Made by a program: the position numbers and the translations under genes. Below are positions 1 through 64,000 of a DNA stretch of 64,000 bases, in pieces. The notes below the pieces were generated by a model. It did not search any database and was not told the DNA's origin. It was given only the letters and a program-made list of their open reading frames with translations. Source of the DNA: Longimicrobiaceae bacterium (GTDB lineage: Bacteria; Gemmatimonadota; Gemmatimonadetes; Longimicrobiales; Longimicrobiaceae); assembly GCA_036375715.1 (NCBI GenBank), contig DASVBS010000034.1, positions 1 through 64,000 of the forward strand, given 5' to 3'. The number at the start of each line of letters is the position of its first letter. Positions within the stretch are counted from its first letter, which is position 1.

Positions 1-312
1 CGCGGCAGGGGCACGCTCGCGCCCTGGGACCCTCCGCGGCGGCTGGTGATCACGGGCGTGTACCGGCATGTTCGCAACCCGATGATCAGCGGCGTCATTC
101 TAATTCTGGCGGGCGAGTCGCTCGCCTTTTCCTCTGCCGCCCTGGGGACGTGGACGGCAGTAGTGCTCATTGTCAACGCCGTGTACATCCCGGTGGTCGA
201 GGAGCCTGGACTTGCCCGCCGGTTCGGGGAGGAGTACGAAGCATACAGAGCGCATGTGCCGCGCTGGGTGCCGAGGCTGAGGCCGTGGAATCCCACCGCG
301 TCTCGGGGTTAG
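1..312 (+). CDS. Isoprenylcysteine carboxyl methyltransferase-like membrane protein (3' part)
   Basis: The frame is open from base 1 and stops at 310-312, so only the last 103 residues are in the window. The segment GTLAPWDPPRRLV followed by GVYRHVRNPM matches the SAM-binding box (G-x-Y-R-x-x-R-N-P-M) of integral-membrane methyltransferases of the ICMT/PEMT superfamily. One or two hydrophobic segments follow. The C-terminal FGEEYEAYRAHVPRW is the usual end of these proteins. The substrate cannot be told from sequence; bacterial members methylate small lipids or remain uncharacterised. A GTG at 46 lies inside the conserved part and is not the start. Confidence 0.85.
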   Translation, partial: RGRGTLAPWDPPRRLVITGVYRHVRNPMISGVILILAGESLAFSSAALGTWTAVVLIVNAVYIPVVEEPGLARRFGEEYEAYRAHVPRWVPRLRPWNPTASRG

Positions 313-537
313 ACGAGCTCGCGGCCTGACAAACGCTTGTCGAGTTCACCCGCTTCGCCGCCGGAGACACCGGGATGCCCGCGGCGCGCCTCGCTCTGGC
401 CCTGACGCTTGCCGCGACCCTGACCCGCTTGGTCGGGCCACGGAGCGTTCGGCGCGCATTCGATCCTGCCGAAGCCTGACCCCCGCTTCTTCCTCGTCGC
501 CACGCCGCGACCCACCGCCACGATAAACTCGACCAAC

Positions 538-1287
538 ATGACGACCTCGCCCCCCGCGGCAGGGACCGAAGAGCAGAGCGATAACCGGTGGCTTTCGCGT
601 CTGCGCTGGTTCGGGGCCGAGTTCTTAGTCGTTCTTACCGGCGTGCTCGTCGCGCTCGCGATCAATTCCTGGTGGGAAACGCGCCGTGAGCACGCTCTCG
701 AGCAGTCCTACCTCCGACGATTGGAGGCGGACCTCCTCGCGGATAGCGTCGAGTTCGATCGTCAAATCTCGATCGAACGGTCGCGTGGAGCCCAAGCCAG
801 ATTGTTGATCGCCGCCTTGAACGGCAAAACGACGAGCGCCGATTCGCTCATCCGTGCCATTGAACAGGTCGGTTGGGCAACCGCATTCAGTCTATCGCCG
901 TATACGTTTCTCGAGCTGCAATCGACCGGCAACCTGCGATTGATCAGGAGCCCCGCAATCCGCACTGCGATCTCAACCTACTACTATCAAACGATCAACA
1001 ACCAGGAGCTTCTGATGGACTATGCCCGGGACCGGGCGTGGCGCTACGCCACGAGCACCTCGCATGTCCTGTCTCCTGAGTTGCGCGTGCGTATTTCATT
1101 GGAACAGCCAATCGATACGAGCTCTGCGGCTCTCGCACTGAGACGGCTTGCTACGGTGCCCGATGTGGAAGGGTTGATCAGCGAGGTTTCGGTCAGCACC
1201 GCCAACCTCGAGTGGAACTACCAGAACATACGCCGGGTGCTGGAGGTGGCCTTACGCCGCGTACGAGGAGCGATCCGCGGGGTTTAG
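538..1287 (+). CDS. DUF6090-like single-pass membrane protein
   Basis: 249 residues. One hydrophobic segment (about residues 28-46, FLVVLTGVLVALAINSWW) follows a short cytoplasmic N-terminus. A charged helix then begins ETRREHALEQSYLRRLEADL. The layout TM - N-x-W - charged coiled segment - helical C-domain matches DUF6090-type proteins described from Bacteroidetes and Gemmatimonadota, whose function is unknown. No catalytic motif is visible. The gene stands alone, with gaps of over 200 bases on both sides. The family assignment is by overall pattern only. Confidence 0.65.
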   Translation: MTTSPPAAGTEEQSDNRWLSRLRWFGAEFLVVLTGVLVALAINSWWETRREHALEQSYLRRLEADLLADSVEFDRQISIERSRGAQARLLIAALNGKTTSADSLIRAIEQVGWATAFSLSPYTFLELQSTGNLRLIRSPAIRTAISTYYYQTINNQELLMDYARDRAWRYATSTSHVLSPELRVRISLEQPIDTSSAALALRRLATVPDVEGLISEVSVSTANLEWNYQNIRRVLEVALRRVRGAIRGV

Positions 1288-1546
1288 CTGGCGCATCCGG
1301 CGCCTTGCGGACTACAGGGCCTGACTGAGGCTTGCAGGGAACGCCGGGTGGCGGGACGATCTCATCTTCAGGCCGCAAGCCGAAGGATGCGTGCAACTCG
1401 TGACTCCGGCCCACCCGCGCGCTACCTTCCACCCTGCGTGTACCGCGCACCCGACCACGAACGTGCACAGCTCGGCACGCGGGCCGTTCGCTCAGGGGAA
1501 CTGACACCCGCGTCGAACCCACCTCGGAAGACAGAGACCCAAGCCC

Positions 1547-2695
1547 ATGAACAGGTATTCCTCCCGGTTGCTTGCCTCCCTGCTCGCCGCATCACTCCTG
1601 GGATGTGCCCACGCCCAGGTGCAGCCGCAGCCGGGGCAGGCGCGCAACGTCATCCTCTTCCTCGCCGATGCCGGGGGCATCCCGGCCATCAATGCGGCCA
1701 GCCTGTTCGGCTACGCGGCGCCGCTCAAGCTGCACGTCCAGCAGTGGCCATACCTCGGGCTGAGCGACACCTCGCCGGTGGACGCCTACGTCTCGGATTC
1801 GGCCAACGGCATGTCGGCGATCATCACGGGCGTGAAGACGAAGAACGGCGTGATCAGCCAGGGTCCCGACGTGGTGCGGGGCGAGAAGGACGGCACGCCG
1901 ACGAAGACGCTGCTCGAGTACGCGGAGGAGCATGGCCTGCGGACCGGCGTGGTCACCACGCAGGCGATCACCGACGCGACGCCGGCGGCCACCTACGCGC
2001 ATGCGAACGACCGTGGGAAGTGGGGAGAGATCTTGCCGCAAGCCTTTTCGCCGCGGTTCGGGGACGGGGTCGATGTGCTGATCGGCGCCGGGCGCGAGCG
2101 GATCGGGGAGCAGCTGGCAGCCGCAGGCACCAGCTACGAGAAACTCAGCCAGCCACACCGTCCGATCTTCTCCCGGCTCGAGCAGGTGCCTGACACCAGC
2201 ACGCGCCCGGTGGTCGTGTCCGACGAGATCGACGCCCGCGCCGCCACCCTCAGAGCGCTCGACATCCTGGAGCGGTCGCCGAACGGCTACGTCCTGGTAG
2301 TCGAATGGGACGCCCACACCAGCGACCCGCGTAGGGGACTGCAGAACATTGTCGATTTCGACCGGCTGATCGCGGAGGTGGAGAGCCGCGTCGATCTGGA
2401 CGAGACGCTGCTCCTATTCACGGCCGATCATTCCTTCGGCATCCAGGTCGACGGTGGCCACCCCGGTGAGGACCTGCTCGAGGGCTACGACGCCTGGAGG
2501 GCCAGCGACAACGATGAGGACGTCGCACGCCTCGAGAACGTGCTGGTCAACGACTCGCACACGGGCGAGGAGGTCGCTGCGCTCGCCATCGGCGCGGGCG
2601 CCGAGCGCGTCCACGGCTACTTCCCGAACACCTACCTTTTCCAGGTGATGCTGGAGGCCCTGGGCTTCCAGGCCGACGCCGCCTCGAGCCGCTGA
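1547..2695 (+). CDS. Alkaline phosphatase (PhoA-type), lipoprotein
   Basis: 382 residues. The signal peptide ends in a lipobox, LLGC, with the lipidated Cys at residue 20, so the enzyme is probably anchored in a membrane. Alkaline-phosphatase landmarks occur in order: the metal ligand Asp41 in FLADAGG, the nucleophile Ser85 in DSANG, ADH at 293-295, and a late metal-binding His338 in NDSHTGEEV. The region that normally reads D-x-x-x-H is EWDAH (residues 253-257), a divergent metal site. It hydrolyses phosphate monoesters outside the cytoplasm. The gene is monocistronic and a strong hairpin follows at 2713-2742. No Pho box was recognised. Confidence 0.9.
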   Translation: MNRYSSRLLASLLAASLLGCAHAQVQPQPGQARNVILFLADAGGIPAINAASLFGYAAPLKLHVQQWPYLGLSDTSPVDAYVSDSANGMSAIITGVKTKNGVISQGPDVVRGEKDGTPTKTLLEYAEEHGLRTGVVTTQAITDATPAATYAHANDRGKWGEILPQAFSPRFGDGVDVLIGAGRERIGEQLAAAGTSYEKLSQPHRPIFSRLEQVPDTSTRPVVVSDEIDARAATLRALDILERSPNGYVLVVEWDAHTSDPRRGLQNIVDFDRLIAEVESRVDLDETLLLFTADHSFGIQVDGGHPGEDLLEGYDAWRASDNDEDVARLENVLVNDSHTGEEVAALAIGAGAERVHGYFPNTYLFQVMLEALGFQADAASSR

Positions 2696-2712
2696 CGAAG
2701 TACGCCTCACGT

Positions 2713-2742
2713 GGCCGGGAGCACCCAGGTTCGCTCCCGGCC
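2713..2742 (+). terminator. Hairpin terminator after the alkaline phosphatase gene
   Basis: A perfect 10-bp GC-rich stem (GGCCGGGAGC at 2713-2722 with its complement at 2733-2742) closes a 10-base loop, 18 bases after the stop codon. The following tract is C/T-rich rather than a run of T, as is common in high-GC genomes. Confidence 0.65.
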
Positions 2743-2791
2743 ATCCCCCTCTCAGGAAACGCCTTCGGGTGATTTCTCACCCGCTCCCCCC

Positions 2792-2813
2792 GTCTCCTTG
2801 TCTCTTTGTCCCC
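2792..2813. repeat. CTCCTTGT-type repeat, complement of the copy near 19.4 kb
   Basis: GTCTCCTTGTCTCTTTGTCC is the near reverse complement of the GACAAGGAGACAAGG units at 19415-19441. Both copies lie between genes. They look like short dispersed intergenic repeats. Confidence 0.5.
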
Positions 2814-3022
2814 GCTATCTCTCCCTCCCCCCGCCAGGCCGAGTGGGAGACTGCTTTTGCGCAACACACAGCCTGTCTTAAAACACTTGCTCACCGGCTC
2901 GACGGCACGCATACTTGACTGTGGGCGTTGAGTCCCGCGCACGACCCTTCAGCCCTGGCTTTCGTCCGCTGGGCTCCTCTTCTTCCGCCGCCTTTGTCAG
3001 GCACCCCTTCCCGGAAACACGG

Positions 3023-3391
3023 ATGCCAATCATACCGATCGTGCGGTGCAGCCAGATGGCGTCAGCCGTTCGATTCTACACGCGGGTGCTCGACTTCGAG
3101 TTGGCAGAAGAGAGCCTGGAGGTGGAGGAACCGGCCTTCAACGTCCTGAGGCGGGGTGACGACCTCCTCTACCTTTCCAGCCACTCCGGAGATGGAGAAT
3201 TCGGGCAGGCCATTGTTCTGAGCGTGAACGACGTCGACGCTCTGCACCGTGAATTCACGACGCGAGGGCTTCGACCCCCCGCCAATCCTGACTCTCCGGT
3301 TCATCAGGGGCCGATCGATCAAAGCTGGGGCACGCGCGAGTTCTATGTCGACGATCCAGACGGCAACACGCTGCGTTTCACTGAACAGTAA
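3023..3391 (+). CDS. VOC-family protein (glyoxalase/bleomycin-resistance fold)
   Basis: 122 residues from the ATG at 3023, which opens MPIIPIVRCSQMASAVRFYT, the usual first strand and helix of the fold. The second half carries the strand pair REFYVDDPDGNTLRF, typical of VOC proteins. Length matches a single-domain VOC protein, which acts as a dimer binding a metal or small ligand. The substrate is unknown; family members include glyoxalases, dioxygenases and antibiotic-binding proteins. One of eight VOC domains in the window. Confidence 0.85.
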   Translation: MPIIPIVRCSQMASAVRFYTRVLDFELAEESLEVEEPAFNVLRRGDDLLYLSSHSGDGEFGQAIVLSVNDVDALHREFTTRGLRPPANPDSPVHQGPIDQSWGTREFYVDDPDGNTLRFTEQ

Positions 3392-3456
3392 GCCGTCGTC
3401 GAACTTAGGGGACAGAGGCAGGTCAACCCTGGAACGTGTCACAGCGGAGGATGACC

Positions 3457-3996
3457 ATGGCATACCGTGACGACTTCTACACAGTCGAGAACATCATCGG
3501 TATCACCGGGCCCGTGAACGAGCTTCCCACGGTCTATTTCAAGAACACCGCGACCGGGGAGTACGGGCATATCACCCAGATCCATCACTACGATTGGAAC
3601 GTGGGTCGGACAGGGGTGGTGACAGATGGTGGCTGGACGATCGTCAACCAGTGCACCCAGGCCTGCGGCTGCGGCAAGGACGCCGCGCATGAGTACAATG
3701 GACGGGGGCAATGCTTCCATGTCAGTCGCAACAAGTTCGTCCCGGTGAACCAGTTGAGTGCGGACGAGCTGGCGGTGGCTGAGCAGGCCATCTGGCGATG
3801 CCCGTACAAAAAGACCGATCCACTCAACTGGGTCCTGCGCAACGCTCTGGATCAGATCTATGCGCGGAGGTGGAACGAGGCTCACTCGGTGGGTGCCCGC
3901 ACGCCGCAGGGTCGCGGTCGGCGGGGGGCTGTCGATTACACCGCCAGCGGCCTGGCCAATCGTGTGTACAAGATCGTCTATCCCAACCGGAGCTGA
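3457..3996 (+). CDS. Hypothetical protein with a Cys-rich centre
   Basis: 179 residues. Start chosen at 3457 because GGAGG (3446-3450) sits six bases upstream; an ATG at 3451 is too close. The protein is soluble. An N-terminal beta-rich part (YFKNTATGEYGHITQIHHY) is followed by a cysteine cluster, QCTQACGCGKDAAHEYN, then GRGQCFHVSRN, a helical part and a basic tail. The four Cys with nearby His could bind a metal. I do not recognise the family. It lies between a VOC gene and a small membrane protein with no evident operon partner. Confidence 0.6.
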   Translation: MAYRDDFYTVENIIGITGPVNELPTVYFKNTATGEYGHITQIHHYDWNVGRTGVVTDGGWTIVNQCTQACGCGKDAAHEYNGRGQCFHVSRNKFVPVNQLSADELAVAEQAIWRCPYKKTDPLNWVLRNALDQIYARRWNEAHSVGARTPQGRGRRGAVDYTASGLANRVYKIVYPNRS

Positions 3997-4211
3997 GACA
4001 GAGGGCAGGCCCTTATCTGCAAGGCGGCCTCGGGGCGCCTCGACCGAGTAAAGGCGCTCGCGCATCGCCTGCAAGCAGACCGATCTCGAGGTAGATTCTC
4101 TGGGGCCGACTTGCCCCTTGCGGCGGGGTGTGTCCAGCGGGAGCGCACGGCGGATTGGACGCACAGGCTGGAACAGATGCCTGACCTATTCTCGCGGCCA
4201 GCAGGTGCACC

Positions 4212-4445
4212 ATGGGAGACCCCCTCTCCATCCGCATGCTAGAGACGGTCAAGTACAGCGCGATCGCCCTTGCTGTGCTGATGGTGGCCGGCATCCTGAC
4301 CCTGATGGGGCTCGCCCGCGGAAAGTCGGGAGAGGACGGAGATATCGCCGGCGTCGTCACCCCTGCGTTGTTGCTGACGCTGGTGTCTCTCGCCGTGGCC
4401 GCCGCTGCGGCTGTCCGTCAGAAGCGCGCGGAGCGCCTCGGCTGA
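4212..4445 (+). CDS. Small two-TM membrane protein
   Basis: 77 residues with two hydrophobic segments (about 15-33 and 48-67), a short charged loop between them (RGKSGEDGD), and a basic end RQKRAERLG. No family is recognised. The next gene starts 24 bases downstream, so the two may be co-transcribed. Coding status rests on the clean two-segment pattern and the gap it fills. Confidence 0.5.
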   Translation: MGDPLSIRMLETVKYSAIALAVLMVAGILTLMGLARGKSGEDGDIAGVVTPALLLTLVSLAVAAAAAVRQKRAERLG

Positions 4446-4469
4446 GCGTTGCCGCGTGCAAAGACCCGA

Positions 4470-5075
4470 ATGGAATCATCAGCCAACGACGAATCCAACG
4501 GATACGACGCGATCGCGAACCTCTACATTGCCGGCCGAGGCTCCCGTCCTCGCGTCGGCGACTCGGTCGGCGCCGCTGTCATCAAAGCCTGGGCCCGCTC
4601 CTTTCCCCGGGGGGCGACGGTGCTCGACCTCGGCTCGGGTCCGGGTGAGCCGAGCACGCGGATCCTCCAGGAAGCCGGTCTGACGATCTACGCAGTCGAC
4701 GCCTCACCGACCATGGTCGCGGCGTTCCGCGAGCGATTCCCGGGCGTTTCAATCGAGCGAAATACCGCCGAGGCCTCGGAGTTCTTCCACCGCACCTTCA
4801 ACGGAGTGCTCGCCTGGGGTCTGTTGTTCCTGCTCGAGCCGGCCGCGCAGGCGCTCGTCATCGAGAAGGTAGGACGCGCTCTCGAGCCCCGGGGACGCTT
4901 TCTGTTCACTGCACCCCGGGAGCCCGTTAAATGGCTGGACGCCATGACGGGGCGCCCGTCGCGATCGCTGGGGGCCCCCACGTATGAGCGACTTCTGCGC
5001 GAGGCCGGCCTGACCCTGGTCGGCGAGGCAGAGGACGGGGGCGACAACCACTACTACTTTGCCGAGAAGTTGTAG
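4470..5075 (+). CDS. Class I SAM-dependent methyltransferase
   Basis: 201 residues. SAM-binding motif I is VLDLGSGPGEPS (about residues 50-61), with the acidic end of the next strand in YAVDASP and a later strand VLAWGLLFLLEP. The start at ATG 4470 is preferred to a TTG at 4449. Such short Methyltransf_25/11-type enzymes act on small molecules; the substrate cannot be predicted. The small membrane protein gene ends 24 bases upstream. Confidence 0.85.
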   Translation: MESSANDESNGYDAIANLYIAGRGSRPRVGDSVGAAVIKAWARSFPRGATVLDLGSGPGEPSTRILQEAGLTIYAVDASPTMVAAFRERFPGVSIERNTAEASEFFHRTFNGVLAWGLLFLLEPAAQALVIEKVGRALEPRGRFLFTAPREPVKWLDAMTGRPSRSLGAPTYERLLREAGLTLVGEAEDGGDNHYYFAEKL

Positions 5076-5241
5076 GCGGGAGGTGCTCAAACAGCCCCTT
5101 CAGGCTGGTTCGGTTGCTGATGACGAAGCAGGCGCCCAGTTTGAGGTCTCGCAGCTTCGCGCAGCTTCTAGCAACGTGGCGCGCACATAGGGCGTGCTTG
5201 CCCCCAAGTCCTGAGCGTTGAGCCAGCTTTGCAGACGTCGT

Positions 5242-5679
5242 ATGGATAGTTCGTGGCAGGGATTTCATCACGTGGCACTGGTCACACCGGACCTCGACCG
5301 GACGATCGCGTTCTACCGGGACGTGCTCGGCATGACGATCGGCGAGGTCCGCACCGGCGGAGGAGTGCTCCCGCAGCGCCACTGCTTCATCCGACCGGGG
5401 GAGGCGGCCGCCACCTGGGGGTTGCATTTTTTCGAGCATCCGGATGCTCAGATTCCGCAGTTCCCCGAGGGTCTCCGGAGTCGCGGCTTCATTCCGGGTG
5501 CACTGCAACACATCGCCTTCGCTCTGCCGGACGCGCAGGCTGCGGAGCGACTACGTGAGCGCTTGACCGCCCACGGGGTGGAGGTGACGCCCACCAACCG
5601 GATCGGTTCGATCGAAAACATGCTGTTCTTCGACGTCCACGGTCTGATGCTGGAGGCGACCTGGCCGGCTGCGCAGTGA
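5242..5679 (+). CDS. VOC-family protein (glyoxalase I-like)
   Basis: 145 residues from ATG 5242. The N-terminus FHHVALVTPDLDRTIAFYRD is a textbook VOC opening with the first metal-ligand His. The second repeat begins LQHIAFALPD with another His, and the protein ends with a strand carrying Glu (GLMLEATW). The His/His/Glu pattern suggests a metal-dependent member. The substrate is unknown. The next gene starts seven bases after its stop codon, so the pair is probably co-transcribed. Confidence 0.88.
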   Translation: MDSSWQGFHHVALVTPDLDRTIAFYRDVLGMTIGEVRTGGGVLPQRHCFIRPGEAAATWGLHFFEHPDAQIPQFPEGLRSRGFIPGALQHIAFALPDAQAAERLRERLTAHGVEVTPTNRIGSIENMLFFDVHGLMLEATWPAAQ

Positions 5680-5686
5680 AGGAACC

Positions 5687-6091
5687 ATGCTCTTCGGCCT
5701 TACTCATCCAGGAAAGGCGATCGGCTACACCTCGATCTTCCTTGCCGCCGGGTTCGTGTGGGGTGCGCTGGCGGCAAACGTCCCGGCGCTCCGCAACGCT
5801 CGGGGAATCCCTCTTCTGGCGCGAAACTGGGCGGTGGCGCTCCCGGTCTTCGTCTTGTGGGTTGGCCTGAGCTACTTCCTCGCCCGGCGCTATCTCGAGC
5901 TCTCCGGCGGGGGCGCCGGCGAGGGATTTCGGCTGGGGATCCTGTTCGCGACGGCGGCCCTTCTGTTCGACGTGGTGGTCGTGGCGTGGTTGGTGGGTCA
6001 GGGCCGGCGGCACTTCGCACAGCCGCTCTTGTGGATCACCTACCTGCTCCTGCTGCTCATCCCCTGGTTCATCGGCACGTCGATGGCGTAG
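5687..6091 (+). CDS. Four-TM hypothetical membrane protein
   Basis: 134 residues with four hydrophobic segments (about 10-28, 42-60, 78-100 and 112-131). The ATG at 5687 is seven bases after the VOC stop codon. No known family or functional residues are recognised. Coupling with the upstream VOC gene is likely from spacing alone. Confidence 0.65.
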   Translation: MLFGLTHPGKAIGYTSIFLAAGFVWGALAANVPALRNARGIPLLARNWAVALPVFVLWVGLSYFLARRYLELSGGGAGEGFRLGILFATAALLFDVVVVAWLVGQGRRHFAQPLLWITYLLLLLIPWFIGTSMA

Positions 6092-6188
6092 CCGGTGATC
6101 GGTTGAGAGGTTCCAACAGCGTCGCGGGCAGCACGCCGTTGCAGCGGCCGCGGGTCGACAGGTCTTCCACTTCGCAGGGATGCTTGAC

Positions 6189-6623
6189 ATGGCCACGGAG
6201 AATCAGGTCGTCATCCCGATGCTCGCGCACGAGGACGGCATGGCGGCGATGGACTGGCTCTGCCGGGCTTTCGGCTTTGTCGAGCGGACGAGGATCGCCG
6301 ACGCCGAAGGGCGGCTGGCACACGGCGAGCTGGACGTGGGGGGCGGCCTGGTGATGCTCGCTTCACCGACGCCGGACTACGAGGGACCGAGGCGGCATCG
6401 GGAGCACTGCGAGCGCGCGAGAAAGTGGTCCTCCGTCCCGTGGATCATCGACGGAGTCCTGGTTCACGTGCACGACCTGGACGCGCATTTCGAGCGTGCC
6501 AGGGCGGCGGGCGCGACCATCCTGACGGGCATCGAAGAAGGGCCTCCCGGGCGGCGCTACCGGGCCGAGGATCTCGAGGGTCATCGCTGGTTCTTCATTG
6601 AACGCGAGCATGCCTCCGACTGA
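6189..6623 (+). CDS. VOC-family protein (PhnB-like type)
   Basis: 144 residues. ATG 6189 is preferred to 6180 because AGGGA (6176-6180) is then correctly spaced. The opening VVIPMLAHEDGMAAMDWLCRAFGF is the form seen in PhnB-like VOC proteins. The second half, VHVHDLDAHFERARAAGA and EDLEGHRWFFIE, is the typical strand-helix and final strand. It most likely binds a small ligand; no activity can be assigned. Confidence 0.88.
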   Translation: MATENQVVIPMLAHEDGMAAMDWLCRAFGFVERTRIADAEGRLAHGELDVGGGLVMLASPTPDYEGPRRHREHCERARKWSSVPWIIDGVLVHVHDLDAHFERARAAGATILTGIEEGPPGRRYRAEDLEGHRWFFIEREHASD

Positions 6624-6811
6624 CGATCCGCTGCAGGTGGCCTCAGCTTGCGCGCCATTCCTCGGCGGAGGGCGTTCAGAGAACGCTCAGCGTCTCGCCG
6701 CACCCGAGCTCGACGGAGTCATCTTCGGCGAAGTTCGCGCGCGATCCTGGCGCCGTCTCTGAGATTCCGTGAGGATCAAGCTCGTTTTCCTGGCCTGCGT
6801 GCTGCCGCTAG

Positions 6812-6946
6812 GTGAGGCCGGGGTCGATCATCCTGCTCCCGAGCCGTCGAGAGTCGCTCGAGGCCGTGGAAGGAATCATCCAGCGCCTGCGAGCGGACGG
6901 CTACTCGTTCGTACGAGTATCGGAGCTCCTCGATCGTCGCAGGTAG
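6812..6946 (+). pseudogene. Polysaccharide deacetylase, C-terminal remnant
   Basis: The frame read from 6812 gives RPGSIILLPSRRESLEAVEG and then IIQRLRADGYSFVRVSELL, ending at the stop codon 6944-6946. This matches the last strand-helix-strand of NodB-like polysaccharide deacetylases (usual form G-x-I-I-L-L-H-D ... I-I..L...G-Y-x-F-V-x-V-S-E-L-L). The catalytic H-D is replaced by P-S. An in-frame stop lies at 6809-6811 and nothing of the first 150 or so residues is recognisable upstream. It is a decayed fragment. Confidence 0.6.
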
Positions 6947-7030
6947 GAAATCGGCACCAGCTCGACCTCCGCGGGTCGCGAGTTCTGGGGTCGCGGAGAC
7001 CGCACGGCAACTCCGAGTGGAGAAACGGAC

Positions 7031-7432
7031 ATGATGAGCAAGAGCGATGTCACCGCGGAGCTCCTGGAAGCCTTTTGCGGTGCATGGAACCGGCACGACA
7101 TCGATTCTCTCATGGCGTTCATGGCGGAGGACTGCGCGTTCGAATCGTCGGCGGGCCCGGACGCCTGCGGCACTCGCTATGCCGGCCGTGAAGCGGTGCG
7201 CACCGCCTTTGTCGATGTGTGGGCGGTTTTCCCCGATGCCCACTGGGGAAACGCATGCCATTTCGTGCACGGGGATCGGGGAGTCTCGGAGTGGATCTTC
7301 ACCGGTACACGGGCTGACGGTAGTCGCGTGGAGGTGCACGGTTGCGATCTGTTTACCTTTCGTAACGGCAAGATCGCGCTGAAGAACTCGTACCGTAAGA
7401 ACCGGCCACCTCTGCTTGAACCAGATCGGTGA
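7031..7432 (+). CDS. NTF2-like (SnoaL-type) protein
   Basis: 133 residues. The N-terminal helix LLEAFCGAWNRHDIDSLMAF with EDCAFESS is the hallmark of SnoaL/NTF2-like proteins. The strand WIFTGTRADGSRVEVHGCDL and the closing strands FRNGKIALKNSYRKN complete a cone-shaped alpha+beta barrel. Members are cyclases, isomerases or small-ligand-binding proteins. The substrate is unknown. It stands alone after a 400-base gap that holds a deacetylase remnant. Confidence 0.85.
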   Translation: MMSKSDVTAELLEAFCGAWNRHDIDSLMAFMAEDCAFESSAGPDACGTRYAGREAVRTAFVDVWAVFPDAHWGNACHFVHGDRGVSEWIFTGTRADGSRVEVHGCDLFTFRNGKIALKNSYRKNRPPLLEPDR

Positions 7433-7681
7433 GCCAGCAATCGGCGCCTGGAGCGTTGCTGCCCGAGGGAAGGCGTGTCTGTGCTTCGCGGCCCTGGGCG
7501 GCCTTCCGGGCATTTCGGTGATCGCCCCTCTCAATCCGTCCGTCAACCCGTCCGACCGGGCGGCATCAATGGTTCGAATTCGAAACGCCGCGGTAGCGCA
7601 AGGCTGCGATCGAGTGACTTCGGATGAACGAGGCTGCGGCGGAGATCGCAGACGGACGCGAGTCACCCGCATAGACCAACA

Positions 7682-9748
7682 ATGACGTTACCGCTCTACC
7701 GGGCCGCGACCGCTCCAGCGGCGGCGGTGATGATGATGACGCTCCTCGTCGCCTGCACCGCTGGGCGGAACACGCCGTCCATGACAGCCACGCCCGCCGC
7801 TCTGCAGGACGCTCCCGTGGCGGCACTGAACGTGGACGTCCTGGTCTACGGCGGCACCTCGGCCGGTGTGATCGCCGCCTACACGGCCCGCATGTACGGC
7901 AAGTCGGTGCTGCTCGTCGAGCCGGGGCGACACCTGGGCGGCATGAGCTCGGGGGGCCTCGGCCAGACCGACATCGGCAACAAGTACGCGGTCACGGGTC
8001 TGGGCCTCGACTTCTACCGCCGTGTCGGCCGCGTCTACGGCCGCTTCGAGGCGTGGCAGTTCGAGCCCAAGGTGGCCGAGCAGGTCTTCGAGAGCTACGT
8101 CGACGAGGCGGAGGTGGAGGTGCTCTTCTCGCGCCGTCTGAAGTCTCTGTCGAAGGAGGGCACGGACATCCGCACCGTCACCCTCGAATACGCGGGTGGG
8201 GGTGGGGGAGCGCCCGATCTGGTGGTGGCCGCGCGGCAGTTCATCGACGCCAGCTACGAGGGGGACCTGATGGCGATGGCGGGCGCCTCGTACGTCGTGG
8301 GTCGTGAGGGGAACGAAGTCTATGGTGAGACGATCGACGGCGTGCAGCTCATGACCGGCCACCAGTTTCCCGACGGGGTCGATCCGTACGTGGTCGAGGG
8401 GGACTCCACCAGCGGCCTCCTCCCGGAGATCAGCGGGGTAGGGGTAGAGCCGAACGGCACCGGCGACCGGAAGGTCCAGGCGTACAACTTCCGCATGGCC
8501 CTCTGCCAGGGCGACAACCGCATCCCCATTTCGGCGCCGGAGGGCTACGACCCGCGGCGCTACGAGTTGCTGGTGCGCCTGATGGAGGCGCGGCCGTGGG
8601 ACAGTCTGGAGAACGGCTTCATCATCAGCCGCATGCCCAATGGGAAGACGGACTGGAACAACCGCGGCGGCTTCTCCACTGATTTCATCGGCCGAAACTG
8701 GGATTACCCCGAGGCCGATTACGCCACTCGCGACAGCATCTGGAGGGAGCACGAGCGCTACCAGAAGGGCCTGCTGTACTTTATCGCTACCGATCCACGC
8801 GTTCCTGAGATCATCCGTGAGGAGATGCGCAGCTGGGGCTACTGCCCCGATGAGTTCCTCGACACGGATGGGTGGCCGCATCAGCTCTATGTGCGAGAGG
8901 CGCGCCGACTGGTGGGTGAATACGTCATGACCGAGCACAACGCCCGCGGCACCGAGGTCGCGCCGGACGCGGTCGGCATGGCGGCCTACACCATGGACAG
9001 CCACAATACCCAGCGCGTGGTGGTGAACGGGATGGTGAAGAACGAGGGGAACGTCGAGGTCGGCGGATTTCCGCCCTACCCGATCTCATATCGCTCCCTG
9101 ACACCCAAACGCGAAGAGGTCACCAATCTGCTCGTCCCCGTGGCGCTCTCCGCCAGCCACATCGCCTTCGGGTCGATCCGGATGGAGCCCGTCTACATGG
9201 TTCTCGGTCAGGCCACGGCGGTAGCGGCGACGATGGCGATCGATGCCGGTGTTGCTGTGCAGGAGATCGACGTACCGGCGCTGCAGCAGGAGCTGCGTGA
9301 GAATCCGCTTGCGGACGGCAGTACGCCCGAGGTCCTGGTGGACGATAGCTACACCGAGCAGGTGACGATCCGCGGCGAGTGGGAGCGGGAGCAGCCGAGC
9401 GGCACGTACGGGCTGTCCGTTCTACGCAGTGAAGGTGGGGACGGAGGCTCGGTGCGCTTCACGCCCGAGATCCGTACGGCGGGTCTATACACGGTCTACC
9501 TGTACTGGCCGGCAGTCGACGGCCTGGCGAGCAATGCTCCGGTTGCAATACGGCATGCAGGTGGAACCGAGGAGCGCACGATCGACCTGCGGCGCGAGAC
9601 CGAGGGCGTGCAGCACGGGATCGTGTCGTGGGTGTCGCTGGGCGAGTACTCGTTCGACCCCGCGCAGGAGGCGTGGCTGGAGATCGGCACGCAGGGCGCC
9701 GACGGTGCAGTGCTGGCGGATGCAGTGTTGTTCGTGCCCGTGCGGTAG
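7682..9748 (+). CDS. FAD-dependent oxidoreductase lipoprotein with C-terminal golvesin-like domain
   Basis: 688 residues. The signal peptide ends in lipobox LVAC (Cys25), so it is probably lipid-anchored outside the cytoplasm. The FAD-binding Rossmann motif is VYGGTSAGVIAA (about 55-66), with the ribose-binding Glu80 in LLVEPGRHLGGM; this is the FAD_oxidored (PF12831) family. The C-terminal 140 residues, starting near DDSYTEQVTIRG, form a beta-rich module like the golvesin/xanthan-lyase CBM-type domain. Ten bases separate it from the downstream Gfo/Idh/MocA gene, so the two are probably an operon for oxidising an extracytoplasmic sugar or related compound. Confidence 0.85.
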   Translation: MTLPLYRAATAPAAAVMMMTLLVACTAGRNTPSMTATPAALQDAPVAALNVDVLVYGGTSAGVIAAYTARMYGKSVLLVEPGRHLGGMSSGGLGQTDIGNKYAVTGLGLDFYRRVGRVYGRFEAWQFEPKVAEQVFESYVDEAEVEVLFSRRLKSLSKEGTDIRTVTLEYAGGGGGAPDLVVAARQFIDASYEGDLMAMAGASYVVGREGNEVYGETIDGVQLMTGHQFPDGVDPYVVEGDSTSGLLPEISGVGVEPNGTGDRKVQAYNFRMALCQGDNRIPISAPEGYDPRRYELLVRLMEARPWDSLENGFIISRMPNGKTDWNNRGGFSTDFIGRNWDYPEADYATRDSIWREHERYQKGLLYFIATDPRVPEIIREEMRSWGYCPDEFLDTDGWPHQLYVREARRLVGEYVMTEHNARGTEVAPDAVGMAAYTMDSHNTQRVVVNGMVKNEGNVEVGGFPPYPISYRSLTPKREEVTNLLVPVALSASHIAFGSIRMEPVYMVLGQATAVAATMAIDAGVAVQEIDVPALQQELRENPLADGSTPEVLVDDSYTEQVTIRGEWEREQPSGTYGLSVLRSEGGDGGSVRFTPEIRTAGLYTVYLYWPAVDGLASNAPVAIRHAGGTEERTIDLRRETEGVQHGIVSWVSLGEYSFDPAQEAWLEIGTQGADGAVLADAVLFVPVR

Positions 9749-9759
9749 AGGAGAGTTCG

Positions 9760-11109
9760 ATGAACCCGACTTCCAAGACCCCGAACAGACACGCTGGAGA
9801 CGCCGTCCTCGACCGGCGTAGCTTCCTCCGACGCTCCGGCGCCGGACTGCTCGGCCTGACGGCCCTCGACTACCGGATGCTGGCGCGGGGATTCGGCGCG
9901 AGCGGCGCCTCCGCGGCCGACCGCATCGTGCTGGGATTCATCGGTGTGGGCGGGATGGGGATGTCGCGCCTGCGCGGCTTCCTCGAGCAACCGGACGTGG
10001 ACGTCGCCGCTGTTTGTGATGTCGACGCCAACCACGTCGAGGAGGCCATCGCTTTCGTGCAGGAGCGTGGGCGGCGGTTGCCCAAGGCCTTCCATGACTA
10101 CCGCGATCTACTGAACGAGTCGGACATCGACGCCGTGGTCGTGATCACTCCCGACCACTGGCACGCCATCCCCACGGTGCACGCCTGCGAAGCGGGGAAG
10201 GACGTCTTCGTGGAGAAGCCGCTGAGCTACAGCATCCCCGAGGGGCGGGCGATGGCGGATGCCGCGGCGCGTTACCAGCGCGTGACCCAGATGGGAAACC
10301 ACATCCACAACGACCTCCCCAACTATCGTCGCGTGGTGGAGCGGGTGAAGAGCGGCCAGCTCGGCAAGGTGACCCGTGTTCACCTCTGGAAGGCCTCCAA
10401 CACCGAAGGTCGGGGCAATCCGCCCGACGGCACGCCACCTCCCGGGCTGGACTACGATTTCTGGCTCGGAGTCGCTCCCCGCCGGCCGTACAACCCGCTG
10501 CGCTCCCACTTTACCTGGCGCTACTTCTGGGATTATTCCGGCGGCGAGTTCATGGACTTCTGGTGCCACATCGCGGACGTGGCGTATTGGGCCCTCGATC
10601 TGAAGGCGCCGGAGACGGTCTCGGCGATCGGCGGACGGTTCCACCTCGACGACGGCACCGAGACGCCCGACACGATGGAAGCGCAGCTCGCTTTTCCCGG
10701 TCTGAATTTCGTCTTCCGCCTGCACCCCCGGCCGTTGCCTGGCTTCGAGCACATGGGCCACATCGGCTGCGTGTTCGAGGGGACCCAGGCGACGCTGGTG
10801 ACCTCGTACGACCGGCACGAGGTGTACGTGGACGGGAAGAAGCAGGAGGAGCTACCCGAGCCGTCGGTGCACATTCCCGATTCTCCGGGCCACCTGCGCG
10901 AGTTCCTCGATGGCATCCGCTCGCGGAACCTGAACACCACGTGCAACGTCGGCTACGGGCATCAACTCACCAAGGCAGGCCTGCTGGCCAATATCGCGCT
11001 TCGCAGCGGCGGGTCGGTTCGCTGGGACGACGAGAGGGAGGCCATCGTGGACAATCCGGAGGCGCAGCGGCTGCTGCGCGAGTCCTGGCGCCTGCCGTGG
11101 GTGTTGTGA
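9760..11109 (+). CDS. Gfo/Idh/MocA-family oxidoreductase, Tat-exported
   Basis: 449 residues. ATG 9760 is chosen because AGGAG (9750-9754) precedes it; the frame upstream overlaps the previous gene. The N-terminus has a twin-arginine signal, DRRSFLRRSGAGLLGL. The Rossmann motif LGFIGVGGMGMSRLRG binds NAD(P). The family box VEKPLSY (Lys is the conserved catalytic residue) and the later region YFWDYSGGEFMDFWCH with its His follow. Length suits this family. Pairing with the FAD-dependent lipoprotein suggests joint oxidation of a sugar in the periplasm; the substrate is unknown. Confidence 0.9.
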   Translation: MNPTSKTPNRHAGDAVLDRRSFLRRSGAGLLGLTALDYRMLARGFGASGASAADRIVLGFIGVGGMGMSRLRGFLEQPDVDVAAVCDVDANHVEEAIAFVQERGRRLPKAFHDYRDLLNESDIDAVVVITPDHWHAIPTVHACEAGKDVFVEKPLSYSIPEGRAMADAAARYQRVTQMGNHIHNDLPNYRRVVERVKSGQLGKVTRVHLWKASNTEGRGNPPDGTPPPGLDYDFWLGVAPRRPYNPLRSHFTWRYFWDYSGGEFMDFWCHIADVAYWALDLKAPETVSAIGGRFHLDDGTETPDTMEAQLAFPGLNFVFRLHPRPLPGFEHMGHIGCVFEGTQATLVTSYDRHEVYVDGKKQEELPEPSVHIPDSPGHLREFLDGIRSRNLNTTCNVGYGHQLTKAGLLANIALRSGGSVRWDDEREAIVDNPEAQRLLRESWRLPWVL

Positions 11110-11140
11110 AGGCTCGGTAACGGCAGGAGCGGTAAAGAGG

Positions 11141-11163
11141 GGTAACCACAGAGGTTACAGAGG
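11141..11163. repeat. CACAGAGGTTACAGAGG repeat, copy 1
   Basis: A 23-base sequence beginning GGTAACCACAGAGG is repeated exactly at 14215-14237. A 17-base part, with one mismatch, occurs at 15918-15934. The unit is built of CAGAGG steps and leads into the larger inverted repeat at 11169-11315. Confidence 0.75.
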
Positions 11164-11168
11164 GCTGC

Positions 11169-11315
11169 ACAGAGGTCACAGAGGCTAGCACGGAGGGCGC
11201 AGAGGACGGAAACCGATAATTACGAATTACGAATTACGAATTACAGGCTTCGCCCAATTTCGTATCGCGGCTCGTTGTCCTCTGCGCCCTCCGTGTTAGC
11301 CTCTGCGACCTCTGT
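11169..11315. repeat. 39-bp inverted repeat enclosing an AATTACG tandem repeat
   Basis: The left arm 11169-11207 (begins ACAGAGGTCACAGAGGC) and the right arm 11277-11315 are reverse complements over 39 bases with two mismatches. The 69-base spacer holds four AATTACG units at 11216-11244. The structure could form a long hairpin in RNA or DNA. It sits between the Gfo/Idh/MocA gene and a VOC gene and has no coding content. It resembles a small non-autonomous repeat element rather than an insertion sequence. Confidence 0.8.
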
Positions 11316-11347
11316 ATTTAACATCTACTCTCGACTACGCGACCTTA

Positions 11348-11758
11348 GTGACAAACGAGACCTCGCCGCCGGTCATTTCGTTGATGCTTGCAGTGCGGAG
11401 CGCGCCGGCCGCGGTCGCCTGGTACAAACGCGCCCTGGGCGCGACCGAGTTGTGGAACCTGGGCTCTGTGGCGGGGCTGGAGATCGGCGGTGCCCGCTTC
11501 TTTGTCGGGGAACCGGCTGCGAACGGATGGGAGAGTCCTGAGGCTCTGGGGACGACCACCTTGCGAGTAGAGGTCTTCTGCGACGATCCCGACGCATTCA
11601 TCAGGCGGGCCGTGGAGGCGGGTGCCAACGGAGATTTCGACCCCATCCGCGATCACCTGGCCCCCTGGGGAACTCACCGTCAGGGCGGATTCCTGGACCC
11701 CTTCGGACATATCTGGTTCGTGGGGGACAGGTCACCTCTGCAGCGGTTTGCGCAGTAG
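11348..11758 (+). CDS. VOC-family protein (PhnB/glyoxalase-like)
   Basis: 136 residues with a GTG start at 11348, close after the repeat element. The opening VISLMLAVRSAPAAVAWYKR and the closing GGFLDPFGHIWFVGD are characteristic of the PhnB-like VOC subgroup. The middle strand TTTLRVEVFCDDPD begins the second beta-alpha-beta repeat. Probably a small-ligand-binding or metal-dependent enzyme of unknown substrate. Confidence 0.88.
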   Translation: MTNETSPPVISLMLAVRSAPAAVAWYKRALGATELWNLGSVAGLEIGGARFFVGEPAANGWESPEALGTTTLRVEVFCDDPDAFIRRAVEAGANGDFDPIRDHLAPWGTHRQGGFLDPFGHIWFVGDRSPLQRFAQ

Positions 11759-12389
11759 TTGGTTCAGGGCGAGCTCCCGCCGGGCGCGATGCTCACCAGT
11801 TCAGCACTTTTCTACCCGATCAGTGCGTTCGCCCGTGGGAAGAACGCGTCCCAGTACCGGCCGTTTCGGTCCTACATCAGTTCGGAGCGACTCGCGCGTA
11901 AGCCCCTGCCATAATTGCATTTGCTGCATTAGCGGCCACTCGGCACCCGCCTCGCATTGGGAGAAGGCAAAGCTCGTCGAAGCACCACCTTCATCCAGCG
12001 AGGTTGCCATGCGTTCTCTCAAAGACCACTTCAACCGCTTCGAGCGTTTCTTCGGACGGCGGGAAATGGTTCCCGGACTCGCCAACTGGAGGCGCTCACT
12101 GCCACCCGTGCTTCGCCGGGTCTGACCAAGGCTTGCAGCGATCGCCGAGCGGAGGCATTGTATCCTCTGCTCGGCAACGCTCGGCGCGATCTCTACAGGT
12201 GCTCCAAACTGATCTTCAGCCAATAAGGGACGCCGAATCTTCCACGACCGCGCTCCTCCAAATCTCGCACCGGTAGTCCGTCAATGGGACCGGTGTGCTC
12301 CGGCGATCTCCTCCACAGCTTCTCACCCAGACACCGTGCTCATTCCTCCTGCCCCTCGAGTAGCCTCACCCGAACGCGGACAGGTCACT
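11759..12389. other. Gap of about 630 bases without a recognised gene
   Basis: The only plausible short frame is 12009-12125 (38 residues, rich in Arg and Phe), which matches no family I know. Base composition is slightly lower in GC near 11900-11940. No terminator, RNA gene or repeat was recognised. Confidence 0.4.
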
Positions 12390-12854
12390 ATGGCGAAGAT
12401 CCGGTATATCGATCCCGCGCGGCCGACCCGGCGTTGGATCACTGCTGGACTCACCTTTGCCGGAGCAGCTGCCGGCGCAGTCGTGGGACTCGCGCTCACC
12501 GTGCTCGGTAAGATTGTAGGCGGCGCTCCGCCAGCGGACCTGGCCAACTATCTCTGGAATGCCGGTGTCTTTGGCGCGATGGGCGCCGTCATTGCTCCCA
12601 CCGTCTCCTGGGCGGTGCTCCGGCGTGCGCCTCTGTGGCGGGTGATCACCGAGCCGCTCCTGGCATCCGTGGCGGGGGCGGCGCTCGGTGTTCTCCTCGG
12701 TTCGCCGACGCTGTTCCTGCTCCTGACGCCCGCGGCGGCTGCGGCGGCCGTGGCGCGACTACACTTTACCTACCGGCCCAAGTCCGCCCCGGCTCTGCCG
12801 CGCGATCCTGCCGCTCAGCCCCAGGTTTTGCGTCGGGTAGAGGATGTGATATGA
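12390..12854 (+). CDS. Hypothetical membrane protein, about four TM segments
   Basis: 154 residues from ATG 12390 (MAKIRYIDPARPTRRW). Hydrophobic segments lie at about residues 17-36, 55-75, 85-103 and 103-122, rich in Ala and Gly. The tail is Pro/Arg-rich and soluble. No family or functional residues are recognised. An alternative upstream start at 12336 would add a non-conserved leader. Confidence 0.6.
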   Translation: MAKIRYIDPARPTRRWITAGLTFAGAAAGAVVGLALTVLGKIVGGAPPADLANYLWNAGVFGAMGAVIAPTVSWAVLRRAPLWRVITEPLLASVAGAALGVLLGSPTLFLLLTPAAAAAAVARLHFTYRPKSAPALPRDPAAQPQVLRRVEDVI

Positions 12855-12954
12855 TTTTTCTGGGTGCACCTCGCCCGAGTTGAAGCTTCCGAACGCCGCA
12901 GGCCGCAGCGTTGCGCCATGGCACCTCCTCTCATCCCACTCCCTGTCCCGCGCC

Positions 12955-13302
12955 ATGAAGCTCAACCACCTCAACCTGGCGGTCACCGACGTTCGCGCCG
13001 CGAGCGAGTTCCTGGAGAAATACCTGGGGATGCGTCGTGTCGGCGGGAACGCGGGCATGGCGTTCCTGACCGATGCGCCGGACCGATGGGGGTTCGTCCT
13101 GACCCTGATGAAAGCGCGCCAGGTCGATTACCCGGGCAACTTCCACGTCGGGTTCTTCGTGGAAAGCGCCGAGAATGTGGACGACATCAACCGTCGACTC
13201 AGAGAGGACGGCTTCGAAGCTCCCCTCCCGGAGGATACGGGGCACAGCTACGGCTTCTATATGAAGGCGCCCGGAGGATTCACGGTTGAGATAGGGGCGT
13301 GA
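12955..13302 (+). CDS. VOC-family protein (glyoxalase-like)
   Basis: 115 residues. ATG 12955 opens MKLNHLNLAVTDVRAASEFL, the canonical VOC start with a His. FHVGFFVESAENVDDINRRL is the second repeat and the final strand GGFTVEIGA carries the Glu ligand. The stop codon overlaps the GTG start of the next GNAT gene (GTGA, 13299-13302), so the two are translationally coupled. A metal-dependent function is plausible; the substrate is unknown. Confidence 0.88.
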   Translation: MKLNHLNLAVTDVRAASEFLEKYLGMRRVGGNAGMAFLTDAPDRWGFVLTLMKARQVDYPGNFHVGFFVESAENVDDINRRLREDGFEAPLPEDTGHSYGFYMKAPGGFTVEIGA

Positions 13303-13886
13303 CGTACATCTCCTATCTACCCCATCCTCCCTCGAAGGCTCTCGTCGATGGGGACCTGGAGCTTTCGATGCCGTCTCCGGCCGATGCTCCGGCGCTGGCC
13401 GCGTACGGTGCTGATCCGGTGCTTCTGGAGGGCATCTGGGTCTCCGGATCGCCGCCCCTTGGAGACCCGTATGCCTGGGCTTGCGCGCGCATCGATGAGT
13501 TTCTGGCGGGATGGTGTCCGCCGGGCGGACCGCACGGCGCCACGCTGGCGATCCGGGAGCGCGGCCGTCTGGTCGGCTTCGTTTATATGTCGCGACGCGA
13601 GGGTTGCGAGCTCGAGCTCGCTTATGGAATCGCGCCGCCGGAGCGGGGGAAGGGGTTGGCAACCAGAGCGGCCCTCCTGGCGACCTCCTGGGCACTGGAA
13701 GAGGGCGACTTTGATCGCGTTCTCCTGTACGTAGACGAAGATCACTCGGCCGGACACCGAGTAGCCGCAAAGGCTGGGTTTCGTCAGATCGAGCGTGTCG
13801 TCAACCGCATCGAACAGACCGGTGAAACCTTCGTCCAGGTCGTGTACGTCAGAACGAGAAAGGGCGACGACCCTGATTCGACCTGA
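13299..13886 (+). CDS. GNAT-family N-acetyltransferase
   Basis: 195 residues, GTG start overlapping the upstream VOC stop by four bases. The core motifs are RGRLVGFVYMS (strand 4), LAYGIAPPERGKGLATRAA (acetyl-CoA-binding loop) and RVLLYVDEDHSAGHRVAAKAG (last helix). This is the RimJ/RimL-like form. It transfers an acetyl group from acetyl-CoA to an amine; the acceptor is unknown. Coupling to a VOC protein resembles small detoxification pairs, but that is inference. Confidence 0.88.
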   Translation: MTYISYLPHPPSKALVDGDLELSMPSPADAPALAAYGADPVLLEGIWVSGSPPLGDPYAWACARIDEFLAGWCPPGGPHGATLAIRERGRLVGFVYMSRREGCELELAYGIAPPERGKGLATRAALLATSWALEEGDFDRVLLYVDEDHSAGHRVAAKAGFRQIERVVNRIEQTGETFVQVVYVRTRKGDDPDST

Positions 13887-14051
13887 CTGAGTGTACAACA
13901 TAACCCTCAAATCGTGGCGTCCGCGGGCCCCTGTAGACGGTTTGCGTGGGCTTCCTCCTCCCCTTCCTCCTCCCGGACCTTTCAATGCTCGGCTGCCGCG
14001 TCGGGGCCGTGGCGTACAAACTCGGCCACGTCTGCACCGTTCCCGCGGCAC

Positions 14052-14219
14052 GACGACGCCCGCATTCTCGTCTACAAGGCCACCGCACGCTGGAATTATC
14101 AGGAGCAACCCATTGTCGTCTATTGCAGCAGCACGTATGTACCGGATGAATCTGGCTGGAAGCTTGCATTCCATCAGCAGACGGATGTGCTTAGCGAGGG
14201 AGGGCATAAAGGGCGGTAA
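14052..14219 (+). pseudogene. NTF2-like/DUF4440-type remnant (C-terminal half)
   Basis: The frame 14052-14219 reads DDARILVYKATARWNYQEQ, then VVYCSSTYVPDESGWKLAFH ending in Q-Q-T. This is the last three-strand unit of DUF4440/SnoaL proteins (usual form Y-x-x-T-A-R ... S-S-x-Y-V ... G-G-W-K-L-x-H-Q-Q-T). The N-terminal half is absent or scrambled in other frames. It lies directly upstream of the repeat at 14215 and an intact NTF2-like gene, so it may be a decayed relative. Confidence 0.55.
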
Positions 14220-14237
14220 CCACAGAGGTTACAGAGG
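14215..14237. repeat. CACAGAGGTTACAGAGG repeat, copy 2
   Basis: Identical over 23 bases to 11141-11163. The following segment to about 14300 contains further GCAGAG and TCCTCTGTG pieces in opposite orientation, a degraded version of the inverted repeat seen near 11.2 kb. Confidence 0.75.
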
Positions 14238-14347
14238 ATTACATCGGGGACGCAGAGCGCGGAAACGGACAATGCGTCCTCTGTGCAACCGTCTGCGGTC
14301 AACAACGGACCCACGCGACCTCTCCTTCCTCCCACAGGAGATTGAAA

Positions 14348-14719
14348 TTGTCACCGAAAGACCTGGTTTCCGATTATCTCGCCCGCGTTCGGGCGAAGGA
14401 AGGATGGGAGAGCCTCCTCTCCGACGAGTTGCGGTTTACGAATTTTACTCACCCGGTGAAGCGCGTGGCCGGGAAGCAGGGGAGCATTGAAGGAATCCGG
14501 CGCTTCTACTCGATGGTGACGGCGCTGGAGGTCGAGCGCATCATTGCGGACGGCAAGCATGTCTGCGCGCTAACTCGCTACGAGCTGCAGCCGCCCGGTG
14601 GCCCGGCATTCGAAAGCCACGTTGCGGAAGTGTTCGAGGTGGAGGACGGGAAGATCACCTCGCTCGGCATCTATTTCGACAGCGCGCCGTACCCGAAGCC
14701 TCCGACCACCACCAGCTGA
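14348..14719 (+). CDS. NTF2-like (SnoaL-type) protein
   Basis: 123 residues with a TTG start at 14348; AGGAG at 14336-14340 is seven bases upstream, whereas the TTG at 14342 is too close. The helix DLVSDYLARVRAKEGWESLL is followed by FTNFTHPVKRVAGKQGSIEG and RRFYSMV. The closing VAEVFEVEDGKITSLGIYFD is the typical final pair of strands of SnoaL-like proteins. Activity is unknown. Confidence 0.8.
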   Translation: MSPKDLVSDYLARVRAKEGWESLLSDELRFTNFTHPVKRVAGKQGSIEGIRRFYSMVTALEVERIIADGKHVCALTRYELQPPGGPAFESHVAEVFEVEDGKITSLGIYFDSAPYPKPPTTTS

Positions 14720-14866
14720 GCTGGAGCCGATCCCATAGATGTTACCAGCCCGAATGGCGAAACCTGGACGGAGCAGGTCCGCGTATGGAGTGCACCCGGC
14801 AGACGATCTCATCCACGCCCACGCGGCCAACGGTCTGGCCGGTCTTCTGCTCGGACGCTGCTACCG

Positions 14867-15655
14867 ATGCCAGGTGAGAGAGTGACCGTCGACTCCATAG
14901 AGCTGTCGCAGGCCAGTGCAGTCCGCACCGCCCAGGCGGACGAGCTATTCTCCTTTCCGGGTCGCTGGGTCGGAGGGGGCAGTCTGATCCTGGGTCCCAT
15001 CCTGATCGCTAGCGGCGCACTGCTCCGGAGCCCGTTCCACTTCTTTGCCCCTCAGCAGCTCGCCGCTTACCAGGCGCACCCAACGCTGATCACCGCGGCG
15101 TACAGCCTCTATTCGATCGGCAGCGTCGTGCTGTGCTTCGGAATCATCGCCCTTGCGAATCTGATCGGGAGATGGAATCGAGTGTGGGCGGCATGGGCTG
15201 GCAGCCTCGCCGTCCTCGGTCTCTTCAACCGCACCTTCTCCGCGGGCGTGGACCACCTCGCCTTCCAGCTCGTCCGGGTTCAGAACCTGAACATGGCGGT
15301 CCAGGCCGTGTCTCACTCGTATCGGGCCTTTCACATCTTCCGGTACCTGAACGGCGCGATCATGATCGGGTGGGTGCTCCTGGCGATCGGCGCGTATCGC
15401 TCGGGCACGCTCGGGTGGTTCCGCTCCGTTGCACTCGGCCTCATGGTGATGCTTCCGATCGGCACCCTCAAAGGCACGGAGATTTGGTCGCTTGCCATCG
15501 TGGGGCTCTGCATTGCCCTGATCCCGCTCGGAATCTCGATGCTGCGCGGTGGCCTTCCCCTCAGCAGGCGGGCTAAGCTCTGGACCATCGTGGTGATTGC
15601 GTGGAGTATCATCCATGCCATCCTCACCATCCGGTTCCCGGTACTGATGAACTAG
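14867..15655 (+). CDS. Polytopic hypothetical membrane protein
   Basis: 262 residues with about seven hydrophobic segments (roughly 42-58, 82-106, 112-130, 160-185, 188-205, 210-228, 240-258). The N-terminus is soluble and polar. No transporter or enzyme motif is visible and I do not recognise the family. A GTG at 14882 is an alternative start. A small membrane-protein gene follows after 43 bases. Confidence 0.65.
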   Translation: MPGERVTVDSIELSQASAVRTAQADELFSFPGRWVGGGSLILGPILIASGALLRSPFHFFAPQQLAAYQAHPTLITAAYSLYSIGSVVLCFGIIALANLIGRWNRVWAAWAGSLAVLGLFNRTFSAGVDHLAFQLVRVQNLNMAVQAVSHSYRAFHIFRYLNGAIMIGWVLLAIGAYRSGTLGWFRSVALGLMVMLPIGTLKGTEIWSLAIVGLCIALIPLGISMLRGGLPLSRRAKLWTIVVIAWSIIHAILTIRFPVLMN

Positions 15656-15698
15656 CAGGTTTTCTACGGGTAGGTACTATCTGCGGGTACCTGTTGCG

Positions 15699-15887
15699 AT
15701 GCGTGCATTATTCGCGATTGTCGGCGCGCTGATCGCCTTGATCGGGCTCGTATGGCTGTTGCAGGGCATGGGCTTGCTGCCCGGCAGCTTCATGACGGGA
15801 CAGCGGCAGTGGGCGGTCTACGGAGCTGTGGCGATCGTCGCCGGCGTGATGATCATCCTGCTTTCGCGACGTCGCCTGCGCGACTGA
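15699..15887 (+). CDS. Small two-TM membrane protein
   Basis: 62 residues: a first segment ALFAIVGALIALIGLVWLLQ, a loop with GMGLLPGSFMTG, and a second segment YGAVAIVAGVMIILL ending in RRRLRD. This compact layout recurs in many bacterial genomes as a conserved small membrane protein of unknown role. Confidence 0.7.
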   Translation: MRALFAIVGALIALIGLVWLLQGMGLLPGSFMTGQRQWAVYGAVAIVAGVMIILLSRRRLRD

Positions 15888-15913
15888 ACTATTCGCGGTG
15901 AGGAGCTCGAAGG

Positions 15914-16510
15914 ATGACACAGAGGTTACAAAGGAAGGTCGCGGACAAGGCCACCAGATTCCTCCGTCCCTTCGATCCTGGTGTTAGCGACATGGTGGCT
16001 CCTGCGTTCCCGCCGTATCCTCTGCGCCCCGCCCTTGTCGAGGTGTTTTACAGGAGCAGGGAGGTAGCCTATGGGCTTCTGGCTGCATCCTTGCTGGTTC
16101 TAGGCTCCTCGGTTTTCGTGTTGTTCGTTGCCGGGGCCAGCCCGGTGTTGATCATCCCGATCCTGCTTGTCCCGGCGATCTGCCTGCTGCTCGTCTGGTG
16201 CATCACCATCGAGGTGAACTCCGACGAGCTGCACGTGAGCCTGGGGATGGGTGCGGGCCGTCGCGTTCCACTCAAGGAGATCACGAAGGTCTCGATCAGC
16301 AAAGCCCCCTGGCATCAGGGCTGGGGGATTCGCGCATCGCGGCTGGGCTACCTGTACCGTGTCACCGGTTTCCGAACCGTAGACGTGGTACTCAAGAACG
16401 GCGAGACCATCCGCCTCGGTACCCGTCGGGCCGACGAGTTGCAGCGAGCGCTGAGGCGCGCGCTCAAGTCCAACCGGCAACGGACACGCGGCAAGGTTGC
16501 GCAGCGGTAG
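15914..16510 (+). CDS. PH-domain-like membrane protein; N-terminus overlaps an intergenic repeat
   Basis: 198 residues. Two hydrophobic segments (about 55-75 and 78-98) precede a beta-rich domain with EVNSDELHVSLGMGAGRRVP, VSISKAPWHQGWG and TVDVVLKNGETIRLGT, the pattern of bacterial PH-like (bPH/YdbT) domains. AGGAG at 15901-15905 supports ATG 15914. The first codons overlap a copy of the CACAGAGGTTACA repeat (15918-15934), and no conserved residue precedes ATG 15992, which is the alternative start. Confidence 0.65.
   Translation: MTQRLQRKVADKATRFLRPFDPGVSDMVAPAFPPYPLRPALVEVFYRSREVAYGLLAASLLVLGSSVFVLFVAGASPVLIIPILLVPAICLLLVWCITIEVNSDELHVSLGMGAGRRVPLKEITKVSISKAPWHQGWGIRASRLGYLYRVTGFRTVDVVLKNGETIRLGTRRADELQRALRRALKSNRQRTRGKVAQR
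15918..15934. repeat. CACAGAGGTTACA repeat, partial copy 3 (inside a coding 5' end)
   Basis: Seventeen bases match copies 1 and 2 with one mismatch. Here the repeat forms codons 2-7 of the PH-like membrane protein gene. Confidence 0.6.
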
Positions 16511-16925
16511 CATCTCTGCTCGTACTCTCTCGACGAGGTGAGGGAGGTGCATTCAGTTCGTCCTTGTCGGCCGCACGGCCCCGATTTCGCCAGTTCCCCC
16601 CTCAGCGCCCCTGGAGCAGCCCACTGCCCGCATTATCCGGCGCCTGGGAGCAGAGCTCGGCAGTCGGCCTGTTCAGTGACGGCCGCACCTGGAACGCCAC
16701 CATCGGCCTGGGTCACCCAAACCTGCTTCCTGGAACCTTTTGATTGCAGTACCGCCGCGCATCGTCGCGCCGACTACGCTCCGCCACGATGGCCGGCGGT
16801 ACTTTGCCACCGTGCTGGCGCGAATCAACTCCCGGGATCGAGCACTTGTCGATCTCGCCGGGCCTCCTACGACGCATGGGGTGAAACCGATCAGAATCAC
16901 CCACTCTACGGACGAGACCTCGCCG
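16511..16925. other. Gap of about 415 bases without a recognised gene
   Basis: Open frames pass through in several phases, as expected at this GC content, but none has a conserved motif. The frame continuous with the downstream DoxX gene from 16740 has no family similarity before ATG 16926. No RNA gene or hairpin was recognised. Confidence 0.4.
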
Positions 16926-17333
16926 ATGAACATCGCGCTCTGGATCCTGCAGCTGCTCCTTGCCGCGGCCTTCGCGGCGCACGGTTGGATGCTGGTTGCT
17001 CCCCCACCGGAGCTTCTTCCCATCATCAACGAGTCGCTCGGCGTGGCGTTCCGACTCTTCCTCGGGGTGGCGGAGATCGCCGGTGCAATCGGCCTCCTCC
17101 TGCCCGCGGCTACGCGGAAGATGCCGTGGCTGACCCCGCTGGCTGCCGCTTGTCTCGCCTTCGTCGTCGCCAGTGCTACCGTACTGCACCTCTCGAGAGG
17201 CGAGAACAGCTCGGCGGTCACAACCGTGATCCTCTTCCTCCTGGCCGCGTTCGTGGCGTACGGTCGGTGGCGCCTGCGGCCGATCCAGGCGAGAAACGTC
17301 AGCCGCTCCGCGGCGGATGCCTTCGTAGGCTAG
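16926..17333 (+). CDS. DoxX-like membrane protein
   Basis: 135 residues from ATG 16926. Four hydrophobic segments begin ALWILQLLLAAAFAAHGWML. The second has FRLFLGVAEIAGAIGLLLPA, the DoxX signature (G-x-x-E-I-x-G-A-x-G-L-x-L-P). DoxX-like proteins are quinone-linked or of unknown role. The start is set by this first TM; the longer upstream frame is not conserved. The next gene starts 17 bases later. Confidence 0.85.
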   Translation: MNIALWILQLLLAAAFAAHGWMLVAPPPELLPIINESLGVAFRLFLGVAEIAGAIGLLLPAATRKMPWLTPLAAACLAFVVASATVLHLSRGENSSAVTTVILFLLAAFVAYGRWRLRPIQARNVSRSAADAFVG

Positions 17334-17349
17334 GGCGAGCGAGGCAGAT

Positions 17350-17976
17350 GTGAGCACGATCGTGGTGCAGGCGTTCGTCACCCTCGACGGCGTGGTGCAG
17401 GGTGTCGGTGCGCCCGATGAAGACCGCGAAGGCGGGTTCGAGCACGGTGGTTGGGGGATGGATTACGACGCGCAGATGGACGAGCGCGGCGAGGTCGGAG
17501 AGCTGATCGGGGAATGGGAGCGCGGGACCGAGGCACTGCTGCTCGGCCGCAAGACGTACGAGATCTTCGCCCGCTCCTGGGGCGTGTGGGACGAGAATGC
17601 GGAAGGCCTGCAGGGCGAGCTGACCCGAAGGTACAACCGGATCCCCAAGCACGTTGCGTCGCGCACGCTGACGGAGCTAGGCTGGCGGAACTCGCACCTT
17701 CTGGGCGCCGACCTCCCGACTGAGGTGCAGAAGCTGCGGGCGGCACCCGGCGGAGAGATCCGCGTGTGGGGGAGCACCGGGCTGATCCGGACGCTGGCGG
17801 CGCACGACCTGGTGGACGAGTACCGGATCGTCGTCTACCCGCTCGTGCTGGGTAGCGGGAAGAAGCTCTTCTCCGATGGCTTCGCGCCCACTAGGCTCGC
17901 CCTGGTCCAGAGCCGTCCTCTGCAATCCGGGGTCCTGGTGAACACCTACCGCCGCACTGAGGCGGGTGGGGCGTGA
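17350..17976 (+). CDS. Dihydrofolate reductase-family protein (RibD C-terminal type)
   Basis: 208 residues, GTG start. The N-terminus VVQAFVTLDGVVQG with EDREGGFEHGGW, then LLLGRKTYEIFARSW, is the diagnostic pattern of stand-alone RibD-C/YyaP-like reductases. IRVWGSTGLIRTLAAHDLVD and YRIVVYPLVLGSGKKLF form the NADPH-binding and dimer regions. It is probably an NADPH-dependent reductase of unknown substrate, not a folate enzyme. Close relatives in the window are at 18753 and 35452. Confidence 0.88.
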   Translation: MSTIVVQAFVTLDGVVQGVGAPDEDREGGFEHGGWGMDYDAQMDERGEVGELIGEWERGTEALLLGRKTYEIFARSWGVWDENAEGLQGELTRRYNRIPKHVASRTLTELGWRNSHLLGADLPTEVQKLRAAPGGEIRVWGSTGLIRTLAAHDLVDEYRIVVYPLVLGSGKKLFSDGFAPTRLALVQSRPLQSGVLVNTYRRTEAGGA

Positions 17977-18010
17977 TCTGCGCCTCGCGTCCATCGCGCA
18001 TGGAGAATCG

Positions 18011-18278
18011 ATGTCGGATCGTGGATACCTCCTGGACAACCAGAAGGTCGAAGCAGAGCAGCGGTGCCGCGGAGGCATATTCCCCGATCGCCAGGCCTGA
18101 ATGCATACCGCTGGAGATTGCCACGATCGACATGATTCGAGGTGATCTGCTGAGCAGCGGCCTGGTAGCCGAGGACGAGATCGAGCGTCACCGCGAGAAC
18201 GTGCGAGCCGGGGTCCTGGACCTCTCTCAACCACCCATGATTTCGGTTCGGGGATGCAAACCCGCCATTCGCAGCTGA
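18011..18278 (+). pseudogene. SAM-dependent methyltransferase reduced to its two ends
   Basis: ATG 18011 begins SDRGYLLDNQKVEAEQR, the N-terminus of a common methyltransferase group (usual form Y-x-L-D-N-...-E-A-x-x-R-F), and stops at 18098-18100. In another frame, 18105-18278, RGDLLSSGLVAEDEIERHRE and QPPMISVRGCKP match the C-terminus (usual G-L-x-x-x-E-I-x-R ... P-P-M-I-x-x-W-G-R-x-P). The whole SAM-binding core is missing between them. This looks like an internal deletion followed by drift. Confidence 0.5.
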
Positions 18279-18290
18279 GCCGTCGCACTC

Positions 18291-18710
18291 ATGCCACCCC
18301 CCACGACGCCAGGTTACTCCGGTCGCTCGCTGGCGCAGAAGCTCGGGATCAAGGAGGGGAGCAGCCTCCTGGCAGTCGGCGCGCCACCAGACTACCTCGA
18401 TCGACTCGGTGCGCTACCCGCAAACGCGGCGATCGTTGAGCGGATCGGACCGGCGGTCGACATCGTGCACCTTTTTGTCACGCGAAGGGCGGACATGGAG
18501 GGGCGTCTGCGTGCGCTCCGCGAGCAGGTGCGCCCCGACGCGGCGGTGTGGGTGTCATGGCCGAAAAAGTCGTCCGGTGTGGAGACTGACATCAGCGAGA
18601 ATATCATCCGCGAGGTGGCACTGCCGCTGGGTTTCGTGGATGTGAAAGTCTGCGCGGTGACGGAGGTCTGGTCGGGTCTGAAGCTCGTGGTCCGCAAGAC
18701 GTTGCGCTGA
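18291..18710 (+). CDS. DUF3052-family protein
   Basis: 139 residues. TPGYSGRSLAQKLGIKEGS at the N-terminus and AAVWVSWPKKSSGVETDIS in the second half are the conserved blocks of DUF3052, a small soluble family of unknown function often found near DNA-repair or stress genes. The end, GFVDVKVCAVTEVWSGLKLV, is also typical. Not linked to an evident operon. Confidence 0.85.
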   Translation: MPPPTTPGYSGRSLAQKLGIKEGSSLLAVGAPPDYLDRLGALPANAAIVERIGPAVDIVHLFVTRRADMEGRLRALREQVRPDAAVWVSWPKKSSGVETDISENIIREVALPLGFVDVKVCAVTEVWSGLKLVVRKTLR

Positions 18711-18752
18711 TTGCGAAGTTTCCGGTTTCTCATCCTGGTTCCGGAGCAAACA

Positions 18753-19400
18753 ATGACTCGTGTACGCGTGCACAACTTCAGCATCTCCCTGGACGGGTAC
18801 GGAGCCGGCCCGCGCCAGACGCGGGAGGAACCCCTCGGCGTCGGCGGAGAAGAGCTGCACGAATGGTTTTTCCCGACGCGCACCTTCCGGCAAATGGGAG
18901 GGAAGAGCGACGGCACCAAGGGCGTTGACGACGAATTCGCGTCGAGATTCGGGAAGGGTGTGGGTGCCTATATCATGGGGCGCAACATGTTCGGGCCAAT
19001 CCGTGGCTCGTGGCCCGATGAAACCTGGCGCGGGTGGTGGGGGAAGAACCCTCCGTACCACGTCCCCGTGTTTGTGCTGACGCACCATGAGCGCGCGCCA
19101 GCCGAGATGGAGGGCGGTACCGTCTTCCATTTCGTGACGGGCGGAATCCACGAGGCGATGGACCGGGCCAGGGAGGCCGCGAAGGAGAAGGATATTCAGA
19201 TCGGAGGGGGCGTTTCGACGATCCGCCAGTACCTGGAGGCGAGGCTCATCGACGAGTTGCACATTGCGATCGCCCCGCGATTGCTGGGCTCGGGAGAGCA
19301 CCTGTTCTATGGCCTCGACCTCCTGGAGCTGGGCTATGAGTGCACGACGCACGTGCCGACGGAGGCAGCGACGCATATCGTGCTGACGAAACGTCAGTGA
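18753..19400 (+). CDS. Dihydrofolate reductase-family protein (RibD C-terminal type)
   Basis: 215 residues from ATG 18753. VRVHNFSISLDGYGAGPRQT, with the long insertion GGEELHEWFF, then GAYIMGRNMFGPIRGSW, is the DHFR-like group seen in many environmental bacteria. DIQIGGGVSTIRQYLEARLI and ELHIAIAPRLLGSGEHLF form the cofactor-binding half. Probably an NADPH-dependent reductase of unknown substrate. Confidence 0.88.
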   Translation: MTRVRVHNFSISLDGYGAGPRQTREEPLGVGGEELHEWFFPTRTFRQMGGKSDGTKGVDDEFASRFGKGVGAYIMGRNMFGPIRGSWPDETWRGWWGKNPPYHVPVFVLTHHERAPAEMEGGTVFHFVTGGIHEAMDRAREAAKEKDIQIGGGVSTIRQYLEARLIDELHIAIAPRLLGSGEHLFYGLDLLELGYECTTHVPTEAATHIVLTKRQ

Positions 19401-19412
19401 GCGGGACTGTAC

Positions 19413-19442
19413 AAGACAAGGAGACAAGGGGACAAGGAGACA
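19413..19442. repeat. GACAAGGA tandem repeat
   Basis: Three purine-rich units of GACAAGG(A/G) follow the reductase stop codon; a near-complement lies at 2792-2813. Downstream, GAATTCAAAATTTCC and GCGCCTCAC (19470-19503) recur with changes near 27.75 kb. Confidence 0.6.
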
Positions 19443-19529
19443 GGGAGGGGGATTCGGGAGAATTCATAGCCGAATTCAAAATTTCCGTTTTGGTGCGCCT
19501 CACCTCTTCGGAGACACCAGGCATTCAAG

Positions 19530-20201
19530 GTGACTTCTGACGCCAGCGATCGACTGCGCCGTGTTCGCGCGGTCCGGGCGGAGCTGCACGCCATCGGTCC
19601 GAAACGCACCCGGCCATTCGATGGGGATTTCGAGAACGTCGCCATGCCGGTGGGGGACTGCGACGCTCTGCGGGAAGTGCTCATCGCCGAGGGTGCTCGC
19701 ACCGTCATCGAGATCGGCCTCGCCTATGGGAGCTCGGCTCTGGCGATCGGAGAGGCACTCTGTTCGACGGGCCCACCCAACCCGTCCCACATCGTCATCG
19801 ATCCGTTTCAGGCCTCGGCCTTCGATAACGTGGGCCTGGAGGCCCTGGAGGCGGCGGGCCTTATGGCGCAGACCACTTTCTTCGAAGAGCCCTCCTCCAG
19901 CGTGCTCCCGCGTGTCCTGGGCGAGGGGTTCACGGCCGATGCGGCCTTCGTCGATGGCAGCCATCGATTCCACGAGGTCTTCGTGGACCTGTACTTCCTG
20001 CGAAAGCTCGTTCGTCCGGGCGGGCTGATCATCCTGGACGACGTGGAGTGGCCATCCGTCGCGGCGGCTCTTCACTATTTCGACCTGAACCTCGGGTGGC
20101 AACCGGTCGCCATCGAGGGGCGGCTGACGGCGCGCCGCCTTCCCGAGCCGTTCGAACCCAGCTTCAGCGATTTCATACCGTTTATCCCGGTCAATCCTTG
20201 A
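19530..20201 (+). CDS. Class I SAM-dependent methyltransferase (Methyltransf_24 type)
   Basis: 223 residues, GTG start. The SAM-binding motif is VIEIGLAYGSSALAI (about 65-79), followed by IVIDPFQA (the acidic strand 2 end), AFVDGSHRFHEVFVDLYFLR and GGLIILDDVEWPS. These Y-G-x-S and D-G-S-H blocks mark the Methyltransf_24/cephalosporin-hydroxylase-like O-methyltransferase group, often acting on sugars or secondary metabolites. The acceptor is unknown. Confidence 0.87.
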   Translation: MTSDASDRLRRVRAVRAELHAIGPKRTRPFDGDFENVAMPVGDCDALREVLIAEGARTVIEIGLAYGSSALAIGEALCSTGPPNPSHIVIDPFQASAFDNVGLEALEAAGLMAQTTFFEEPSSSVLPRVLGEGFTADAAFVDGSHRFHEVFVDLYFLRKLVRPGGLIILDDVEWPSVAAALHYFDLNLGWQPVAIEGRLTARRLPEPFEPSFSDFIPFIPVNP

Positions 20202-20535
20202 ATCATGACGCCGGCACAGGTCGACCCGTGCCGGCTGACAGGCCGATGCGGCGAACTCCGACTGCGGCGTCAGGATCGCATGGGGACCGGTTCCCTGTTT
20301 GGCCCCGAGATACTCCTGGTCCGGGTGTCGCCCGACTTCTCGGGGGTCGATACTCTCGGTGTGTACGGCCGCATCGTCCCGCAGCACATCGAAGTCGGCG
20401 GAGCGGGACGGTTCGGCCGCCGCCTGGCATGGCGGAGTCACCGGACTGTCCGAGCCGCCGCCTCGCCCTCGGAATTCGTAATTCGGATCAACTGGATCGG
20501 CGCGGAACGCCGAACTGAAACAACAAGGAGCAACC
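20202..20535. other. Gap of about 330 bases without a recognised gene
   Basis: Open frames exist on both strands but show no family motif. A short AATTCGTAATTCG unit (20473-20485) related to the AATTACG repeats is present just upstream of a small membrane-protein gene. Confidence 0.4.
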
Positions 20536-20694
20536 TTGAGCAAGCTCCTCGGTTTCCTCGGTCTGACTCTGGGCGGCTGGCTCGGCTGGGCAATCGGCGC
20601 ACGGCTCTCCATTACCGCCGCCATTTTCCTCAGCATCGTTGGAACGGGCCTGGGCCTCTACCTTGGCCGCCGCATCGCTCAGGAGTACTTCTGA
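20536..20694 (+). CDS. Small glycine-rich two-TM membrane protein
   Basis: 52 residues with a TTG start preceded by AAGGAG (20525-20530). The sequence is two hydrophobic helices with Gly spaced every three or four residues (LGLTLGGWLGWAIGARLS and FLSIVGTGLGLYLGRR), ending AQEYF. Such glycine-zipper-like helical pairs are common small membrane proteins of unknown function. Confidence 0.65.
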   Translation: MSKLLGFLGLTLGGWLGWAIGARLSITAAIFLSIVGTGLGLYLGRRIAQEYF

Positions 20695-20889
20695 CCTCGT
20701 TGCTTGCTACGGGCCGCCGAGCCCCCGGTCGTCCGGCATTCTCTCGAGCTCAGCCTCTATCCCCCACCCAGCTTCGCTGCATTCATCGCCTGACTCTGGT
20801 CGTGTGCGGCACCCTCGCCCCGGAGTTGCAGGATCGAGTACATTCCACATCCTTGACTCGCCGCGCCCGCCCGCAGAGCATGCCGGAGC

Positions 20890-21762
20890 ATGGAGATGGC
20901 TGAAGGATCTGTGCCGACGAGTAGCCAGACCGCCCTCGTTCTGGGCGGCGGCGGCTTCACGGCGAGCTCGTGGATCACCGGGCTCGTCGTCGGAATGGCC
21001 GAGGGGGGTCTCGACGTGCGGAGTGCCGACGTGCTGATCGGCACCTCGGCGGGAGCCCGGGTGGCGCTGCAGCTCGCGCGCGGGGCTCCACTGGAAGAGG
21101 TGTTCGCGCGGCAGGTGGGCGCGGCGGCACACGTGGGACGTCCGTCCGCCCCGCTGGACTGGGCTCACCTGCAACGCGAGGTGGCGCGAGCGAAGGAGCT
21201 GGGCGGCGACCGGTCGGAGATCCTGCGGCGCATCGGGCAGCTCGCCCTCGCCCACGGCGGGCCGGACCGAAGGGCGCTGGTGGCGTCGCAGCTGCTTCTA
21301 CAGGAGTGGCCGGAGCGGAGCGTGCGGCTGATCGCGCTGAACGCCGAGACCGGAGTGCGACGGGCGTTCGACCGGGAAAGCGGCATCGAGCTGGTCGATG
21401 CGTTGATGGCCACGACGGCATTCTTCGGCGCCGCGCCGGTCTGGTTCGACGGCCAACCCTACATCGACGGCGGATTCTACTCGAGCGACAACGCTGACCT
21501 GGCCGCCGGATGTGCGCGGGTACTCGTGCTGGCTCTGCGCGCCCCGCCCTGGGCGATGCGGCTCGTATCGCTGGAAGCGGGAGTCGCGGAGCTGCGGGCG
21601 TCGGGCGCGGAGGTAGTGGTGATTCAGCCGGACGAGGAGGCAATGGAGGCGATCACCTCCGCCGGGAGTCCAATGAATCCGGCGGTCTTCGAGTCGGCAA
21701 CGCGAGCGGGGCGGGCGCAGGGGCTCCGCGAGGTTGCGCGGCGCGGCACGAGCTGGTGGTAG
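20890..21762 (+). CDS. Patatin-like phospholipase family protein
   Basis: 290 residues. Patatin landmarks: the oxyanion-hole loop LVLGGGGFTASSW (17-29), the nucleophile Ser53 in GTSAG, and the catalytic Asp near residue 194 in YIDGGFYS. There is no signal peptide, so it is probably cytosolic or peripheral. It should hydrolyse acyl ester bonds of lipids. Length matches single-domain bacterial patatins. It appears monocistronic. Confidence 0.9.
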   Translation: MEMAEGSVPTSSQTALVLGGGGFTASSWITGLVVGMAEGGLDVRSADVLIGTSAGARVALQLARGAPLEEVFARQVGAAAHVGRPSAPLDWAHLQREVARAKELGGDRSEILRRIGQLALAHGGPDRRALVASQLLLQEWPERSVRLIALNAETGVRRAFDRESGIELVDALMATTAFFGAAPVWFDGQPYIDGGFYSSDNADLAAGCARVLVLALRAPPWAMRLVSLEAGVAELRASGAEVVVIQPDEEAMEAITSAGSPMNPAVFESATRAGRAQGLREVARRGTSWW

Positions 21763-21900
21763 CTCCTCTGGTAGTTGGTCGCCACCTATGCCCGACTCTC
21801 TGACAGGTACCTCAACCTGTTCTGGGATGCCCCCCGGCGATAACGAACGCTCTAAAGCGTCTGGGCAAATTTCCACTCGACACTCCACCGTGGGGAGACC

Positions 21901-22257
21901 ATGGCGACGACTCTCGAGCGCGTCTACCGGATGAAGTTTGCGGGCGTGTATCCGCACTACCTGCAGAAGGTGGAGCGGAAGAACCGCACGAAAGAAGAGC
22001 TCGACCAGGTCATCTGCTGGCTCACCGGCTACAGCACGAAGGAGTTGCAGCAGCAGATAGACCTGGGAAGCGACTTCGAGACCTTCTTTGCCAACGCACC
22101 CCACTTCAATCCCAACGCGTCGCTCATCAAGGGCGTGGTGTGTGGCGTGCGCGTCGAAGAGATCGAAGACCCGCTCATGCGGAAGGTGCGCTACCTGGAC
22201 AAGCTGGTCGATGAGCTGGCAAAGGGTAAGACGATGGAGAAGATCCTGCGTCGGTAA
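21901..22257 (+). CDS. DUF2200-family protein
   Basis: 118 residues. [20 protein letters not shown], then [15 protein letters not shown] and [20 protein letters not shown], closely follow the DUF2200 consensus. [17 protein letters not shown] ends the domain. The family is small, cytosolic and of unknown function. An unrelated gap follows. Confidence 0.9.
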
Positions 22258-22709
22258 TCCGTGCGTGATTTGCGATACGGGCGTAGCTCGCTGGCGAGAC
22301 CAAGCGAAGCACTACCCGATGCAGGAGTGTGACCGCGTCGGCTAACCACCTGCGACGGGGGGAGGAATGGGATCCTCGATCGGAATGGGTATCGCGGTGG
22401 GGCTCGTTCCGGGGTCGGGCTCGGCAACATTGGCGCCGGCATAGCGATTCGGTGCCGCCAGCGGCCTGGCGGTCGGTGCTGCATGCCCGAACCATGGTCG
22501 CTAGCTACGAACGATCGCGTAGCATGGCGGTCTGCACACATGGCGCCGGCGAGGTGGGCGGCAGTTCGCTTCGAAGCCGCGGGAAGCCGTTGAGGCCTGC
22601 TACCCGCGGCTCAACGATTTACCGCGGGCTTGAAGCCGCGCTACGACGGCGTTGCAACCATGCTTCAGAGGGTGACGGTGACGGCCAGCGGAGTCGCACG
22701 GCGCCCGGT
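22258..22709. other. Gap of about 450 bases with one repeat hairpin
   Basis: No gene recognised. A stem-loop built from GAAGCCGCGG and CCGCGGGCTTGAAGC lies at 22568-22636, close to the convergent minus-strand gene. Confidence 0.4.
22568..22636. repeat. REP-like stem-loop (GAAGCCGCG type)
   Basis: GCTTCGAAGCCGCGGGAAGC (22568-22587) with the next bases to 22594 pairs imperfectly with 22610-22636, about 27 bases per arm. It lies after the stop of the minus-strand GlsB-like gene, so it may also end transcription there. Confidence 0.55.
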
Positions 22710-22964
22710 CTATACTCGCGCGCGCCCCCGCATCACCAGATGGAGGATGAAGAGGAGGACGACCGCACCGACGAAGGCGGTGAAGATCGTTCCAGCGAGG
22801 CCGCCGAAAGGCGTGCTGACGCCGAGCGAACGGAAGATCCAACCGCCGACGAACGCCCCCACGATGCCAACGATGATGTCTCCGATGAGCCCCACGCCTC
22901 CCACCACGAGTGCCGCGAGCACTCCCGCGATCAGGCCGACGATCAGCCACGTAACCAGGTCCAC
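22710..22964 (-). CDS. GlsB/YeaQ/YmgE-family stress-response membrane protein
   Basis: 84 residues on the minus strand, GTG start at 22964 with AGGAGG six bases upstream. The sequence is almost all hydrophobic with the family blocks LVTWLIVGLIAGVLAALVVG, DIIVGIVGAFVGGWIFRSLG and FTAFVGAVVLLFILHLV, three TM helices with glycine motifs. This transglycosylase-associated family is induced by stress in enterobacteria; its role here is unknown. It is one of the few minus-strand genes in the first 37 kb. Confidence 0.85.
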   Translation of the reverse strand: MDLVTWLIVGLIAGVLAALVVGGVGLIGDIIVGIVGAFVGGWIFRSLGVSTPFGGLAGTIFTAFVGAVVLLFILHLVMRGRARV

Positions 22965-23226
22965 GGCACACCTCCTCTTCAAGGGTTTCTCGGGCAAGGC
23001 GCAACCCGCGTGCCCGGTGTTCGATGACGCCCCTCCGATCGCTTGGACGAGAGCCCGTGGCTCGGGCCGTGCGTGATGAGGAATGCTTTGCTGCGCGTGC
23101 CCTGTCGTCCCGCGGAGCATCTGGAGATCTTCCTGTAGGGCCGCCCCTTGTGGTCCACACGACCCGCCCTTACGGGTCGCCTCATCCCGAAGTTCCGATC
23201 CACAATCCAGCCAACGGCGGTGCGTC

Positions 23227-23534
23227 ATGCCTTGCCCGAACCAATGCCTCCCGCTGGTCGTTGCGGCTGCGCTCAGGCTGGCTCCGAACTTTGGCGCGGC
23301 CCAGGATACCCCGAGCGAGCCACCATCCCTCCGCCGGGTCAGCTCGTCGACCTGGGCGGGTGGCGTCTCCACCTCAACTGCACGGGCGAAGCAGGGCCGG
23401 GCAGCCGACTGTAATCCTGGAGGCGGGCGCCGGCGGGTTTTCCGTGGATTGGAGTCTGGTTCAACCCGAGGTCGCCGCTTTGCACGCGTGTGCTCCTACG
23501 ACCTCCTATTCGAATCCGCAGATAGGCAGTTGCC
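23227..23534 (+). pseudogene. Alpha/beta hydrolase, N-terminal remnant with frameshifts
   Basis: ATG 23227 opens a signal-like sequence (LPLVVAAALRLAP). A second frame then gives PPPGQLVDLGGWRLHLNCTG, a third PTVILEAGAGGFSVDWSLVQ with P-E-V, and a further shift gives RVCSYD. Put together they match the start of secreted alpha/beta hydrolases (usual V-D-V-G-G-x-R-L-H ... L-E-A-G-x-G ... V-C-x-Y-D-R). The nucleophile elbow and everything after it are missing, and an intact DUF2277 gene starts at 23535. It is a broken and truncated gene. Confidence 0.6.
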
Positions 23535-23843
23535 ATGTGTCGTAACATCAGGGTTCTGGCCAATTTCGATCCGCCTGCCACGGAAGAGGAGATCCGTGCC
23601 GCGGCGCTTCAGTACGTGCGCAAGGTCAGCGGGTCTACGCGTCCCTCCAAGGTCAACGAGGAAGCCTTCAACCGAGCGGTCGACGAGGTGGCCGCCGCCA
23701 CCGAGCGGCTCATTCGTTCGCTGAAGATCAAGGCCCCGCCGCGCGATCGTGAGGTGGAACGGGAGAAGTTGAAGGCGCAGTCGCGAAAGCGTTTCGGCCG
23801 TGAACCCCTCCACAGCCCGATCCCCCACGTGCCAAGGAGCTAG
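23535..23843 (+). CDS. DUF2277-family protein
   Basis: 102 residues. MCRNIRVLANFDPPATEEEI and the helix AALQYVRKVSGSTRPSKVNE are the diagnostic DUF2277 blocks; the Lys/Arg-rich C-terminus with REREKLKAQSRKRFG-like charge is usual. The family is small, cytosolic and of unknown function, common in Actinobacteria and related phyla. Confidence 0.9.
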   Translation: MCRNIRVLANFDPPATEEEIRAAALQYVRKVSGSTRPSKVNEEAFNRAVDEVAAATERLIRSLKIKAPPRDREVEREKLKAQSRKRFGREPLHSPIPHVPRS

Positions 23844-24176
23844 CGGGGCCATCCAGTCAGGGACGGCCGGGGACGCTTGTCACTTTCCGCCCGCCTTCGC
23901 GCTGATCAAGCAACCGCACCTCCGCTCACCTGCGCCGACCCACGTCGCGCTGCCTTGCAGCGGACGCTGCACACGGGCATCATAGCCACTCGGCGGTGCG
24001 GCACGCGCCGCGCCCCCGCTCCGCCCCCTATCGTGCGGCCGGAAACGACCTCGCCGGAGGGGAGACCGGATCCTTCGTCTCTGGTAGACGGCCACCCTGC
24101 TGCTCGCCGTCCTCGGCCAGCAGAACCCTCTCTTCAGCCGCTCGAGCGGCATGATCGGAATCGGAAGAATCCCACG
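23844..24176. other. Upstream region of the beta-helix gene, no gene recognised
   Basis: An open frame runs through this region into the next gene, but ATG 24177 begins a clear signal peptide, so the upstream part is leader DNA. No promoter or repeat was recognised. Confidence 0.45.
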
Positions 24177-25823
24177 ATGAGATATCTGATCCTCTTCATC
24201 TGTCTCCTTCTCGGCGTGACCCCGGCGGAGGCGCAGGTCGAGACCGCATCCGACGACGTTCTGATCGAGGTTGGGGGTGCCAGCACGGAGATTCGAACGG
24301 ACGACCAGGGAGTCCTGCACGTAGCAGTGTCCGAGAGCGATGCCCTGGAGCTCCGCCAGCGAGGATTCGTCAGGTACAGCGACTTCGGAGCTCGCGGAGA
24401 TGGCAAGACGGACGACATCGACGCCATCGCCGTGGCGCACGCGTTCGCCAACGAGTACGATCTCCCCGTTCGCGCGGACGAAGGTGCCACCTACTACATC
24501 GTGGGGGAGCGTACGGCGGTCATCCGGACGGACACCGATTTCGGCACGGCTGAGTTCATCATCGACGATCGGAACGTCCAGGATCGGACCTCCTCCGTCG
24601 TCGAGGTAGCCTCCAGTCACGAACCGCTGGAGCTCAGCGGGATCTCCTCTCTCCGCAGAAATCAGAAGAAGATCGACGTCTCATTGCCTGGACCTGCCCT
24701 GATCACCGTCACCGATACGACGGTCAGGCGCTACATCCGCTATGGGCCCAACCAGAACAACGGCGCCCCACAAACCGACATCTTCGTGGTCGACGCGCAG
24801 GGCAACGTGGATCCAAACACTCCGATCATCTGGGATTTCGATCGGATCACGGAGATCACGGCCCTGCCCATGGACGAGACGACACTGCACATCACCGGCG
24901 GCCGCTTCACCACCATCGCCAATCAGGCCGAGTCGAAGTACACCTACTACAACCGGAACATTGCGATCAGACGCTCCAACGTGGCGGTGGATGGGCTGGA
25001 GCACCGCATCACCGGCGAGGGAGATCACGGCGCGCCGTACAGCGGATTCATCAACATCGGCGATGCCGCCAATGTCACCGTCCGGAACACCGTGCTGACC
25101 GGCCACAAGACTTACCGCACCATTGGCTCGGCGGGAGAACCGGTCTCCATGGGCTCATATGACGTGCTCGTGAACCGCGCCCTCAACGTCTCGTTCATCA
25201 ACAACCGCCAGACCAACGACATCAACGACCGGACGTACTGGGGGATCATGGCCTCCAACTACAGCAAGAACCTCCTGTACGACAACTGCACCTGGTCGCG
25301 CTTCGATGCCCATATGGGGGTCGCCAACGCCACCATCCGCAACTCGACCCTGGGGCACATGGGCATCAACGCCATCGGCACCGGGGTCTTCACCGTCGAG
25401 AACACCACCGTCTACGGAAACAACTTCATCAACCTGCGCAGCGATTACGGCAGCACGTGGCAGGGAGAGATCGTGATCCGGAACAGCGTGTTCGTGCCCT
25501 CCGGCGGCAGGCCCGTGAGTGCCAGCCTGATCGGCGGCCGCAATACCGGACAGCACGATTTCGGCTACACCGCCTACATGCCGGAGCGCATCATCATCGA
25601 TGGCCTGCGCATCGACGATTCGAATCACCCGGAGGAGTACGAGGGCCCGGCGATCTTCGCGAACTTCAACCCGCAGATGACGGACGAGTCGTACCGGGAG
25701 CAGTTTCCCTACATCCGAACCAAGCAGGTCATCCTCAGGAACGTGACCACGGCCAGCGGCAAGCCTCTGCGGGTCAGCAACAATGCGTTCATGTTCAAGG
25801 ACGTTCAGATCATCAGGGAGTGA
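24177..25823 (+). CDS. Secreted right-handed beta-helix protein (pectin lyase-like)
   Basis: 548 residues. The signal peptide is MRYLILFICLLLGVTPAEA, which fixes ATG 24177 as the start. FVRYSDFGARGDGKTDD (about 61-77) is the pectate_lyase_3/glycosyl-hydrolase-28-like opening that caps a beta-helix. The centre is rich in short N/T/I repeats such as VRNTVL and IRNSVF, as expected for helix coils. It probably binds or cleaves a polysaccharide outside the cell; the catalytic type is unclear. A CE1-type esterase gene follows after 50 bases, suggesting a carbohydrate-degrading pair. Confidence 0.8.
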   Translation: MRYLILFICLLLGVTPAEAQVETASDDVLIEVGGASTEIRTDDQGVLHVAVSESDALELRQRGFVRYSDFGARGDGKTDDIDAIAVAHAFANEYDLPVRADEGATYYIVGERTAVIRTDTDFGTAEFIIDDRNVQDRTSSVVEVASSHEPLELSGISSLRRNQKKIDVSLPGPALITVTDTTVRRYIRYGPNQNNGAPQTDIFVVDAQGNVDPNTPIIWDFDRITEITALPMDETTLHITGGRFTTIANQAESKYTYYNRNIAIRRSNVAVDGLEHRITGEGDHGAPYSGFINIGDAANVTVRNTVLTGHKTYRTIGSAGEPVSMGSYDVLVNRALNVSFINNRQTNDINDRTYWGIMASNYSKNLLYDNCTWSRFDAHMGVANATIRNSTLGHMGINAIGTGVFTVENTTVYGNNFINLRSDYGSTWQGEIVIRNSVFVPSGGRPVSASLIGGRNTGQHDFGYTAYMPERIIIDGLRIDDSNHPEEYEGPAIFANFNPQMTDESYREQFPYIRTKQVILRNVTTASGKPLRVSNNAFMFKDVQIIRE

Positions 25824-25843
25824 GCTCACGTACGGCTAGTTGA

Positions 25844-27100
<1,257 letters not shown>

Positions 27101-27150
27101 GTCGAGGGCTCGAGGACGCTGAGCAATCAACCACCATCTCCTCCTCGCTC

Positions 27151-27687
27151 ATGTTGGAACAACTCCAGATCCGCACGGCCACCCTCGATGATGCCGAGCC
27201 GCTGACTGTGCTCGCGGAGCAGACCTTCCGCGACACCTTCGCCGCGGACAACACGGTCGAACACCTGGAGGCGTACGTCCGCTCGGCGTTCACCATCGAT
27301 CGGATTCGGGAAGAGTTGGATGACGACGATAGTCTCTTCTTACTCGCCTTCCTGGAGGACAGCGATCGGCCGGTCGGCTACGCCAAGCTCCGAAGCGGAG
27401 AGGCGCCACCGTGCGTGACCGACCCGGACCTCATCGAGCTCCAGCGGATCTACGTGGATCGGAGCGCGCAGGGCCACGGAGTGGGGGCCGCGCTCATGCG
27501 GGCGAGCCTCGACATGGCTCGAACGATTGGATGCGGTACGGTCTGGCTCGGCGTGTGGGAGCACAACACCCGTGCGATCTCTTTCTACGAGCGGTGGGGT
27601 TTCAAGACAGTCGGGGACCAGACCTTCCTCATGGGCGCTGATCCCCAACGAGACCTCGTCATGACGCGAGCGCTCCGGCGGGAATAA
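27151..27687 (+). CDS. GNAT-family N-acetyltransferase
   Basis: 178 residues from ATG 27151. LQIRTATLDDAEPLTVLAEQ opens the fold; IELQRIYVDRSAQGHGVGAA is the acetyl-CoA loop; VWLGVWEHNTRAISFYERWG is the last helix, a form seen in the diamine/polyamine-type GNATs. The sequence upstream of 27151 overlaps the esterase and is not conserved. The AATTACG repeat begins right at its stop codon. Confidence 0.9.
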   Translation: MLEQLQIRTATLDDAEPLTVLAEQTFRDTFAADNTVEHLEAYVRSAFTIDRIREELDDDDSLFLLAFLEDSDRPVGYAKLRSGEAPPCVTDPDLIELQRIYVDRSAQGHGVGAALMRASLDMARTIGCGTVWLGVWEHNTRAISFYERWGFKTVGDQTFLMGADPQRDLVMTRALRRE

Positions 27688-27782
27688 TTGCTGATTGCGA
27701 ATTACGAATTACGAATTACCCAAAGGCAAAGACGATCGCGCCTCACAATTCAAGATTAGAATTCAAAATTCGCAATTAGCAA
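27688..27782. repeat. Inverted AATTACG-type repeat next to a truncated permease
   Basis: TTGCTGATTGCGAATT (27688-27703), followed by two GAATTAC units, pairs with AATTCGCAATTAGCAA (27767-27782) over 16 bases with one mismatch. The spacer includes GAATTCAAAATT, also seen near 19.47 kb. The broken ADOP gene ends against this element. Confidence 0.7.
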
Positions 27783-27794
27783 CTCGTAATTCCC

Positions 27795-28114
27795 GATCTT
27801 TGGAAGAGGTCGGGTTCCGCGCGAGCTGCCGCGCGCCGTAGCGGACGTCCTGCCGCAGCACGTCCATCCAGGTGCGCAGGCGCACCCGCTCCTCCCGGCG
27901 GTGCGCCGCGCGCTGCAGCGTCCGACGAGCTTCGTCCAGCTCGCCAAAACGACGCAACGCTCGGCACGGGCCTCCCCTGGCCCTATCCCCTCCGCGGTGA
28001 GCTGCTCGACGCGCAGCTCCAGGTGGAGACGGATCTCCTCCTCCACCTCGCGCTCCTCCGCGCCCGGCCGCGGCCGGGCAGGTGCAGCAGTCGGCGGATC
28101 CCCGGGCGGATCAT
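27795..28114 (-). pseudogene. ADOP-type ABC transporter permease, N-terminal remnant
   Basis: On the minus strand ATG 28114 begins MIRPGIRRLLHLPGRG. After a frameshift it reads VEEEIRLHLELRVEQLTAEG, then after another RRFGELDEARRTLQ and WMDVLRQDVRYGARQLARNP. Together this is the cytoplasmic N-terminus of acidobacterial duplicated orphan permeases (MacB-like), normally about 800 residues. All FtsX-like and MacB periplasmic domains are missing and the frame runs into the repeat at 27688-27782. It starts eight bases after the PadR stop codon, the usual PadR-ADOP order. Confidence 0.65.
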
Positions 28115-28122
28115 GGGTCCTC

Positions 28123-28461
28123 CTAGGCCCCCTGCGGGACGGTCAGGATCCCCGAGACGGTTTCCGCGTAGCGGAGAAATCGCGCCGTCTCTGTGGCCAG
28201 GTAATGCCTGCCTGCGGTCGTGATCTCGTAGTAACGCGCCCGCCGATTGTTCTCCGTAATCCCCCAGTCCGCCTTCACCAGCCCGCGCTCCTCCAGGCGG
28301 TAGAGGGCCTGATACAGAGCCGAGTCGCGGACCTCCAGCGCCCCGGCGGAGCGCCCTTCCAGCCAGCGGGTGATCTCGAAGCCATGCATCGGCCCCCACG
28401 AGAGCGCTTTCAGCACCAGGACGTCAAGCGTGCCTTTGACCAGCGACAAGGTGTCCGACAT
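28123..28461 (-). CDS. PadR-family transcriptional regulator
   Basis: 112 residues. The winged-helix core is LVKGTLDVLVLKALSWGPMH, GFEITRWLE, and the recognition helix and wing SALYQALYRLEERGLVKADW with RRARYYEITTAGRHYL, as in PadR. GGAGG precedes the start. In related genomes such regulators sit upstream of ADOP-type permeases and repress them; here the permease is only a remnant, so the present target is unclear. Confidence 0.92.
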   Translation of the reverse strand: MSDTLSLVKGTLDVLVLKALSWGPMHGFEITRWLEGRSAGALEVRDSALYQALYRLEERGLVKADWGITENNRRARYYEITTAGRHYLATETARFLRYAETVSGILTVPQGA

Positions 28462-28641
28462 GCTTCCTCCAGAGTCTCCATTAAGAGTCTGAAAGGAAGA
28501 TGTGCGCCGCGCATGCGGCGGGCAAGGTTCTTAGCTCTCACGGAGGGGTCGCGACGAGTCCCTTGCCTCACCCTGCGCGTCCCACGACCTTGCCTGCCGG
28601 AGCGTCGGCGTACCTGGAGGGGGCGAGCACCGAGGGAGACC

Positions 28642-29088
28642 ATGGCGATCAAGCGGATGGACAACGTCGGCATCGTGGTCGAGGACCTGGACTCCACCAT
28701 CGATTTCTTCACCGAGCTCGGTCTCGAGCTCGAGGGTCGCGGTCCCATCGAAGGGGAGTGGGCGGAAGGCGTGACCGGACTTCGCGGCATGCGGGTGGAG
28801 GTGGCGATGATGCGCACGCCGGACGGCCACAGCCGCCTCGAGCTGTCCCGGTTCCTCGCACCGACCGTGGTCGCGGACAACCGCAGAGCCCCGGTGAACG
28901 CGCTCGGCTACCTGCGGGTGATGTTCGCGGTGGACGATCTCGACGACACGCTCGCGCGACTCCGCAAGCACGGTGCGGGGGTCGTGGATCAAGTAGTCCG
29001 GTACGGAGACTCGTATCGGCTCTGCTACGTCCGGGGACCGGAAGGGATTCTCCTCGGGCTCGCCCAGGAGCTCGGGCAGGGGACTTAG
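28642..29088 (+). CDS. VOC-family protein
   Basis: 148 residues. ATG 28642 opens MAIKRMDNVGIVVEDLDSTI and continues with FFTELGLELEGRG, then the second repeat LGYLRVMFAVDDLDDTLARL and CYVRGPEGILLGLAQEL. In the family this form includes epimerase/glyoxalase-like enzymes. The substrate is unknown. An acetyltransferase gene follows after 12 bases, so they may be co-transcribed. Confidence 0.88.
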   Translation: MAIKRMDNVGIVVEDLDSTIDFFTELGLELEGRGPIEGEWAEGVTGLRGMRVEVAMMRTPDGHSRLELSRFLAPTVVADNRRAPVNALGYLRVMFAVDDLDDTLARLRKHGAGVVDQVVRYGDSYRLCYVRGPEGILLGLAQELGQGT

Positions 29089-29100
29089 GACCACCCCCTT

Positions 29101-29646
29101 GTGCCGATGCGGATCGATTGCGGGGATTTCGAGCTCCGCCCGTGGCAGGAGGGCGACCAGCCGCACCTCGTGCGGCACGCCAACGATCGCGAGATCTGGC
29201 GCAACCTCAGGGATCAGTTCCCGCACCCTTATACGGCGGCGGATGCGGACCGCTGGGTCCGCCAGGCAGCGCGACAGCAGCCGGTCACCGATTTCGCGAT
29301 CGTGATCGACGGATATCCCGGCGGAGGGATCGGCGTGAAATTGCGCGCGGATGTCGAGCGCTGCTCAGCCGAGATCGGCTACTGGTTGGGCCAGACGTTC
29401 TGGGGTCGCGGCATCATGGCGTCCGCGGTGCGGGCGGTCACTCGTTATGCGATGCCGACCTTCCAACTCACCCGGCTGTATGCGGTATCCTTCGCCTACA
29501 ACGTCCGATCGCACCGCGTGCTCGAGAAGGCCGGCTACTCGCACGAGGGCACGCTACGGCGCAGCGCCATCAAGGATGGGATCGTGGTCGACCAGCGCAT
29601 GTACGGCATCACAGACCTCGATCTGGAGAGCGCGGGTCTTCCCTGA
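29101..29646 (+). CDS. GNAT-family acetyltransferase (RimJ/RimL-like)
   Basis: 181 residues, GTG start at 29101 (ATG 29107 is also possible). FELRPWQEGDQPHLVRHAND opens; EIGYWLGQTFWGRGIMASAV is the acetyl-CoA loop; RLYAVSFAYNVRSHRVLEKA and GYSHEGTLRRSAIKDG form the last helix and strands. Members acetylate ribosomal-protein N-termini or small amines; the acceptor is unknown here. Confidence 0.92.
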   Translation: MPMRIDCGDFELRPWQEGDQPHLVRHANDREIWRNLRDQFPHPYTAADADRWVRQAARQQPVTDFAIVIDGYPGGGIGVKLRADVERCSAEIGYWLGQTFWGRGIMASAVRAVTRYAMPTFQLTRLYAVSFAYNVRSHRVLEKAGYSHEGTLRRSAIKDGIVVDQRMYGITDLDLESAGLP

Positions 29647-29801
29647 TGGCCCCTGGGGCGAGCATCAGACAGCGTAGGCTTGTCTTCCTGGGCGCAGCGA
29701 AGGATCACACCGGGTGCCGGCCGCCGCGCTACGGGAGGGTGGCCCGGCGAGTAGCGGGATGTTGGAGCCGGACCTTTGGTCTCTAGAAGGAGGATGAAAA
29801 G

Positions 29802-30200
29802 ATGTCGACGGTGGGAATTCGCTACATCATCGATGACGTGGCCGCGGCCAGGGACTTCTACACGTCCCTCTTCGGCTTCACCGTGGAGCGTGACTTCGCG
29901 CCGGCCTTCGCCTCCGTCGTGCGGGATGGCGTTCGCCTCCTGCTGAGCGGGGACGGAAGCTCGGGAAAACATCCGTTGCCGGACGGACGCCAGCAGGTTC
30001 CGGGCGGCTGGAATCGGGTGCACCTCGAGGTGGACGACCTCGCAGCCGAGATCGTGCGGCTGCGTGCGGCGGGAGTCACCTTCCGCATGGATGACGCCGT
30101 CTCCGGACCTGGCGGATCACAGATCATCGTCGAGGATCCGTCGGGAAATCCGGTCGAGCTCTTTCAGGGGCGACGGATGGACGAATCGAGCCCCGGCTGA
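29802..30200 (+). CDS. VOC-family protein
   Basis: 132 residues. Strong ribosome-binding site AAGGAGG (29787-29793). VGIRYIIDDVAAARDFYTSL and HLEVDDLAAEIVRLRAAGVT are the two repeats; IIVEDPSGNPVELFQ is the final strand with its Glu. A glyoxalase/bleomycin-resistance-like fold with unknown ligand. The next gene is a DinB protein 49 bases on. Confidence 0.9.
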   Translation: MSTVGIRYIIDDVAAARDFYTSLFGFTVERDFAPAFASVVRDGVRLLLSGDGSSGKHPLPDGRQQVPGGWNRVHLEVDDLAAEIVRLRAAGVTFRMDDAVSGPGGSQIIVEDPSGNPVELFQGRRMDESSPG

Positions 30201-30249
30201 ACGCCTAGCAGGCCATCCGGGGTCGTCGGCAACTCTCAGGAGGCTCCTC

Positions 30250-30732
30250 ATGATCGCTGACGCTGCGGCGCGGGACATCCTTGCTCGATCGCTGGCGTGG
30301 TCCGACGCACACGTCTCGTTCGAGCGGGCGGTGCGCGACATCCCCGTCCACCTCCGCGGCACCCGACCGCCGGGCTTGCCGCACTCCTGCTGGGAGCTCG
30401 TCGAGCACATCCGGCTCACCCAGCGGGACATCCTGGACTTTGCCATCGCCGAGGAGTACCACGAGGCGGAATGGCCCGCCGATTACTGGCCGCCCTCCCC
30501 CGAGCCACCCCACGCCGACGCCTGGGATCAGAGCATCGCAGCCGCGAAGGAAGATTGCGAAGCTCTGCAGCGACTCGCGCGCGATGCCGCAGTCGACCTC
30601 CTGGCGGTGACCCCTCACGGCACCGACCAGACCTACCTGCGCGAGATCCTTCTGGTATTGGATCACACCGCGTATCACGTGGGCCAACTGGTGCTGGTGC
30701 GGCGCGCACTCGGCGCCTGGGCAGAGTCGTGA
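30250..30732 (+). CDS. DinB-family protein
   Basis: 160 residues from ATG 30250 with AGGAGG six bases upstream. The four-helix-bundle pattern has the metal-ligand histidines: CWELVEHIRLTQRDILDFA gives one and LLVLDHTAYHVGQLVLVRRA gives two (H-x-x-x-H). DinB/YfiT-like proteins bind a divalent metal and often act with thiol cofactors. Its stop codon overlaps the start of the next hydrolase gene, so the two are translationally coupled. Confidence 0.9.
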   Translation: MIADAAARDILARSLAWSDAHVSFERAVRDIPVHLRGTRPPGLPHSCWELVEHIRLTQRDILDFAIAEEYHEAEWPADYWPPSPEPPHADAWDQSIAAAKEDCEALQRLARDAAVDLLAVTPHGTDQTYLREILLVLDHTAYHVGQLVLVRRALGAWAES

Positions 30733-31538
30733 GCCGACTCTGGCCCATCGTCCGTCGCGTCTGGATCGCCGCTGGCCTCACCGCCGCTGCCGGGTTCGTG
30801 CTCTGGAGCCTCGTGGCCTACCGGGCGAACGCCGAAGGCAGAGCGGCGGCGCGGCCGGACTCCACCGTTTCGGTCGAGCGCGCCGAGGGCATATGGCGCT
30901 TCCAGCCGAGAACCGTCCGGGAGTCCGCCGTACTCGTGTTCTTTCCGGGAGGCCTGGTCGATCCCCGAGCGTACGCCCCGCTCGCCCGCTCCGCGGCGCA
31001 GGGCGGCCACGAAGTGCTCGTGATCGAGCTTCCGCGCCGCGGCGCCTTCGGGGGCGCAGACTCACCGGAGCTGCACCAGCGTATCGCGCGAGCCCTGTCC
31101 TCGATCCACGAAGATCGCCCGGTCGTGGTCGGGGGCCATTCGCGCGGCGCTGTGGTGGCCTCCACCTACGCGGCGAACGCGCCGCGACTCGCCGGAGTGG
31201 TCCTGATCGGCACCTCGCACCCGAGGGATATGGACCTCAGCGGCCTCGCAGTACCGGTGACGAAGATCGTCGGCACGCGCGACGGGCTGGCGACTCCGGA
31301 CGAGGTCGATCGGAACGCCCATCTGCTTCCCGCCCACACCCGCTGGGTATGGTTGGAAGGTGGTAACCATTCGCAGTTTGGCTGGTACGGCTTCCAGCCG
31401 ATGGACAGGCGACCACGAATTGCGGCCGCTGAGCAACGCGCGGTCATGAACCGGGAGGTGCTCGATCTGCTGCACGCGGTCGGCCGAGCGACGCTTCGTG
31501 CGGAAAGCACAAGCAACCTCGAGGACGACAGTCACTGA
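30729..31538 (+). CDS. Alpha/beta hydrolase (abhydrolase_5-like)
   Basis: 269 residues, GTG start overlapping the DinB stop codon (GTGA). An N-terminal TM anchor (about 10-30) places it on the outside of a membrane. The fold has VLVFFPGGLVDPRAYAPLAR, the nucleophile elbow GGHSRGAVVA, TKIVGTRDGLATPDEV (Asp) and EGGNHSQFGWYG (catalytic His). This GGNHxQFG signature marks a known group of membrane-anchored hydrolases of unknown substrate. Confidence 0.88.
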   Translation: MSRLWPIVRRVWIAAGLTAAAGFVLWSLVAYRANAEGRAAARPDSTVSVERAEGIWRFQPRTVRESAVLVFFPGGLVDPRAYAPLARSAAQGGHEVLVIELPRRGAFGGADSPELHQRIARALSSIHEDRPVVVGGHSRGAVVASTYAANAPRLAGVVLIGTSHPRDMDLSGLAVPVTKIVGTRDGLATPDEVDRNAHLLPAHTRWVWLEGGNHSQFGWYGFQPMDRRPRIAAAEQRAVMNREVLDLLHAVGRATLRAESTSNLEDDSH

Positions 31539-31725
31539 GCCCGACGATCCACCCACCTGCGGCGGCGCGGAAGGTCCACCCCGGAACGGAAGGGTGATGG
31601 TATCGCGCGTCGACTCGGCCACGAGAACGCTTCGAGGGCTGTGAGCCGGCTCCGCCCTTGCGGAGGTCGCAGCCTCGCTCGTCTTTTGGTTCAGAGATCA
31701 TCGGTAACCCCCAACCCGCCAAGAC

Positions 31726-33129
31726 GTGTCCCCATTCTCTCATCGCGAGCGGTCCAACCGTGGGCTGAAGATTCTGACAGTGCTGCTGGCGATCGGCCTC
31801 CTGGCGACGCTCGGCTTGCTCTTCCAGACGCGCAGCCGGCTGGCGCAGGTCACGGCCACCGACGAGGCTCCGGACCAGCCGGCGGCGGTCGACTCGGCCC
31901 ACGAGGCCGTCAGCTCCTCCGCCCCGGTCGCCGCGGAAAACTCGGTCGTCGCGGGAGACTCGGCCGCGGCACAGGAGCTCGCGCGGGCCGGCGCCGTCGC
32001 CGAGGCAGCCGCTACCTTCCCGGCTGCGGGGGCCGGCTCTCCGGTGCCTCCCACGGAAGGGTTCCTGCGGGCCGGTCGCCCGGGAGTCGACTACACGGCG
32101 GCGTACGTGGTCGACCGTGGTACCGGGCGCGTGCTCTACGAGTACAACGCCCATACTCCGGTGCCCACGGCGTCCATGGCGAAGATGATGACCAGCCTGA
32201 TCGTCATGGAGGAGATCGAGGCCGGAAGGCTCTCGCTGGACGATTCGGTGACCATCTCGGCGCGCGCGGCCGGCATGGGCGGATCCCAGATCTACGCGGC
32301 CCACAACCAGATCTTCTCCGTGAGAACCCTGCTCGCGGCCACGATGATTCAGTCCGCGAATGACGCGGCGACGGCGCTGGCGGAGAAGGTCGCGGGGAGC
32401 AACGAAGCCTTCGCCGACCTGATGAATCGCCGCGCTCGGGAGCTCGGCCTGGAGGGAAGCACCTTCTACGATCCGCACGGCCTCCCGAACCCGGGTCAGG
32501 AGAACATGATGACGGCCCGCGACCTCGCCGTGGTCGGGAACGAGCTGCTGCGCTACCCGCTGATGCGTGAGTACGCGGCCACGCCCACCTTCCCTTTCGA
32601 GAACGCCACCTTCACCGCCGGGATGACCAACCCAAACTTCCTGTTGCGCCGGTACGAGGGTGCCTACGGGATCAAGACGGGCTACACGGTGTCGGCCGGG
32701 TTCTCGGTGACGGCGGCCGCACGGCGTGGAGACATGGACGTGATCGCGGTCGTCACTGGCGCGAAGACCTCGCGCGGCCCGCAGAGCTCGTTCGCCCTGG
32801 CCGGTCGACTGATGGACGAGGTGTTCCGCTCCTGGTCGACGGTCACTCCGATCCGTGCGGGGGATGAGGCGGGCGAAGTGCCGGTGCAGCGCGGGGCGAC
32901 TCCCACGGTAGCGGCCCTGGCGGCGCGGGACGCGGCGGCGCTCGTGCCGCGTGGCCAGGCGACGGTGGATTGGACGCTCGAGCCGCGGGCCGTGGAGGCG
33001 CCCGTGGCAAAGGGGGACACGGTCGGTGACATCATCGTCCGCCAGGGGGAGGCGGAGGTGATGCGTGTCCCCGCGCTGGCCGCCGATTCGGTCGAGCGCC
33101 GGCCCTGGTGGAAGTTCTGGGGCGGTTGA
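31726..33129 (+). CDS. D-alanyl-D-alanine carboxypeptidase (peptidase S11, PBP5-like)
   Basis: 467 residues, GTG start. A single TM helix (about 14-33) is followed by an Ala/Ser/Pro-rich linker to residue 110 and the penicillin-binding domain. The active-site motifs are Ser150-M-A-Lys153, Ser210-A-Asn212 and Lys317-Thr-Gly. The C-terminal part ends with a small beta domain and KFWGG. It trims D-Ala from peptidoglycan stem peptides outside the membrane. The long linker is unusual for PBP5 types. Confidence 0.93.
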   Translation: MSPFSHRERSNRGLKILTVLLAIGLLATLGLLFQTRSRLAQVTATDEAPDQPAAVDSAHEAVSSSAPVAAENSVVAGDSAAAQELARAGAVAEAAATFPAAGAGSPVPPTEGFLRAGRPGVDYTAAYVVDRGTGRVLYEYNAHTPVPTASMAKMMTSLIVMEEIEAGRLSLDDSVTISARAAGMGGSQIYAAHNQIFSVRTLLAATMIQSANDAATALAEKVAGSNEAFADLMNRRARELGLEGSTFYDPHGLPNPGQENMMTARDLAVVGNELLRYPLMREYAATPTFPFENATFTAGMTNPNFLLRRYEGAYGIKTGYTVSAGFSVTAAARRGDMDVIAVVTGAKTSRGPQSSFALAGRLMDEVFRSWSTVTPIRAGDEAGEVPVQRGATPTVAALAARDAAALVPRGQATVDWTLEPRAVEAPVAKGDTVGDIIVRQGEAEVMRVPALAADSVERRPWWKFWGG

Positions 33130-33186
33130 CGTGCGTCCTTGCGGATTGACCGAACCCCTCTCTCGCCTGACTCTCAGGTTCCTGCG

Positions 33187-33654
33187 ATGCTGCTGAACGC
33201 CATCCGGTCACTATTCGGGTCGACCTCCAATGCCGGAACGGGGGAGGCGGAAGCGCCTCCTGCCGCCGACCCGCTGCACCTCGCCGCCTGCGTGTTGCTG
33301 CTGGACGTTGCGTACGCCGACGGCGAGTTCTCCCCCTCTGAGCGATCTCACCTGGAAGACGTCCTGGAGCGGCACTTCGGGCTTCCTCCGGAGGTCGGGC
33401 GCAGGTTGCTCGATCTGGCAGAGCGGGAACGGCAAAGCGCGGTGGACTACTTCCGCTTCACCTCCCAACTACAGCAGAGCTACGACCTGGGGCAGAAGAT
33501 GGTGCTGGCCGAGATCATGTGGGGCGTGGTTCTCGCCGATGGAAAGATCGCGGACCACGAGCAGTACCTCGCCCGCAAGATCTCCAACCTGCTGAACCTC
33601 CCTCCGGCGTATCTGTCCGCCGCAAAGGCCGCAGCCGCGGGCGAACCGACCTGA
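33187..33654 (+). CDS. TerB-like protein
   Basis: 155 residues from ATG 33187. LAACVLLLDVAYADGEFSPS with SERSHLEDVLERHFGL and MVLAEIMWGVVLADGKIADH are the two acidic-loop repeats of the TerB fold, with D-G-x-x-x-x-x-E-x. TerB proteins are cytosolic, bind divalent metals and occur in tellurite resistance and other stress systems. No other ter genes are nearby. A membrane-protein gene follows after 24 bases. Confidence 0.88.
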   Translation: MLLNAIRSLFGSTSNAGTGEAEAPPAADPLHLAACVLLLDVAYADGEFSPSERSHLEDVLERHFGLPPEVGRRLLDLAERERQSAVDYFRFTSQLQQSYDLGQKMVLAEIMWGVVLADGKIADHEQYLARKISNLLNLPPAYLSAAKAAAAGEPT

Positions 33655-33678
33655 CGGGCGCTCCACGACCGTTCTCGC

Positions 33679-34485
33679 ATGATCGGTCCGATCCTGCTGG
33701 TCGCCGCCCTCCTCGGGGCGATGCTCCTTCCCCACGCTCCCGGCCGTTTCGACCTCTCGGCGGCCACGATCTCTCTGCTTGCCCGGCTCCTGGCCTGGAT
33801 GAGCCTGATTCTGACGCCGCTCGGCGTACTGTGGTGGATCGACAGGCGGCGCGATCGGCTGTGGTACTCGCTGACGCGGGCCGCGGTCGGGCTGCTCGCG
33901 TTGCTGACCGCGGCCGCTGCCGTTGCCGCGAATCAGGCTACACTGGGGATCGGGTTCGCCGTGGCCGTGCTGCTGCCTCTGTGGTCCAGCCGCCGGCGCA
34001 GGGACCCTGTATCCCCCGCACCTCGTGCGGCCGCCCGCTCGTTTCCATCATTGCTGGTGATCGCGCCCCTGCTGCTGGTCGCCTTCTCCGGTCTGGTGGT
34101 CCCCCGCACGGCGGCTTGGAGTCGTGACCGGGCCATCCGGCACAGCGAGCCCCTCATCGCGGAGATCGAAGCGTACCGCGCCCGTCAGGGGCACTACCCG
34201 GTCTCGCTTCAGTCGCTCCACGCCGATGTACCGACCGGCGTCGTGGGGATCGAGCGGTTCCTGTACGAACCCAACGGCGAGGCGTACAACCTCTTTTTCG
34301 TGCGACCCGCCGTGGAGCTCGATGCGCTGGAGGTGGTCATGTTCAACCCGCTCGACGAGCATCGATTCGCCTCACACGAGCTGGATCTGCTCCAGTACCA
34401 CGGTGAGGAGCTGGACCTGCGGCGCGGAGACCGTAGGCGCACGGTCCTGTCGCAGCCTCACTGGGTCTCCATACTCTTCGATTGA
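33679..34485 (+). CDS. Hypothetical membrane protein with a C-terminal pilin-like soluble part
   Basis: 268 residues. Hydrophobic segments at about 2-18, 30-50, 66-86, 90-104 and 124-141 are followed by a soluble domain beginning RHSEPLIAEIEAYRARQGHY and PVSLQSL, the sort of stretch that follows the TM in type II secretion pseudopilins (E-x-Y-x-x-x-x-G-x-Y-P). The fold is otherwise unknown. Linked by proximity to the TerB gene. Confidence 0.6.
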   Translation: MIGPILLVAALLGAMLLPHAPGRFDLSAATISLLARLLAWMSLILTPLGVLWWIDRRRDRLWYSLTRAAVGLLALLTAAAAVAANQATLGIGFAVAVLLPLWSSRRRRDPVSPAPRAAARSFPSLLVIAPLLLVAFSGLVVPRTAAWSRDRAIRHSEPLIAEIEAYRARQGHYPVSLQSLHADVPTGVVGIERFLYEPNGEAYNLFFVRPAVELDALEVVMFNPLDEHRFASHELDLLQYHGEELDLRRGDRRRTVLSQPHWVSILFD

Positions 34486-34576
34486 TCGGCGACCCTGCGC
34501 TCAAAGCCACACGAGCGAACACCACCCCGGGTCGATTCGCACACCCGCCCCGGGTGGTCTCCCGGAGGGCTCTCCC

Positions 34577-35140
34577 ATGCAACCGACCTTCTTTCCGACC
34601 CCGGATGATTTTCGACGGTGGCTGGCCCAGCACCACGACTCCGCGAGAGAGCTGTGGGTCGGCTTCTATAAGAAGGGCTCGGGGCGACCCAGCATCACCT
34701 GGCCGGAATCGATCGACGAGGCCCTCTGTTTCGGGTGGATCGATGGGGTTCGGCGCTCCCTGGACGAGGAGAGCTACGTGATCCGCTTCACCCCGCGCCG
34801 CCAGGGGGGCCGCTGGAGCGCGATCAACACTCGACGCGCCGAAGAGCTCATCCGCGGCGGGCGAATGCAACCCGCTGGTCTGCGGGCTTTCGAGGCGCGC
34901 GATCCCGAGAAGCCGAGTGGCGGGCTGCGCGGTCGGAATCCGCCGGAGCTCACGCCCGAGCACGAGGCGCGCTTCAGGGCGAACCCGGAGGCCTGGAGCC
35001 ACTTCGAAGCCCAGCCCCCCGGATACCGCAGGTTGGTGATCGGCTGGGTGATCGGCGCCAAGCAGGAAGCCACCCGGATCCGACGTCTCGAGACCCTCAT
35101 CCAACATTCCGCGTCCGGGAAGCGCGTTCGCTTCATGTAG
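34577..35140 (+). CDS. YdeI/OmpD-associated family protein
   Basis: 187 residues from ATG 34577. PTFFPTPDDFRRWLAQHHDS, ELWVGFYKKGSGRPSITWPE and DEALCFGWIDGVRRSLDEES are the standard YdeI blocks, with FTPRRQGGRWSAINTRRAEE after. The C-terminal part PGYRRLVIGWVIGAKQEATR is the OmpD-associated tail. The family is cytosolic; its exact biochemical role is not settled. Confidence 0.9.
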   Translation: MQPTFFPTPDDFRRWLAQHHDSARELWVGFYKKGSGRPSITWPESIDEALCFGWIDGVRRSLDEESYVIRFTPRRQGGRWSAINTRRAEELIRGGRMQPAGLRAFEARDPEKPSGGLRGRNPPELTPEHEARFRANPEAWSHFEAQPPGYRRLVIGWVIGAKQEATRIRRLETLIQHSASGKRVRFM

Positions 35141-35246
35141 AGGTGGAGAAGGGCTTCGTGCCCGTCTCCGACGTCCCCGTCAGAAATCGACTCGCTCGGC
35201 CGTACACTGAACAGGATGACAACCAGCCAACCCGGGTTCGCCGTGA

Positions 35247-35351
35247 TTCGGAAACCTCTCTCCGCGCCTTGCGGCGATCGTGGACGCATTGCCCTCGAGG
35301 CCGGGTATCAGGGTGCTGGAGATCGGATTTCGCTGGGGTCCGAGTATCTGA
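35247..35351 (+). pseudogene. Methyltransferase motif I remnant
   Basis: A short open frame between two stops reads LAAIVDALPSRPGIRVLEIG and then FRWGPSI. The first part is identical in style to the start of many class I methyltransferases (A-L-x-x-R-P-G-x-R-V-L-E-I-G-C-G-P-G), but the glycine-rich loop is damaged and the rest of the protein is absent. It fills the gap between the YdeI gene and a reductase gene. Confidence 0.45.
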
Positions 35352-35451
35352 ACGGATGAGCACTCTTCGTCCCACGCTCGGCGCGCCTTCAGCGCCAGCA
35401 TTTCGCCTTCGGGAGAGCTCGGCAACCACCTGAGAAGCAAGGGGAGGCAGC

Positions 35452-36111
35452 ATGGGAAAGCTGGTGGTGGGCACGTTCCTGACGATGGATGGCGTCATGC
35501 AGGCCCCCGGCGGTCCCACCGAGGACCGCGAGGGGGGCTTCCCCCACGGCGGCTGGCTGGTCCCCTACTTCGACGACAAGCTGGTGGAGATCATGAACGA
35601 GTGGACGAGCCGCGCAGGCGGCTTCGTCCTGGGCCGCAAGACCTACGAGATCTTCGCGAATTCCTGGCCGAAGTCCACCAATCCCGAGGACGTTGCCGGT
35701 GCGGCCCTCAACTCGCGGCCGAAGTTCGTCGCCTCCCGCACGCTCGAGCGGCTCGAGTGGAACAATTCCAGGCTCCTCCAGGGCGACGTCGCCGAGGCCG
35801 TGGCGAAGATCAAGGTCGAAGAAGGGGATGAGCTCCAGGTTCATGGCAGCGGAGATCTTCTCCAGACGCTGATCCGTCACGACCTCGTGGACACCTTCCG
35901 GCTCTGGTTCTTCCCGGTAGTGATCGGGGCAGGGAAGCGCCTCTTCGGCCAGGGAGCCATCCCCCGCAGCTTCCAGCTCGTGGAGACGCAGGCGACCACG
36001 ACGGGCGCCGTCCTTCACGTCTATGAGCGGGTGGGAGACCTGCGGTACGGCGAGGTGGAGGTCGGTGAGGAAACGGTGGTTTTCGATGGGGAGACCTCGC
36101 CTGCTGCCTAG
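35452..36111 (+). CDS. Dihydrofolate reductase-family protein (RibD C-terminal type)
   Basis: 219 residues. LVVGTFLTMDGVMQAPGGPT with EDREGGFPHGGW, then FVLGRKTYEIFANSWPK, closely parallels the gene at 17350. DELQVHGSGDLLQTLIRHDL and FRLWFFPVVIGAGKRLFGQG form the cofactor half. It is probably an NADPH-dependent reductase. It and the 17350 protein share the unusual EDREGGF-HGGW block, suggesting a duplication. Confidence 0.88.
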   Translation: MGKLVVGTFLTMDGVMQAPGGPTEDREGGFPHGGWLVPYFDDKLVEIMNEWTSRAGGFVLGRKTYEIFANSWPKSTNPEDVAGAALNSRPKFVASRTLERLEWNNSRLLQGDVAEAVAKIKVEEGDELQVHGSGDLLQTLIRHDLVDTFRLWFFPVVIGAGKRLFGQGAIPRSFQLVETQATTTGAVLHVYERVGDLRYGEVEVGEETVVFDGETSPAA

Positions 36112-36177
36112 GGGACGAGGTAGTGTGCGGGATGAAGGGATTCGGCGGCCATCGTGGGCAACGACACGGAGGTGGCA

Positions 36178-36618
36178 ATGCACCCGGATACACAGCGCTA
36201 CAACGGTACCCAGGGCCCGGTGGAGCGGGCCATCTGCGAGCGGCTGGCGGAACACATCGACCGCCACCTTCCCGAGGCGGAGAACCGGGTCTGGCACGGG
36301 CATCCGGTCTGGTTCCTGGACGGTAACCCGATCGTCGGCTACAGCAAGCTCAAGGATTGCGTCCGACTGCTCTTCTGGAGCGGCCAGTCGTTCCAGGAGG
36401 AGGGCCTGGCGCCCGAAGGGACCTTCAAGGCCGCCGAGATCCGCTACACCGCGCCCGATCAGATCGACCCGGGGAAGCTGGAGCGGTGGCTGGCCGAAGG
36501 CCGCGCGGTCCAGTGGGACTACAAGAACATCGTCCGCCGCAAGGGTCGTCTGGAAAGGCTGGTGCCTGGCGCACCTCCAGGACACGCGGGCGATCATTCG
36601 GCAGCACCGGTGCGATAA
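36178..36618 (+). CDS. DUF1801-family protein
   Basis: 146 residues. ATG 36178 is supported by GGAGG at 36168-36172; a GTG at 36154 is less likely. The core is VERAICERLAEHIDRHLPEA, RVWHGHPVWFLDGNPIVGYS and LLFWSGQSF, the DUF1801/YdhG-like fold (iron- or small-ligand-binding, function unclear). The C-terminal 20 residues are Gly/Pro-rich. A cupin gene follows after 17 bases, and a GNAT gene after that, so the three could form one transcript. Confidence 0.85.
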   Translation: MHPDTQRYNGTQGPVERAICERLAEHIDRHLPEAENRVWHGHPVWFLDGNPIVGYSKLKDCVRLLFWSGQSFQEEGLAPEGTFKAAEIRYTAPDQIDPGKLERWLAEGRAVQWDYKNIVRRKGRLERLVPGAPPGHAGDHSAAPVR

Positions 36619-36635
36619 TCAGGAGGAGCGAGCAG

Positions 36636-37133
36636 ATGAGCGTACAGAAGAACCCGACCACCGGCGTCGTCGTCGAGCTCTTCGGGCCGACGGTGGAGTA
36701 CCTGACGTCACCCGATGACGAGCGCAGCGACTTCTGCGTAATGAAGGGAACGATTCCGCCGGGCGCAGTGGTGCCGCTCCACAGCCACGACGATACCGAG
36801 GACTTCCTCGTCGTGTCCGGGACGGTCGAAGCGCTCAGAAAGGTACGGGACGGCCATGAATGGGTGACGATCAAGACGGGTGATTTCGTCCACATCCCCG
36901 GCAACGCCCCTCACGCCTGGCGCAACAGCTCGGATAAACCGGTGGAGACCCTGATGGTCACCACCAAGAAGATGGGTCGGTTCTTCGCGGAGGTGGGCAG
37001 GTCGGCAGACGAAGCGTCAGGCCCTCCGACCATGGAGGATCTGGAACACTTCGCGGAAGTGTCTGCGAAATACGGGTACTGGAACGCAACCCCGCAGGAG
37101 AACCAGGCGGTCGGTATCCAGGCGAGCTTCTGA
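36636..37133 (+). CDS. Cupin-domain protein
   Basis: 165 residues with AGGAGGAG at 36621-36628. The cupin motif 1 is GAVVPLHSHDDTEDFLVVSG (H-x-H-x-x-x-E) and motif 2 is GDFVHIPGNAPHAWRNSSD (P-G-x-x-H). These form a metal site in a small barrel. The C-terminal 50 residues, TTKKMGRFFAEVGRSAD, are helical. A dioxygenase, isomerase or sensor role is possible; the substrate is unknown. Confidence 0.9.
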   Translation: MSVQKNPTTGVVVELFGPTVEYLTSPDDERSDFCVMKGTIPPGAVVPLHSHDDTEDFLVVSGTVEALRKVRDGHEWVTIKTGDFVHIPGNAPHAWRNSSDKPVETLMVTTKKMGRFFAEVGRSADEASGPPTMEDLEHFAEVSAKYGYWNATPQENQAVGIQASF

Positions 37134-37137
37134 GTCG

Positions 37138-37707
37138 ATGGCGATCGAAGTACGACCCGCCACCGACTTCGACGACGTTCGCCTCATACTGGGCCCCAAG
37201 CGGCCCGATGCGAACGTCTGCTGGTGTCTGAGCTATCGGCTCCCCTCGAAGGAGAACCGCGCGCTCATGGGACCGGCGCGGGGCGAGAAGGTGGCCGCCC
37301 TGATGCAGCGGGGTCCGATCGGCGTACTGGCATACGAGGGCGACGAGGTGGTGGGCTGGGCTGCCGTGGCCCCGCGCGCGGAGACCACCTTCGCCCGCAA
37401 TCGCAAGATTCCCCACGTGGACGACCAGGAGGTGTGGTCGGTCTGGTGCATCCGCGTACGACCGGGGTTTCGACGGAGGGGGATCTCGCATGCCCTGCTC
37501 GAGGGCGCCGTTGAATTCGCCCGCTCCCAGGGGGCGCCGGCGATCGAGGGCTATCCGGTCGACAACCGGGGCGAGAAGGTCGACCTCACCATGGCCTACG
37601 TCGGAACCCGCGCCCTCTTCGAAAAAGCCGGATTCAAGAAGGTCGCCGATACCACCTCCGTGCTCGACGGCTTTCCGCGCGTGCTGATGCGGCGAGATCT
37701 CCGCTGA
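37138..37707 (+). CDS. GNAT-family N-acetyltransferase
   Basis: 189 residues; the start is four bases after the cupin stop codon. The N-terminal part has WCLSYRLPSKENRALMGPAR, then GVLAYEGDEVVGWAAVAPRA and VWSVWCIRVRPGFRRRGISH (acetyl-CoA loop), then LLEGAVEFARSQGAPAIEGY. Close to GNATs with C-L-S-Y motifs found in many soil bacteria. The acceptor is unknown. The gene is part of the DUF1801-cupin-GNAT run. Confidence 0.9.
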   Translation: MAIEVRPATDFDDVRLILGPKRPDANVCWCLSYRLPSKENRALMGPARGEKVAALMQRGPIGVLAYEGDEVVGWAAVAPRAETTFARNRKIPHVDDQEVWSVWCIRVRPGFRRRGISHALLEGAVEFARSQGAPAIEGYPVDNRGEKVDLTMAYVGTRALFEKAGFKKVADTTSVLDGFPRVLMRRDLR

Positions 37708-37745
37708 GACGCAGGCCGTGAGCGAGTCGCGGCTTCCAGGCGCGC

Positions 37746-38192
37746 TCAACCGCCCCTACCGAGCTTCCCGCCCCCCATCTCCTCGCCGCGCCCGAGCCGC
37801 GCTCCGTCCTGCGCCGATCGAGCCAATGCAAGCGTGCCGGCGGCGCAGGTCGCCCCGGCGAGCGCGAAGATCGGGACGAGGATGGGCAGGGCACCGCCCC
37901 CGACCGAGAGACCCAGCGGCAGCGCCAGCGCCAGCCCCCCTGCGGCTCCCCAAGCCGCGAATCGGGGCAGGGACATCTGATCGAAGCTGCGACGCCGCTC
38001 GACGATCCCCAGGATCAGCGAGAAGGTCACTCCGGCCAGGAAGCCGAGCAGCCCGAAGAAGAGCGGGAAGGGGACGTCGGCCGCGCCGAATCCGACGATG
38101 AACAGGAGGATCATGCCGGCTCCGAACCAGGCGGCCGCCCACGTCAAGCCGATCCCGATCGCACCTCGAACCCGCCTCAACCATCGATTCAT
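37746..38192 (-). CDS. Hypothetical membrane protein, about four TM segments
   Basis: 148 residues on the minus strand. Segments: WAAAWFGAGMILLFIVGF, FFGLLGFLAGVTFSLILGIV, AWGAAGGLALALPLGLSVGG and PILVPIFALAGATCAAGTLA. A C-terminal soluble tail follows. No family is recognised beyond frequent occurrence of such proteins in related genomes. A possible operator and -35 box lie upstream at 38250-38280. Confidence 0.65.
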   Translation of the reverse strand: MNRWLRRVRGAIGIGLTWAAAWFGAGMILLFIVGFGAADVPFPLFFGLLGFLAGVTFSLILGIVERRRSFDQMSLPRFAAWGAAGGLALALPLGLSVGGGALPILVPIFALAGATCAAGTLALARSAQDGARLGRGEEMGGGKLGRGG

Positions 38193-38249
38193 CTGTCTCG
38201 CTCTCGATCGAAGTCGCTGCCCTATTCTTCCAGCATCGTCAGGACGTAT

Positions 38250-38280
38250 CTATTTGTCAAGTACTTTACGATGCAAAGTC
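38250..38280 (-). promoter_or_regulatory. Possible promoter with ACTTT-N7-AAAGT inverted repeat
   Basis: ACTTT (38263-38267) and AAAGT (38275-38279) form a small inverted repeat separated by seven bases, next to TTGACA on the minus strand (38255-38260), a good -35 box. The -10 region is weak. It lies 58 bases upstream of the membrane protein start and could bind a regulator. Confidence 0.35.
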
Positions 38281-38315
38281 GGGCCTGGCGAGCACCAGCA
38301 CCCAGCACGAGACCG

Positions 38316-38339
38316 GCCCGTAGGGGCGCCCCTACGGGC
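38316..38339. repeat. Perfect 24-bp palindrome
   Basis: GCCCGTAGGGGC and its exact complement follow each other without a loop. It lies between two minus-strand genes, 51 bases after the stop codon of the mycothiol-type gene on its 3' side. A terminator or a dispersed repeat are both possible. Confidence 0.7.
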
Positions 38340-38390
38340 AGATACCGAGACCTCTTCCTGTTCTACGATCGAATTCAGGGGCCGTCCGCC

Positions 38391-39245
38391 TCACCCTCCG
38401 TCCGCCCCTAACACCATCACGGATCTCGCCGCCAGCAGGGCCTCTGCCAGCGAAGCATCGCCCTCGATCCGCATGCGCTGCCTCGCCTCGTCGGGCGGGA
38501 GGGCGTTGAACAGGAGCCGCCACGCGCAGTCGCCCTCCAGGGTCACGCTCGCGGAGGGCCGGGGCGCGGGGCCGCGCCAGAGGCGCCAACCCGCATCCTC
38601 GCGAACGAGTGACCAGGCACGCACTCCTTCGCCGGTCACCTGGATCACCAGAGCCGTCCCCGCCGGCGCTGGGACCTCACGGTAGGCATGGGGGAGAGCC
38701 CGCAAGGAGAGATCGAGCAGCGGGCCCAGCCATCGCCAGTCCAGCAGCCCCGGCGCGCCGACCGCGTCGCGGATCTGCATCTGATGATGCCAGCGCTCCG
38801 TGTACTCGCGTCCGATGTCCAGCCAGTTCTCTGATTCGGATTCTCCCGCCCAATCGACCGCAAAGAGGGACTGCTCGTGCGGCGGCAACACGGCCATCAG
38901 CTCGCACACGCGCGGTGCGGTGAAGGCGAGCAACTCCGTCAGCAGGCCCGGGCTGAAGCGTCGCGTGACCGCGACCCACTCCGAGTTGAGCCTGTTCAGG
39001 AAGGCCACGAGATCCTCGTAGCTCCGTAGCGGCTCGCCCGGCGTGAGCAGGTGCCTGTCGCGATACGCGGAAAGCTTGCGGAGGTCGCCGTCCAGCAGGT
39101 GGGCGACCACATCCCGAACGCGCCACGCGCGGGCGACCGTGGGACGATCCCAGTCCGCGGGCAGCAGGCGGCCGAGGAGGTCCTCCAGCTCCCGATAGAG
39201 CGGGGGAAAGAGGTCCGCTGTGTAAATCGGGAAGATCGGTTCCAT
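38391..39245 (-). CDS. Maleylpyruvate isomerase N-terminal/DinB-like protein
   Basis: 284 residues on the minus strand. RAWRVRDVVAHLLDGDLRKL is the first helix pair of the mycothiol-dependent isomerase N-terminal fold with a metal-ligand His, and IGREYTERWHHQMQIRDAVG supplies the second and third His. The C-terminal 90 residues form an SCP2-like alpha/beta domain (RLLFNALPPDEARQRMRIEG). Such proteins usually use mycothiol or bacillithiol; whether this organism makes either thiol is not visible here. Confidence 0.85.
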   Translation of the reverse strand: MEPIFPIYTADLFPPLYRELEDLLGRLLPADWDRPTVARAWRVRDVVAHLLDGDLRKLSAYRDRHLLTPGEPLRSYEDLVAFLNRLNSEWVAVTRRFSPGLLTELLAFTAPRVCELMAVLPPHEQSLFAVDWAGESESENWLDIGREYTERWHHQMQIRDAVGAPGLLDWRWLGPLLDLSLRALPHAYREVPAPAGTALVIQVTGEGVRAWSLVREDAGWRLWRGPAPRPSASVTLEGDCAWRLLFNALPPDEARQRMRIEGDASLAEALLAARSVMVLGADGG

Positions 39246-39395
39246 GTCGCAAAGCTAGCGCGAGACCGCCGCCTCTCCAAACCAGCTTCAACAAAGACCT
39301 TCCTTGACACGGAACAATCCACCTTTTAGCGATCGCATCGGCCCCCGATCTGCCGCCAGGCACGCCCAGGCGGCTCCCGACTCCCACTCCCTTCG

Positions 39396-40149
39396 ATGAC
39401 GGCCCCGACCCCTTCCATCCCACCCCGCCCGACTTCCCGGTTCCTGCTTCCGCTGCTCTGCCTCCTCCCGGCCCTGACGCCCTCCCCGGGCAGCGCCCAG
39501 GAAGCCACGGTGCAGGGAATCATCATCGACGCGTCCACGACCCAGCCGCTGCTCGGCGCCAGGCACCCACCGGGCATTCATCGATGGGTCCGAGATCGTC
39601 GTCGCCGAACTTCTCGACGTTTTCCGGCGGGAGATCCGCGTGGCGGTGGCCACCTCCGATTGGCCCTTCCATCCCGATCTATCCGATCTCGAGGTCACCC
39701 TGCCGGGGAGCATGCCGTCCAACGTGGGGAACGGCTACGGGTACGTAGGTGGGGTGGCCGAGTGGACCATCCCGCTGCATCACTGCGAGATGCTCGAGCC
39801 TCGACCGGGAGGCGAGAGCTTCTGCGAGCACCGCTTCGATGCCCGGTCCGCTTCGGTTTCCGGTCGGGTGATCGTGACCCCCTGCAACGATCCCCTCAGC
39901 CTCTGGCCGGTTCGGCTCACGGAGAGGTTCGCCGGGGGTGGGGCAGTGATCCGGACGTGGGGCACCGGCTGGGAGGGAGAGTATCGCTTCGAGGGGATCG
40001 AGCCCGGCTCGGAGCTGGTCCTGGACCTCGGACCGGGAATGCCGGCCTACACCGTTCCACCACTCGCGCCGGGGGAGCATTTCCACGCAGAGGACATGTT
40101 CATGGAGAATCCATTCGTGCCTTGCCGGCCGTCGAGTCCGAACCAATAA
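39396..40149 (+). pseudogene. Secreted protein with carboxypeptidase-regulatory-like start, frameshifted
   Basis: ATG 39396 opens a signal peptide (FLLPLLCLLPALTPSPGSAQ) followed by ATVQGIIIDASTTQPLLGA, the first strands of a carboxypeptidase-regulatory-like domain. Near 39560 the sense continues in the next frame as HRAFIDGSEIVVAELLDVF and RVAVATSDWPFHPDLSDLEV, ending at 40149 with VSGRVIVTPCNDPLSLWPVR-type second-domain text. One base change would join them. Either a recent frameshift, a small deletion or a sequencing error. Confidence 0.55.
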
Positions 40150-40234
40150 TGCATTGCCCTCCTGCTGCCCAACGGCCGCTCCGGGGCGCATCGACTCCGG
40201 TGTCGGGACGTTGCCGCTGAGATCGCAACCCTCC

Positions 40235-40252
40235 GCCCGGCCATCGCCGGGC
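40235..40252 (+). terminator. Short hairpin before the next gene
   Basis: GCCCGG (40235-40240) and CCGGGC (40247-40252) form a six-base stem around CCATCG. It lies between the frameshifted gene and the next start. Weak as a terminator. Confidence 0.35.
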
Positions 40253-40287
40253 TTGCCCGTCCTCCCTAGCCTTCAGGAGGTGGCGCC

Positions 40288-40587
40288 ATGTTGCTCATCC
40301 GCGAGGTGATGTACTGCAAGCCGGGAAAGGTCCGGCCGCTGGTGGAGAAGTTCCTTGCCATGGCCCGCCTCGGCGAGCAGAAGGGGTGGGGTAAGATGCG
40401 GGTGATGACCGACGTCAGTGCGGAACGCTACTGGACGCTGGTCGCGGAGACGGAGGTCCCCAGCCTGCAAGCGTTCATGGAGATGGGGCAGTCCGAGCAG
40501 GAGATGAAGGAGTTCCAGGCGATCATGGAGGGGTACCACGACCTGGTCGATTCCGGCAGGCGAGAGATTTACACCATCGAAGGTTGA
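40288..40587 (+). CDS. Dimeric alpha-beta barrel-type protein (NIPSNAP/ABM-like), hypothetical
   Basis: 99 residues with AGGAGGT upstream. LIREVMYCKPGKVRPLVEKF and WTLVAETEVPSLQAFMEMGQ suggest the ferredoxin-like dimeric alpha-beta barrel fold used by ABM and NIPSNAP proteins, which bind small ligands or haem. No active residues can be assigned. The assignment is by pattern only. It precedes the VOC-CYTH gene by 46 bases. Confidence 0.55.
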   Translation: MLLIREVMYCKPGKVRPLVEKFLAMARLGEQKGWGKMRVMTDVSAERYWTLVAETEVPSLQAFMEMGQSEQEMKEFQAIMEGYHDLVDSGRREIYTIEG

Positions 40588-40633
40588 GAGCCGACCGCAG
40601 GCGACTCGCCACGCTCCCCCGATCTGCAGACGG

Positions 40634-41581
40634 ATGTTTACAGCGCTGTTCCCGATCATCGCCACACCCGATATGGGGCGGGCGCTCCGCTTCTACCGCG
40701 ACGCGCTGGATGGTCGTGTGATCTACGAGTTCTCGGCCCCCGATGGCACGCTCGCGTATGCCGGGCTCGAGATCGGCTCCTCGCATCTGGGGATAGGGCT
40801 GAACCCCGGCGAGGCAGGTGGGGATGGCCGCCCGATCAGCTTGTGGATCTACGCCGAGGATTGCGACGCCGCGGTGGAGCGCCTGCGCGTGGTGGGCACG
40901 CCGATCCTTCAGGAGCCCCGGGACGAGCCCTGGGGGGAGCGGGTCGCCCGGGTGCGCGATCCCGATGGGAACGAGATCGTCATCGGCCAGCAGGGCAGGG
41001 GAGAGCAGGCTCGCCCGAGCCTCGGCGCCAGCCTGATCTCCCCCGAGCCCGAGCGCTACATGCGCCAGGAGTACGAGCGGCGCTTCCTGCTCGCGCCCGG
41101 TGCGTCGTGGCGAGAGCTGGTGGAACCGTACTGCAAGCGCTTCGATGACATCTACCTGCGCCGCACGTACCTGCGGGTGAGGACGCTGACCGACTCGGCC
41201 ACCGGACGGGAGTTCATCAAGCTCACCAAGAAGCTGACCACCCGCTCTCCCTACGTGCAGATGGTGGGCTCCATCCCCCTCTCCCCGATGGAGTACGAGT
41301 TCATCGCCGGGCTCGCCGGGGACCGTCTGATCAAACAGCGCTACTACCACTTCTTCGGCGCGAACGTCTTCTCGATTGACGTGTTCGAGGGAGAGCTCGA
41401 GGGCCTGGTGCTCTGCGAGGTGGAGGCCGGCGACCTGGAGGAGCTGATGCAGATCGAACTACCCGACTACATCGGGAAAGAGGTCACCGAGGACTCGTTC
41501 TTTACCGGAGGGCAGCTGTGCCGCGCCTCCCGTAGCGAGCTCCGCCGCAAACTCGACTCGATCCGGTCGCTCAGGCCATGA
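40634..41581 (+). CDS. VOC domain fused to a CYTH-like domain
   Basis: 315 residues. Residues 2-118 form a complete VOC domain: TALFPIIATPDMGRALRFYR, YAGLEIGSSHLGIGLNPGEA, ISLWIYAEDCDAAVERLRVV and VRDPDGNEIVIG. Residues 144-300 form a CYTH-like domain: Glu146-x-Glu148-x-Arg150 in QEYERRFLL (usual E-x-E-x-K), YLRVRTL, FIKLTKKLTTRS with Lys196/199/200, PMEYEFIAGLAGD, and CEVEAGDL. CYTH enzymes cleave or cyclise triphosphates with Mg. The frame is continuous without a stop, so the fusion is real. Function of the pair is unknown; VOC could sense or process a ligand for the triphosphatase. Confidence 0.8.
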   Translation: MFTALFPIIATPDMGRALRFYRDALDGRVIYEFSAPDGTLAYAGLEIGSSHLGIGLNPGEAGGDGRPISLWIYAEDCDAAVERLRVVGTPILQEPRDEPWGERVARVRDPDGNEIVIGQQGRGEQARPSLGASLISPEPERYMRQEYERRFLLAPGASWRELVEPYCKRFDDIYLRRTYLRVRTLTDSATGREFIKLTKKLTTRSPYVQMVGSIPLSPMEYEFIAGLAGDRLIKQRYYHFFGANVFSIDVFEGELEGLVLCEVEAGDLEELMQIELPDYIGKEVTEDSFFTGGQLCRASRSELRRKLDSIRSLRP

Positions 41582-41645
41582 GGTAGCGTCGTCCCCCCGC
41601 CGATCCGATCGGCACTCTTCCTACCTTTCCTCAGCGAGGTTCACC

Positions 41646-42050
41646 ATGTCTCCCACCCAGCAGGCGATGCTCGACCTCGACGCGGCGATCGCAGAAGCCA
41701 ACGGCCGGTTCATGTCCTCCTTCGCCGCCAGGGATGCGGCTGCCATCGGCAGGCTCTACACTTCCGACGCCCAGGCCCTCCCACCCGGCGGCGATGTCGC
41801 CTATGGTCCAGACGCGATCGCGGCGGTATTTCGCGGCGCAATGGATGCCGGCGTCCGGAAGGTGCAGTTGAAGACGGTGGAGCTGAGCGGTCTTGGCCCG
41901 GTGGCCATCGAGGTCGGACGATACGTCGTGGAAGGGGACGCCGGGGCGGAGATCGATCACGGCAAGTACATCGTGATCTGGAAGCAGGACGGGGGCGCCT
42001 GGAAGATCCATCGGGATTTCTGGAACAGCAGCGAGCCACCCTCAGCCTAG
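41646..42050 (+). CDS. NTF2-like protein (DUF4440/SgcJ type)
   Basis: 134 residues. AAIAEANGRFMSSFAARDAA and IGRLYTSDAQALPPGGDVAY, then VQLKTVELSGLGPVAIEVGR and YIVIWKQDGGAWKIHRDFWN, form the cone-shaped NTF2 barrel; the closing block matches SgcJ/EcaC-like members. Probably a small-ligand-binding protein or isomerase. Another NTF2-like remnant lies at 14052. Confidence 0.85.
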   Translation: MSPTQQAMLDLDAAIAEANGRFMSSFAARDAAAIGRLYTSDAQALPPGGDVAYGPDAIAAVFRGAMDAGVRKVQLKTVELSGLGPVAIEVGRYVVEGDAGAEIDHGKYIVIWKQDGGAWKIHRDFWNSSEPPSA

Positions 42051-42100
42051 CCGTCGAGGCCCTTCGGTCACACCCGGCGGATCTATTGTGTGGATCTATT

Positions 42101-42283
42101 ATGAAGAAGCGAGGCATCAACGCCGAATGGCACCGTACCCACCGGATGCCGAAGACCCCCACGTTGGAGCAGCGCCTCGAGTGGCACCTGGAGCACCAGG
42201 AGAAGTGCGCCTGTCGAGAGCTGCCGGAATCCATCCGGAAGGCGCTCGCGCAACGTAGCGCCAGCCGCGAGCAAGGTGCTTGA
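42101..42283 (+). CDS. Conserved small protein of unknown function
   Basis: 60 residues from ATG 42101. RGINAEWHRTHRMPKTPTLE and QRLEWHLEHQEKCACRELPE are a conserved pattern I have seen in many bacterial genomes, with His and Cys spaced as in a metal-binding helix (H-L-E-H-x-x-x-C-A-C). It is soluble and basic. Function unknown. Confidence 0.7.
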   Translation: MKKRGINAEWHRTHRMPKTPTLEQRLEWHLEHQEKCACRELPESIRKALAQRSASREQGA

Positions 42284-42288
42284 GGCGA

Positions 42289-42322
42289 AGCGGGAGGGGA
42301 TCTCTGGCGATCTCCTCCCGCT
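42289..42322. terminator. Bidirectional hairpin between convergent genes
   Basis: A 14-base arm (AGCGGGAGGGGATC, 42289-42302) pairs with 42309-42322 with one G-T pair, around TCTGGC. Plus- and minus-strand genes converge on it. CTCTTCTCT follows on the plus strand. Confidence 0.7.
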
Positions 42323-42331
42323 GCCTCTTCT

Positions 42332-43039
42332 CTAGCGCGGCCCTTCCTGGAAGATCTCGTTCAAGCGTCGCGCGAACCTCGGCCCGGTGCCGGTATCCTC
42401 GTGCATGAAGTAGACGAAGGCATCGGACCACTCCTGCGCCGCGATCCGCTCGAGCCAATCCTGCAGGTCCGCGTCCTCGTAGGCGTTCGCTCGTAGCCGC
42501 AGGTACCCCCATTCCGCTGTTCTCACCAGGGGCGTCGTTCCCTGCGCATCATCCTCCACACAGAGCGGACGGCGATGCTCGCGCAGGAGAGCGAACAGCT
42601 CGTCGTCGAACCAGGAAGGGTGGCGAAACCCGAACGCGACGCGTGCATCTTCCGGCACCTGCTCCAGAAAGGCCTCGAGACGGGGGAGGTCCTTCTTGAA
42701 GTTGGGAGGGAGCTGGAAGAGCACAGGACCCAGCCGTCCATTCAGGGACGCCGTGACCTCGAAGAACCGCTTGGTGGGTTCCTCCGCCTCGCGCAGCCGC
42801 TTGCGATGGGTGATCACCTGCGGCGCCTTGAAGGCGAAGGTGAACTCCTCGGGCACGGTCTCGGCCCACTGGCGCAGGGTCTCTTCGGTGGGAAGTCGAT
42901 AGAAGGTGCTGTTGATCTCGACCGTGGAGAAGTGCTGCGCATAGAAGCTCAGCATGCCGGAAGCGGGGAGATCCGGCGGGTAGAAAGGGCCCTTCCACTC
43001 CTTGTAGGCGTACCCGCTCGTTCCTGCGTGCAGCCGCAT
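42332..43039 (-). CDS. DUF72-family protein
   Basis: 235 residues on the minus strand. The N-terminus HAGTSGYAYKEWKGPFYPPD and EINSTFYRLPTEETLRQWAE are the signature of DUF72 TIM-barrel proteins; FAFKAPQVITHRKRLREAEE and VLFQLPPNFKKDLPRLEAFL follow. DUF72 proteins are cytosolic, metal-site TIM barrels of unsettled activity. The next minus-strand gene ends 100 bases upstream. Confidence 0.92.
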   Translation of the reverse strand: MRLHAGTSGYAYKEWKGPFYPPDLPASGMLSFYAQHFSTVEINSTFYRLPTEETLRQWAETVPEEFTFAFKAPQVITHRKRLREAEEPTKRFFEVTASLNGRLGPVLFQLPPNFKKDLPRLEAFLEQVPEDARVAFGFRHPSWFDDELFALLREHRRPLCVEDDAQGTTPLVRTAEWGYLRLRANAYEDADLQDWLERIAAQEWSDAFVYFMHEDTGTGPRFARRLNEIFQEGPR

Positions 43040-43139
43040 GTCTGCCCCTGAGTATGGGAGTCCGACCCGCGCTACGATCGGGTAGACATCTAGCGACGTC
43101 GTCCCCGAGCAGCAAGCTCGCGCTACTCCCCCGTCGTCA

Positions 43140-43895
43140 TCACTGCGGCGGTCTCCGGCCCACGATCACCGGCTGAAAGAACCGTCCGTCGACCCGGTGG
43201 ACGTCCTCGAATCCAGACTCCCGCAGCAGCTGCATCAACCGGTCGATAGACACCGCGTAGTACATGGTGCGCATGACCCGGGTGCGGCATTCGGCGCCGC
43301 CGCCCCGATCCTCCACGAAGTACATCGCCAGGTCGTACAGGTCGCCCCTGAACTCCCATACCTGCAGCAGCACGTACCGCACTCCGTCCTCGGTGCGGAC
43401 CCCGTAGGGCACGAGCTTCCTTCCCTCGCGCTCCGTGGTGGCGTAGTCGCGCACCGAGATCAGGCAGATCCCGCCGGGACTGAGGCAGCCCAGGAACTGG
43501 CGGAAAGCGCGCAGGATCTCCGCATCGGTCAGCAGGTGCGGGACCGAGTTGTCGGCCGAGAGCACGATGTCGAAGCCGCCTCCATGCCGCTCGAATGCGG
43601 CCCGCATGTCCGCCACGGACAGATCGATCGAAAGCCCACGGGCCGCCGCCTCCCGCCGCGCTCGCTCGACGGCACCGCGCGAGAGGTCGGAAGCGGTGAC
43701 CAGGTAGCCGAGCTCCGCAAGGCCGAGGCTCTGCGTGCCGATCCCGCAGGAGACGTCCAGCAGACGGCGGGCGTGACCACCCGCTTCCTCACGGATGATC
43801 TCGTCCAGGGCACGCGCCTGGCGTGCGATGCTGGTCTCCCAGTGACCGTAGATCAGGTGATATAGTGGGGCCAGCTCGTCGTAGAAGGTGTCCAC
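43140..43895 (-). CDS. Class I SAM-dependent methyltransferase (glycine N-methyltransferase-like)
   Basis: 251 residues on the minus strand. FYDELAPLYHLIYGHWETSI opens; SAM motif I is LLDVSCGIGTQSLGLA (about 45-60), then VTASDLSRGAVERAR and VLSADNSVPHLL; GGICLISVRDYATTEREGRK is strand 5. The pattern resembles glycine or sarcosine methyltransferases. Its start overlaps the reverse-strand leader of the next gene, a divergent pair. Confidence 0.87.
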   Translation of the reverse strand: MDTFYDELAPLYHLIYGHWETSIARQARALDEIIREEAGGHARRLLDVSCGIGTQSLGLAELGYLVTASDLSRGAVERARREAAARGLSIDLSVADMRAAFERHGGGFDIVLSADNSVPHLLTDAEILRAFRQFLGCLSPGGICLISVRDYATTEREGRKLVPYGVRTEDGVRYVLLQVWEFRGDLYDLAMYFVEDRGGGAECRTRVMRTMYYAVSIDRLMQLLRESGFEDVHRVDGRFFQPVIVGRRPPQ

Positions 43896-43980
43896 GGGAC
43901 TCTCAGAGTTCGACTACCTGGCTACTCGCGCGGGGGCGAACGGCCCTCACGCGATCCCGAACGAACCACTGGGATGGACG

Positions 43981-44532
43981 TTGAACCAGCGGAGTGATGA
44001 GGTTGGGCCCCTGGAGATCTGGACCATCGGCCATTCTACCCGGTCCATGGAGGACTTCCTCGCGTTCCTGGAAGAGAACGGGATCGAGGCGGTCGCCGAT
44101 GTGCGCCGGTTTCCTGGCTCGCGGGCCTACCCCCACTTCAACGCCGAGCCCCTGGCGCAGAGCCTGGCCGCGCGCGGAATCGAGTACCTCCCCTTCGGCG
44201 ATCTCGGCGGACGGCGAAGGCCCGATCCCGGGTCGACCAATACCGTCTGGCGCCATCCCGCCTTTCGCGCCTACGCCGACTTCATGGAGACGCCCGAATT
44301 CCGAGCCGGCCTGACTCGCCTGCTGGCGGCCGCGCGAACGCGTCGGACGGCGATCATGTGTTCGGAGGCGGTGTGGTGGAGGTGTCACCGCGCGCTCATC
44401 GCGGATGCGCTCAAGGCCGGCGGCGCCCGCGTCCTGCACATCATGGACGTCGGCAAGGTGGTCGAGCACCCGTACACGGCGGCGGCGACCGTAGTCGACG
44501 GAAAGTTGCGCTACGGAGCCGCCCCGGCATGA
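43981..44532 (+). CDS. DUF488-family protein
   Basis: 183 residues with the TTG start at 43981; a GTG at 43888 would overlap the divergent methyltransferase and add a non-conserved leader. LEIWTIGHSTRSMEDFLAFL opens DUF488; VADVRRFPGSRAYPHFNAEP, YLPFGDLGGRRRPDPGS and IMCSEAVWWRCHRALIADAL with Cys-His follow. DUF488 proteins are small, cytosolic and possibly RNA- or metal-binding; function unknown. Confidence 0.9.
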   Translation: MNQRSDEVGPLEIWTIGHSTRSMEDFLAFLEENGIEAVADVRRFPGSRAYPHFNAEPLAQSLAARGIEYLPFGDLGGRRRPDPGSTNTVWRHPAFRAYADFMETPEFRAGLTRLLAAARTRRTAIMCSEAVWWRCHRALIADALKAGGARVLHIMDVGKVVEHPYTAAATVVDGKLRYGAAPA

Positions 44533-44583
44533 TACCCGCATGCCCGCCGCGCAGGCGCCGCGTCAATCCTCGCAGAGTTCCGC

Positions 44584-45168
44584 ATGGACATTGCATTCGC
44601 GCCGGGCGCCACTCGAATTCACCAGCGCTTGATCATGGATGCACAGCGCCCCGCCGCAGTCAATGAGGCGAATGCCAGCGAAGGGGGTTGCGGCGCGCCG
44701 CCCGAGCCGTCGCGCTCCAACCAGGCCCCCGCCGGACTGACCCGCGAGTATCACACCGATCGCATCAGCGTCCTCTGGTTCGCGGAGCGCTGCATTCACA
44801 GCGGTGAGTGCATCCGCGCGCTCCCCCGCGTCTTCAATCCACGGCGCCGGCCGTGGGTCGATCTCACGCGCGCGGAGGCGGACGCGATCGCTGAAGCCGT
44901 GCTGCTCTGCCCGACCGGGGCGCTTCACTACGTCAGGCACGACGGCGGCGCTCAGGAGCCGGAGCCCGGGGCGGTGCAGGTTCGCGCGGTGCGCGATGGC
45001 CCTTACCTCGTGCAGGGCAGACTCGAAATCCACGGTGCCGACGGCGAGCTGATCCGCAGCGACACCCGCATGGCTCTCTGCCGCTGCGGCTGCTCCGCCC
45101 AAATGCCCTTCTGCGACAACACGCACCGCTCGATCGGCTTTCGGGAGCCGGGCCGGCGCGAATCGTGA
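44584..45168 (+). CDS. Fer4_19 plus CDGSH iron-sulfur protein
   Basis: 194 residues. The middle part VLWFAERCIHSGECIRALPR with DAIAEAVLLCPTGALHYVR is a YjdI/Fer4_19-type domain with ferredoxin-like Cys spacing (C-x5-C ... C-P-T-G-A-L), and the C-terminal CRCGCSAQMPFCDNTHRSIG is a CDGSH domain (C-x-C-x8-C-D-x-x-H form) binding a 2Fe-2S cluster. A 50-residue N-terminal leader is polar and disordered-looking; ATG 44635 is an alternative start. It probably moves electrons or senses redox state in the cytosol. Confidence 0.85.
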   Translation: MDIAFAPGATRIHQRLIMDAQRPAAVNEANASEGGCGAPPEPSRSNQAPAGLTREYHTDRISVLWFAERCIHSGECIRALPRVFNPRRRPWVDLTRAEADAIAEAVLLCPTGALHYVRHDGGAQEPEPGAVQVRAVRDGPYLVQGRLEIHGADGELIRSDTRMALCRCGCSAQMPFCDNTHRSIGFREPGRRES

Positions 45169-45193
45169 GCATGATCGCGGAATCTTGCGGAAT

Positions 45194-45307
45194 TACGGAA
45201 TTACGAATTACGAATTACGAATTACGGAACGACGTTGAGCACCCACTGGCACGTTCGTAATGCGAAATTCCGGCCTGCAATTCGTAATTCGTAATTCGTA
45301 ATCCGTA
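45194..45307. repeat. Inverted AATTACG tandem repeat pair
   Basis: A 30-base array of GAATTAC units at 45194-45223 pairs with the complementary array at 45279-45307 over 29 bases with one mismatch; the 55-base spacer has no gene. It lies between the iron-sulfur protein and a small membrane protein. Confidence 0.8.
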
Positions 45308-45428
45308 TCGCCCCTGATTAAGAATTCAACAAAATTTTGCCGTTCCGCGCCCCTGCTGAAACTCGCTCCGTTGCCCTTCGTATCCTTCCCTTGTCGCTGC
45401 CGCTCGTCACCTGTCCAGAGAGGTCTCG

Positions 45429-45746
45429 ATGGAGACACTGCCCGACATCCTCGCTCTGCTGATCCCCGTGCTGGCGCTGCTCATCGGCCTCGTCATCATC
45501 GCGGGGATCTTCCTGGTTCAACCGCTCGTGCGTGCGATCTCCCGGCTGGCGGAGGTTCGTCAGGGCGGAAGCGTGGAGGTGCTTCCAGCCGCAACCGCGC
45601 GTCTGGAAGAACGCGTCGCCATGCTCGAGTCGACCCTGGAGAAGGTGCTCGAGGAACGGGAATTCGAGCGTCAGCTCCGCGCGGGACAGCCGGCGACTCC
45701 AGCGGTCGCGCCCGGCCCCGAGGAGCTGCCCATTCAGCCCTCCTGA
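45429..45746 (+). CDS. Single-TM coiled-coil protein
   Basis: 105 residues. One long hydrophobic segment (LALLIPVLALLIGLVIIAGI, about 8-28) followed by ARLEERVAMLESTLEKVLEE, a heptad coiled coil, and a Pro-rich tail. GAGAGGTC precedes the start. Membrane-anchored helical protein of unknown function. Confidence 0.65.
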   Translation: METLPDILALLIPVLALLIGLVIIAGIFLVQPLVRAISRLAEVRQGGSVEVLPAATARLEERVAMLESTLEKVLEEREFERQLRAGQPATPAVAPGPEELPIQPS

Positions 45747-45889
45747 GGCACTGGCTTCCGCGCCGGGTCGGATCCGCAATGCCTTCATTGCCGCCCCTGC
45801 GGCCGGGTGCCATACTTTTGGAAGCTCCCTTCGCAGCGGCCGGCGTCTGAGGTGCCGCGTCGCTGCTCCCGCCTTCCCAGGAGACCGCC

Positions 45890-46075
45890 ATGCGCGCGTA
45901 TGTGCTGATCTCGGGGGTGATCTTCGCCGTCATCGTCATCGCTCACCTCGCGCGAATCGCCGCCGAATCGGCTGCGCTCGCCAGTGACTTCCATTTCATC
46001 CTCCTCACGGTCCTGGCGGCGGTGCTCGCGTTGTGGGCGGGTTGGCTCCTCTGGAGCGCTCGTAGACGGACCTGA
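45890..46075 (+). CDS. Small two-TM membrane protein
   Basis: 61 residues: VLISGVIFAVIVIAHLARI and FHFILLTVLAAVLALWAGWL with a basic end SARRRT. No family recognised. The next gene starts 15 bases later. Confidence 0.6.
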   Translation: MRAYVLISGVIFAVIVIAHLARIAAESAALASDFHFILLTVLAAVLALWAGWLLWSARRRT

Positions 46076-46090
46076 ACGCGCCGAATTTCG

Positions 46091-46474
46091 ATGGAGCGGG
46101 TGCGTCTGGTCCACCTCCGCGGAACTCCGGTGCTGCGCGTCGACTACTCCGGCCTGCACGATCCGGCCGAGCTGCAGGGAGTCGCGCGGCACGCTCTCGC
46201 GCGGGTGCGGTCGCACGAGGGGGACCCCCTCCTCGTGCTTGCCGACCTCACTGACGTTCCCCACAACCTGGTCACCGCCGCGATCATGCAGCAGGGGGTC
46301 GCGGAGAGCCGCTCGCACGTCCGTGCGCGGGCGGTCGTAGGGCTCACCCCAGAGGCATCAGGCTCCTTCGACGTGGCCGCTAAGCTCTTCGGGAGCCCCA
46401 TGGCCCGCTTCGACGACGAGGCGGCTGCGCTGGAGTGGCTGCTTCAGCACGCGCCCGGAAAGCAGGAGCTTTGA
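46091..46474 (+). CDS. STAS/SpoIIAA-like protein, hypothetical
   Basis: 127 residues. VLRVDYSGLHDPAELQGVAR, LLVLADLTDVPHNLVTAAIM and AALEWLLQHA suggest a SpoIIAA/STAS-like alpha-beta fold, of the type used to read protein surfaces or nucleotide signals. No phosphorylatable Ser is evident. Its stop codon overlaps the TTG start of the next acetyltransferase gene, so the two are translationally coupled. Confidence 0.55.
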   Translation: MERVRLVHLRGTPVLRVDYSGLHDPAELQGVARHALARVRSHEGDPLLVLADLTDVPHNLVTAAIMQQGVAESRSHVRARAVVGLTPEASGSFDVAAKLFGSPMARFDDEAAALEWLLQHAPGKQEL

Positions 46475-46986
46475 TCGCGCTGCGCCCCGCGACACCGGCC
46501 GATCTCGGGCTGCTACGGCACTGGGACCAACAGCCCCATGTGGTGGCGGCTGCCCCGAACGACGACTGGGCGTGGGAGATCGAGCTCGGGAGGAACCCCG
46601 AGTGGCGCGAGCTTCTGATCGCGGAGCTCGACGGTCGACCCATCGGCTTCATCCAGATCATCGATCCTGCTCGCGAGGACAGCCACTACTGGGGTAAGGA
46701 CGTCGCCGATGATCTCCGGGCGATCGACATCTGGATCGGCGAGGCCGACGACCTCGGGCGAGGCCTGGGCACGCGCATGATGGAGCTGGCGATTGAACGC
46801 TGCTTCTCGGCCCCGGAGGTGGCCGCCATCCTCATCGATCCGCTGCTGAGCAACACCCGCGCACATCGCTTCTACCAGCGCCTCGGTTTTCGACCCATCG
46901 GCGCGCGACGCTTCGGCGAGGACGACTGTCTCGTGCACCGTCTGTCACGGGAAGACTGGGCGCAAACCCACGGACTGTCGCCGTAG
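46471..46986 (+). CDS. AAC(6')-like GNAT acetyltransferase
   Basis: 171 residues with a TTG start at 46471, overlapping the upstream stop (TTGA). LRPATPADLGLLRHWDQQPH, IGFIQIIDPAREDSHYWGKD, LRAIDIWIGEADDLGRGLGT and LSNTRAHRFYQRLGF closely follow the aminoglycoside 6-prime-N-acetyltransferase group. Whether it acts on aminoglycosides is unproven; many chromosomal relatives do not. The coupled STAS-like gene is unusual company. Confidence 0.82.
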   Translation: MIALRPATPADLGLLRHWDQQPHVVAAAPNDDWAWEIELGRNPEWRELLIAELDGRPIGFIQIIDPAREDSHYWGKDVADDLRAIDIWIGEADDLGRGLGTRMMELAIERCFSAPEVAAILIDPLLSNTRAHRFYQRLGFRPIGARRFGEDDCLVHRLSREDWAQTHGLSP

Positions 46987-47250
46987 CTACAGCCACCAGA
47001 TTAACCTCCTCCTCTAGCAATCGCCCGAACCCCCCCCTCGTCCTCACGTCAGGCGGCGCCCACCCCCTGCCAGTCCGACGATTCCGAACACCACGGGCGG
47101 CGAAAGCAAGCGCGTCCTGGCAGGCACGCTCGCGGGATCTCGCGCATTCGAAGCGGCATGGGGTTGAGCTTCGGGCCGAGTCTCCTATTTTGTCTGCCGG
47201 CTAAGCCACCCAACCAGCAACTTGCCAGCCCCGCAGACGTGGCCAAGCCG

Positions 47251-48234
47251 ATGGTACGTGCTTTCGGACTCACCAAGTTCTACGGCGGGAAACGGGCCCT
47301 CGGCCCCGTCGACTTCGCGATCGAGCAGGGTGAAAGCATCGGCTTCCTGGGCCTGAATGGCGCCGGGAAGACGACGTTGCTGCGCATCATCGCCGGCGAC
47401 CTCCGGCCGTCGGCGGGTTCCCTGCTGGTGAACGGAAGCGACGCGGTTCGCGATCCCTTCTCAGTGCGTCGCCTGGTAGGCTTTCTGCCCGAGCATCCCC
47501 CGGTTTATCCAGACATGCCGGTAAGGGAGTACCTGCGTTTTGCCGGCCGTCTCCGCGGCATGGACAACCATGAGCTCGAGCGCCGGATCGAAGAGGTGGA
47601 AGTACTCACCGATCTGGGCGACGTCGCCGACGAGCTGATTCGCCACCTCTCGCAGGGCTACCGGCAACGCGTGGGGCTGGCGCAGGCGATCATCCACGAG
47701 CCTCCCCTTCTCATCCTCGACGAGCCGGCCCACGATCTCGATCCCGCCCAGATCGTGGAGATGCGGACGCTTCTGAGATCGCTCAAGGACAGCCATACCA
47801 TTCTCATTTCGAGCCATAATCTCCCGGAGATCAGCGAAACGTGCGACCGCCTCTTCGTGATCGACGGGGGCGAGATCGTGGCTACGGGCTCGGAGGCGGA
47901 GCTGTCGGCCCGACTGCTCGGCACGCAGCGAATCGAGGTGACGATCCGCTCCCCGGCGGGCGAGGGCGATGGGGAGGAGGCGTTCGCGCAGGTCGTTGCC
48001 TGTATCCGTCGTGTGGATGCGGTCCGCGAAGTGGAGCTGGGACGCGGGGAGGAAGGCCTGCGGATCACGATCGAATCGGACGAGGACCGCCGGCCGGAGA
48101 TCTGCCGGGCGCTGGTCGAAGCCGGTTACGAGGTGATCGGCCTCGGTCGGAGCCGACGCAAGCTGGAAAGCGTATTCCTGGAGCTAGTGCAAGAAGGGAA
48201 CGGTGCGCGCGATCACAGTCATTCTGCGGCGTGA
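47251..48234 (+). CDS. ABC transporter ATP-binding protein (GldA-type)
   Basis: 327 residues from ATG 47251, the first residue before the conserved VRAFGLTKFYGGKRAL; an ATG at 47158 would add an unconserved leader. Walker A GLNGAGKT (34-41), Q-loop in GFLPEHPPVY, signature LSQGYRQRVG (133-142), Walker B LLILDEPAHDLDP (153-165) and a switch His in ILISSHNLPE. The D-loop residue before LDP is D in place of the usual G. The 32-base overlap with the next permease gene and GldA-like length make it the ATPase of a Gld-type exporter or envelope machine. Confidence 0.93.
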   Translation: MVRAFGLTKFYGGKRALGPVDFAIEQGESIGFLGLNGAGKTTLLRIIAGDLRPSAGSLLVNGSDAVRDPFSVRRLVGFLPEHPPVYPDMPVREYLRFAGRLRGMDNHELERRIEEVEVLTDLGDVADELIRHLSQGYRQRVGLAQAIIHEPPLLILDEPAHDLDPAQIVEMRTLLRSLKDSHTILISSHNLPEISETCDRLFVIDGGEIVATGSEAELSARLLGTQRIEVTIRSPAGEGDGEEAFAQVVACIRRVDAVREVELGRGEEGLRITIESDEDRRPEICRALVEAGYEVIGLGRSRRKLESVFLELVQEGNGARDHSHSAA

Positions 48235-48934
48235 GCTGGGGGCATACCTCAAATCACCCCTCGGGTACATCGTAGCATCGATCGTACTGCTGCTCGATGG
48301 ACTCCTCTTCTACGCTGAAGCGCTCGGACCGGCGGCCGGTTCGCGACTGTCGGCTGAGGTTCTGAGCCGCTTCTTCTTCAACACGAGCGGTCTCATCGCG
48401 ATCGCCGCGGTAGCCCTATCGGTTCGTCTGCTGGTCGACGAGCGGCAGGCTGGCAGCGTGGTACTGCTCAACACGTCTCCCGTGCGCGACCGGGACATCG
48501 TGATCGGGAAGTTCCTTTCCGCCTTCCTCTTCCTCGGCGCGATCACGGTGGCGAGCATCTACATGCCACTCCTTGTGCTGGTGAACGGAAAGGTTTCCTG
48601 GGGCCACGTCGCGGTGGGCTACCTGGGTGTGCTCCTCCTCGGGGCGGCGGTGTTGTCGATCGGGCTCTTCGCATCGTCGCTGTCGCGTAACCAGCTCCTG
48701 GCAGCCGCTCTGGGCGCAGCGCTGACCGGGCTGATGTTTCTCTTCTGGCCGCTCGCGCGCGTCGTCGACCCACCGATATCGCGGGTCTTTGCCGGTCTCG
48801 CCATACATGGCCGGCACTTCAGCGGCTTCGAGGTTGGCGCGCTGCACCTGCGAGATGTCGTCTATTACCTCTCCGTGCTCTACTTCTTCCTGCTGCTCTC
48901 GACGAAGACGCTGGAGGCGCGCAGATGGGCGTGA
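48203..48934 (+). CDS. ABC transporter permease (GldF-like)
   Basis: 243 residues, GTG start, overlapping the ATPase gene by 32 bases. The opening ITVILRRELGAYLKSPLGYI is the GldF/ABC-2 N-terminus. Six hydrophobic segments follow, with VRLLVDERQAGSVVLLNTSP, the intracellular coupling stretch, between the second and third. It forms the membrane channel with the GldG-type subunit. The next gene overlaps it by ten bases. Confidence 0.9.
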   Translation: MRAITVILRRELGAYLKSPLGYIVASIVLLLDGLLFYAEALGPAAGSRLSAEVLSRFFFNTSGLIAIAAVALSVRLLVDERQAGSVVLLNTSPVRDRDIVIGKFLSAFLFLGAITVASIYMPLLVLVNGKVSWGHVAVGYLGVLLLGAAVLSIGLFASSLSRNQLLAAALGAALTGLMFLFWPLARVVDPPISRVFAGLAIHGRHFSGFEVGALHLRDVVYYLSVLYFFLLLSTKTLEARRWA

Positions 48935-50820
48935 CGCGGAGGGCACCGTGGTGGCTCACCTGGGTCCTGGCGGGTGGGCTCGTCGCCATCTACATCGGGG
49001 AGCGCATCCTCGCGACCCTCGCTCCCGGGCGCTTGCTCTTCTCGGGACTCGGCGTGCTGGCCGTGGTGGGCGCCACGGCGTGGCGAGCGATCTCCTGGCG
49101 AACAGCTGACGAAGAAGCGCGGCGAGTAGAGACGCTGTTGCTGCTCTCCTACGCCGGGTGCGTCGTCGCGCTGATCGGCTACGTCGCCTCCAGTGAGACG
49201 GGCCTGCGGTGGCTGGATTTCCTCTTCGCCGACGAAGCGGCCCGTGACCGCTTCCGGACCATCGTGTTGGTCCTGTGGACCATCCTTCTTGCGGCGAGCC
49301 TGCTATCCGCGCTGGGCGCTCAACTCGCGCTGGGCGCCCACCGTCATGCGCGCAGCGGCGCCACCGGAGTGGAGTCCCTTCGCGTCCGGGAAACGGCTGC
49401 CGCTGGTCTCACCGTCGCGCTGGCGGGGTCCTTCCTGCTCGTGCTCGGCTGGGTCGTCTCCCAGCGAGACAGGTCACTCGACCTGAGCTACTTCAGAACG
49501 GCGTCTCCGGGCGAGGCGACCACGGGTATGGTTTCCAGCCTCGACGAGCCGCTCGACGTGCTCCTCTTCTTCCCGGAGGTGAACCCGGTCAAGGACGAGG
49601 TCCTTGGCTACTTCCGTGCGCTGGCGAATGCCACCGGCCGGGTGCGGCTGGAAGAGTACGACCGCCTGGCTTCGCCGAGTGTGGCAGAGGAGCATCACGT
49701 CACCGAAGACGGCACGATCGTGCTGACGCGGGGCGACCAGTCGCAGCAGCTGGTGGTCGGGGCTGAGCTGGACAGCGCGCGCATCCGTCTGCGTAGCCTG
49801 GATCGCGAGGTCCAGACCATCCTCTACCCGCTTCTCCGCGAGCGACGGACCGTCTATTTCACCACCGGTCATGGGGAGCTGAACGACCCTGAGTCGGCGG
49901 GTCCCCTCGGGGGCAGGGGCCTCGGTGGGGTGACGCTGTTTCAGCAGCTCCTCGGCTACCTGAACTACGACATTCGCGAACTGGGGTTGACCAACGGCCT
50001 GAGCGTCGACGTCCCCTCGGACGCGGCAATGGTGGTCGTGCTCGGCCCGCAGCGTCGCTTCCTCGAAGGCGAGATGGCGGCTCTCGACCGGTATCTGGCT
50101 CGTGGCGGGTCGCTGCTGCTGGCCCTCGATCCGGAGAGCGAATTCGACACCAGCGGGCTCGAGCAGCGGCTCGGGGTCCGGTACGTTCCGGTGCCCTTGG
50201 CGGACGATCGGCAGTACGTGCGTCGGCGAGGGGATCTGTCCGATCGCCGCCTGATCGTAACAGACCGCTTTTCCTCCCACGAAGCCGTAACGGCCGTAAG
50301 CCACGCGGGGATGGGCGCGGGAATTCTCCTCGTGGGGCCCGGCTATCTCGAACCGGTCGAGGGATCAGACGCGTCTCCGCTCTTCCTCGTGCGCTCCCTT
50401 CCCAGCACCTTCGCGGACCTCGACCGTAACTATCAATTCGACAAGGACGAGGTCCGGGATGCCTACAATCTCGCCGCCGCTGTCGAGGCGGACATCGGGA
50501 ACGGGACGGGTGCCTCGGCCGAGGGCGAACCCGAACAGCAAATGCGTGCCCTCGTCTTCGCGAGCTCGGCGATGTTCTCCGATGCGGTGCTCTCGAGCCT
50601 GGGCCTCAACGCGGCGCTGGCCGCCGAGGCAGTCAAGTGGCTGGGAGGCGAAGAGGCCTTCACCGGTGTCACCGAATCAGAAGAAGACGTGCCGATCGTG
50701 CACACGAAAGCCGAAGACGTCGGCTGGTTCTACGCGACCATCCTGGGAGCGCCAGGCCTCGTGCTGGTTCTCGGCTTGACCGGCGTATTCCGCCATCGTC
50801 GTCGACGGAGCAGGTCATGA
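48925..50820 (+). CDS. Gldg-family ABC-type auxiliary protein
   Basis: 631 residues. Four N-terminal TM helices, then a large periplasmic domain of the ABC_transp_aux type (starting near RDRSLDLSYFRTASPG, with VYFTTGHGELNDPESAG as its conserved block) and a C-terminal TM (FYATILGAPGLVLVLGLTG). The domain resembles GldG, which in Bacteroidetes pairs with GldF. It overlaps the permease upstream by ten bases and the DUF4340 gene by four. Confidence 0.88.
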   Translation: MGVTRRAPWWLTWVLAGGLVAIYIGERILATLAPGRLLFSGLGVLAVVGATAWRAISWRTADEEARRVETLLLLSYAGCVVALIGYVASSETGLRWLDFLFADEAARDRFRTIVLVLWTILLAASLLSALGAQLALGAHRHARSGATGVESLRVRETAAAGLTVALAGSFLLVLGWVVSQRDRSLDLSYFRTASPGEATTGMVSSLDEPLDVLLFFPEVNPVKDEVLGYFRALANATGRVRLEEYDRLASPSVAEEHHVTEDGTIVLTRGDQSQQLVVGAELDSARIRLRSLDREVQTILYPLLRERRTVYFTTGHGELNDPESAGPLGGRGLGGVTLFQQLLGYLNYDIRELGLTNGLSVDVPSDAAMVVVLGPQRRFLEGEMAALDRYLARGGSLLLALDPESEFDTSGLEQRLGVRYVPVPLADDRQYVRRRGDLSDRRLIVTDRFSSHEAVTAVSHAGMGAGILLVGPGYLEPVEGSDASPLFLVRSLPSTFADLDRNYQFDKDEVRDAYNLAAAVEADIGNGTGASAEGEPEQQMRALVFASSAMFSDAVLSSLGLNAALAAEAVKWLGGEEAFTGVTESEEDVPIVHTKAEDVGWFYATILGAPGLVLVLGLTGVFRHRRRRSRS

Positions 50821-51872
50821 AGCTTGCCGCGATTCACGCCCTTCTGCTGCTGGCCACCCTCGGCTTTGCGTACCAGACCTGGACGCGTGACAAGACGGGT
50901 CCGGTCACCCCCGGTTCCGTGCTCATCTGGGACACCGATGTCGATGACATCGTCGCCATCGCCTACGAGTCGGATGAGCAAGAAGTATCGATCGAGCGCC
51001 GCGAGGACGAGACGGGCACCTATTTCTGGGGGACCGTGACGCATCCGGCGAGAGAGACGCCACCTTCTGATACCGCGGGCGATAGCGTGGCAGCGGATAG
51101 CGAGAGCGCTACTCCGGATGGCGACAGCGCCGCGCCGGACACGATGCCAGCGGCTCCGACGGTGATCGAGTTCGTGGTGGGCCAGGAAGGAGACGTCCTG
51201 TTGGACGAGGCGGCCGACCCGCGGGCGCTGCGCGACCTCGGCACGGTCGACGAGCAACGGTTGAGCGAGTATGGGCTCGCCGACTCGACGGCGAAGATCG
51301 TCGTGCGGACTGAGGATGCGACCCGCGAGCTCGAGGTGGGCGGGACGGCCTGGGGGGTTAACGATCGGTACGTCCGCGACCGCGAGACGGGCCGAATCTA
51401 TGTGCTCCCCGCTGCATTCCTCCGCAGACTGGAAAGGGCGGAGTACCTGCTGCCGGAGCGACGTCTCCACCTCTTCGACGACGCTTCCATCCGGCGGGTG
51501 GTCGTACGGACCGGGGAAGCCGAGCGCGTCATGCATAGGGCCGATGGCGCACAGCCAGGTACCGCGATCTGGACGCAACCCGAGGAGCCCGACGAACCGG
51601 ACCAGACATTTGCCAATTTCATGGACCGGTTGGACCGGATCTGGGCCAGTGAGTATGTACCCGATCTCGATCCCCGGACGCTCACCAGCGTGGTCCGGAT
51701 CGACTACTTCGATGCGAGCGACCGGCCGCTGGGGCATGTCGAGCTCTTCCGGGGGAACGAGGAGGGTGAGGGAGTGCAGTACTACGCGCGGACCGAGCTT
51801 ACGCGCGTGCTCACCCGGGTCAACGCGAGTCTCGGCGAGCAGCTCGACGCCGATGTGAGCCAGCTCTTCTGA
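50817..51872 (+). CDS. DUF4340-domain protein
   Basis: 351 residues from ATG 50817, which overlaps the GldG-type stop codon (ATGA). An N-terminal TM anchor (LAAIHALLLLATLGFAYQTW) precedes a repetitive Ser/Asp-rich linker (about 80-115) and DUF4340 repeats (QRLSEYGLADSTAKIVVRTE, VNDRYVRDRETGRIYVLPAA). DUF4340 proteins follow GldG-type genes in many phyla and are thought to be the extracytoplasmic partner. No signal of regulation was seen. Confidence 0.9.
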   Translation: MKLAAIHALLLLATLGFAYQTWTRDKTGPVTPGSVLIWDTDVDDIVAIAYESDEQEVSIERREDETGTYFWGTVTHPARETPPSDTAGDSVAADSESATPDGDSAAPDTMPAAPTVIEFVVGQEGDVLLDEAADPRALRDLGTVDEQRLSEYGLADSTAKIVVRTEDATRELEVGGTAWGVNDRYVRDRETGRIYVLPAAFLRRLERAEYLLPERRLHLFDDASIRRVVVRTGEAERVMHRADGAQPGTAIWTQPEEPDEPDQTFANFMDRLDRIWASEYVPDLDPRTLTSVVRIDYFDASDRPLGHVELFRGNEEGEGVQYYARTELTRVLTRVNASLGEQLDADVSQLF

Positions 51873-52215
51873 TCCGGCAGCGGTCTATCCAGGGCTCGTC
51901 GCTCGCGCATCGTCCCTCCTTCGCCCCTTCACTTGTTCACCTGGCCGTTTGAGGCTATCCTCCCCCGGGTCGGGAGGAGGCGGTCACCCGCCCCCGATCG
52001 CACAACGGTTCCCGCGTCCGAAGGCGCACTTCAGCGACCCGGACGCGGACGGGTTCACAGCGCCGGGGGCGATGACCCCTCTTCTCCGCCACCTGTGGTG
52101 GTCGGGCGAGTCCCCGCGCGTGCGTCTCTCGTCGCAACTCGACGGAGAGACGGTCTCTTCCGCCTCGCGGACCTCCGCGGGGCGCGGGAGTCTACGCCAA
52201 CACCGGAGGAAGCTT
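51873..52215. other. Leader region of the bactofilin gene
   Basis: An open frame joins the bactofilin gene from 51949, but the GGAGGA at 52205-52210 and ATG 52216 give the usual bactofilin start. The remainder holds no recognised gene. It could contain the promoter of the bactofilin unit. Confidence 0.45.
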
Positions 52216-52869
52216 ATGTGGAAGAAGGACGACACGCCGACCGCCCCCCCCGCACCGCAACCCGAGCGGAGCACCTCCAGCACCCCGACTGCGAGCAACT
52301 CGCCGGCTGCTACCTCCGCTGCGCCTGCCCCGACGGCCGCTCCCCGCTCGAGCAACGCGGAGCGCGCAGCAATCGGTCGCTCCATCTCCATCCGGGGCGA
52401 CGTCACGGGTGACGAGGACCTGCTCATCCAGGGCCGGGTCGAGGGTTCCATCAATCTGCAAAACTGCGCGGTCACGATCGGTAGCGAGGGAGAGGTCAAG
52501 GCGAGTGTGACGGGCCGTGTGGTAGTTGTGGAAGGGAGCGTGGAAGGGAACATCAGCAGCGAGGAGCAGGTAGTCCTCCGCTCCTCTGCCCGCGTTCAGG
52601 GCGATATCACGGCGCCCCGGGTCGTGCTCGAGGACGGCGCCCGCTTCCGCGGCGGCATCGACATGGGCGACCTGCCGGAATTCACCAACGGCAAGGCTGC
52701 GTCGAAGAACGAGGCGAGCACCAAGGCACCGGCCGCTACGGCTGCCACCTCCGGGACCAGCGGCAACGACAAGTCCAACTCCGATTCCGCGAAAGGCGAG
52801 AAGCCGGCGGCGGAGGGCGACGCCAAGAAGAAGGGGTCGCCCGAGCTCTTCGCCGAGGCGCGCGCCTGA
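52216..52869 (+). CDS. Bactofilin (polymer-forming cytoskeletal protein)
   Basis: 217 residues. The core, residues about 50-155, has the beta-helix strands SISIRGDVTGDEDLLIQGRV, EGSINLQNCAVTIGSEGEVK, VVVEGSVEGNISSEEQVVLR and ARVQGDITAPRVVLEDGARF. The N-terminal 45 residues are a Pro/Ala/Ser/Thr tail and the C-terminal 60 a Lys/Ser/Ala tail, as usual. Bactofilins self-assemble at the membrane and organise cell-wall enzymes or cell shape. A methyltransferase-like gene follows after 14 bases; the GldAFG unit is upstream. Confidence 0.93.
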   Translation: MWKKDDTPTAPPAPQPERSTSSTPTASNSPAATSAAPAPTAAPRSSNAERAAIGRSISIRGDVTGDEDLLIQGRVEGSINLQNCAVTIGSEGEVKASVTGRVVVVEGSVEGNISSEEQVVLRSSARVQGDITAPRVVLEDGARFRGGIDMGDLPEFTNGKAASKNEASTKAPAATAATSGTSGNDKSNSDSAKGEKPAAEGDAKKKGSPELFAEARA

Positions 52870-52883
52870 ACACAGTCCCCGCC

Positions 52884-53507
52884 ATGAACTGGCTCCGGCG
52901 ATGGGAGCGCGTGGAGGCGCCGGTGGGAGCACCGGCGCCTCCGGTGGCTGGGTCGGCTCGCGTGGAGCGGCAGACCCGCGGCATCAGCACTCTGCTCGCC
53001 GGGGTGTCGAGGGAGCGCATGCACTCCGTGTTGGACCTGGGGGGCGCCACCAACTCCAGCCTACAGGTCTACCGCGGCTTCGCCCGCTGGGTGCGCTTCG
53101 AGGACCTTCTATCCGTCGCGGATTCCGAGGAGGAGCTCGACGCGGCTCTCGCCTCCATTCCCCATCACCGGGAGCGCCCGTACGACGTCTTGCTCGCCTG
53201 GAACCTGCTGGATCGCGTGGCGCCACACCAGCGTCCGCGGGTAGTCGCGAGACTGGCCGAGGTTTCCGCGCCCGACGCCCGGCTATTCCTGGCCATCGAA
53301 GCCGGATCGGAGCGTCCGCAGCACCCCTTGCGCTTCGGCCTGGTGGACAACGAGCATATGTGGTTCGAGCCGGTGGAAGGCTTCCCTCCAGCGTGGCCTC
53401 CACTTCTTCCCGCCGAGCTCGAACGGCTCATCGAGCCATTTGTAGTGTCCCGCGCCTTTACCACGCGGGTGGGATTCCGGGAGTACGTAGCAACAAAGAG
53501 AGGTTGA
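52884..53507 (+). CDS. Methyltransferase-like protein downstream of the bactofilin
   Basis: 207 residues. HSVLDLGGATNSSLQVY (about 47-63) resembles SAM-binding motif I, but the glycine loop is degenerate (L-D-L-G-G-A-T-N), and YDVLLAWNLLDRVAPHQRPR with LFLAIEAGSERPQHPLRFG gives strands 4 and 5. Loss of catalytic residues is possible, so it may be a pseudoenzyme. It starts 14 bases after the bactofilin stop codon, an arrangement that suggests a shared transcript. Confidence 0.65.
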   Translation: MNWLRRWERVEAPVGAPAPPVAGSARVERQTRGISTLLAGVSRERMHSVLDLGGATNSSLQVYRGFARWVRFEDLLSVADSEEELDAALASIPHHRERPYDVLLAWNLLDRVAPHQRPRVVARLAEVSAPDARLFLAIEAGSERPQHPLRFGLVDNEHMWFEPVEGFPPAWPPLLPAELERLIEPFVVSRAFTTRVGFREYVATKRG

Positions 53508-53610
53508 TCGACACGTCTGGCTTCTGACGTCCTTCCCACTGCGCCCGGCATCCTCATGACTTCCCGACGGTTCCTTCCCTTTAACCCCTCTCGAGACGAG
53601 CGAGGCCCGA

Positions 53611-54741
53611 ATGATCAGGTACATTGAGCTGGGTGAGGACAAGCAGCTTCACGAGATCGTCATGGCGGGCAGTCACGACGCCGGGATCACCGGAGGCGGG
53701 AAGAACGTGCAGACGCAGTCGCTGAGTATCGGCGGCCAGGCAGAAGCGGGAGTGCGCTTCTTCGATCTGCGCGTCGCCGCGGGGACGGTTGGGGTCGTCC
53801 ACAAGACTTTCCAGGGGAATGTTAAGGAAGCCTCTCTCATGGCCTTCCACGCCGACAAGAGGCTCATGAAGAACAGGGAGAAGGTGCGTTACCTCCCGGA
53901 GGTGGGAAGGATCCAGGGTCTCACCCGCACCAAGCTTCGAGGCGGGGCCTTCGGGGAAGGCCTGCAGAAGATGCTTCGCGAGGCAAGGGCCTTTGTCGAA
54001 AAGCACACCAGTGAGTTCTTGATCCTGAAGTTCGACAAATGCGAGAACTGGAGCCTGATCGCGGAGGTCATCACGCACGAGCTGTACCCGGTGCTCTATA
54101 AAGGCAGCGGAAACCTCAACACCAAGCGGCTGCGGGACCTGAAGGGAAAGGTCATCTGCCTTTTCAGCTCCAAGGGACTGGCGGCCACGCCGCCCGAGTA
54201 TCACGGTGCCAACGGAATCCTGGGGTTCAGGAACCTGTACGAGAGCGGCGGCGGTTACGATCCGAACTACAGAGGCCTCCAGTACTTCGGCAAAGGAGGC
54301 ACGAGTCCCTTCAACGCTATCAGGAAGTTCCATCAGAACGAGTCCAAGCAGCGCAAGCTGATGCGCAAGGGCATGGCCACCGCGCCTGAGGTCTTGGGGA
54401 TGATGTACTGGACCACCACCGGCCTCAAGGAGAGCATCCAGAAGCGCAACGAGGGCATGTGGAGTGACAAGAACCTCGGCAAGCTCATGCAGATGTGGCG
54501 CGACGGCCTGGAGGAATCGATCAATATGCGGATCGCCGAGCACATCGACCCCAAGAAGTACTCCTCGGCGCCGATACTCAAGGCCTTCATGCCGAACATC
54601 GTGATGGTCGACTTCGCGAACGAGTTCCGCTGCCAGGTAATCTACGATCTGAACTTCGTGGCCGCGGTCGAGCTCACCCTCGCTGCGCAGGCAGTAGACA
54701 GCGTGAGGCAGGCGTACACCACGCTGCCCGTCGGGGCTTAG
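53611..54741 (+). CDS. PLC-like phosphodiesterase (PI-PLC X-domain-like), no signal peptide
   Basis: 376 residues. HEIVMAGSHDAGI (His22 is a candidate catalytic His), GGQAEAGVRFFDLRV with Arg54, and VVHKTFQG with His64 as the second His match the X-domain of bacterial PI-PLC-like TIM barrels. EFLILKFDKC is a barrel strand. There is no signal peptide or TM, so it may be cytosolic, unlike secreted bacterial PI-PLCs. The composition is richer in Lys than its neighbours, a hint of transfer. Confidence 0.75.
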   Translation: MIRYIELGEDKQLHEIVMAGSHDAGITGGGKNVQTQSLSIGGQAEAGVRFFDLRVAAGTVGVVHKTFQGNVKEASLMAFHADKRLMKNREKVRYLPEVGRIQGLTRTKLRGGAFGEGLQKMLREARAFVEKHTSEFLILKFDKCENWSLIAEVITHELYPVLYKGSGNLNTKRLRDLKGKVICLFSSKGLAATPPEYHGANGILGFRNLYESGGGYDPNYRGLQYFGKGGTSPFNAIRKFHQNESKQRKLMRKGMATAPEVLGMMYWTTTGLKESIQKRNEGMWSDKNLGKLMQMWRDGLEESINMRIAEHIDPKKYSSAPILKAFMPNIVMVDFANEFRCQVIYDLNFVAAVELTLAAQAVDSVRQAYTTLPVGA

Positions 54742-54763
54742 AGTTAACCCTCTCTCCTCACGA

Positions 54764-54788
54764 AGGCGCGGATCCGGGATCCGCGCCT
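54764..54788 (+). terminator. Hairpin terminator after the phosphodiesterase gene
   Basis: AGGCGCGGATCC (54764-54775) pairs with GGATCCGCGCCT (54777-54788), a 12-base stem with a one-base apex. It is 22 bases after the stop codon. The tail has no T run. Confidence 0.6.
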
Positions 54789-54906
54789 CACCTCATCCCT
54801 CGCACCAGCTCGAAATTTAAACAAGCTGAAACTTCGCTAAACCCTCCCCGCGTAGAGAGCATCCAACGGCAGACAGGGCAAGGTCGCCACTCTCACAGTT
54901 CCTTTC

Positions 54907-57480
54907 ATGGCCCCCGCTCTCTTCGCCCTAGCGCTGGCTGCCGTAACGGCGCCGGCACAGCTTCAGATTCCGCCAATTCAGACCCTCAACCCCGATACGG
55001 CCCTCGCCACCAGCGCAAACGTGGTGACGGCCACGCGCGCACAACAGCCACCCATCATCGACGGCCGCGACGATGATGCGGTCTGGGCGGCCGCTCCGGT
55101 GATCGACGACTTCCTCGAGTGGCGCCCCACCGAGGGGAAGGCGCCTCGCTACCGCACCGACGGCCGCATCGCCTACGATGCCGGCAACCTGTACGTGTAC
55201 GTGCGTGCCCACGACCCGGCCCCGGACAGCATCCGGCATCTGCTCGAGCGGCGCGACTCCTTCACCCCCTCGGACATGATCTGGGTGTTCGTGGACTCGT
55301 ACCACGACCGTCGCTCGGGCTACGAGTTCGGCGTCAACGCGGCCGGGGTGAAGATGGACCTGGCGGTCTACGACGACGGCAACGAGGACATTGCCTGGGA
55401 CGGGGTGTGGGACGTGGCCACCGTCACGGATTCTCTAGGGTGGGCGGCCGAGTTCCGCATCCCGCTCTCGCAGATGCGCTATTCGGCGGGCGGGAGCAAC
55501 ACGTTCGGCATCATGCTGAACCGGGACGTCTACCGGCACAGGGAGCGCTACAGCTGGCCGCTGCTACGGCAGTCCGTCACTGGGTTCGTCTCGCAGTTCG
55601 CGACGCTGAGCGGCCTGGAGGGCTTGGAGACTCCCCGTCGGCTCGAGGCGATGCCCTACCTGGTCGCACGCAACGCCACGACCATCGAAGGCAACGCGTT
55701 CGGGCGCGGCTCCGACATGGAGCTCGGCGGCGACTTCAAGTACCGGCTCGCCTCGCACCTGGCGTTAGAAGCCACCATCAACCCCGATTTCGGTCAGGTC
55801 GAGGCGGATCCCGCGGTGCTCAACCTCACCGCCTACGAATCGTTCTTCGACGAGCGCCGGCCCTTCTTCGTCGCCGGCCGGGGCCTCTTCCGCTTCGACG
55901 TGAACTGCAACGCGGTCAACTGCAGCGGGGAGAGTCTCTACTACAGCCGCCGGATCGGCCGCACGCCCGAGCTCGCCCGCACCTACGGCGACTCGCTGCC
56001 GCTGGAGCCCGTCACCATCGTCGGGGCGGCGAAGCTTCTCGGCCGCTTCCCCGGAGGGTTGACGCTGGGCGTCCTGAACTCGACCACGAGAGGCGTGGCA
56101 AACGCGGGCGATACCACGTATAGCCCGGCCTCCAACTTCGCGGTGGTGCGCGCCACGCAGGACTTGCGCGGTGGCAACAGCGCCATCGGGGCGATGTTCA
56201 CCGCGGTGAACCGCAACATGGACCGCTGGACCGAGCCCTACCTGATGTCCAGCGCTTATGTGGCGGCGCTCGACTTCCGTCATCGCCTGTTCCACAACAC
56301 CTACGAGATCACCGGCTCGTTGGACCGGAGCCGGGTCGAGGGATCCAGCGAGGCGGTCCTGGCGCTGCAGCGCAACGGCGTTCACCAGTACCAGCGGCCC
56401 GACGCGGACCTCCCCCTGGACCCCAATCGGACGGTCCTCTGGGGTGACGCGGAGGAGATCTCCTTCGGCAAGGTGGCCGGGCAGCATCTCCTCTTCCAGA
56501 GCGCCCTGCAGAGACGATCGCCCGGATTCGAGATCAACGACCTCGGCTTCCTGCGCCGCGCCGACCAGATCTCGTGGAGCACCTGGGTCGGTCTCTTCGA
56601 CCGGCGCGAGACGCGCTATTACAACCGCTTCCAGATCAACAACAACTGGTGGCAGTACTGGACCACCGACGGACTGCCCCTCGAGCGCGCCTACAACACC
56701 AACCTGCATATCGACTTCAAGAACAACTGGGGATGGCACATGGGTGCGACCGTCGGCCGGATCGGCGAGACCTACGACGATCGCGCCGCCCGCGGCGGAC
56801 CCGCGGTTCGCCAGGACCCTTTCGTTGCCCCCTGGTTCTTCGTCAACGGCGATGATCGCCGCTCGGTGGTTCCGTATTTCAGCGTCGAATACTTCCGTGG
56901 GAGCGGCGGTCGAAATCGGGTGCTGAGCATCGGCCCCGAACTGGCGTTCAAGACAGGGGGACGATTCAGCTCCAGCGTCGAGCTGAACTGGGAGGATAAC
57001 GTCAGCGACAACCAGTGGTACGGCAACTTCACGGACGACAACGGGGTCGACCACTACACCTTTGCGCACCTGGAGCAGACGACCACGTCGCTGACGGCGC
57101 GTTTCAATTACACCTTCAGCCCCGACCTATCGATCCAGACTTACCTGCAGCCCTTCGTGTCGAAAGGGACGTACTCGAGCGTGCGCGAGCTCTCCGCGAA
57201 TCCTCGCGCTGAGCGCTACGAGGATCGCTACGTCCCGTACAGCGACCCGGAGGTGAGCGATGACCCGGGCGGCTTCAACTACAAGCAGTTGCAGTCGAAC
57301 GTGGTGCTGCGCTGGGAGTACCGACCCGGATCCACGCTGTTCGTGGTATGGAACCAGGGCAGGGAAGGCTCGGGACCCGTCGCGGGGGACCGAGGATTCC
57401 GGGGCGAAATGAGCGATCTCTTCGGGCTTCACCCCGCCAACACCTTCCTGATCAAGCTGTCGTACTGGTTCAATCGGTAG
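54907..57480 (+). CDS. DUF5916 outer-membrane protein with CBM9-like N-terminal domain
   Basis: 857 residues. A short hydrophobic N-terminus (ALFALALAAVTAPAQ) is a signal peptide. QQPPIIDGRDDDAVWAAAPV (about 46-65) is the CBM9-like start (P-x-I-D-G-x-x-D-x-x-W), with IWVFVDSYHDRRSGYEFGVN after it. DUF5916 follows with FGQVEADPAVLNLTAYESFF and DERRPFFVAG, and the second half has the alternating strands of a beta barrel, ending FLIKLSYWFNR with a C-terminal aromatic. It probably sits in the outer membrane. No TonB box is seen. Confidence 0.88.
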   Translation: MAPALFALALAAVTAPAQLQIPPIQTLNPDTALATSANVVTATRAQQPPIIDGRDDDAVWAAAPVIDDFLEWRPTEGKAPRYRTDGRIAYDAGNLYVYVRAHDPAPDSIRHLLERRDSFTPSDMIWVFVDSYHDRRSGYEFGVNAAGVKMDLAVYDDGNEDIAWDGVWDVATVTDSLGWAAEFRIPLSQMRYSAGGSNTFGIMLNRDVYRHRERYSWPLLRQSVTGFVSQFATLSGLEGLETPRRLEAMPYLVARNATTIEGNAFGRGSDMELGGDFKYRLASHLALEATINPDFGQVEADPAVLNLTAYESFFDERRPFFVAGRGLFRFDVNCNAVNCSGESLYYSRRIGRTPELARTYGDSLPLEPVTIVGAAKLLGRFPGGLTLGVLNSTTRGVANAGDTTYSPASNFAVVRATQDLRGGNSAIGAMFTAVNRNMDRWTEPYLMSSAYVAALDFRHRLFHNTYEITGSLDRSRVEGSSEAVLALQRNGVHQYQRPDADLPLDPNRTVLWGDAEEISFGKVAGQHLLFQSALQRRSPGFEINDLGFLRRADQISWSTWVGLFDRRETRYYNRFQINNNWWQYWTTDGLPLERAYNTNLHIDFKNNWGWHMGATVGRIGETYDDRAARGGPAVRQDPFVAPWFFVNGDDRRSVVPYFSVEYFRGSGGRNRVLSIGPELAFKTGGRFSSSVELNWEDNVSDNQWYGNFTDDNGVDHYTFAHLEQTTTSLTARFNYTFSPDLSIQTYLQPFVSKGTYSSVRELSANPRAERYEDRYVPYSDPEVSDDPGGFNYKQLQSNVVLRWEYRPGSTLFVVWNQGREGSGPVAGDRGFRGEMSDLFGLHPANTFLIKLSYWFNR

Positions 57481-57505
57481 GACGAGCACCGATTCGCCGA
57501 TGCGA

Positions 57506-57537
57506 CGGGGGCGAACCACGTGAGCGTGGCGCCCCCG
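57506..57537 (+). terminator. Strong hairpin terminator after the DUF5916 gene
   Basis: CGGGGGCG (57506-57513) pairs with CGCCCCCG (57530-57537), and CCACG with CGTGG inside, giving a stable stem-loop 26 bases after the stop codon. Confidence 0.75.
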
Positions 57538-57732
57538 TTCGCGTGGCCGCTGTACCGCTACCCTCGCGGGACCGGCGGATCGTGCGATCGGGGCCGCCTT
57601 CGCAGGTGAGATCCCACCGCTGTCACGGTCGGACGCCCGTCGTCGTTGACCGGATGGCGGGGGAACGGGTAAGGTGGCAGGAAGCAGCACGCACACGGCC
57701 AGCCGTGTCACCCTGTCCGGAGGTCGCCCCCC

Positions 57733-58182
57733 ATGATCCCGCAGTTCGTGGCTGTCGCAGCGGACGAGGAGGACCTCCTGCTGACCATGATGCAGGAGTT
57801 CTATCTCGGGGAGGCGCTTCCCTTCGATCGCGACGCCGCACGCCGCGCGGTTCGCGAGCTCCGCGGCGATCCGTCGCTGGGACGGGTCTACCTGGTGGTG
57901 GCGGGCGGCGAAGCGGTCGGATACGTCGTATTGGCGTTCGGCTTCAGCCTGGAGTACCGCGGCCGCGACGCCTTTCTGGACGAGCTATACATCCGCGAGA
58001 ACGCCCGCGGTGTAGGCCTCGGCACCGCCGCCATCCAGTGGGCTGAATCAGTCTGCCGGGCGGAGGAGATCAGGGCGCTGCATCTCGAGGTCGATCGCAG
58101 AAACCAGCGGGGCCAGCATCTCTACCGCGGCCTCGGTTTCACTGATCACGATCGTTATCTCATGACCAAGTGGATCGACTGA
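57733..58182 (+). CDS. GNAT-family N-acetyltransferase
   Basis: 149 residues. FVAVAADEEDLLLTMMQEFY opens; VYLVVAGGEAVGYVVLAFGF is strand 4; AFLDELYIRENARGVGLGTA is the acetyl-CoA loop; ALHLEVDRRNQRGQHLYRGL is the last helix. Standard GNAT; the acceptor is unknown. The next gene starts 25 bases later. Confidence 0.9.
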   Translation: MIPQFVAVAADEEDLLLTMMQEFYLGEALPFDRDAARRAVRELRGDPSLGRVYLVVAGGEAVGYVVLAFGFSLEYRGRDAFLDELYIRENARGVGLGTAAIQWAESVCRAEEIRALHLEVDRRNQRGQHLYRGLGFTDHDRYLMTKWID

Positions 58183-58207
58183 GCTGAACCCGACCTGGAA
58201 AGGGACG

Positions 58208-58537
58208 ATGATTGCACGAACCTGGCGAGGATGGACCGCCGCGGCTGACGCGGAACACTACCTGGAGTACCTCGAGGAGACGGGTCTGAAGGAATACCGG
58301 GAGACCGAAGGCAACCTCGGCGCCCTGGCGCTACGCTCCGTGGACGGCGAACGGGCCGAGTTCCTGCTCGTCTCCTTCTGGGAATCCATGGAAGCGGTGC
58401 GCAACTTCGCCGGAAACCGCCCGGAAGTGGCCGTCTTCTACCCCGAGGACGACCAATTCCTCGTCGACCGGGAGGATTGGGTCAGGCACTTCGAGCTGGT
58501 ATCCGGCGCCGACGTGCTGCGCACGCTCGGAAGCTAG
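58208..58537 (+). CDS. ABM-like monooxygenase-family protein
   Basis: 109 residues. MIARTWRGWTAAADAEHYLE and LGALALRSVDGERAEFLLVS with FWESMEAVRNFAGN form a dimeric alpha-beta barrel as in antibiotic biosynthesis monooxygenase-like proteins. No catalytic residue is certain. Its stop codon abuts an AATTACG repeat. Confidence 0.75.
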   Translation: MIARTWRGWTAAADAEHYLEYLEETGLKEYRETEGNLGALALRSVDGERAEFLLVSFWESMEAVRNFAGNRPEVAVFYPEDDQFLVDREDWVRHFELVSGADVLRTLGS

Positions 58538-58693
58538 GAATTATGAATTACGAGTTACGAATTTGACGGCGGCCGTCGGCGTCGGCGGGGTTGCATGCGA
58601 CGCCAGGCTGCGAACCCGCAATCTCCCGATGTTTGGCCTCAAGTCTCGCAAGTCGCAACTGCCAGTAATTCGTAATTCGTAATTCGTAATTCC
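58537..58693. repeat. Inverted AATTACG tandem repeat pair
   Basis: GGAATTATGAATTACGAG begins the left arm (58537-58564), overlapping the stop codon of the preceding gene; the right arm 58666-58693 is its complement with a few changes. The spacer of about 100 bases has no gene. Confidence 0.75.
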
Positions 58694-58711
58694 GCCCCGC
58701 CAGCGCCCTCG

Positions 58712-59422
58712 TCAGACCAGCGGCGTTAGCAGACCGGTGACGATCAGGGCTGCTGCCCACACGAGGTCGATGTTGATCCAGGCGCGCCGCAGCACCCGCA
58801 GGCCTGCTAGCTCGTACACCAGGACCGCTGCCAGCACGGCAATCAGCAGATATCCCGTGGTGTGCACCCCCGTGGCGAGCGCCGCGTAGCGGCCGGCGTC
58901 TCGCGTAGCGCCCGCTTCGGGCAGCTGAGGGTCGGTCAACCCGGCTTGGGAAGTCGGCGGATCGTGCCCGACGTGGGCGTGCGCCGCGGCGTCGTGGATC
59001 GCGGCGGGCGCCGCCGTCGGACCGGGCTCGAGGAAGAAGGGGAGCGCCATGAGCCCGGCGCCGTGAGCAGAGGCCATCAGGAATGACCAGAGCACCAACT
59101 CGCGCGCGCGGACCCGCATGCCGCGCAGCCGCGGGTGCCGGTGGCGCAGGAGCCGGAAGACGCCGACCCCCACCAGCGCGCCACCCACCGCCCACTTCAG
59201 CACACCCAGCGGGATCACCACTCCGAGCATCACCGCGACGGCGGCCGCGCTGCCGATGGCCAACCCGTGCCCGACCGCGAGCGGCGCCAGCGCACGCCAC
59301 ACCGCCCGCCTGCGATTCTCCTGCAGCCCCAGCGACACGGCGAAGAGCCACCCCATGGCGGGGTTCAAGCCGTGCATGGCCCCGAGGCCGAGCAGTATCC
59401 ACAACGAAGTCTCGGTGTTCAT
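58712..59422 (-). CDS. Polytopic membrane protein, possible metal transporter, paired with SBP56
   Basis: 236 residues on the minus strand, ATG at 59422. About six hydrophobic segments. The first holds LGLGAMHGLNPAMGWLFAVS and another ASAHGAGLMALPFFLEP; H-G-x-N-P-like motifs and a His-rich loop (HDAAAHAHVGHD, about 145-156) are typical of NicO/RcnA-type or UreH-like metal transporters. The gene lies 62 bases after the SBP56 gene, an arrangement that suggests the transporter serves the copper- or metal-dependent enzyme. Family assignment is tentative. Confidence 0.65.
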   Translation of the reverse strand: MNTETSLWILLGLGAMHGLNPAMGWLFAVSLGLQENRRRAVWRALAPLAVGHGLAIGSAAAVAVMLGVVIPLGVLKWAVGGALVGVGVFRLLRHRHPRLRGMRVRARELVLWSFLMASAHGAGLMALPFFLEPGPTAAPAAIHDAAAHAHVGHDPPTSQAGLTDPQLPEAGATRDAGRYAALATGVHTTGYLLIAVLAAVLVYELAGLRVLRRAWINIDLVWAAALIVTGLLTPLV

Positions 59423-59484
59423 GACAACAAGGCCTGATTCGTGCCCATATGATCCATGGAGGCGGCGGAGCGCAGCCGCGCCGC

Positions 59485-60888
59485 TCAGGCGTAACAGAAC
59501 GAATCCGAAGAGGCGTCGCCGCCCTGCAGCCGCACCTGGTGGGGCCGGATCCCATCCTCGAACTCCACCAGGAAGCGCTCGTCCAGCTTCATCCCTCCCT
59601 GCGGCGAGACGTCCGCCTTCGCCATCCACCCACGGATGCCCTCCGGATAGAACTGTGCATCCCACGGTGAGTACAGCGAGTTGGTGATATACACGCGCGA
59701 ACCGTCCCGGCTGATCTCGACCATCTGCGGGGCACCATTCAATGGCCGCTGCGGATTCGAGGGGTGCGGCGTCCGCCTCACGATGCCGCCGATGCGCACG
59801 CTGCCGGTGAGCTTCGGCTCGAACGGATCGGTCACGTCGTACTGCCTCAGCTCGCCGGTCCCCCAGCATGAGACGTAGAGCTGGCGATCGTCCAACGAGA
59901 GGTTGATGTCGCTGACCAGAGGCGGCACCGCGCCGAAGGGCGCCAGAATCGGGGGCAGGAGGGCGGGATCGGCCGGCTCCGCGGGGATCTCGATCACCTT
60001 GCGGACCTTCCACTGCCCGGAATCGGCATCCAGATACCAGGTCCAGATCGAGCTGGAGAGGTCGGCGAGGCTGATCACCACCCCGACGAAGCCGTACGCC
60101 CGGCGCGGATTGTGGGCGGGACGCAGCTCCAGCACCATCTGCTGCTCGGCACCCAGCTCCAGCTTACTCAGATGCCGACGGGTCTTCAGATCCCAGACGT
60201 GGATGGAATTGCCGTACTTCCCACCCATCAACAGTTCCGGATTGAGCCCGTCCTGCACCATGTTCGGCGTCCCCCACTCGCTGGTGATCATGGTGTCGTG
60301 TCCCAGGTGCCACCAGAAATCGTAGGCCAGGTTCTGGGGCCCACGCTCCCTTTCCCATCGACCCTTCACCTCGAAGGTCTCGTGGTCGATCACGAAGATC
60401 CCGCCGGGGCCGTCGCCGTCGATGCTACCCAGGGCGTTCATGTAGATGCCGTCCGGCCCGCAGTGCACCGTGTGCGGTGCGGCATAACCCGTCTTCCGAA
60501 ATACCTCCTCGGGTTCGAGGACCTTTACCAGTCGGGGATTGCGAGGATCTTGCTTCGTATCCACCACGTGGATGCGTGAGCTGTGGATTCCCGGGACTAC
60601 CAGGAAGCGCCGCTCCATGTGCGGGTTGGGAGCGTAGCCGCACAGATGGGAGCTGCAGGCGTTCCAACCGAAATGGTGAAGCTCGTTGCCGCCGTGGGGT
60701 AACTCGACCCGACCGACCAGTCGCCCGAAATCGGTGGAGCGCGGGTCGGTGTCGACGACGCCGAGTGCGTCCTTCTGTCCATTGTCCCCGGTCGCGAGAA
60801 GGGCGACGTAGGCGAGTGACTCGGGAGCGGCCTCGGCCGCCATGGTCGGTGACGGATAGAAGGTCGGATCGGGAAGTAGACGGGCCAT
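59485..60888 (-). CDS. Selenium-binding protein 56 family (methanethiol oxidase)
   Basis: 467 residues on the minus strand with GGAGGA before ATG. The SBP56 blocks are HHFGWNACSSHLCGYAPNPH, YAAPHTVHCGPDGIYMNALG, YDFWWHLGHDTMITSEWG, DRQLYVSCWGTGELRQYDVT and the end PHQVRLQGGDASSDSFCYA. His residues in these blocks would bind copper as in bacterial MtoX. It oxidises methanethiol in bacteria and is called SELENBP1 in animals. It has no signal peptide. The downstream membrane protein and the divergent wHTH-hydrolase gene may belong to its system. Confidence 0.92.
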   Translation of the reverse strand: MARLLPDPTFYPSPTMAAEAAPESLAYVALLATGDNGQKDALGVVDTDPRSTDFGRLVGRVELPHGGNELHHFGWNACSSHLCGYAPNPHMERRFLVVPGIHSSRIHVVDTKQDPRNPRLVKVLEPEEVFRKTGYAAPHTVHCGPDGIYMNALGSIDGDGPGGIFVIDHETFEVKGRWERERGPQNLAYDFWWHLGHDTMITSEWGTPNMVQDGLNPELLMGGKYGNSIHVWDLKTRRHLSKLELGAEQQMVLELRPAHNPRRAYGFVGVVISLADLSSSIWTWYLDADSGQWKVRKVIEIPAEPADPALLPPILAPFGAVPPLVSDINLSLDDRQLYVSCWGTGELRQYDVTDPFEPKLTGSVRIGGIVRRTPHPSNPQRPLNGAPQMVEISRDGSRVYITNSLYSPWDAQFYPEGIRGWMAKADVSPQGGMKLDERFLVEFEDGIRPHQVRLQGGDASSDSFCYA

Positions 60889-61053
60889 GAAGTCCTCCGT
60901 CAGACAGGGGGCATGGGGTGGGCGAGAGGATGGTCGTGATCGCCCAGCCCCCGACGCCGAGATGATCGTTGTCGCGCGTCGGGTGCGCGCCTATCATGCG
61001 AACGGAGGGACTGCGGTGCTTGAAGGGGTCGTGCAGGTTGGTGGGAGATTTCG

Positions 61054-61072
61054 TGTAGACGGCGCCGCTACA
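61054..61072. promoter_or_regulatory. Near-palindrome in the divergent intergenic region
   Basis: TGTAGACGGCGCCGCTACA is a palindrome except for one extra base. It lies 57 bases before the wHTH-hydrolase start and 166 bases before the SBP56 start, a plausible operator for one or both. Confidence 0.4.
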
Positions 61073-61128
61073 TAATGCCACACCCCGGGCGACGCCGACT
61101 TCGCCAGAGTAGCCACGAGGTCGGTCCG

Positions 61129-62412
61129 ATGATTTACCTCTTCGACGAATTCGTGCTCGACACGCGTCGGTGCGAGCTTCGGCGGGGTGACGACCCGCTT
61201 CACCTGGAGCCGCAGGTGTACGCCGTGCTCTGCTACCTGGTCGAGCACCGCGATCGGCTCGTGCGTAAGGAGGAGCTGCTCGACGAGGTGTGGGGACACC
61301 GCTTCGTGAGCCCCTCCACGTTGAACAGCCGCATCAAGAGCCTGCGCCAGGCGCTGCAGGACGACGGTAGTGCGCAGCGCATCGTGCGGACGATACGCGG
61401 CGCGGGCTTTCGCTTCTGTGCCCCGGTGACATGGGCGGAAGAGCGCAGCCGGCCCCAGCCTACGCCACCGGCGGCGCAGCCAATCGCCCTGCGGCGGGAA
61501 CAGCAGATCCGCTTTTGCCGGGGGTACGACGGCAACCGCATCGCCTACGCGACCAGCGGATGCGGCCCGCCCCTCCTCAAGCCTGCCAACTGGCTGACCC
61601 ATCTGGAGTACGACTGGGACAGCCCGGTCTGGCGTCACTGGCTCAACGAGCTGTCCCGCGACCACACGCTGATTCGCTACGACCAGCGGGGCTCAGGCCT
61701 CTCTGATCGGGACACGGAAGACGTCTCCTTCGAAAGCTGGTTGGGTGATCTCGAGACGATCTTTGACGAGCTGGAGCTCGAGCGCGTCCCCATCGTCGCT
61801 CTTTCGCAGGGATGTGCGCTCGCGATCGCATTCGCGGCTCGGCACCCGGAGAGAGTTAGCCATCTCGTCCTCTACGGCGGGTATGCGCAGGGACGCTTCC
61901 GGCGGGCGTGTACCCCCGCCGAGCGGGCGCAGAGCGAGGCGATGCTCCAGGTGCTGCCCCACGGCTGGGGGCAGGACAATCCTGCGTTCCGGCAGTTCTT
62001 CGCCAACATGTTCCTGCCCGAGGGCACGCCGGAGCAGATGGCCTGGTTCAGCGACCTGCAGAGGATCAGCGCGTCCCCCGAACAGGGGGTGAAGCTCTGG
62101 CTCGCGTCGGCGAGCATCGACGTGACGGAGGTCGCTCCGCTGGTGCATACGCCCACTCTGGTCCTCCACGTGAAGCAGGACGCCGTCGTCCCGTTCGAGC
62201 AGGGGCGCTTCCTGGCCCGTCTCATCCCCGGCGCGCGCTTCGTCCCGCTGGAAGGGCGCAACCACGTGTTGCTGGAGACGGAGCCTGCCTGGCCCAGGTT
62301 CCTGGCCGAGGTGCGCGCCTTTCTGGCGGAGGACCCCATGGAGGAGACGCGCTCCAACGATGCCGAAAGACCGGTTCTTCAAGCGGTGGCAGGGGGACGA
62401 GTGATCGCGTAG
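61129..62412 (+). CDS. CadC-like winged-helix domain fused to an alpha/beta hydrolase
   Basis: 427 residues from ATG 61129. Residues about 1-100 form an OmpR/CadC-type winged helix: FDEFVLDTRRCELRRGDDPL, LEPQVYAVLCYLVEHRDRLV, RKEELLDEVWGHRFVSPSTL and IRTIRGAGFRF-type wing. After a Pro-rich linker comes a hydrolase domain with LIRYDQRGSGLSDRD, the nucleophile region VALSQGCALAIAF (usual G-x-S-x-G, here A-L-S-Q-G), VKQDAVVPFEQG and GRNHVLLETEP (catalytic His). There is no TM, so it is cytosolic. It probably senses a ligand through the hydrolase domain. It is divergent from SBP56. Confidence 0.88.
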   Translation: MIYLFDEFVLDTRRCELRRGDDPLHLEPQVYAVLCYLVEHRDRLVRKEELLDEVWGHRFVSPSTLNSRIKSLRQALQDDGSAQRIVRTIRGAGFRFCAPVTWAEERSRPQPTPPAAQPIALRREQQIRFCRGYDGNRIAYATSGCGPPLLKPANWLTHLEYDWDSPVWRHWLNELSRDHTLIRYDQRGSGLSDRDTEDVSFESWLGDLETIFDELELERVPIVALSQGCALAIAFAARHPERVSHLVLYGGYAQGRFRRACTPAERAQSEAMLQVLPHGWGQDNPAFRQFFANMFLPEGTPEQMAWFSDLQRISASPEQGVKLWLASASIDVTEVAPLVHTPTLVLHVKQDAVVPFEQGRFLARLIPGARFVPLEGRNHVLLETEPAWPRFLAEVRAFLAEDPMEETRSNDAERPVLQAVAGGRVIA

Positions 62413-62450
62413 ACTGTAGGCCATTCGCAATCCCGACCCTGGAGGCTCGG

Positions 62451-64000
62451 ATGCCGTCCTCGAAACGCCTCGCATTCACCGCGGTCCTGTTGATGTCGAG
62501 CTCGTCCTGTACTCCCTCCGGCGTAGACCCTGCGCCCGCACCGGCGTCCACCGCCGCTTCCACCATGGAAGCAGGCGGTGCGTCGGCGCCTGTAGGCCCC
62601 TCGGCACGGATCCCCGACGCCCGGACTGATGACGATCCCTTCCTCTGGCTGGAGGAGGTCGAGGGGGAGCAGGCGCTCGCCTGGGTCGAGGAGCACAACG
62701 CGAGCACGGTCGCCGAGCTCTCCGCGACCCCTGTCTATCAGCCGATCTTCCAGCGCACCCTCGAGATCCTGGACTCGGAAGACCGCATCCCCTATCCCAG
62801 CATCCTCGGAGACCGCCTCTACAACTTCTGGCAGGATGCCGAGAATCCGCGGGGCGTCTGGCGGCGGATCACCTGGGAGGCATACCTCGCCGGAGATCCG
62901 GCGTGGGAGGTGGTGCTGGACGTGGACAGGCTCGCCGCAGAGGAAGACGTACCCTGGAGCTTCGGCGGAGCGAGCTGCCTGGCACCCGAGTATCGCCGCT
63001 GCCTGGTGCAGCTCTCGCGCGGCGGCTCGGACGCGGTGGAGGTGCGGGAGTTCGACCTGGAGACTCTCGAATTTATTCCGGACGGGTTCAACCTTCCCGA
63101 GGCGAAGCTGAGTATCGCCTGGGTGAACCAGGATGCGATCCTGGTGAGCACCGACTTCGGTGAGGGAAGCCTGACCACCTCGGGATATCCTCGCGTCGGC
63201 AAGCTTTGGCGGCGCGGGACCCCGTTGGCCGAAGCCCGGACGCTCTTCACCGGTGAGGAAAGCGACGTCGGGGTCTATGTGGGGACATGGATGGTGGGCG
63301 ACGAGCGCATCAACGTCGTCTATCACAGTCCGCGATTCTTCGAGGCCGCCATCCACGTCCTGCGCGACGGCGAGCTGGTGAAGCTGGACATCCCGCTGGA
63401 CGCCGACGCCGAGCTCGTGGGCGACCGGCTGGTCGTCTACCTCCGCTCCGCCTGGGAGGTCGGCGGCAAGAGCTTCCCCGCGGGCTCGCTCGTCCACACC
63501 TCCTACGCGAGTTTCCTCGCCGGAGAGCGGGAGTTCGAGTTGCTGTTGGAGCCGGGCGAGCGCCAGACCATCAGCGGCACCTCGACGACCCGCGACTTCC
63601 TGCTCGTGCAGCTGCTCGACAACGTGAGCGGGGAACTGCGCCGCTACACCTATGCGGACGGACAGTGGAGCTACGAGCCGGTTCCCGTGCCTCCCATGGG
63701 CAATGTGGGTGTCGCCGCCACCTCCCCCTTCGAGAACCGCTTCTTCTTCAGCTACAGCGGCTTCACGCAGCCTTCCACCCTGTACCTGGTCCGGGAAGAT
63801 GGAGAGGTGCAGGAAGTCCGACGTCTGCCGGCGATGTTCACGGCGGACGACCTGGTGGTGGAGCAGCACGAGGCCACCTCGAAGGACGGCACCCGCATAC
63901 CGTACTTCGTGGTTCGTCACCAGGACACGCGGATGGACGGTTCCAACCCGACGCTCCTCTACGCCTACGGCGGCTTCGAGGTGGCGATGACCCCGTCGTA
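62451..64000 (+). CDS. Prolyl oligopeptidase-family (S9A) lipoprotein, 5' part
   Basis: The gene starts at ATG 62451 (GGAGG at 62440-62444) and runs off the window, giving 516 residues. A signal peptide ends near SSSSC, a possible lipobox. Then PDARTDDDPFLWLEEVEGEQ and ALAWVEEHNA are the S9A opening, followed by a beta-propeller (LYNFWQDAENPRGVWRRITW, with LLVQLLDNVSGELRRYTYAD later), and the catalytic domain starts with ATSKDGTRIPYFVVRHQDTR and LLYAYGGFEVAMTPS. The active Ser lies beyond the window. It degrades short peptides outside the cytoplasm. Confidence 0.9.
   Translation, partial: MPSSKRLAFTAVLLMSSSSCTPSGVDPAPAPASTAASTMEAGGASAPVGPSARIPDARTDDDPFLWLEEVEGEQALAWVEEHNASTVAELSATPVYQPIFQRTLEILDSEDRIPYPSILGDRLYNFWQDAENPRGVWRRITWEAYLAGDPAWEVVLDVDRLAAEEDVPWSFGGASCLAPEYRRCLVQLSRGGSDAVEVREFDLETLEFIPDGFNLPEAKLSIAWVNQDAILVSTDFGEGSLTTSGYPRVGKLWRRGTPLAEARTLFTGEESDVGVYVGTWMVGDERINVVYHSPRFFEAAIHVLRDGELVKLDIPLDADAELVGDRLVVYLRSAWEVGGKSFPAGSLVHTSYASFLAGEREFELLLEPGERQTISGTSTTRDFLLVQLLDNVSGELRRYTYADGQWSYEPVPVPPMGNVGVAATSPFENRFFFSYSGFTQPSTLYLVREDGEVQEVRRLPAMFTADDLVVEQHEATSKDGTRIPYFVVRHQDTRMDGSNPTLLYAYGGFEVAMTPS

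Follow-up and report, generated by a model that had tools for sequence, protein, structure and literature searches.

Enzymes of the CYTH/triphosphate tunnel metalloenzyme (TTM) group are widespread, but little is known of what they do in the cell (PMC8233210). Domain fusions provide clues to their partners; if conserved, one with VOC would add a new clue. In YgiF-type CYTH-CHAD and AtTTM1-type kinase-CYTH proteins the CYTH domain is likewise joined to another domain, although the partners differ from the one described here. NeuTTM (NE1496, PDB 3TYP/2FBL), an inorganic triphosphatase from Nitrosomonas europaea, and SaTTM (PDB 7NSF) from Sulfolobus acidocaldarius share the fold of our CYTH half and are single-domain proteins, NeuTTM having no VOC domain. 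The fold of our VOC half is shared by the drug-binding proteins TioX, TnmS1/S3 and mitomycin-resistance MRD, which, unlike the protein studied here, are also single-domain. Bleomycin N-acetyltransferase (PDB 2ZW4; Foldseek match 1.5e-7) sets a precedent by combining an unrelated enzyme with a VOC-like domain, but the enzyme there is an acetyltransferase rather than a CYTH protein and the VOC part is C-terminal.

We analysed a 64,000-nucleotide stretch of DNA, referred to as the window, in which one gene encodes a VOC domain followed by a CYTH domain. The fusion is real and lineage-specific, and it brings together two known kinds of domain in a combination that no other genome searched contains.

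The fused reading frame and its junction

The fusion gene is laid out as follows.

40634-41581, + strand: VOC-CYTH fusion reading frame, 315 amino acids plus stop, uninterrupted; third-position GC 0.88 overall
40634-40990, + strand: VOC domain, residues 1-119, predicted BRP/TioX-like fold, glyoxalase metal ligands absent
40991-41044, + strand: linker, residues 120-137, with no start codon; low model confidence at residues 122-140
41045-41578, + strand: predicted CYTH/TTM domain, residues 138-315

The frame opens with ATG, closes with TGA and contains no internal stop, as the original prediction of a single uninterrupted 315-residue frame had it. Third-position GC in the linker (0.89) is like that of the VOC (0.85) and CYTH (0.90) parts, and within residues 96-150 an in-frame ATG, GTG or TTG occurs at only two places: V107 (GTG), which lies within the VOC domain, and M143 (ATG). 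The stand-alone relatives of the CYTH half have the motif P-x-Y-A-x-x-E-x-E-R-R in common, which in the window protein reads P-E-R-Y-M-R-Q-E-Y-E-R-R, and in the fused frame its conserved P-x-Y-A residues lie 5' of M143, directly after the linker. The continuous third-position GC, the lack of a usable start and the position of this motif together support translation of the fused frame across the VOC-CYTH join, as judged from the sequence.

An assembly join or frame error linking two unrelated genes might be suspected, given that the draft genome is in 87 contigs and the fusion was met only once, but we consider it highly improbable: in addition to the junction features just described, the site lies deep within a 175,867-base contig, and in base composition the gene, at the 89.7th percentile of tetranucleotide distance, is no extreme outlier within the window.

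Occurrence of the VOC-CYTH order

VOC and CYTH halves in one frame were found nowhere else in the genome samples, plasmids, phages and viral contigs searched; the genome samples overlap and cover a small part of known genomes, and absence from them is not proof. The one candidate, in genome G473 (match to query residues 89-293, open frame 345 amino acids), was dismissed, its upstream part being non-coding-like and not VOC. The viral contigs yielded one VOC relative, and two further VOC scans added no contigs. The literature searched likewise contained no VOC-CYTH architecture, in agreement with the original prediction, in which none was known to have been described. The original prediction had also set against the fusion the combination of a domain order found nowhere else with evidence of an assembly join; the order was indeed found nowhere else among the genomes and plasmids searched, and the join appears unlikely.

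Predicted folds of the two halves

The two halves were modelled with separate alignments, that of the VOC half having three rows. The VOC assignment, placed earlier at residues 2-118, was recovered by Pfam PF00903 at residues 9-116 with an E value of 2e-18, well above cut-off. The model of this half has a mean pLDDT of 79.9 and contains the paired beta-alpha-beta-beta-beta modules; the nearest solved folds in Foldseek are TioX (top match, 3.3e-9), a Sphaerobacter VOC protein and TnmS1, with TnmS3 and mitomycin-binding MRD further near matches. In an alignment to metal-bound GloA2 (4MTQ), the His/Glu/His/Glu ligands of glyoxalase I are absent from the VOC half, the aligned residues being F6, G54, S69 and V116; we take these four positions to be those of the GloA2 metal ligands (the glyoxalase I site). 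By this alignment a glyoxalase-type metal site is absent, with none of the four ligands kept. The missing ligands and the drug-binding VOC proteins among the nearest folds suggest that the modelled domain would serve in binding or dimerisation. Bleomycin-resistance-type proteins bind drugs as dimers and without a metal.

The CYTH half matched nothing in Pfam or NCBIfam, and PF01928 did not rise above its cut-off, so that of the two Pfam families originally proposed for checking only PF00903 was detected. Searched alone with phmmer, the CYTH half reached NeuTTM, its best match by sequence, at 1e-4, and a profile built from a seven-sequence subfamily alignment (A2) reached the same protein at 3.8e-16. 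AlphaFold2 modelled this half with good confidence (most blocks at pLDDT 74-91) as eight strands (residues 143 to 265) followed by a C-terminal helix. Eight antiparallel strands characterise the tunnel fold, which here spans residues ~138-310. Foldseek ranked NeuTTM first and SaTTM next. VIA-align gave Z 13.4 for SaTTM, the highest structural score (rmsd 2.6 over 146 residues), and Z 13.3 for NeuTTM (rmsd 3.2 over 136 residues). The CYTH-like domain that had been proposed at residues 144-300 is thus upheld by both the subfamily profile and the structure prediction, and on these grounds the C-terminal half is a divergent TTM homologue with a predicted CYTH fold. In the full-length model the domain arrangement is not trustworthy, and residues 1-69 have pLDDT <50.

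Both structural neighbours share active-site features with the window protein. NeuTTM has the ExE pairs and basic residues in common with it (28% identity over the structural alignment) but shows the classical ExExK and a strand-5 EYE; SaTTM shares the DxY motif and the two-metal residue set (19% identity) but has ExExK where the window protein has ExExR.

Catalytic residues and likely activity of the CYTH half

In characterised TTMs, the ExE pairs act on metals, the RxR, Lys and KxR residues on phosphates, and DxY in water placement (PMC8233210, PMC4641920). The corresponding motifs of the window protein, two of them with roles assigned from PMC8233210 as indicated, are listed here.

41069-41083, + strand: E146-Y-E148-R-R150, ExExK/R strand-1 motif
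41147-41155, + strand: D172-x-Y174, DxY water-placing motif (PMC8233210)
41168-41182, + strand: Y179-L-R181-V-R183, YxRxR substrate-binding strand (PMC8233210)
41417-41425, + strand: E262-V-E264, strand-8 metal-binding ExE

The CYTH half contains the strand-1 ExE (E146, E148), the RxR (R181/R183), the strand-4 lysine (K196), the KxR (K234/R236) and the strand-8 ExE (E262/E264). E146, E148, D172, Y174, R181, R183, K196, K234, R236, D249 and E262 are invariant in all seven aligned subfamily members, and E264 is kept in most. The positions first assigned to E146-Y-E148-R-R150, K196/K199/K200 and C261-E262-V263-E264 proved correct, and the retention of the tunnel acidic and lysine residues, which had been put forward as a check, fits a CYTH domain that is probably active.

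Two departures from the canonical site are evident. The lysine of ExExK is conservatively replaced by R150, with Arg in 7/7 members of A2, and several of the phylum's ordinary TTM relatives (e.g. L010, L030) have Arg there as well. In the sequence alignment the strand-5 (beta-5) glutamate is lost (Ser213), and no subfamily row has Glu there; the equivalent acidic-patch residue of AtTTM3 is Glu-90, whose Ala mutant is less active (PMC4641920). With both changes, the activity of the CYTH half may be lowered or altered. That it is catalytically altered outright, or binds triphosphate or polyphosphate rather than acting as a triphosphatase, is a reading we regard as unlikely: the two substitutions extend across the subfamily and the AtTTM3 mutant is in its favour, but both ExE pairs, RxR and KxR persist in the window protein and, for the most part, across a divergent subfamily, and pure binding would not obviously need the kept metal and phosphate residues.

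Class IV adenylyl cyclases are distinguished by HFxxxxExExK, a small residue in place of the first RxR arginine and a strand-8 ExA (PMC8233210). A cyclase with a VOC regulator might be proposed from the stand-alone relatives that adjoin a cNMP-binding gene in two Rhizobium genomes, yet none of the three published marks occurs in the window protein: no HF precedes ExExK/R (ERYMRQEYERR), the first arginine is kept (R181), and so is the second strand-8 glutamate (E264). The structural score to AC-IV is Z 10.6 vs 13.4 to SaTTM. We therefore rejected the cyclase reading, to which we attach very little probability. With the cyclase motifs absent, a Mg-dependent triphosphatase is the best guess for the CYTH half. 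The aromatic residue of the thiamine triphosphatase W/YxRxR motif is present in Y179-L-R-V-R, but Y179 is private to the window protein, the other subfamily members having no Tyr or Trp there, and the score to human ThTPase is only Z 8.4.

Subfamily membership and origin of the CYTH half

Together with stand-alone proteins the CYTH half forms a clade apart from ordinary TTMs (support 100/100), a distinct subfamily with the motif KYAxxExERRFL. The nearest relatives are up to 39% identical and stand-alone. Members were found on plasmids of Rhizobium, Ciceribacter, Streptomyces, Embleya and Nocardioides and in Pseudomonadota genomes, several of the plasmid copies near transposase genes; the subfamily is uncharacterised and, unlike the window protein, all of its other members found stand alone with no VOC domain. 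One contig search gave only Rhizobium-type loci, its patterns leaning to Rhizobium.

In the search of 154 genomes of the window's order, the subfamily was absent from the other 153, and the window scored 5e-71 vs 4e-16 at best for ordinary TTMs; phylum and class genome samples gave the same picture. Since no other searched genome of the order carries it, we infer from its distribution that the CYTH half likely arrived horizontally.

PF01928 misses the window protein, and the other scanned members of the subfamily score at most 15.5 bits vs a cut-off of 23.2, whereas the ordinary TTM relatives L006 and L008 pass. The ten-cluster CYTH census was built from PF01928 (PMC8233210), and because that profile misses every member tested, the census probably lacks this subfamily. 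The subfamily is apparently undescribed and invisible to Pfam, and would be a more durable by-product of this analysis than the fusion itself.

Several observations accompany the subfamily. The phage family phrog_6660, of unknown function, matches 6/7 subfamily members of A2 (window 41054-41578), and on the strength of this match phages may carry this type of TTM; no CYTH relative was found in the viral contigs or phages searched. At two Rhizobium loci (L057 3457-4513, L060 3455-4510) a cNMP-binding-domain gene and an ABC transporter gene immediately precede the stand-alone gene of the subfamily. In three Pseudomonadota genomes it adjoins riboflavin or flavin/molybdopterin genes, namely lumazine synthase, RibBA and MoCF_biosynth/FLAD1-like (L118 1064-1483, L119 2022-3329, L116 1971-2849). 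The genome that contains the window also encodes a CYTH-PPK1 fusion (L146 1-2073, - strand, G000:C25), in which a CYTH domain (PF01928) is N-terminal to polyphosphate kinase 1 (PP_kinase_N, PP_kinase).

Possible role of the coupling

The best explanation that we can offer is a two-domain protein consisting of a horizontally acquired triphosphatase TTM and a tuning VOC module, a reading that as a whole we hold to be evenly balanced. The TTM half would have come from the often plasmid-borne stand-alone subfamily, its fusion with a VOC gene taking place in this lineage. Its substrates would be short linear triphosphates, whether PPPi, NTP or an organic triphosphate, hydrolysed through a tunnel mechanism with two metals. 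The VOC half, metal-free and BRP-like, would most likely dimerise or bind a small ligand and thereby position or tune the triphosphatase, which is the weakest step of the proposal and a doubtful one. In the original prediction the VOC domain could bind the product of the CYTH enzyme or a signal ligand. Against the explanation as a whole stand the replacement of the ExExK lysine by Arg and of the strand-5 glutamate by Ser213, the lack of a trustworthy domain arrangement in the full-length model, and the absence of a second genome with the fusion, which leaves no conservation favouring coupling. With the order absent from every other genome searched, the case for a selected, conserved function is weakened.

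A neutral join, in which adjacent genes fused through stop loss or a small deletion and the halves work uncoupled, is accordingly a serious rival, and a substantial possibility if short of an even chance. The fusion is a singleton in all genome searches, each half stands alone elsewhere, and the 18-residue linker has low model confidence. Both halves nevertheless keep their domain integrity and high third-position GC, with no decay seen, which counts somewhat against a neutral origin; intact halves do not themselves argue for coupling. Going further than the tuned triphosphatase, a new ligand-gated enzyme can be envisaged in which the metal-free VOC sensor would bind a small molecule and switch the attached subfamily TTM, but we view this as improbable.

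Genomic neighbourhood

One further reading frame lies immediately upstream.

40288-40587, + strand: 99-amino-acid reading frame, ending 46 bases before the fusion start

The 46-base spacing agrees with the original prediction, but the NIPSNAP-like identity given to this frame is unsupported: nothing in Pfam rose above cut-off, and NCBIfam, PHROGs and the PDB sequences yielded no match. No search backed NIPSNAP as a third partner. Near the fusion gene we found no terminator-like site and one promoter-like site with a weak consensus match. Further upstream, two reading frames on the + strand (39396-40220 and 39640-40149) overlap out of frame with each other; the first begins like a signal peptide, and the two could be one frameshifted gene for a secreted protein. 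In the region around the fusion (window 35452-45165), small domains of binding or modifying type follow one another: RibD_C, DUF1801, cupin, GNAT, MDMPI_N, DUF4440, DUF72, methyltransferase, DUF488 and Fer4_19-CDGSH.
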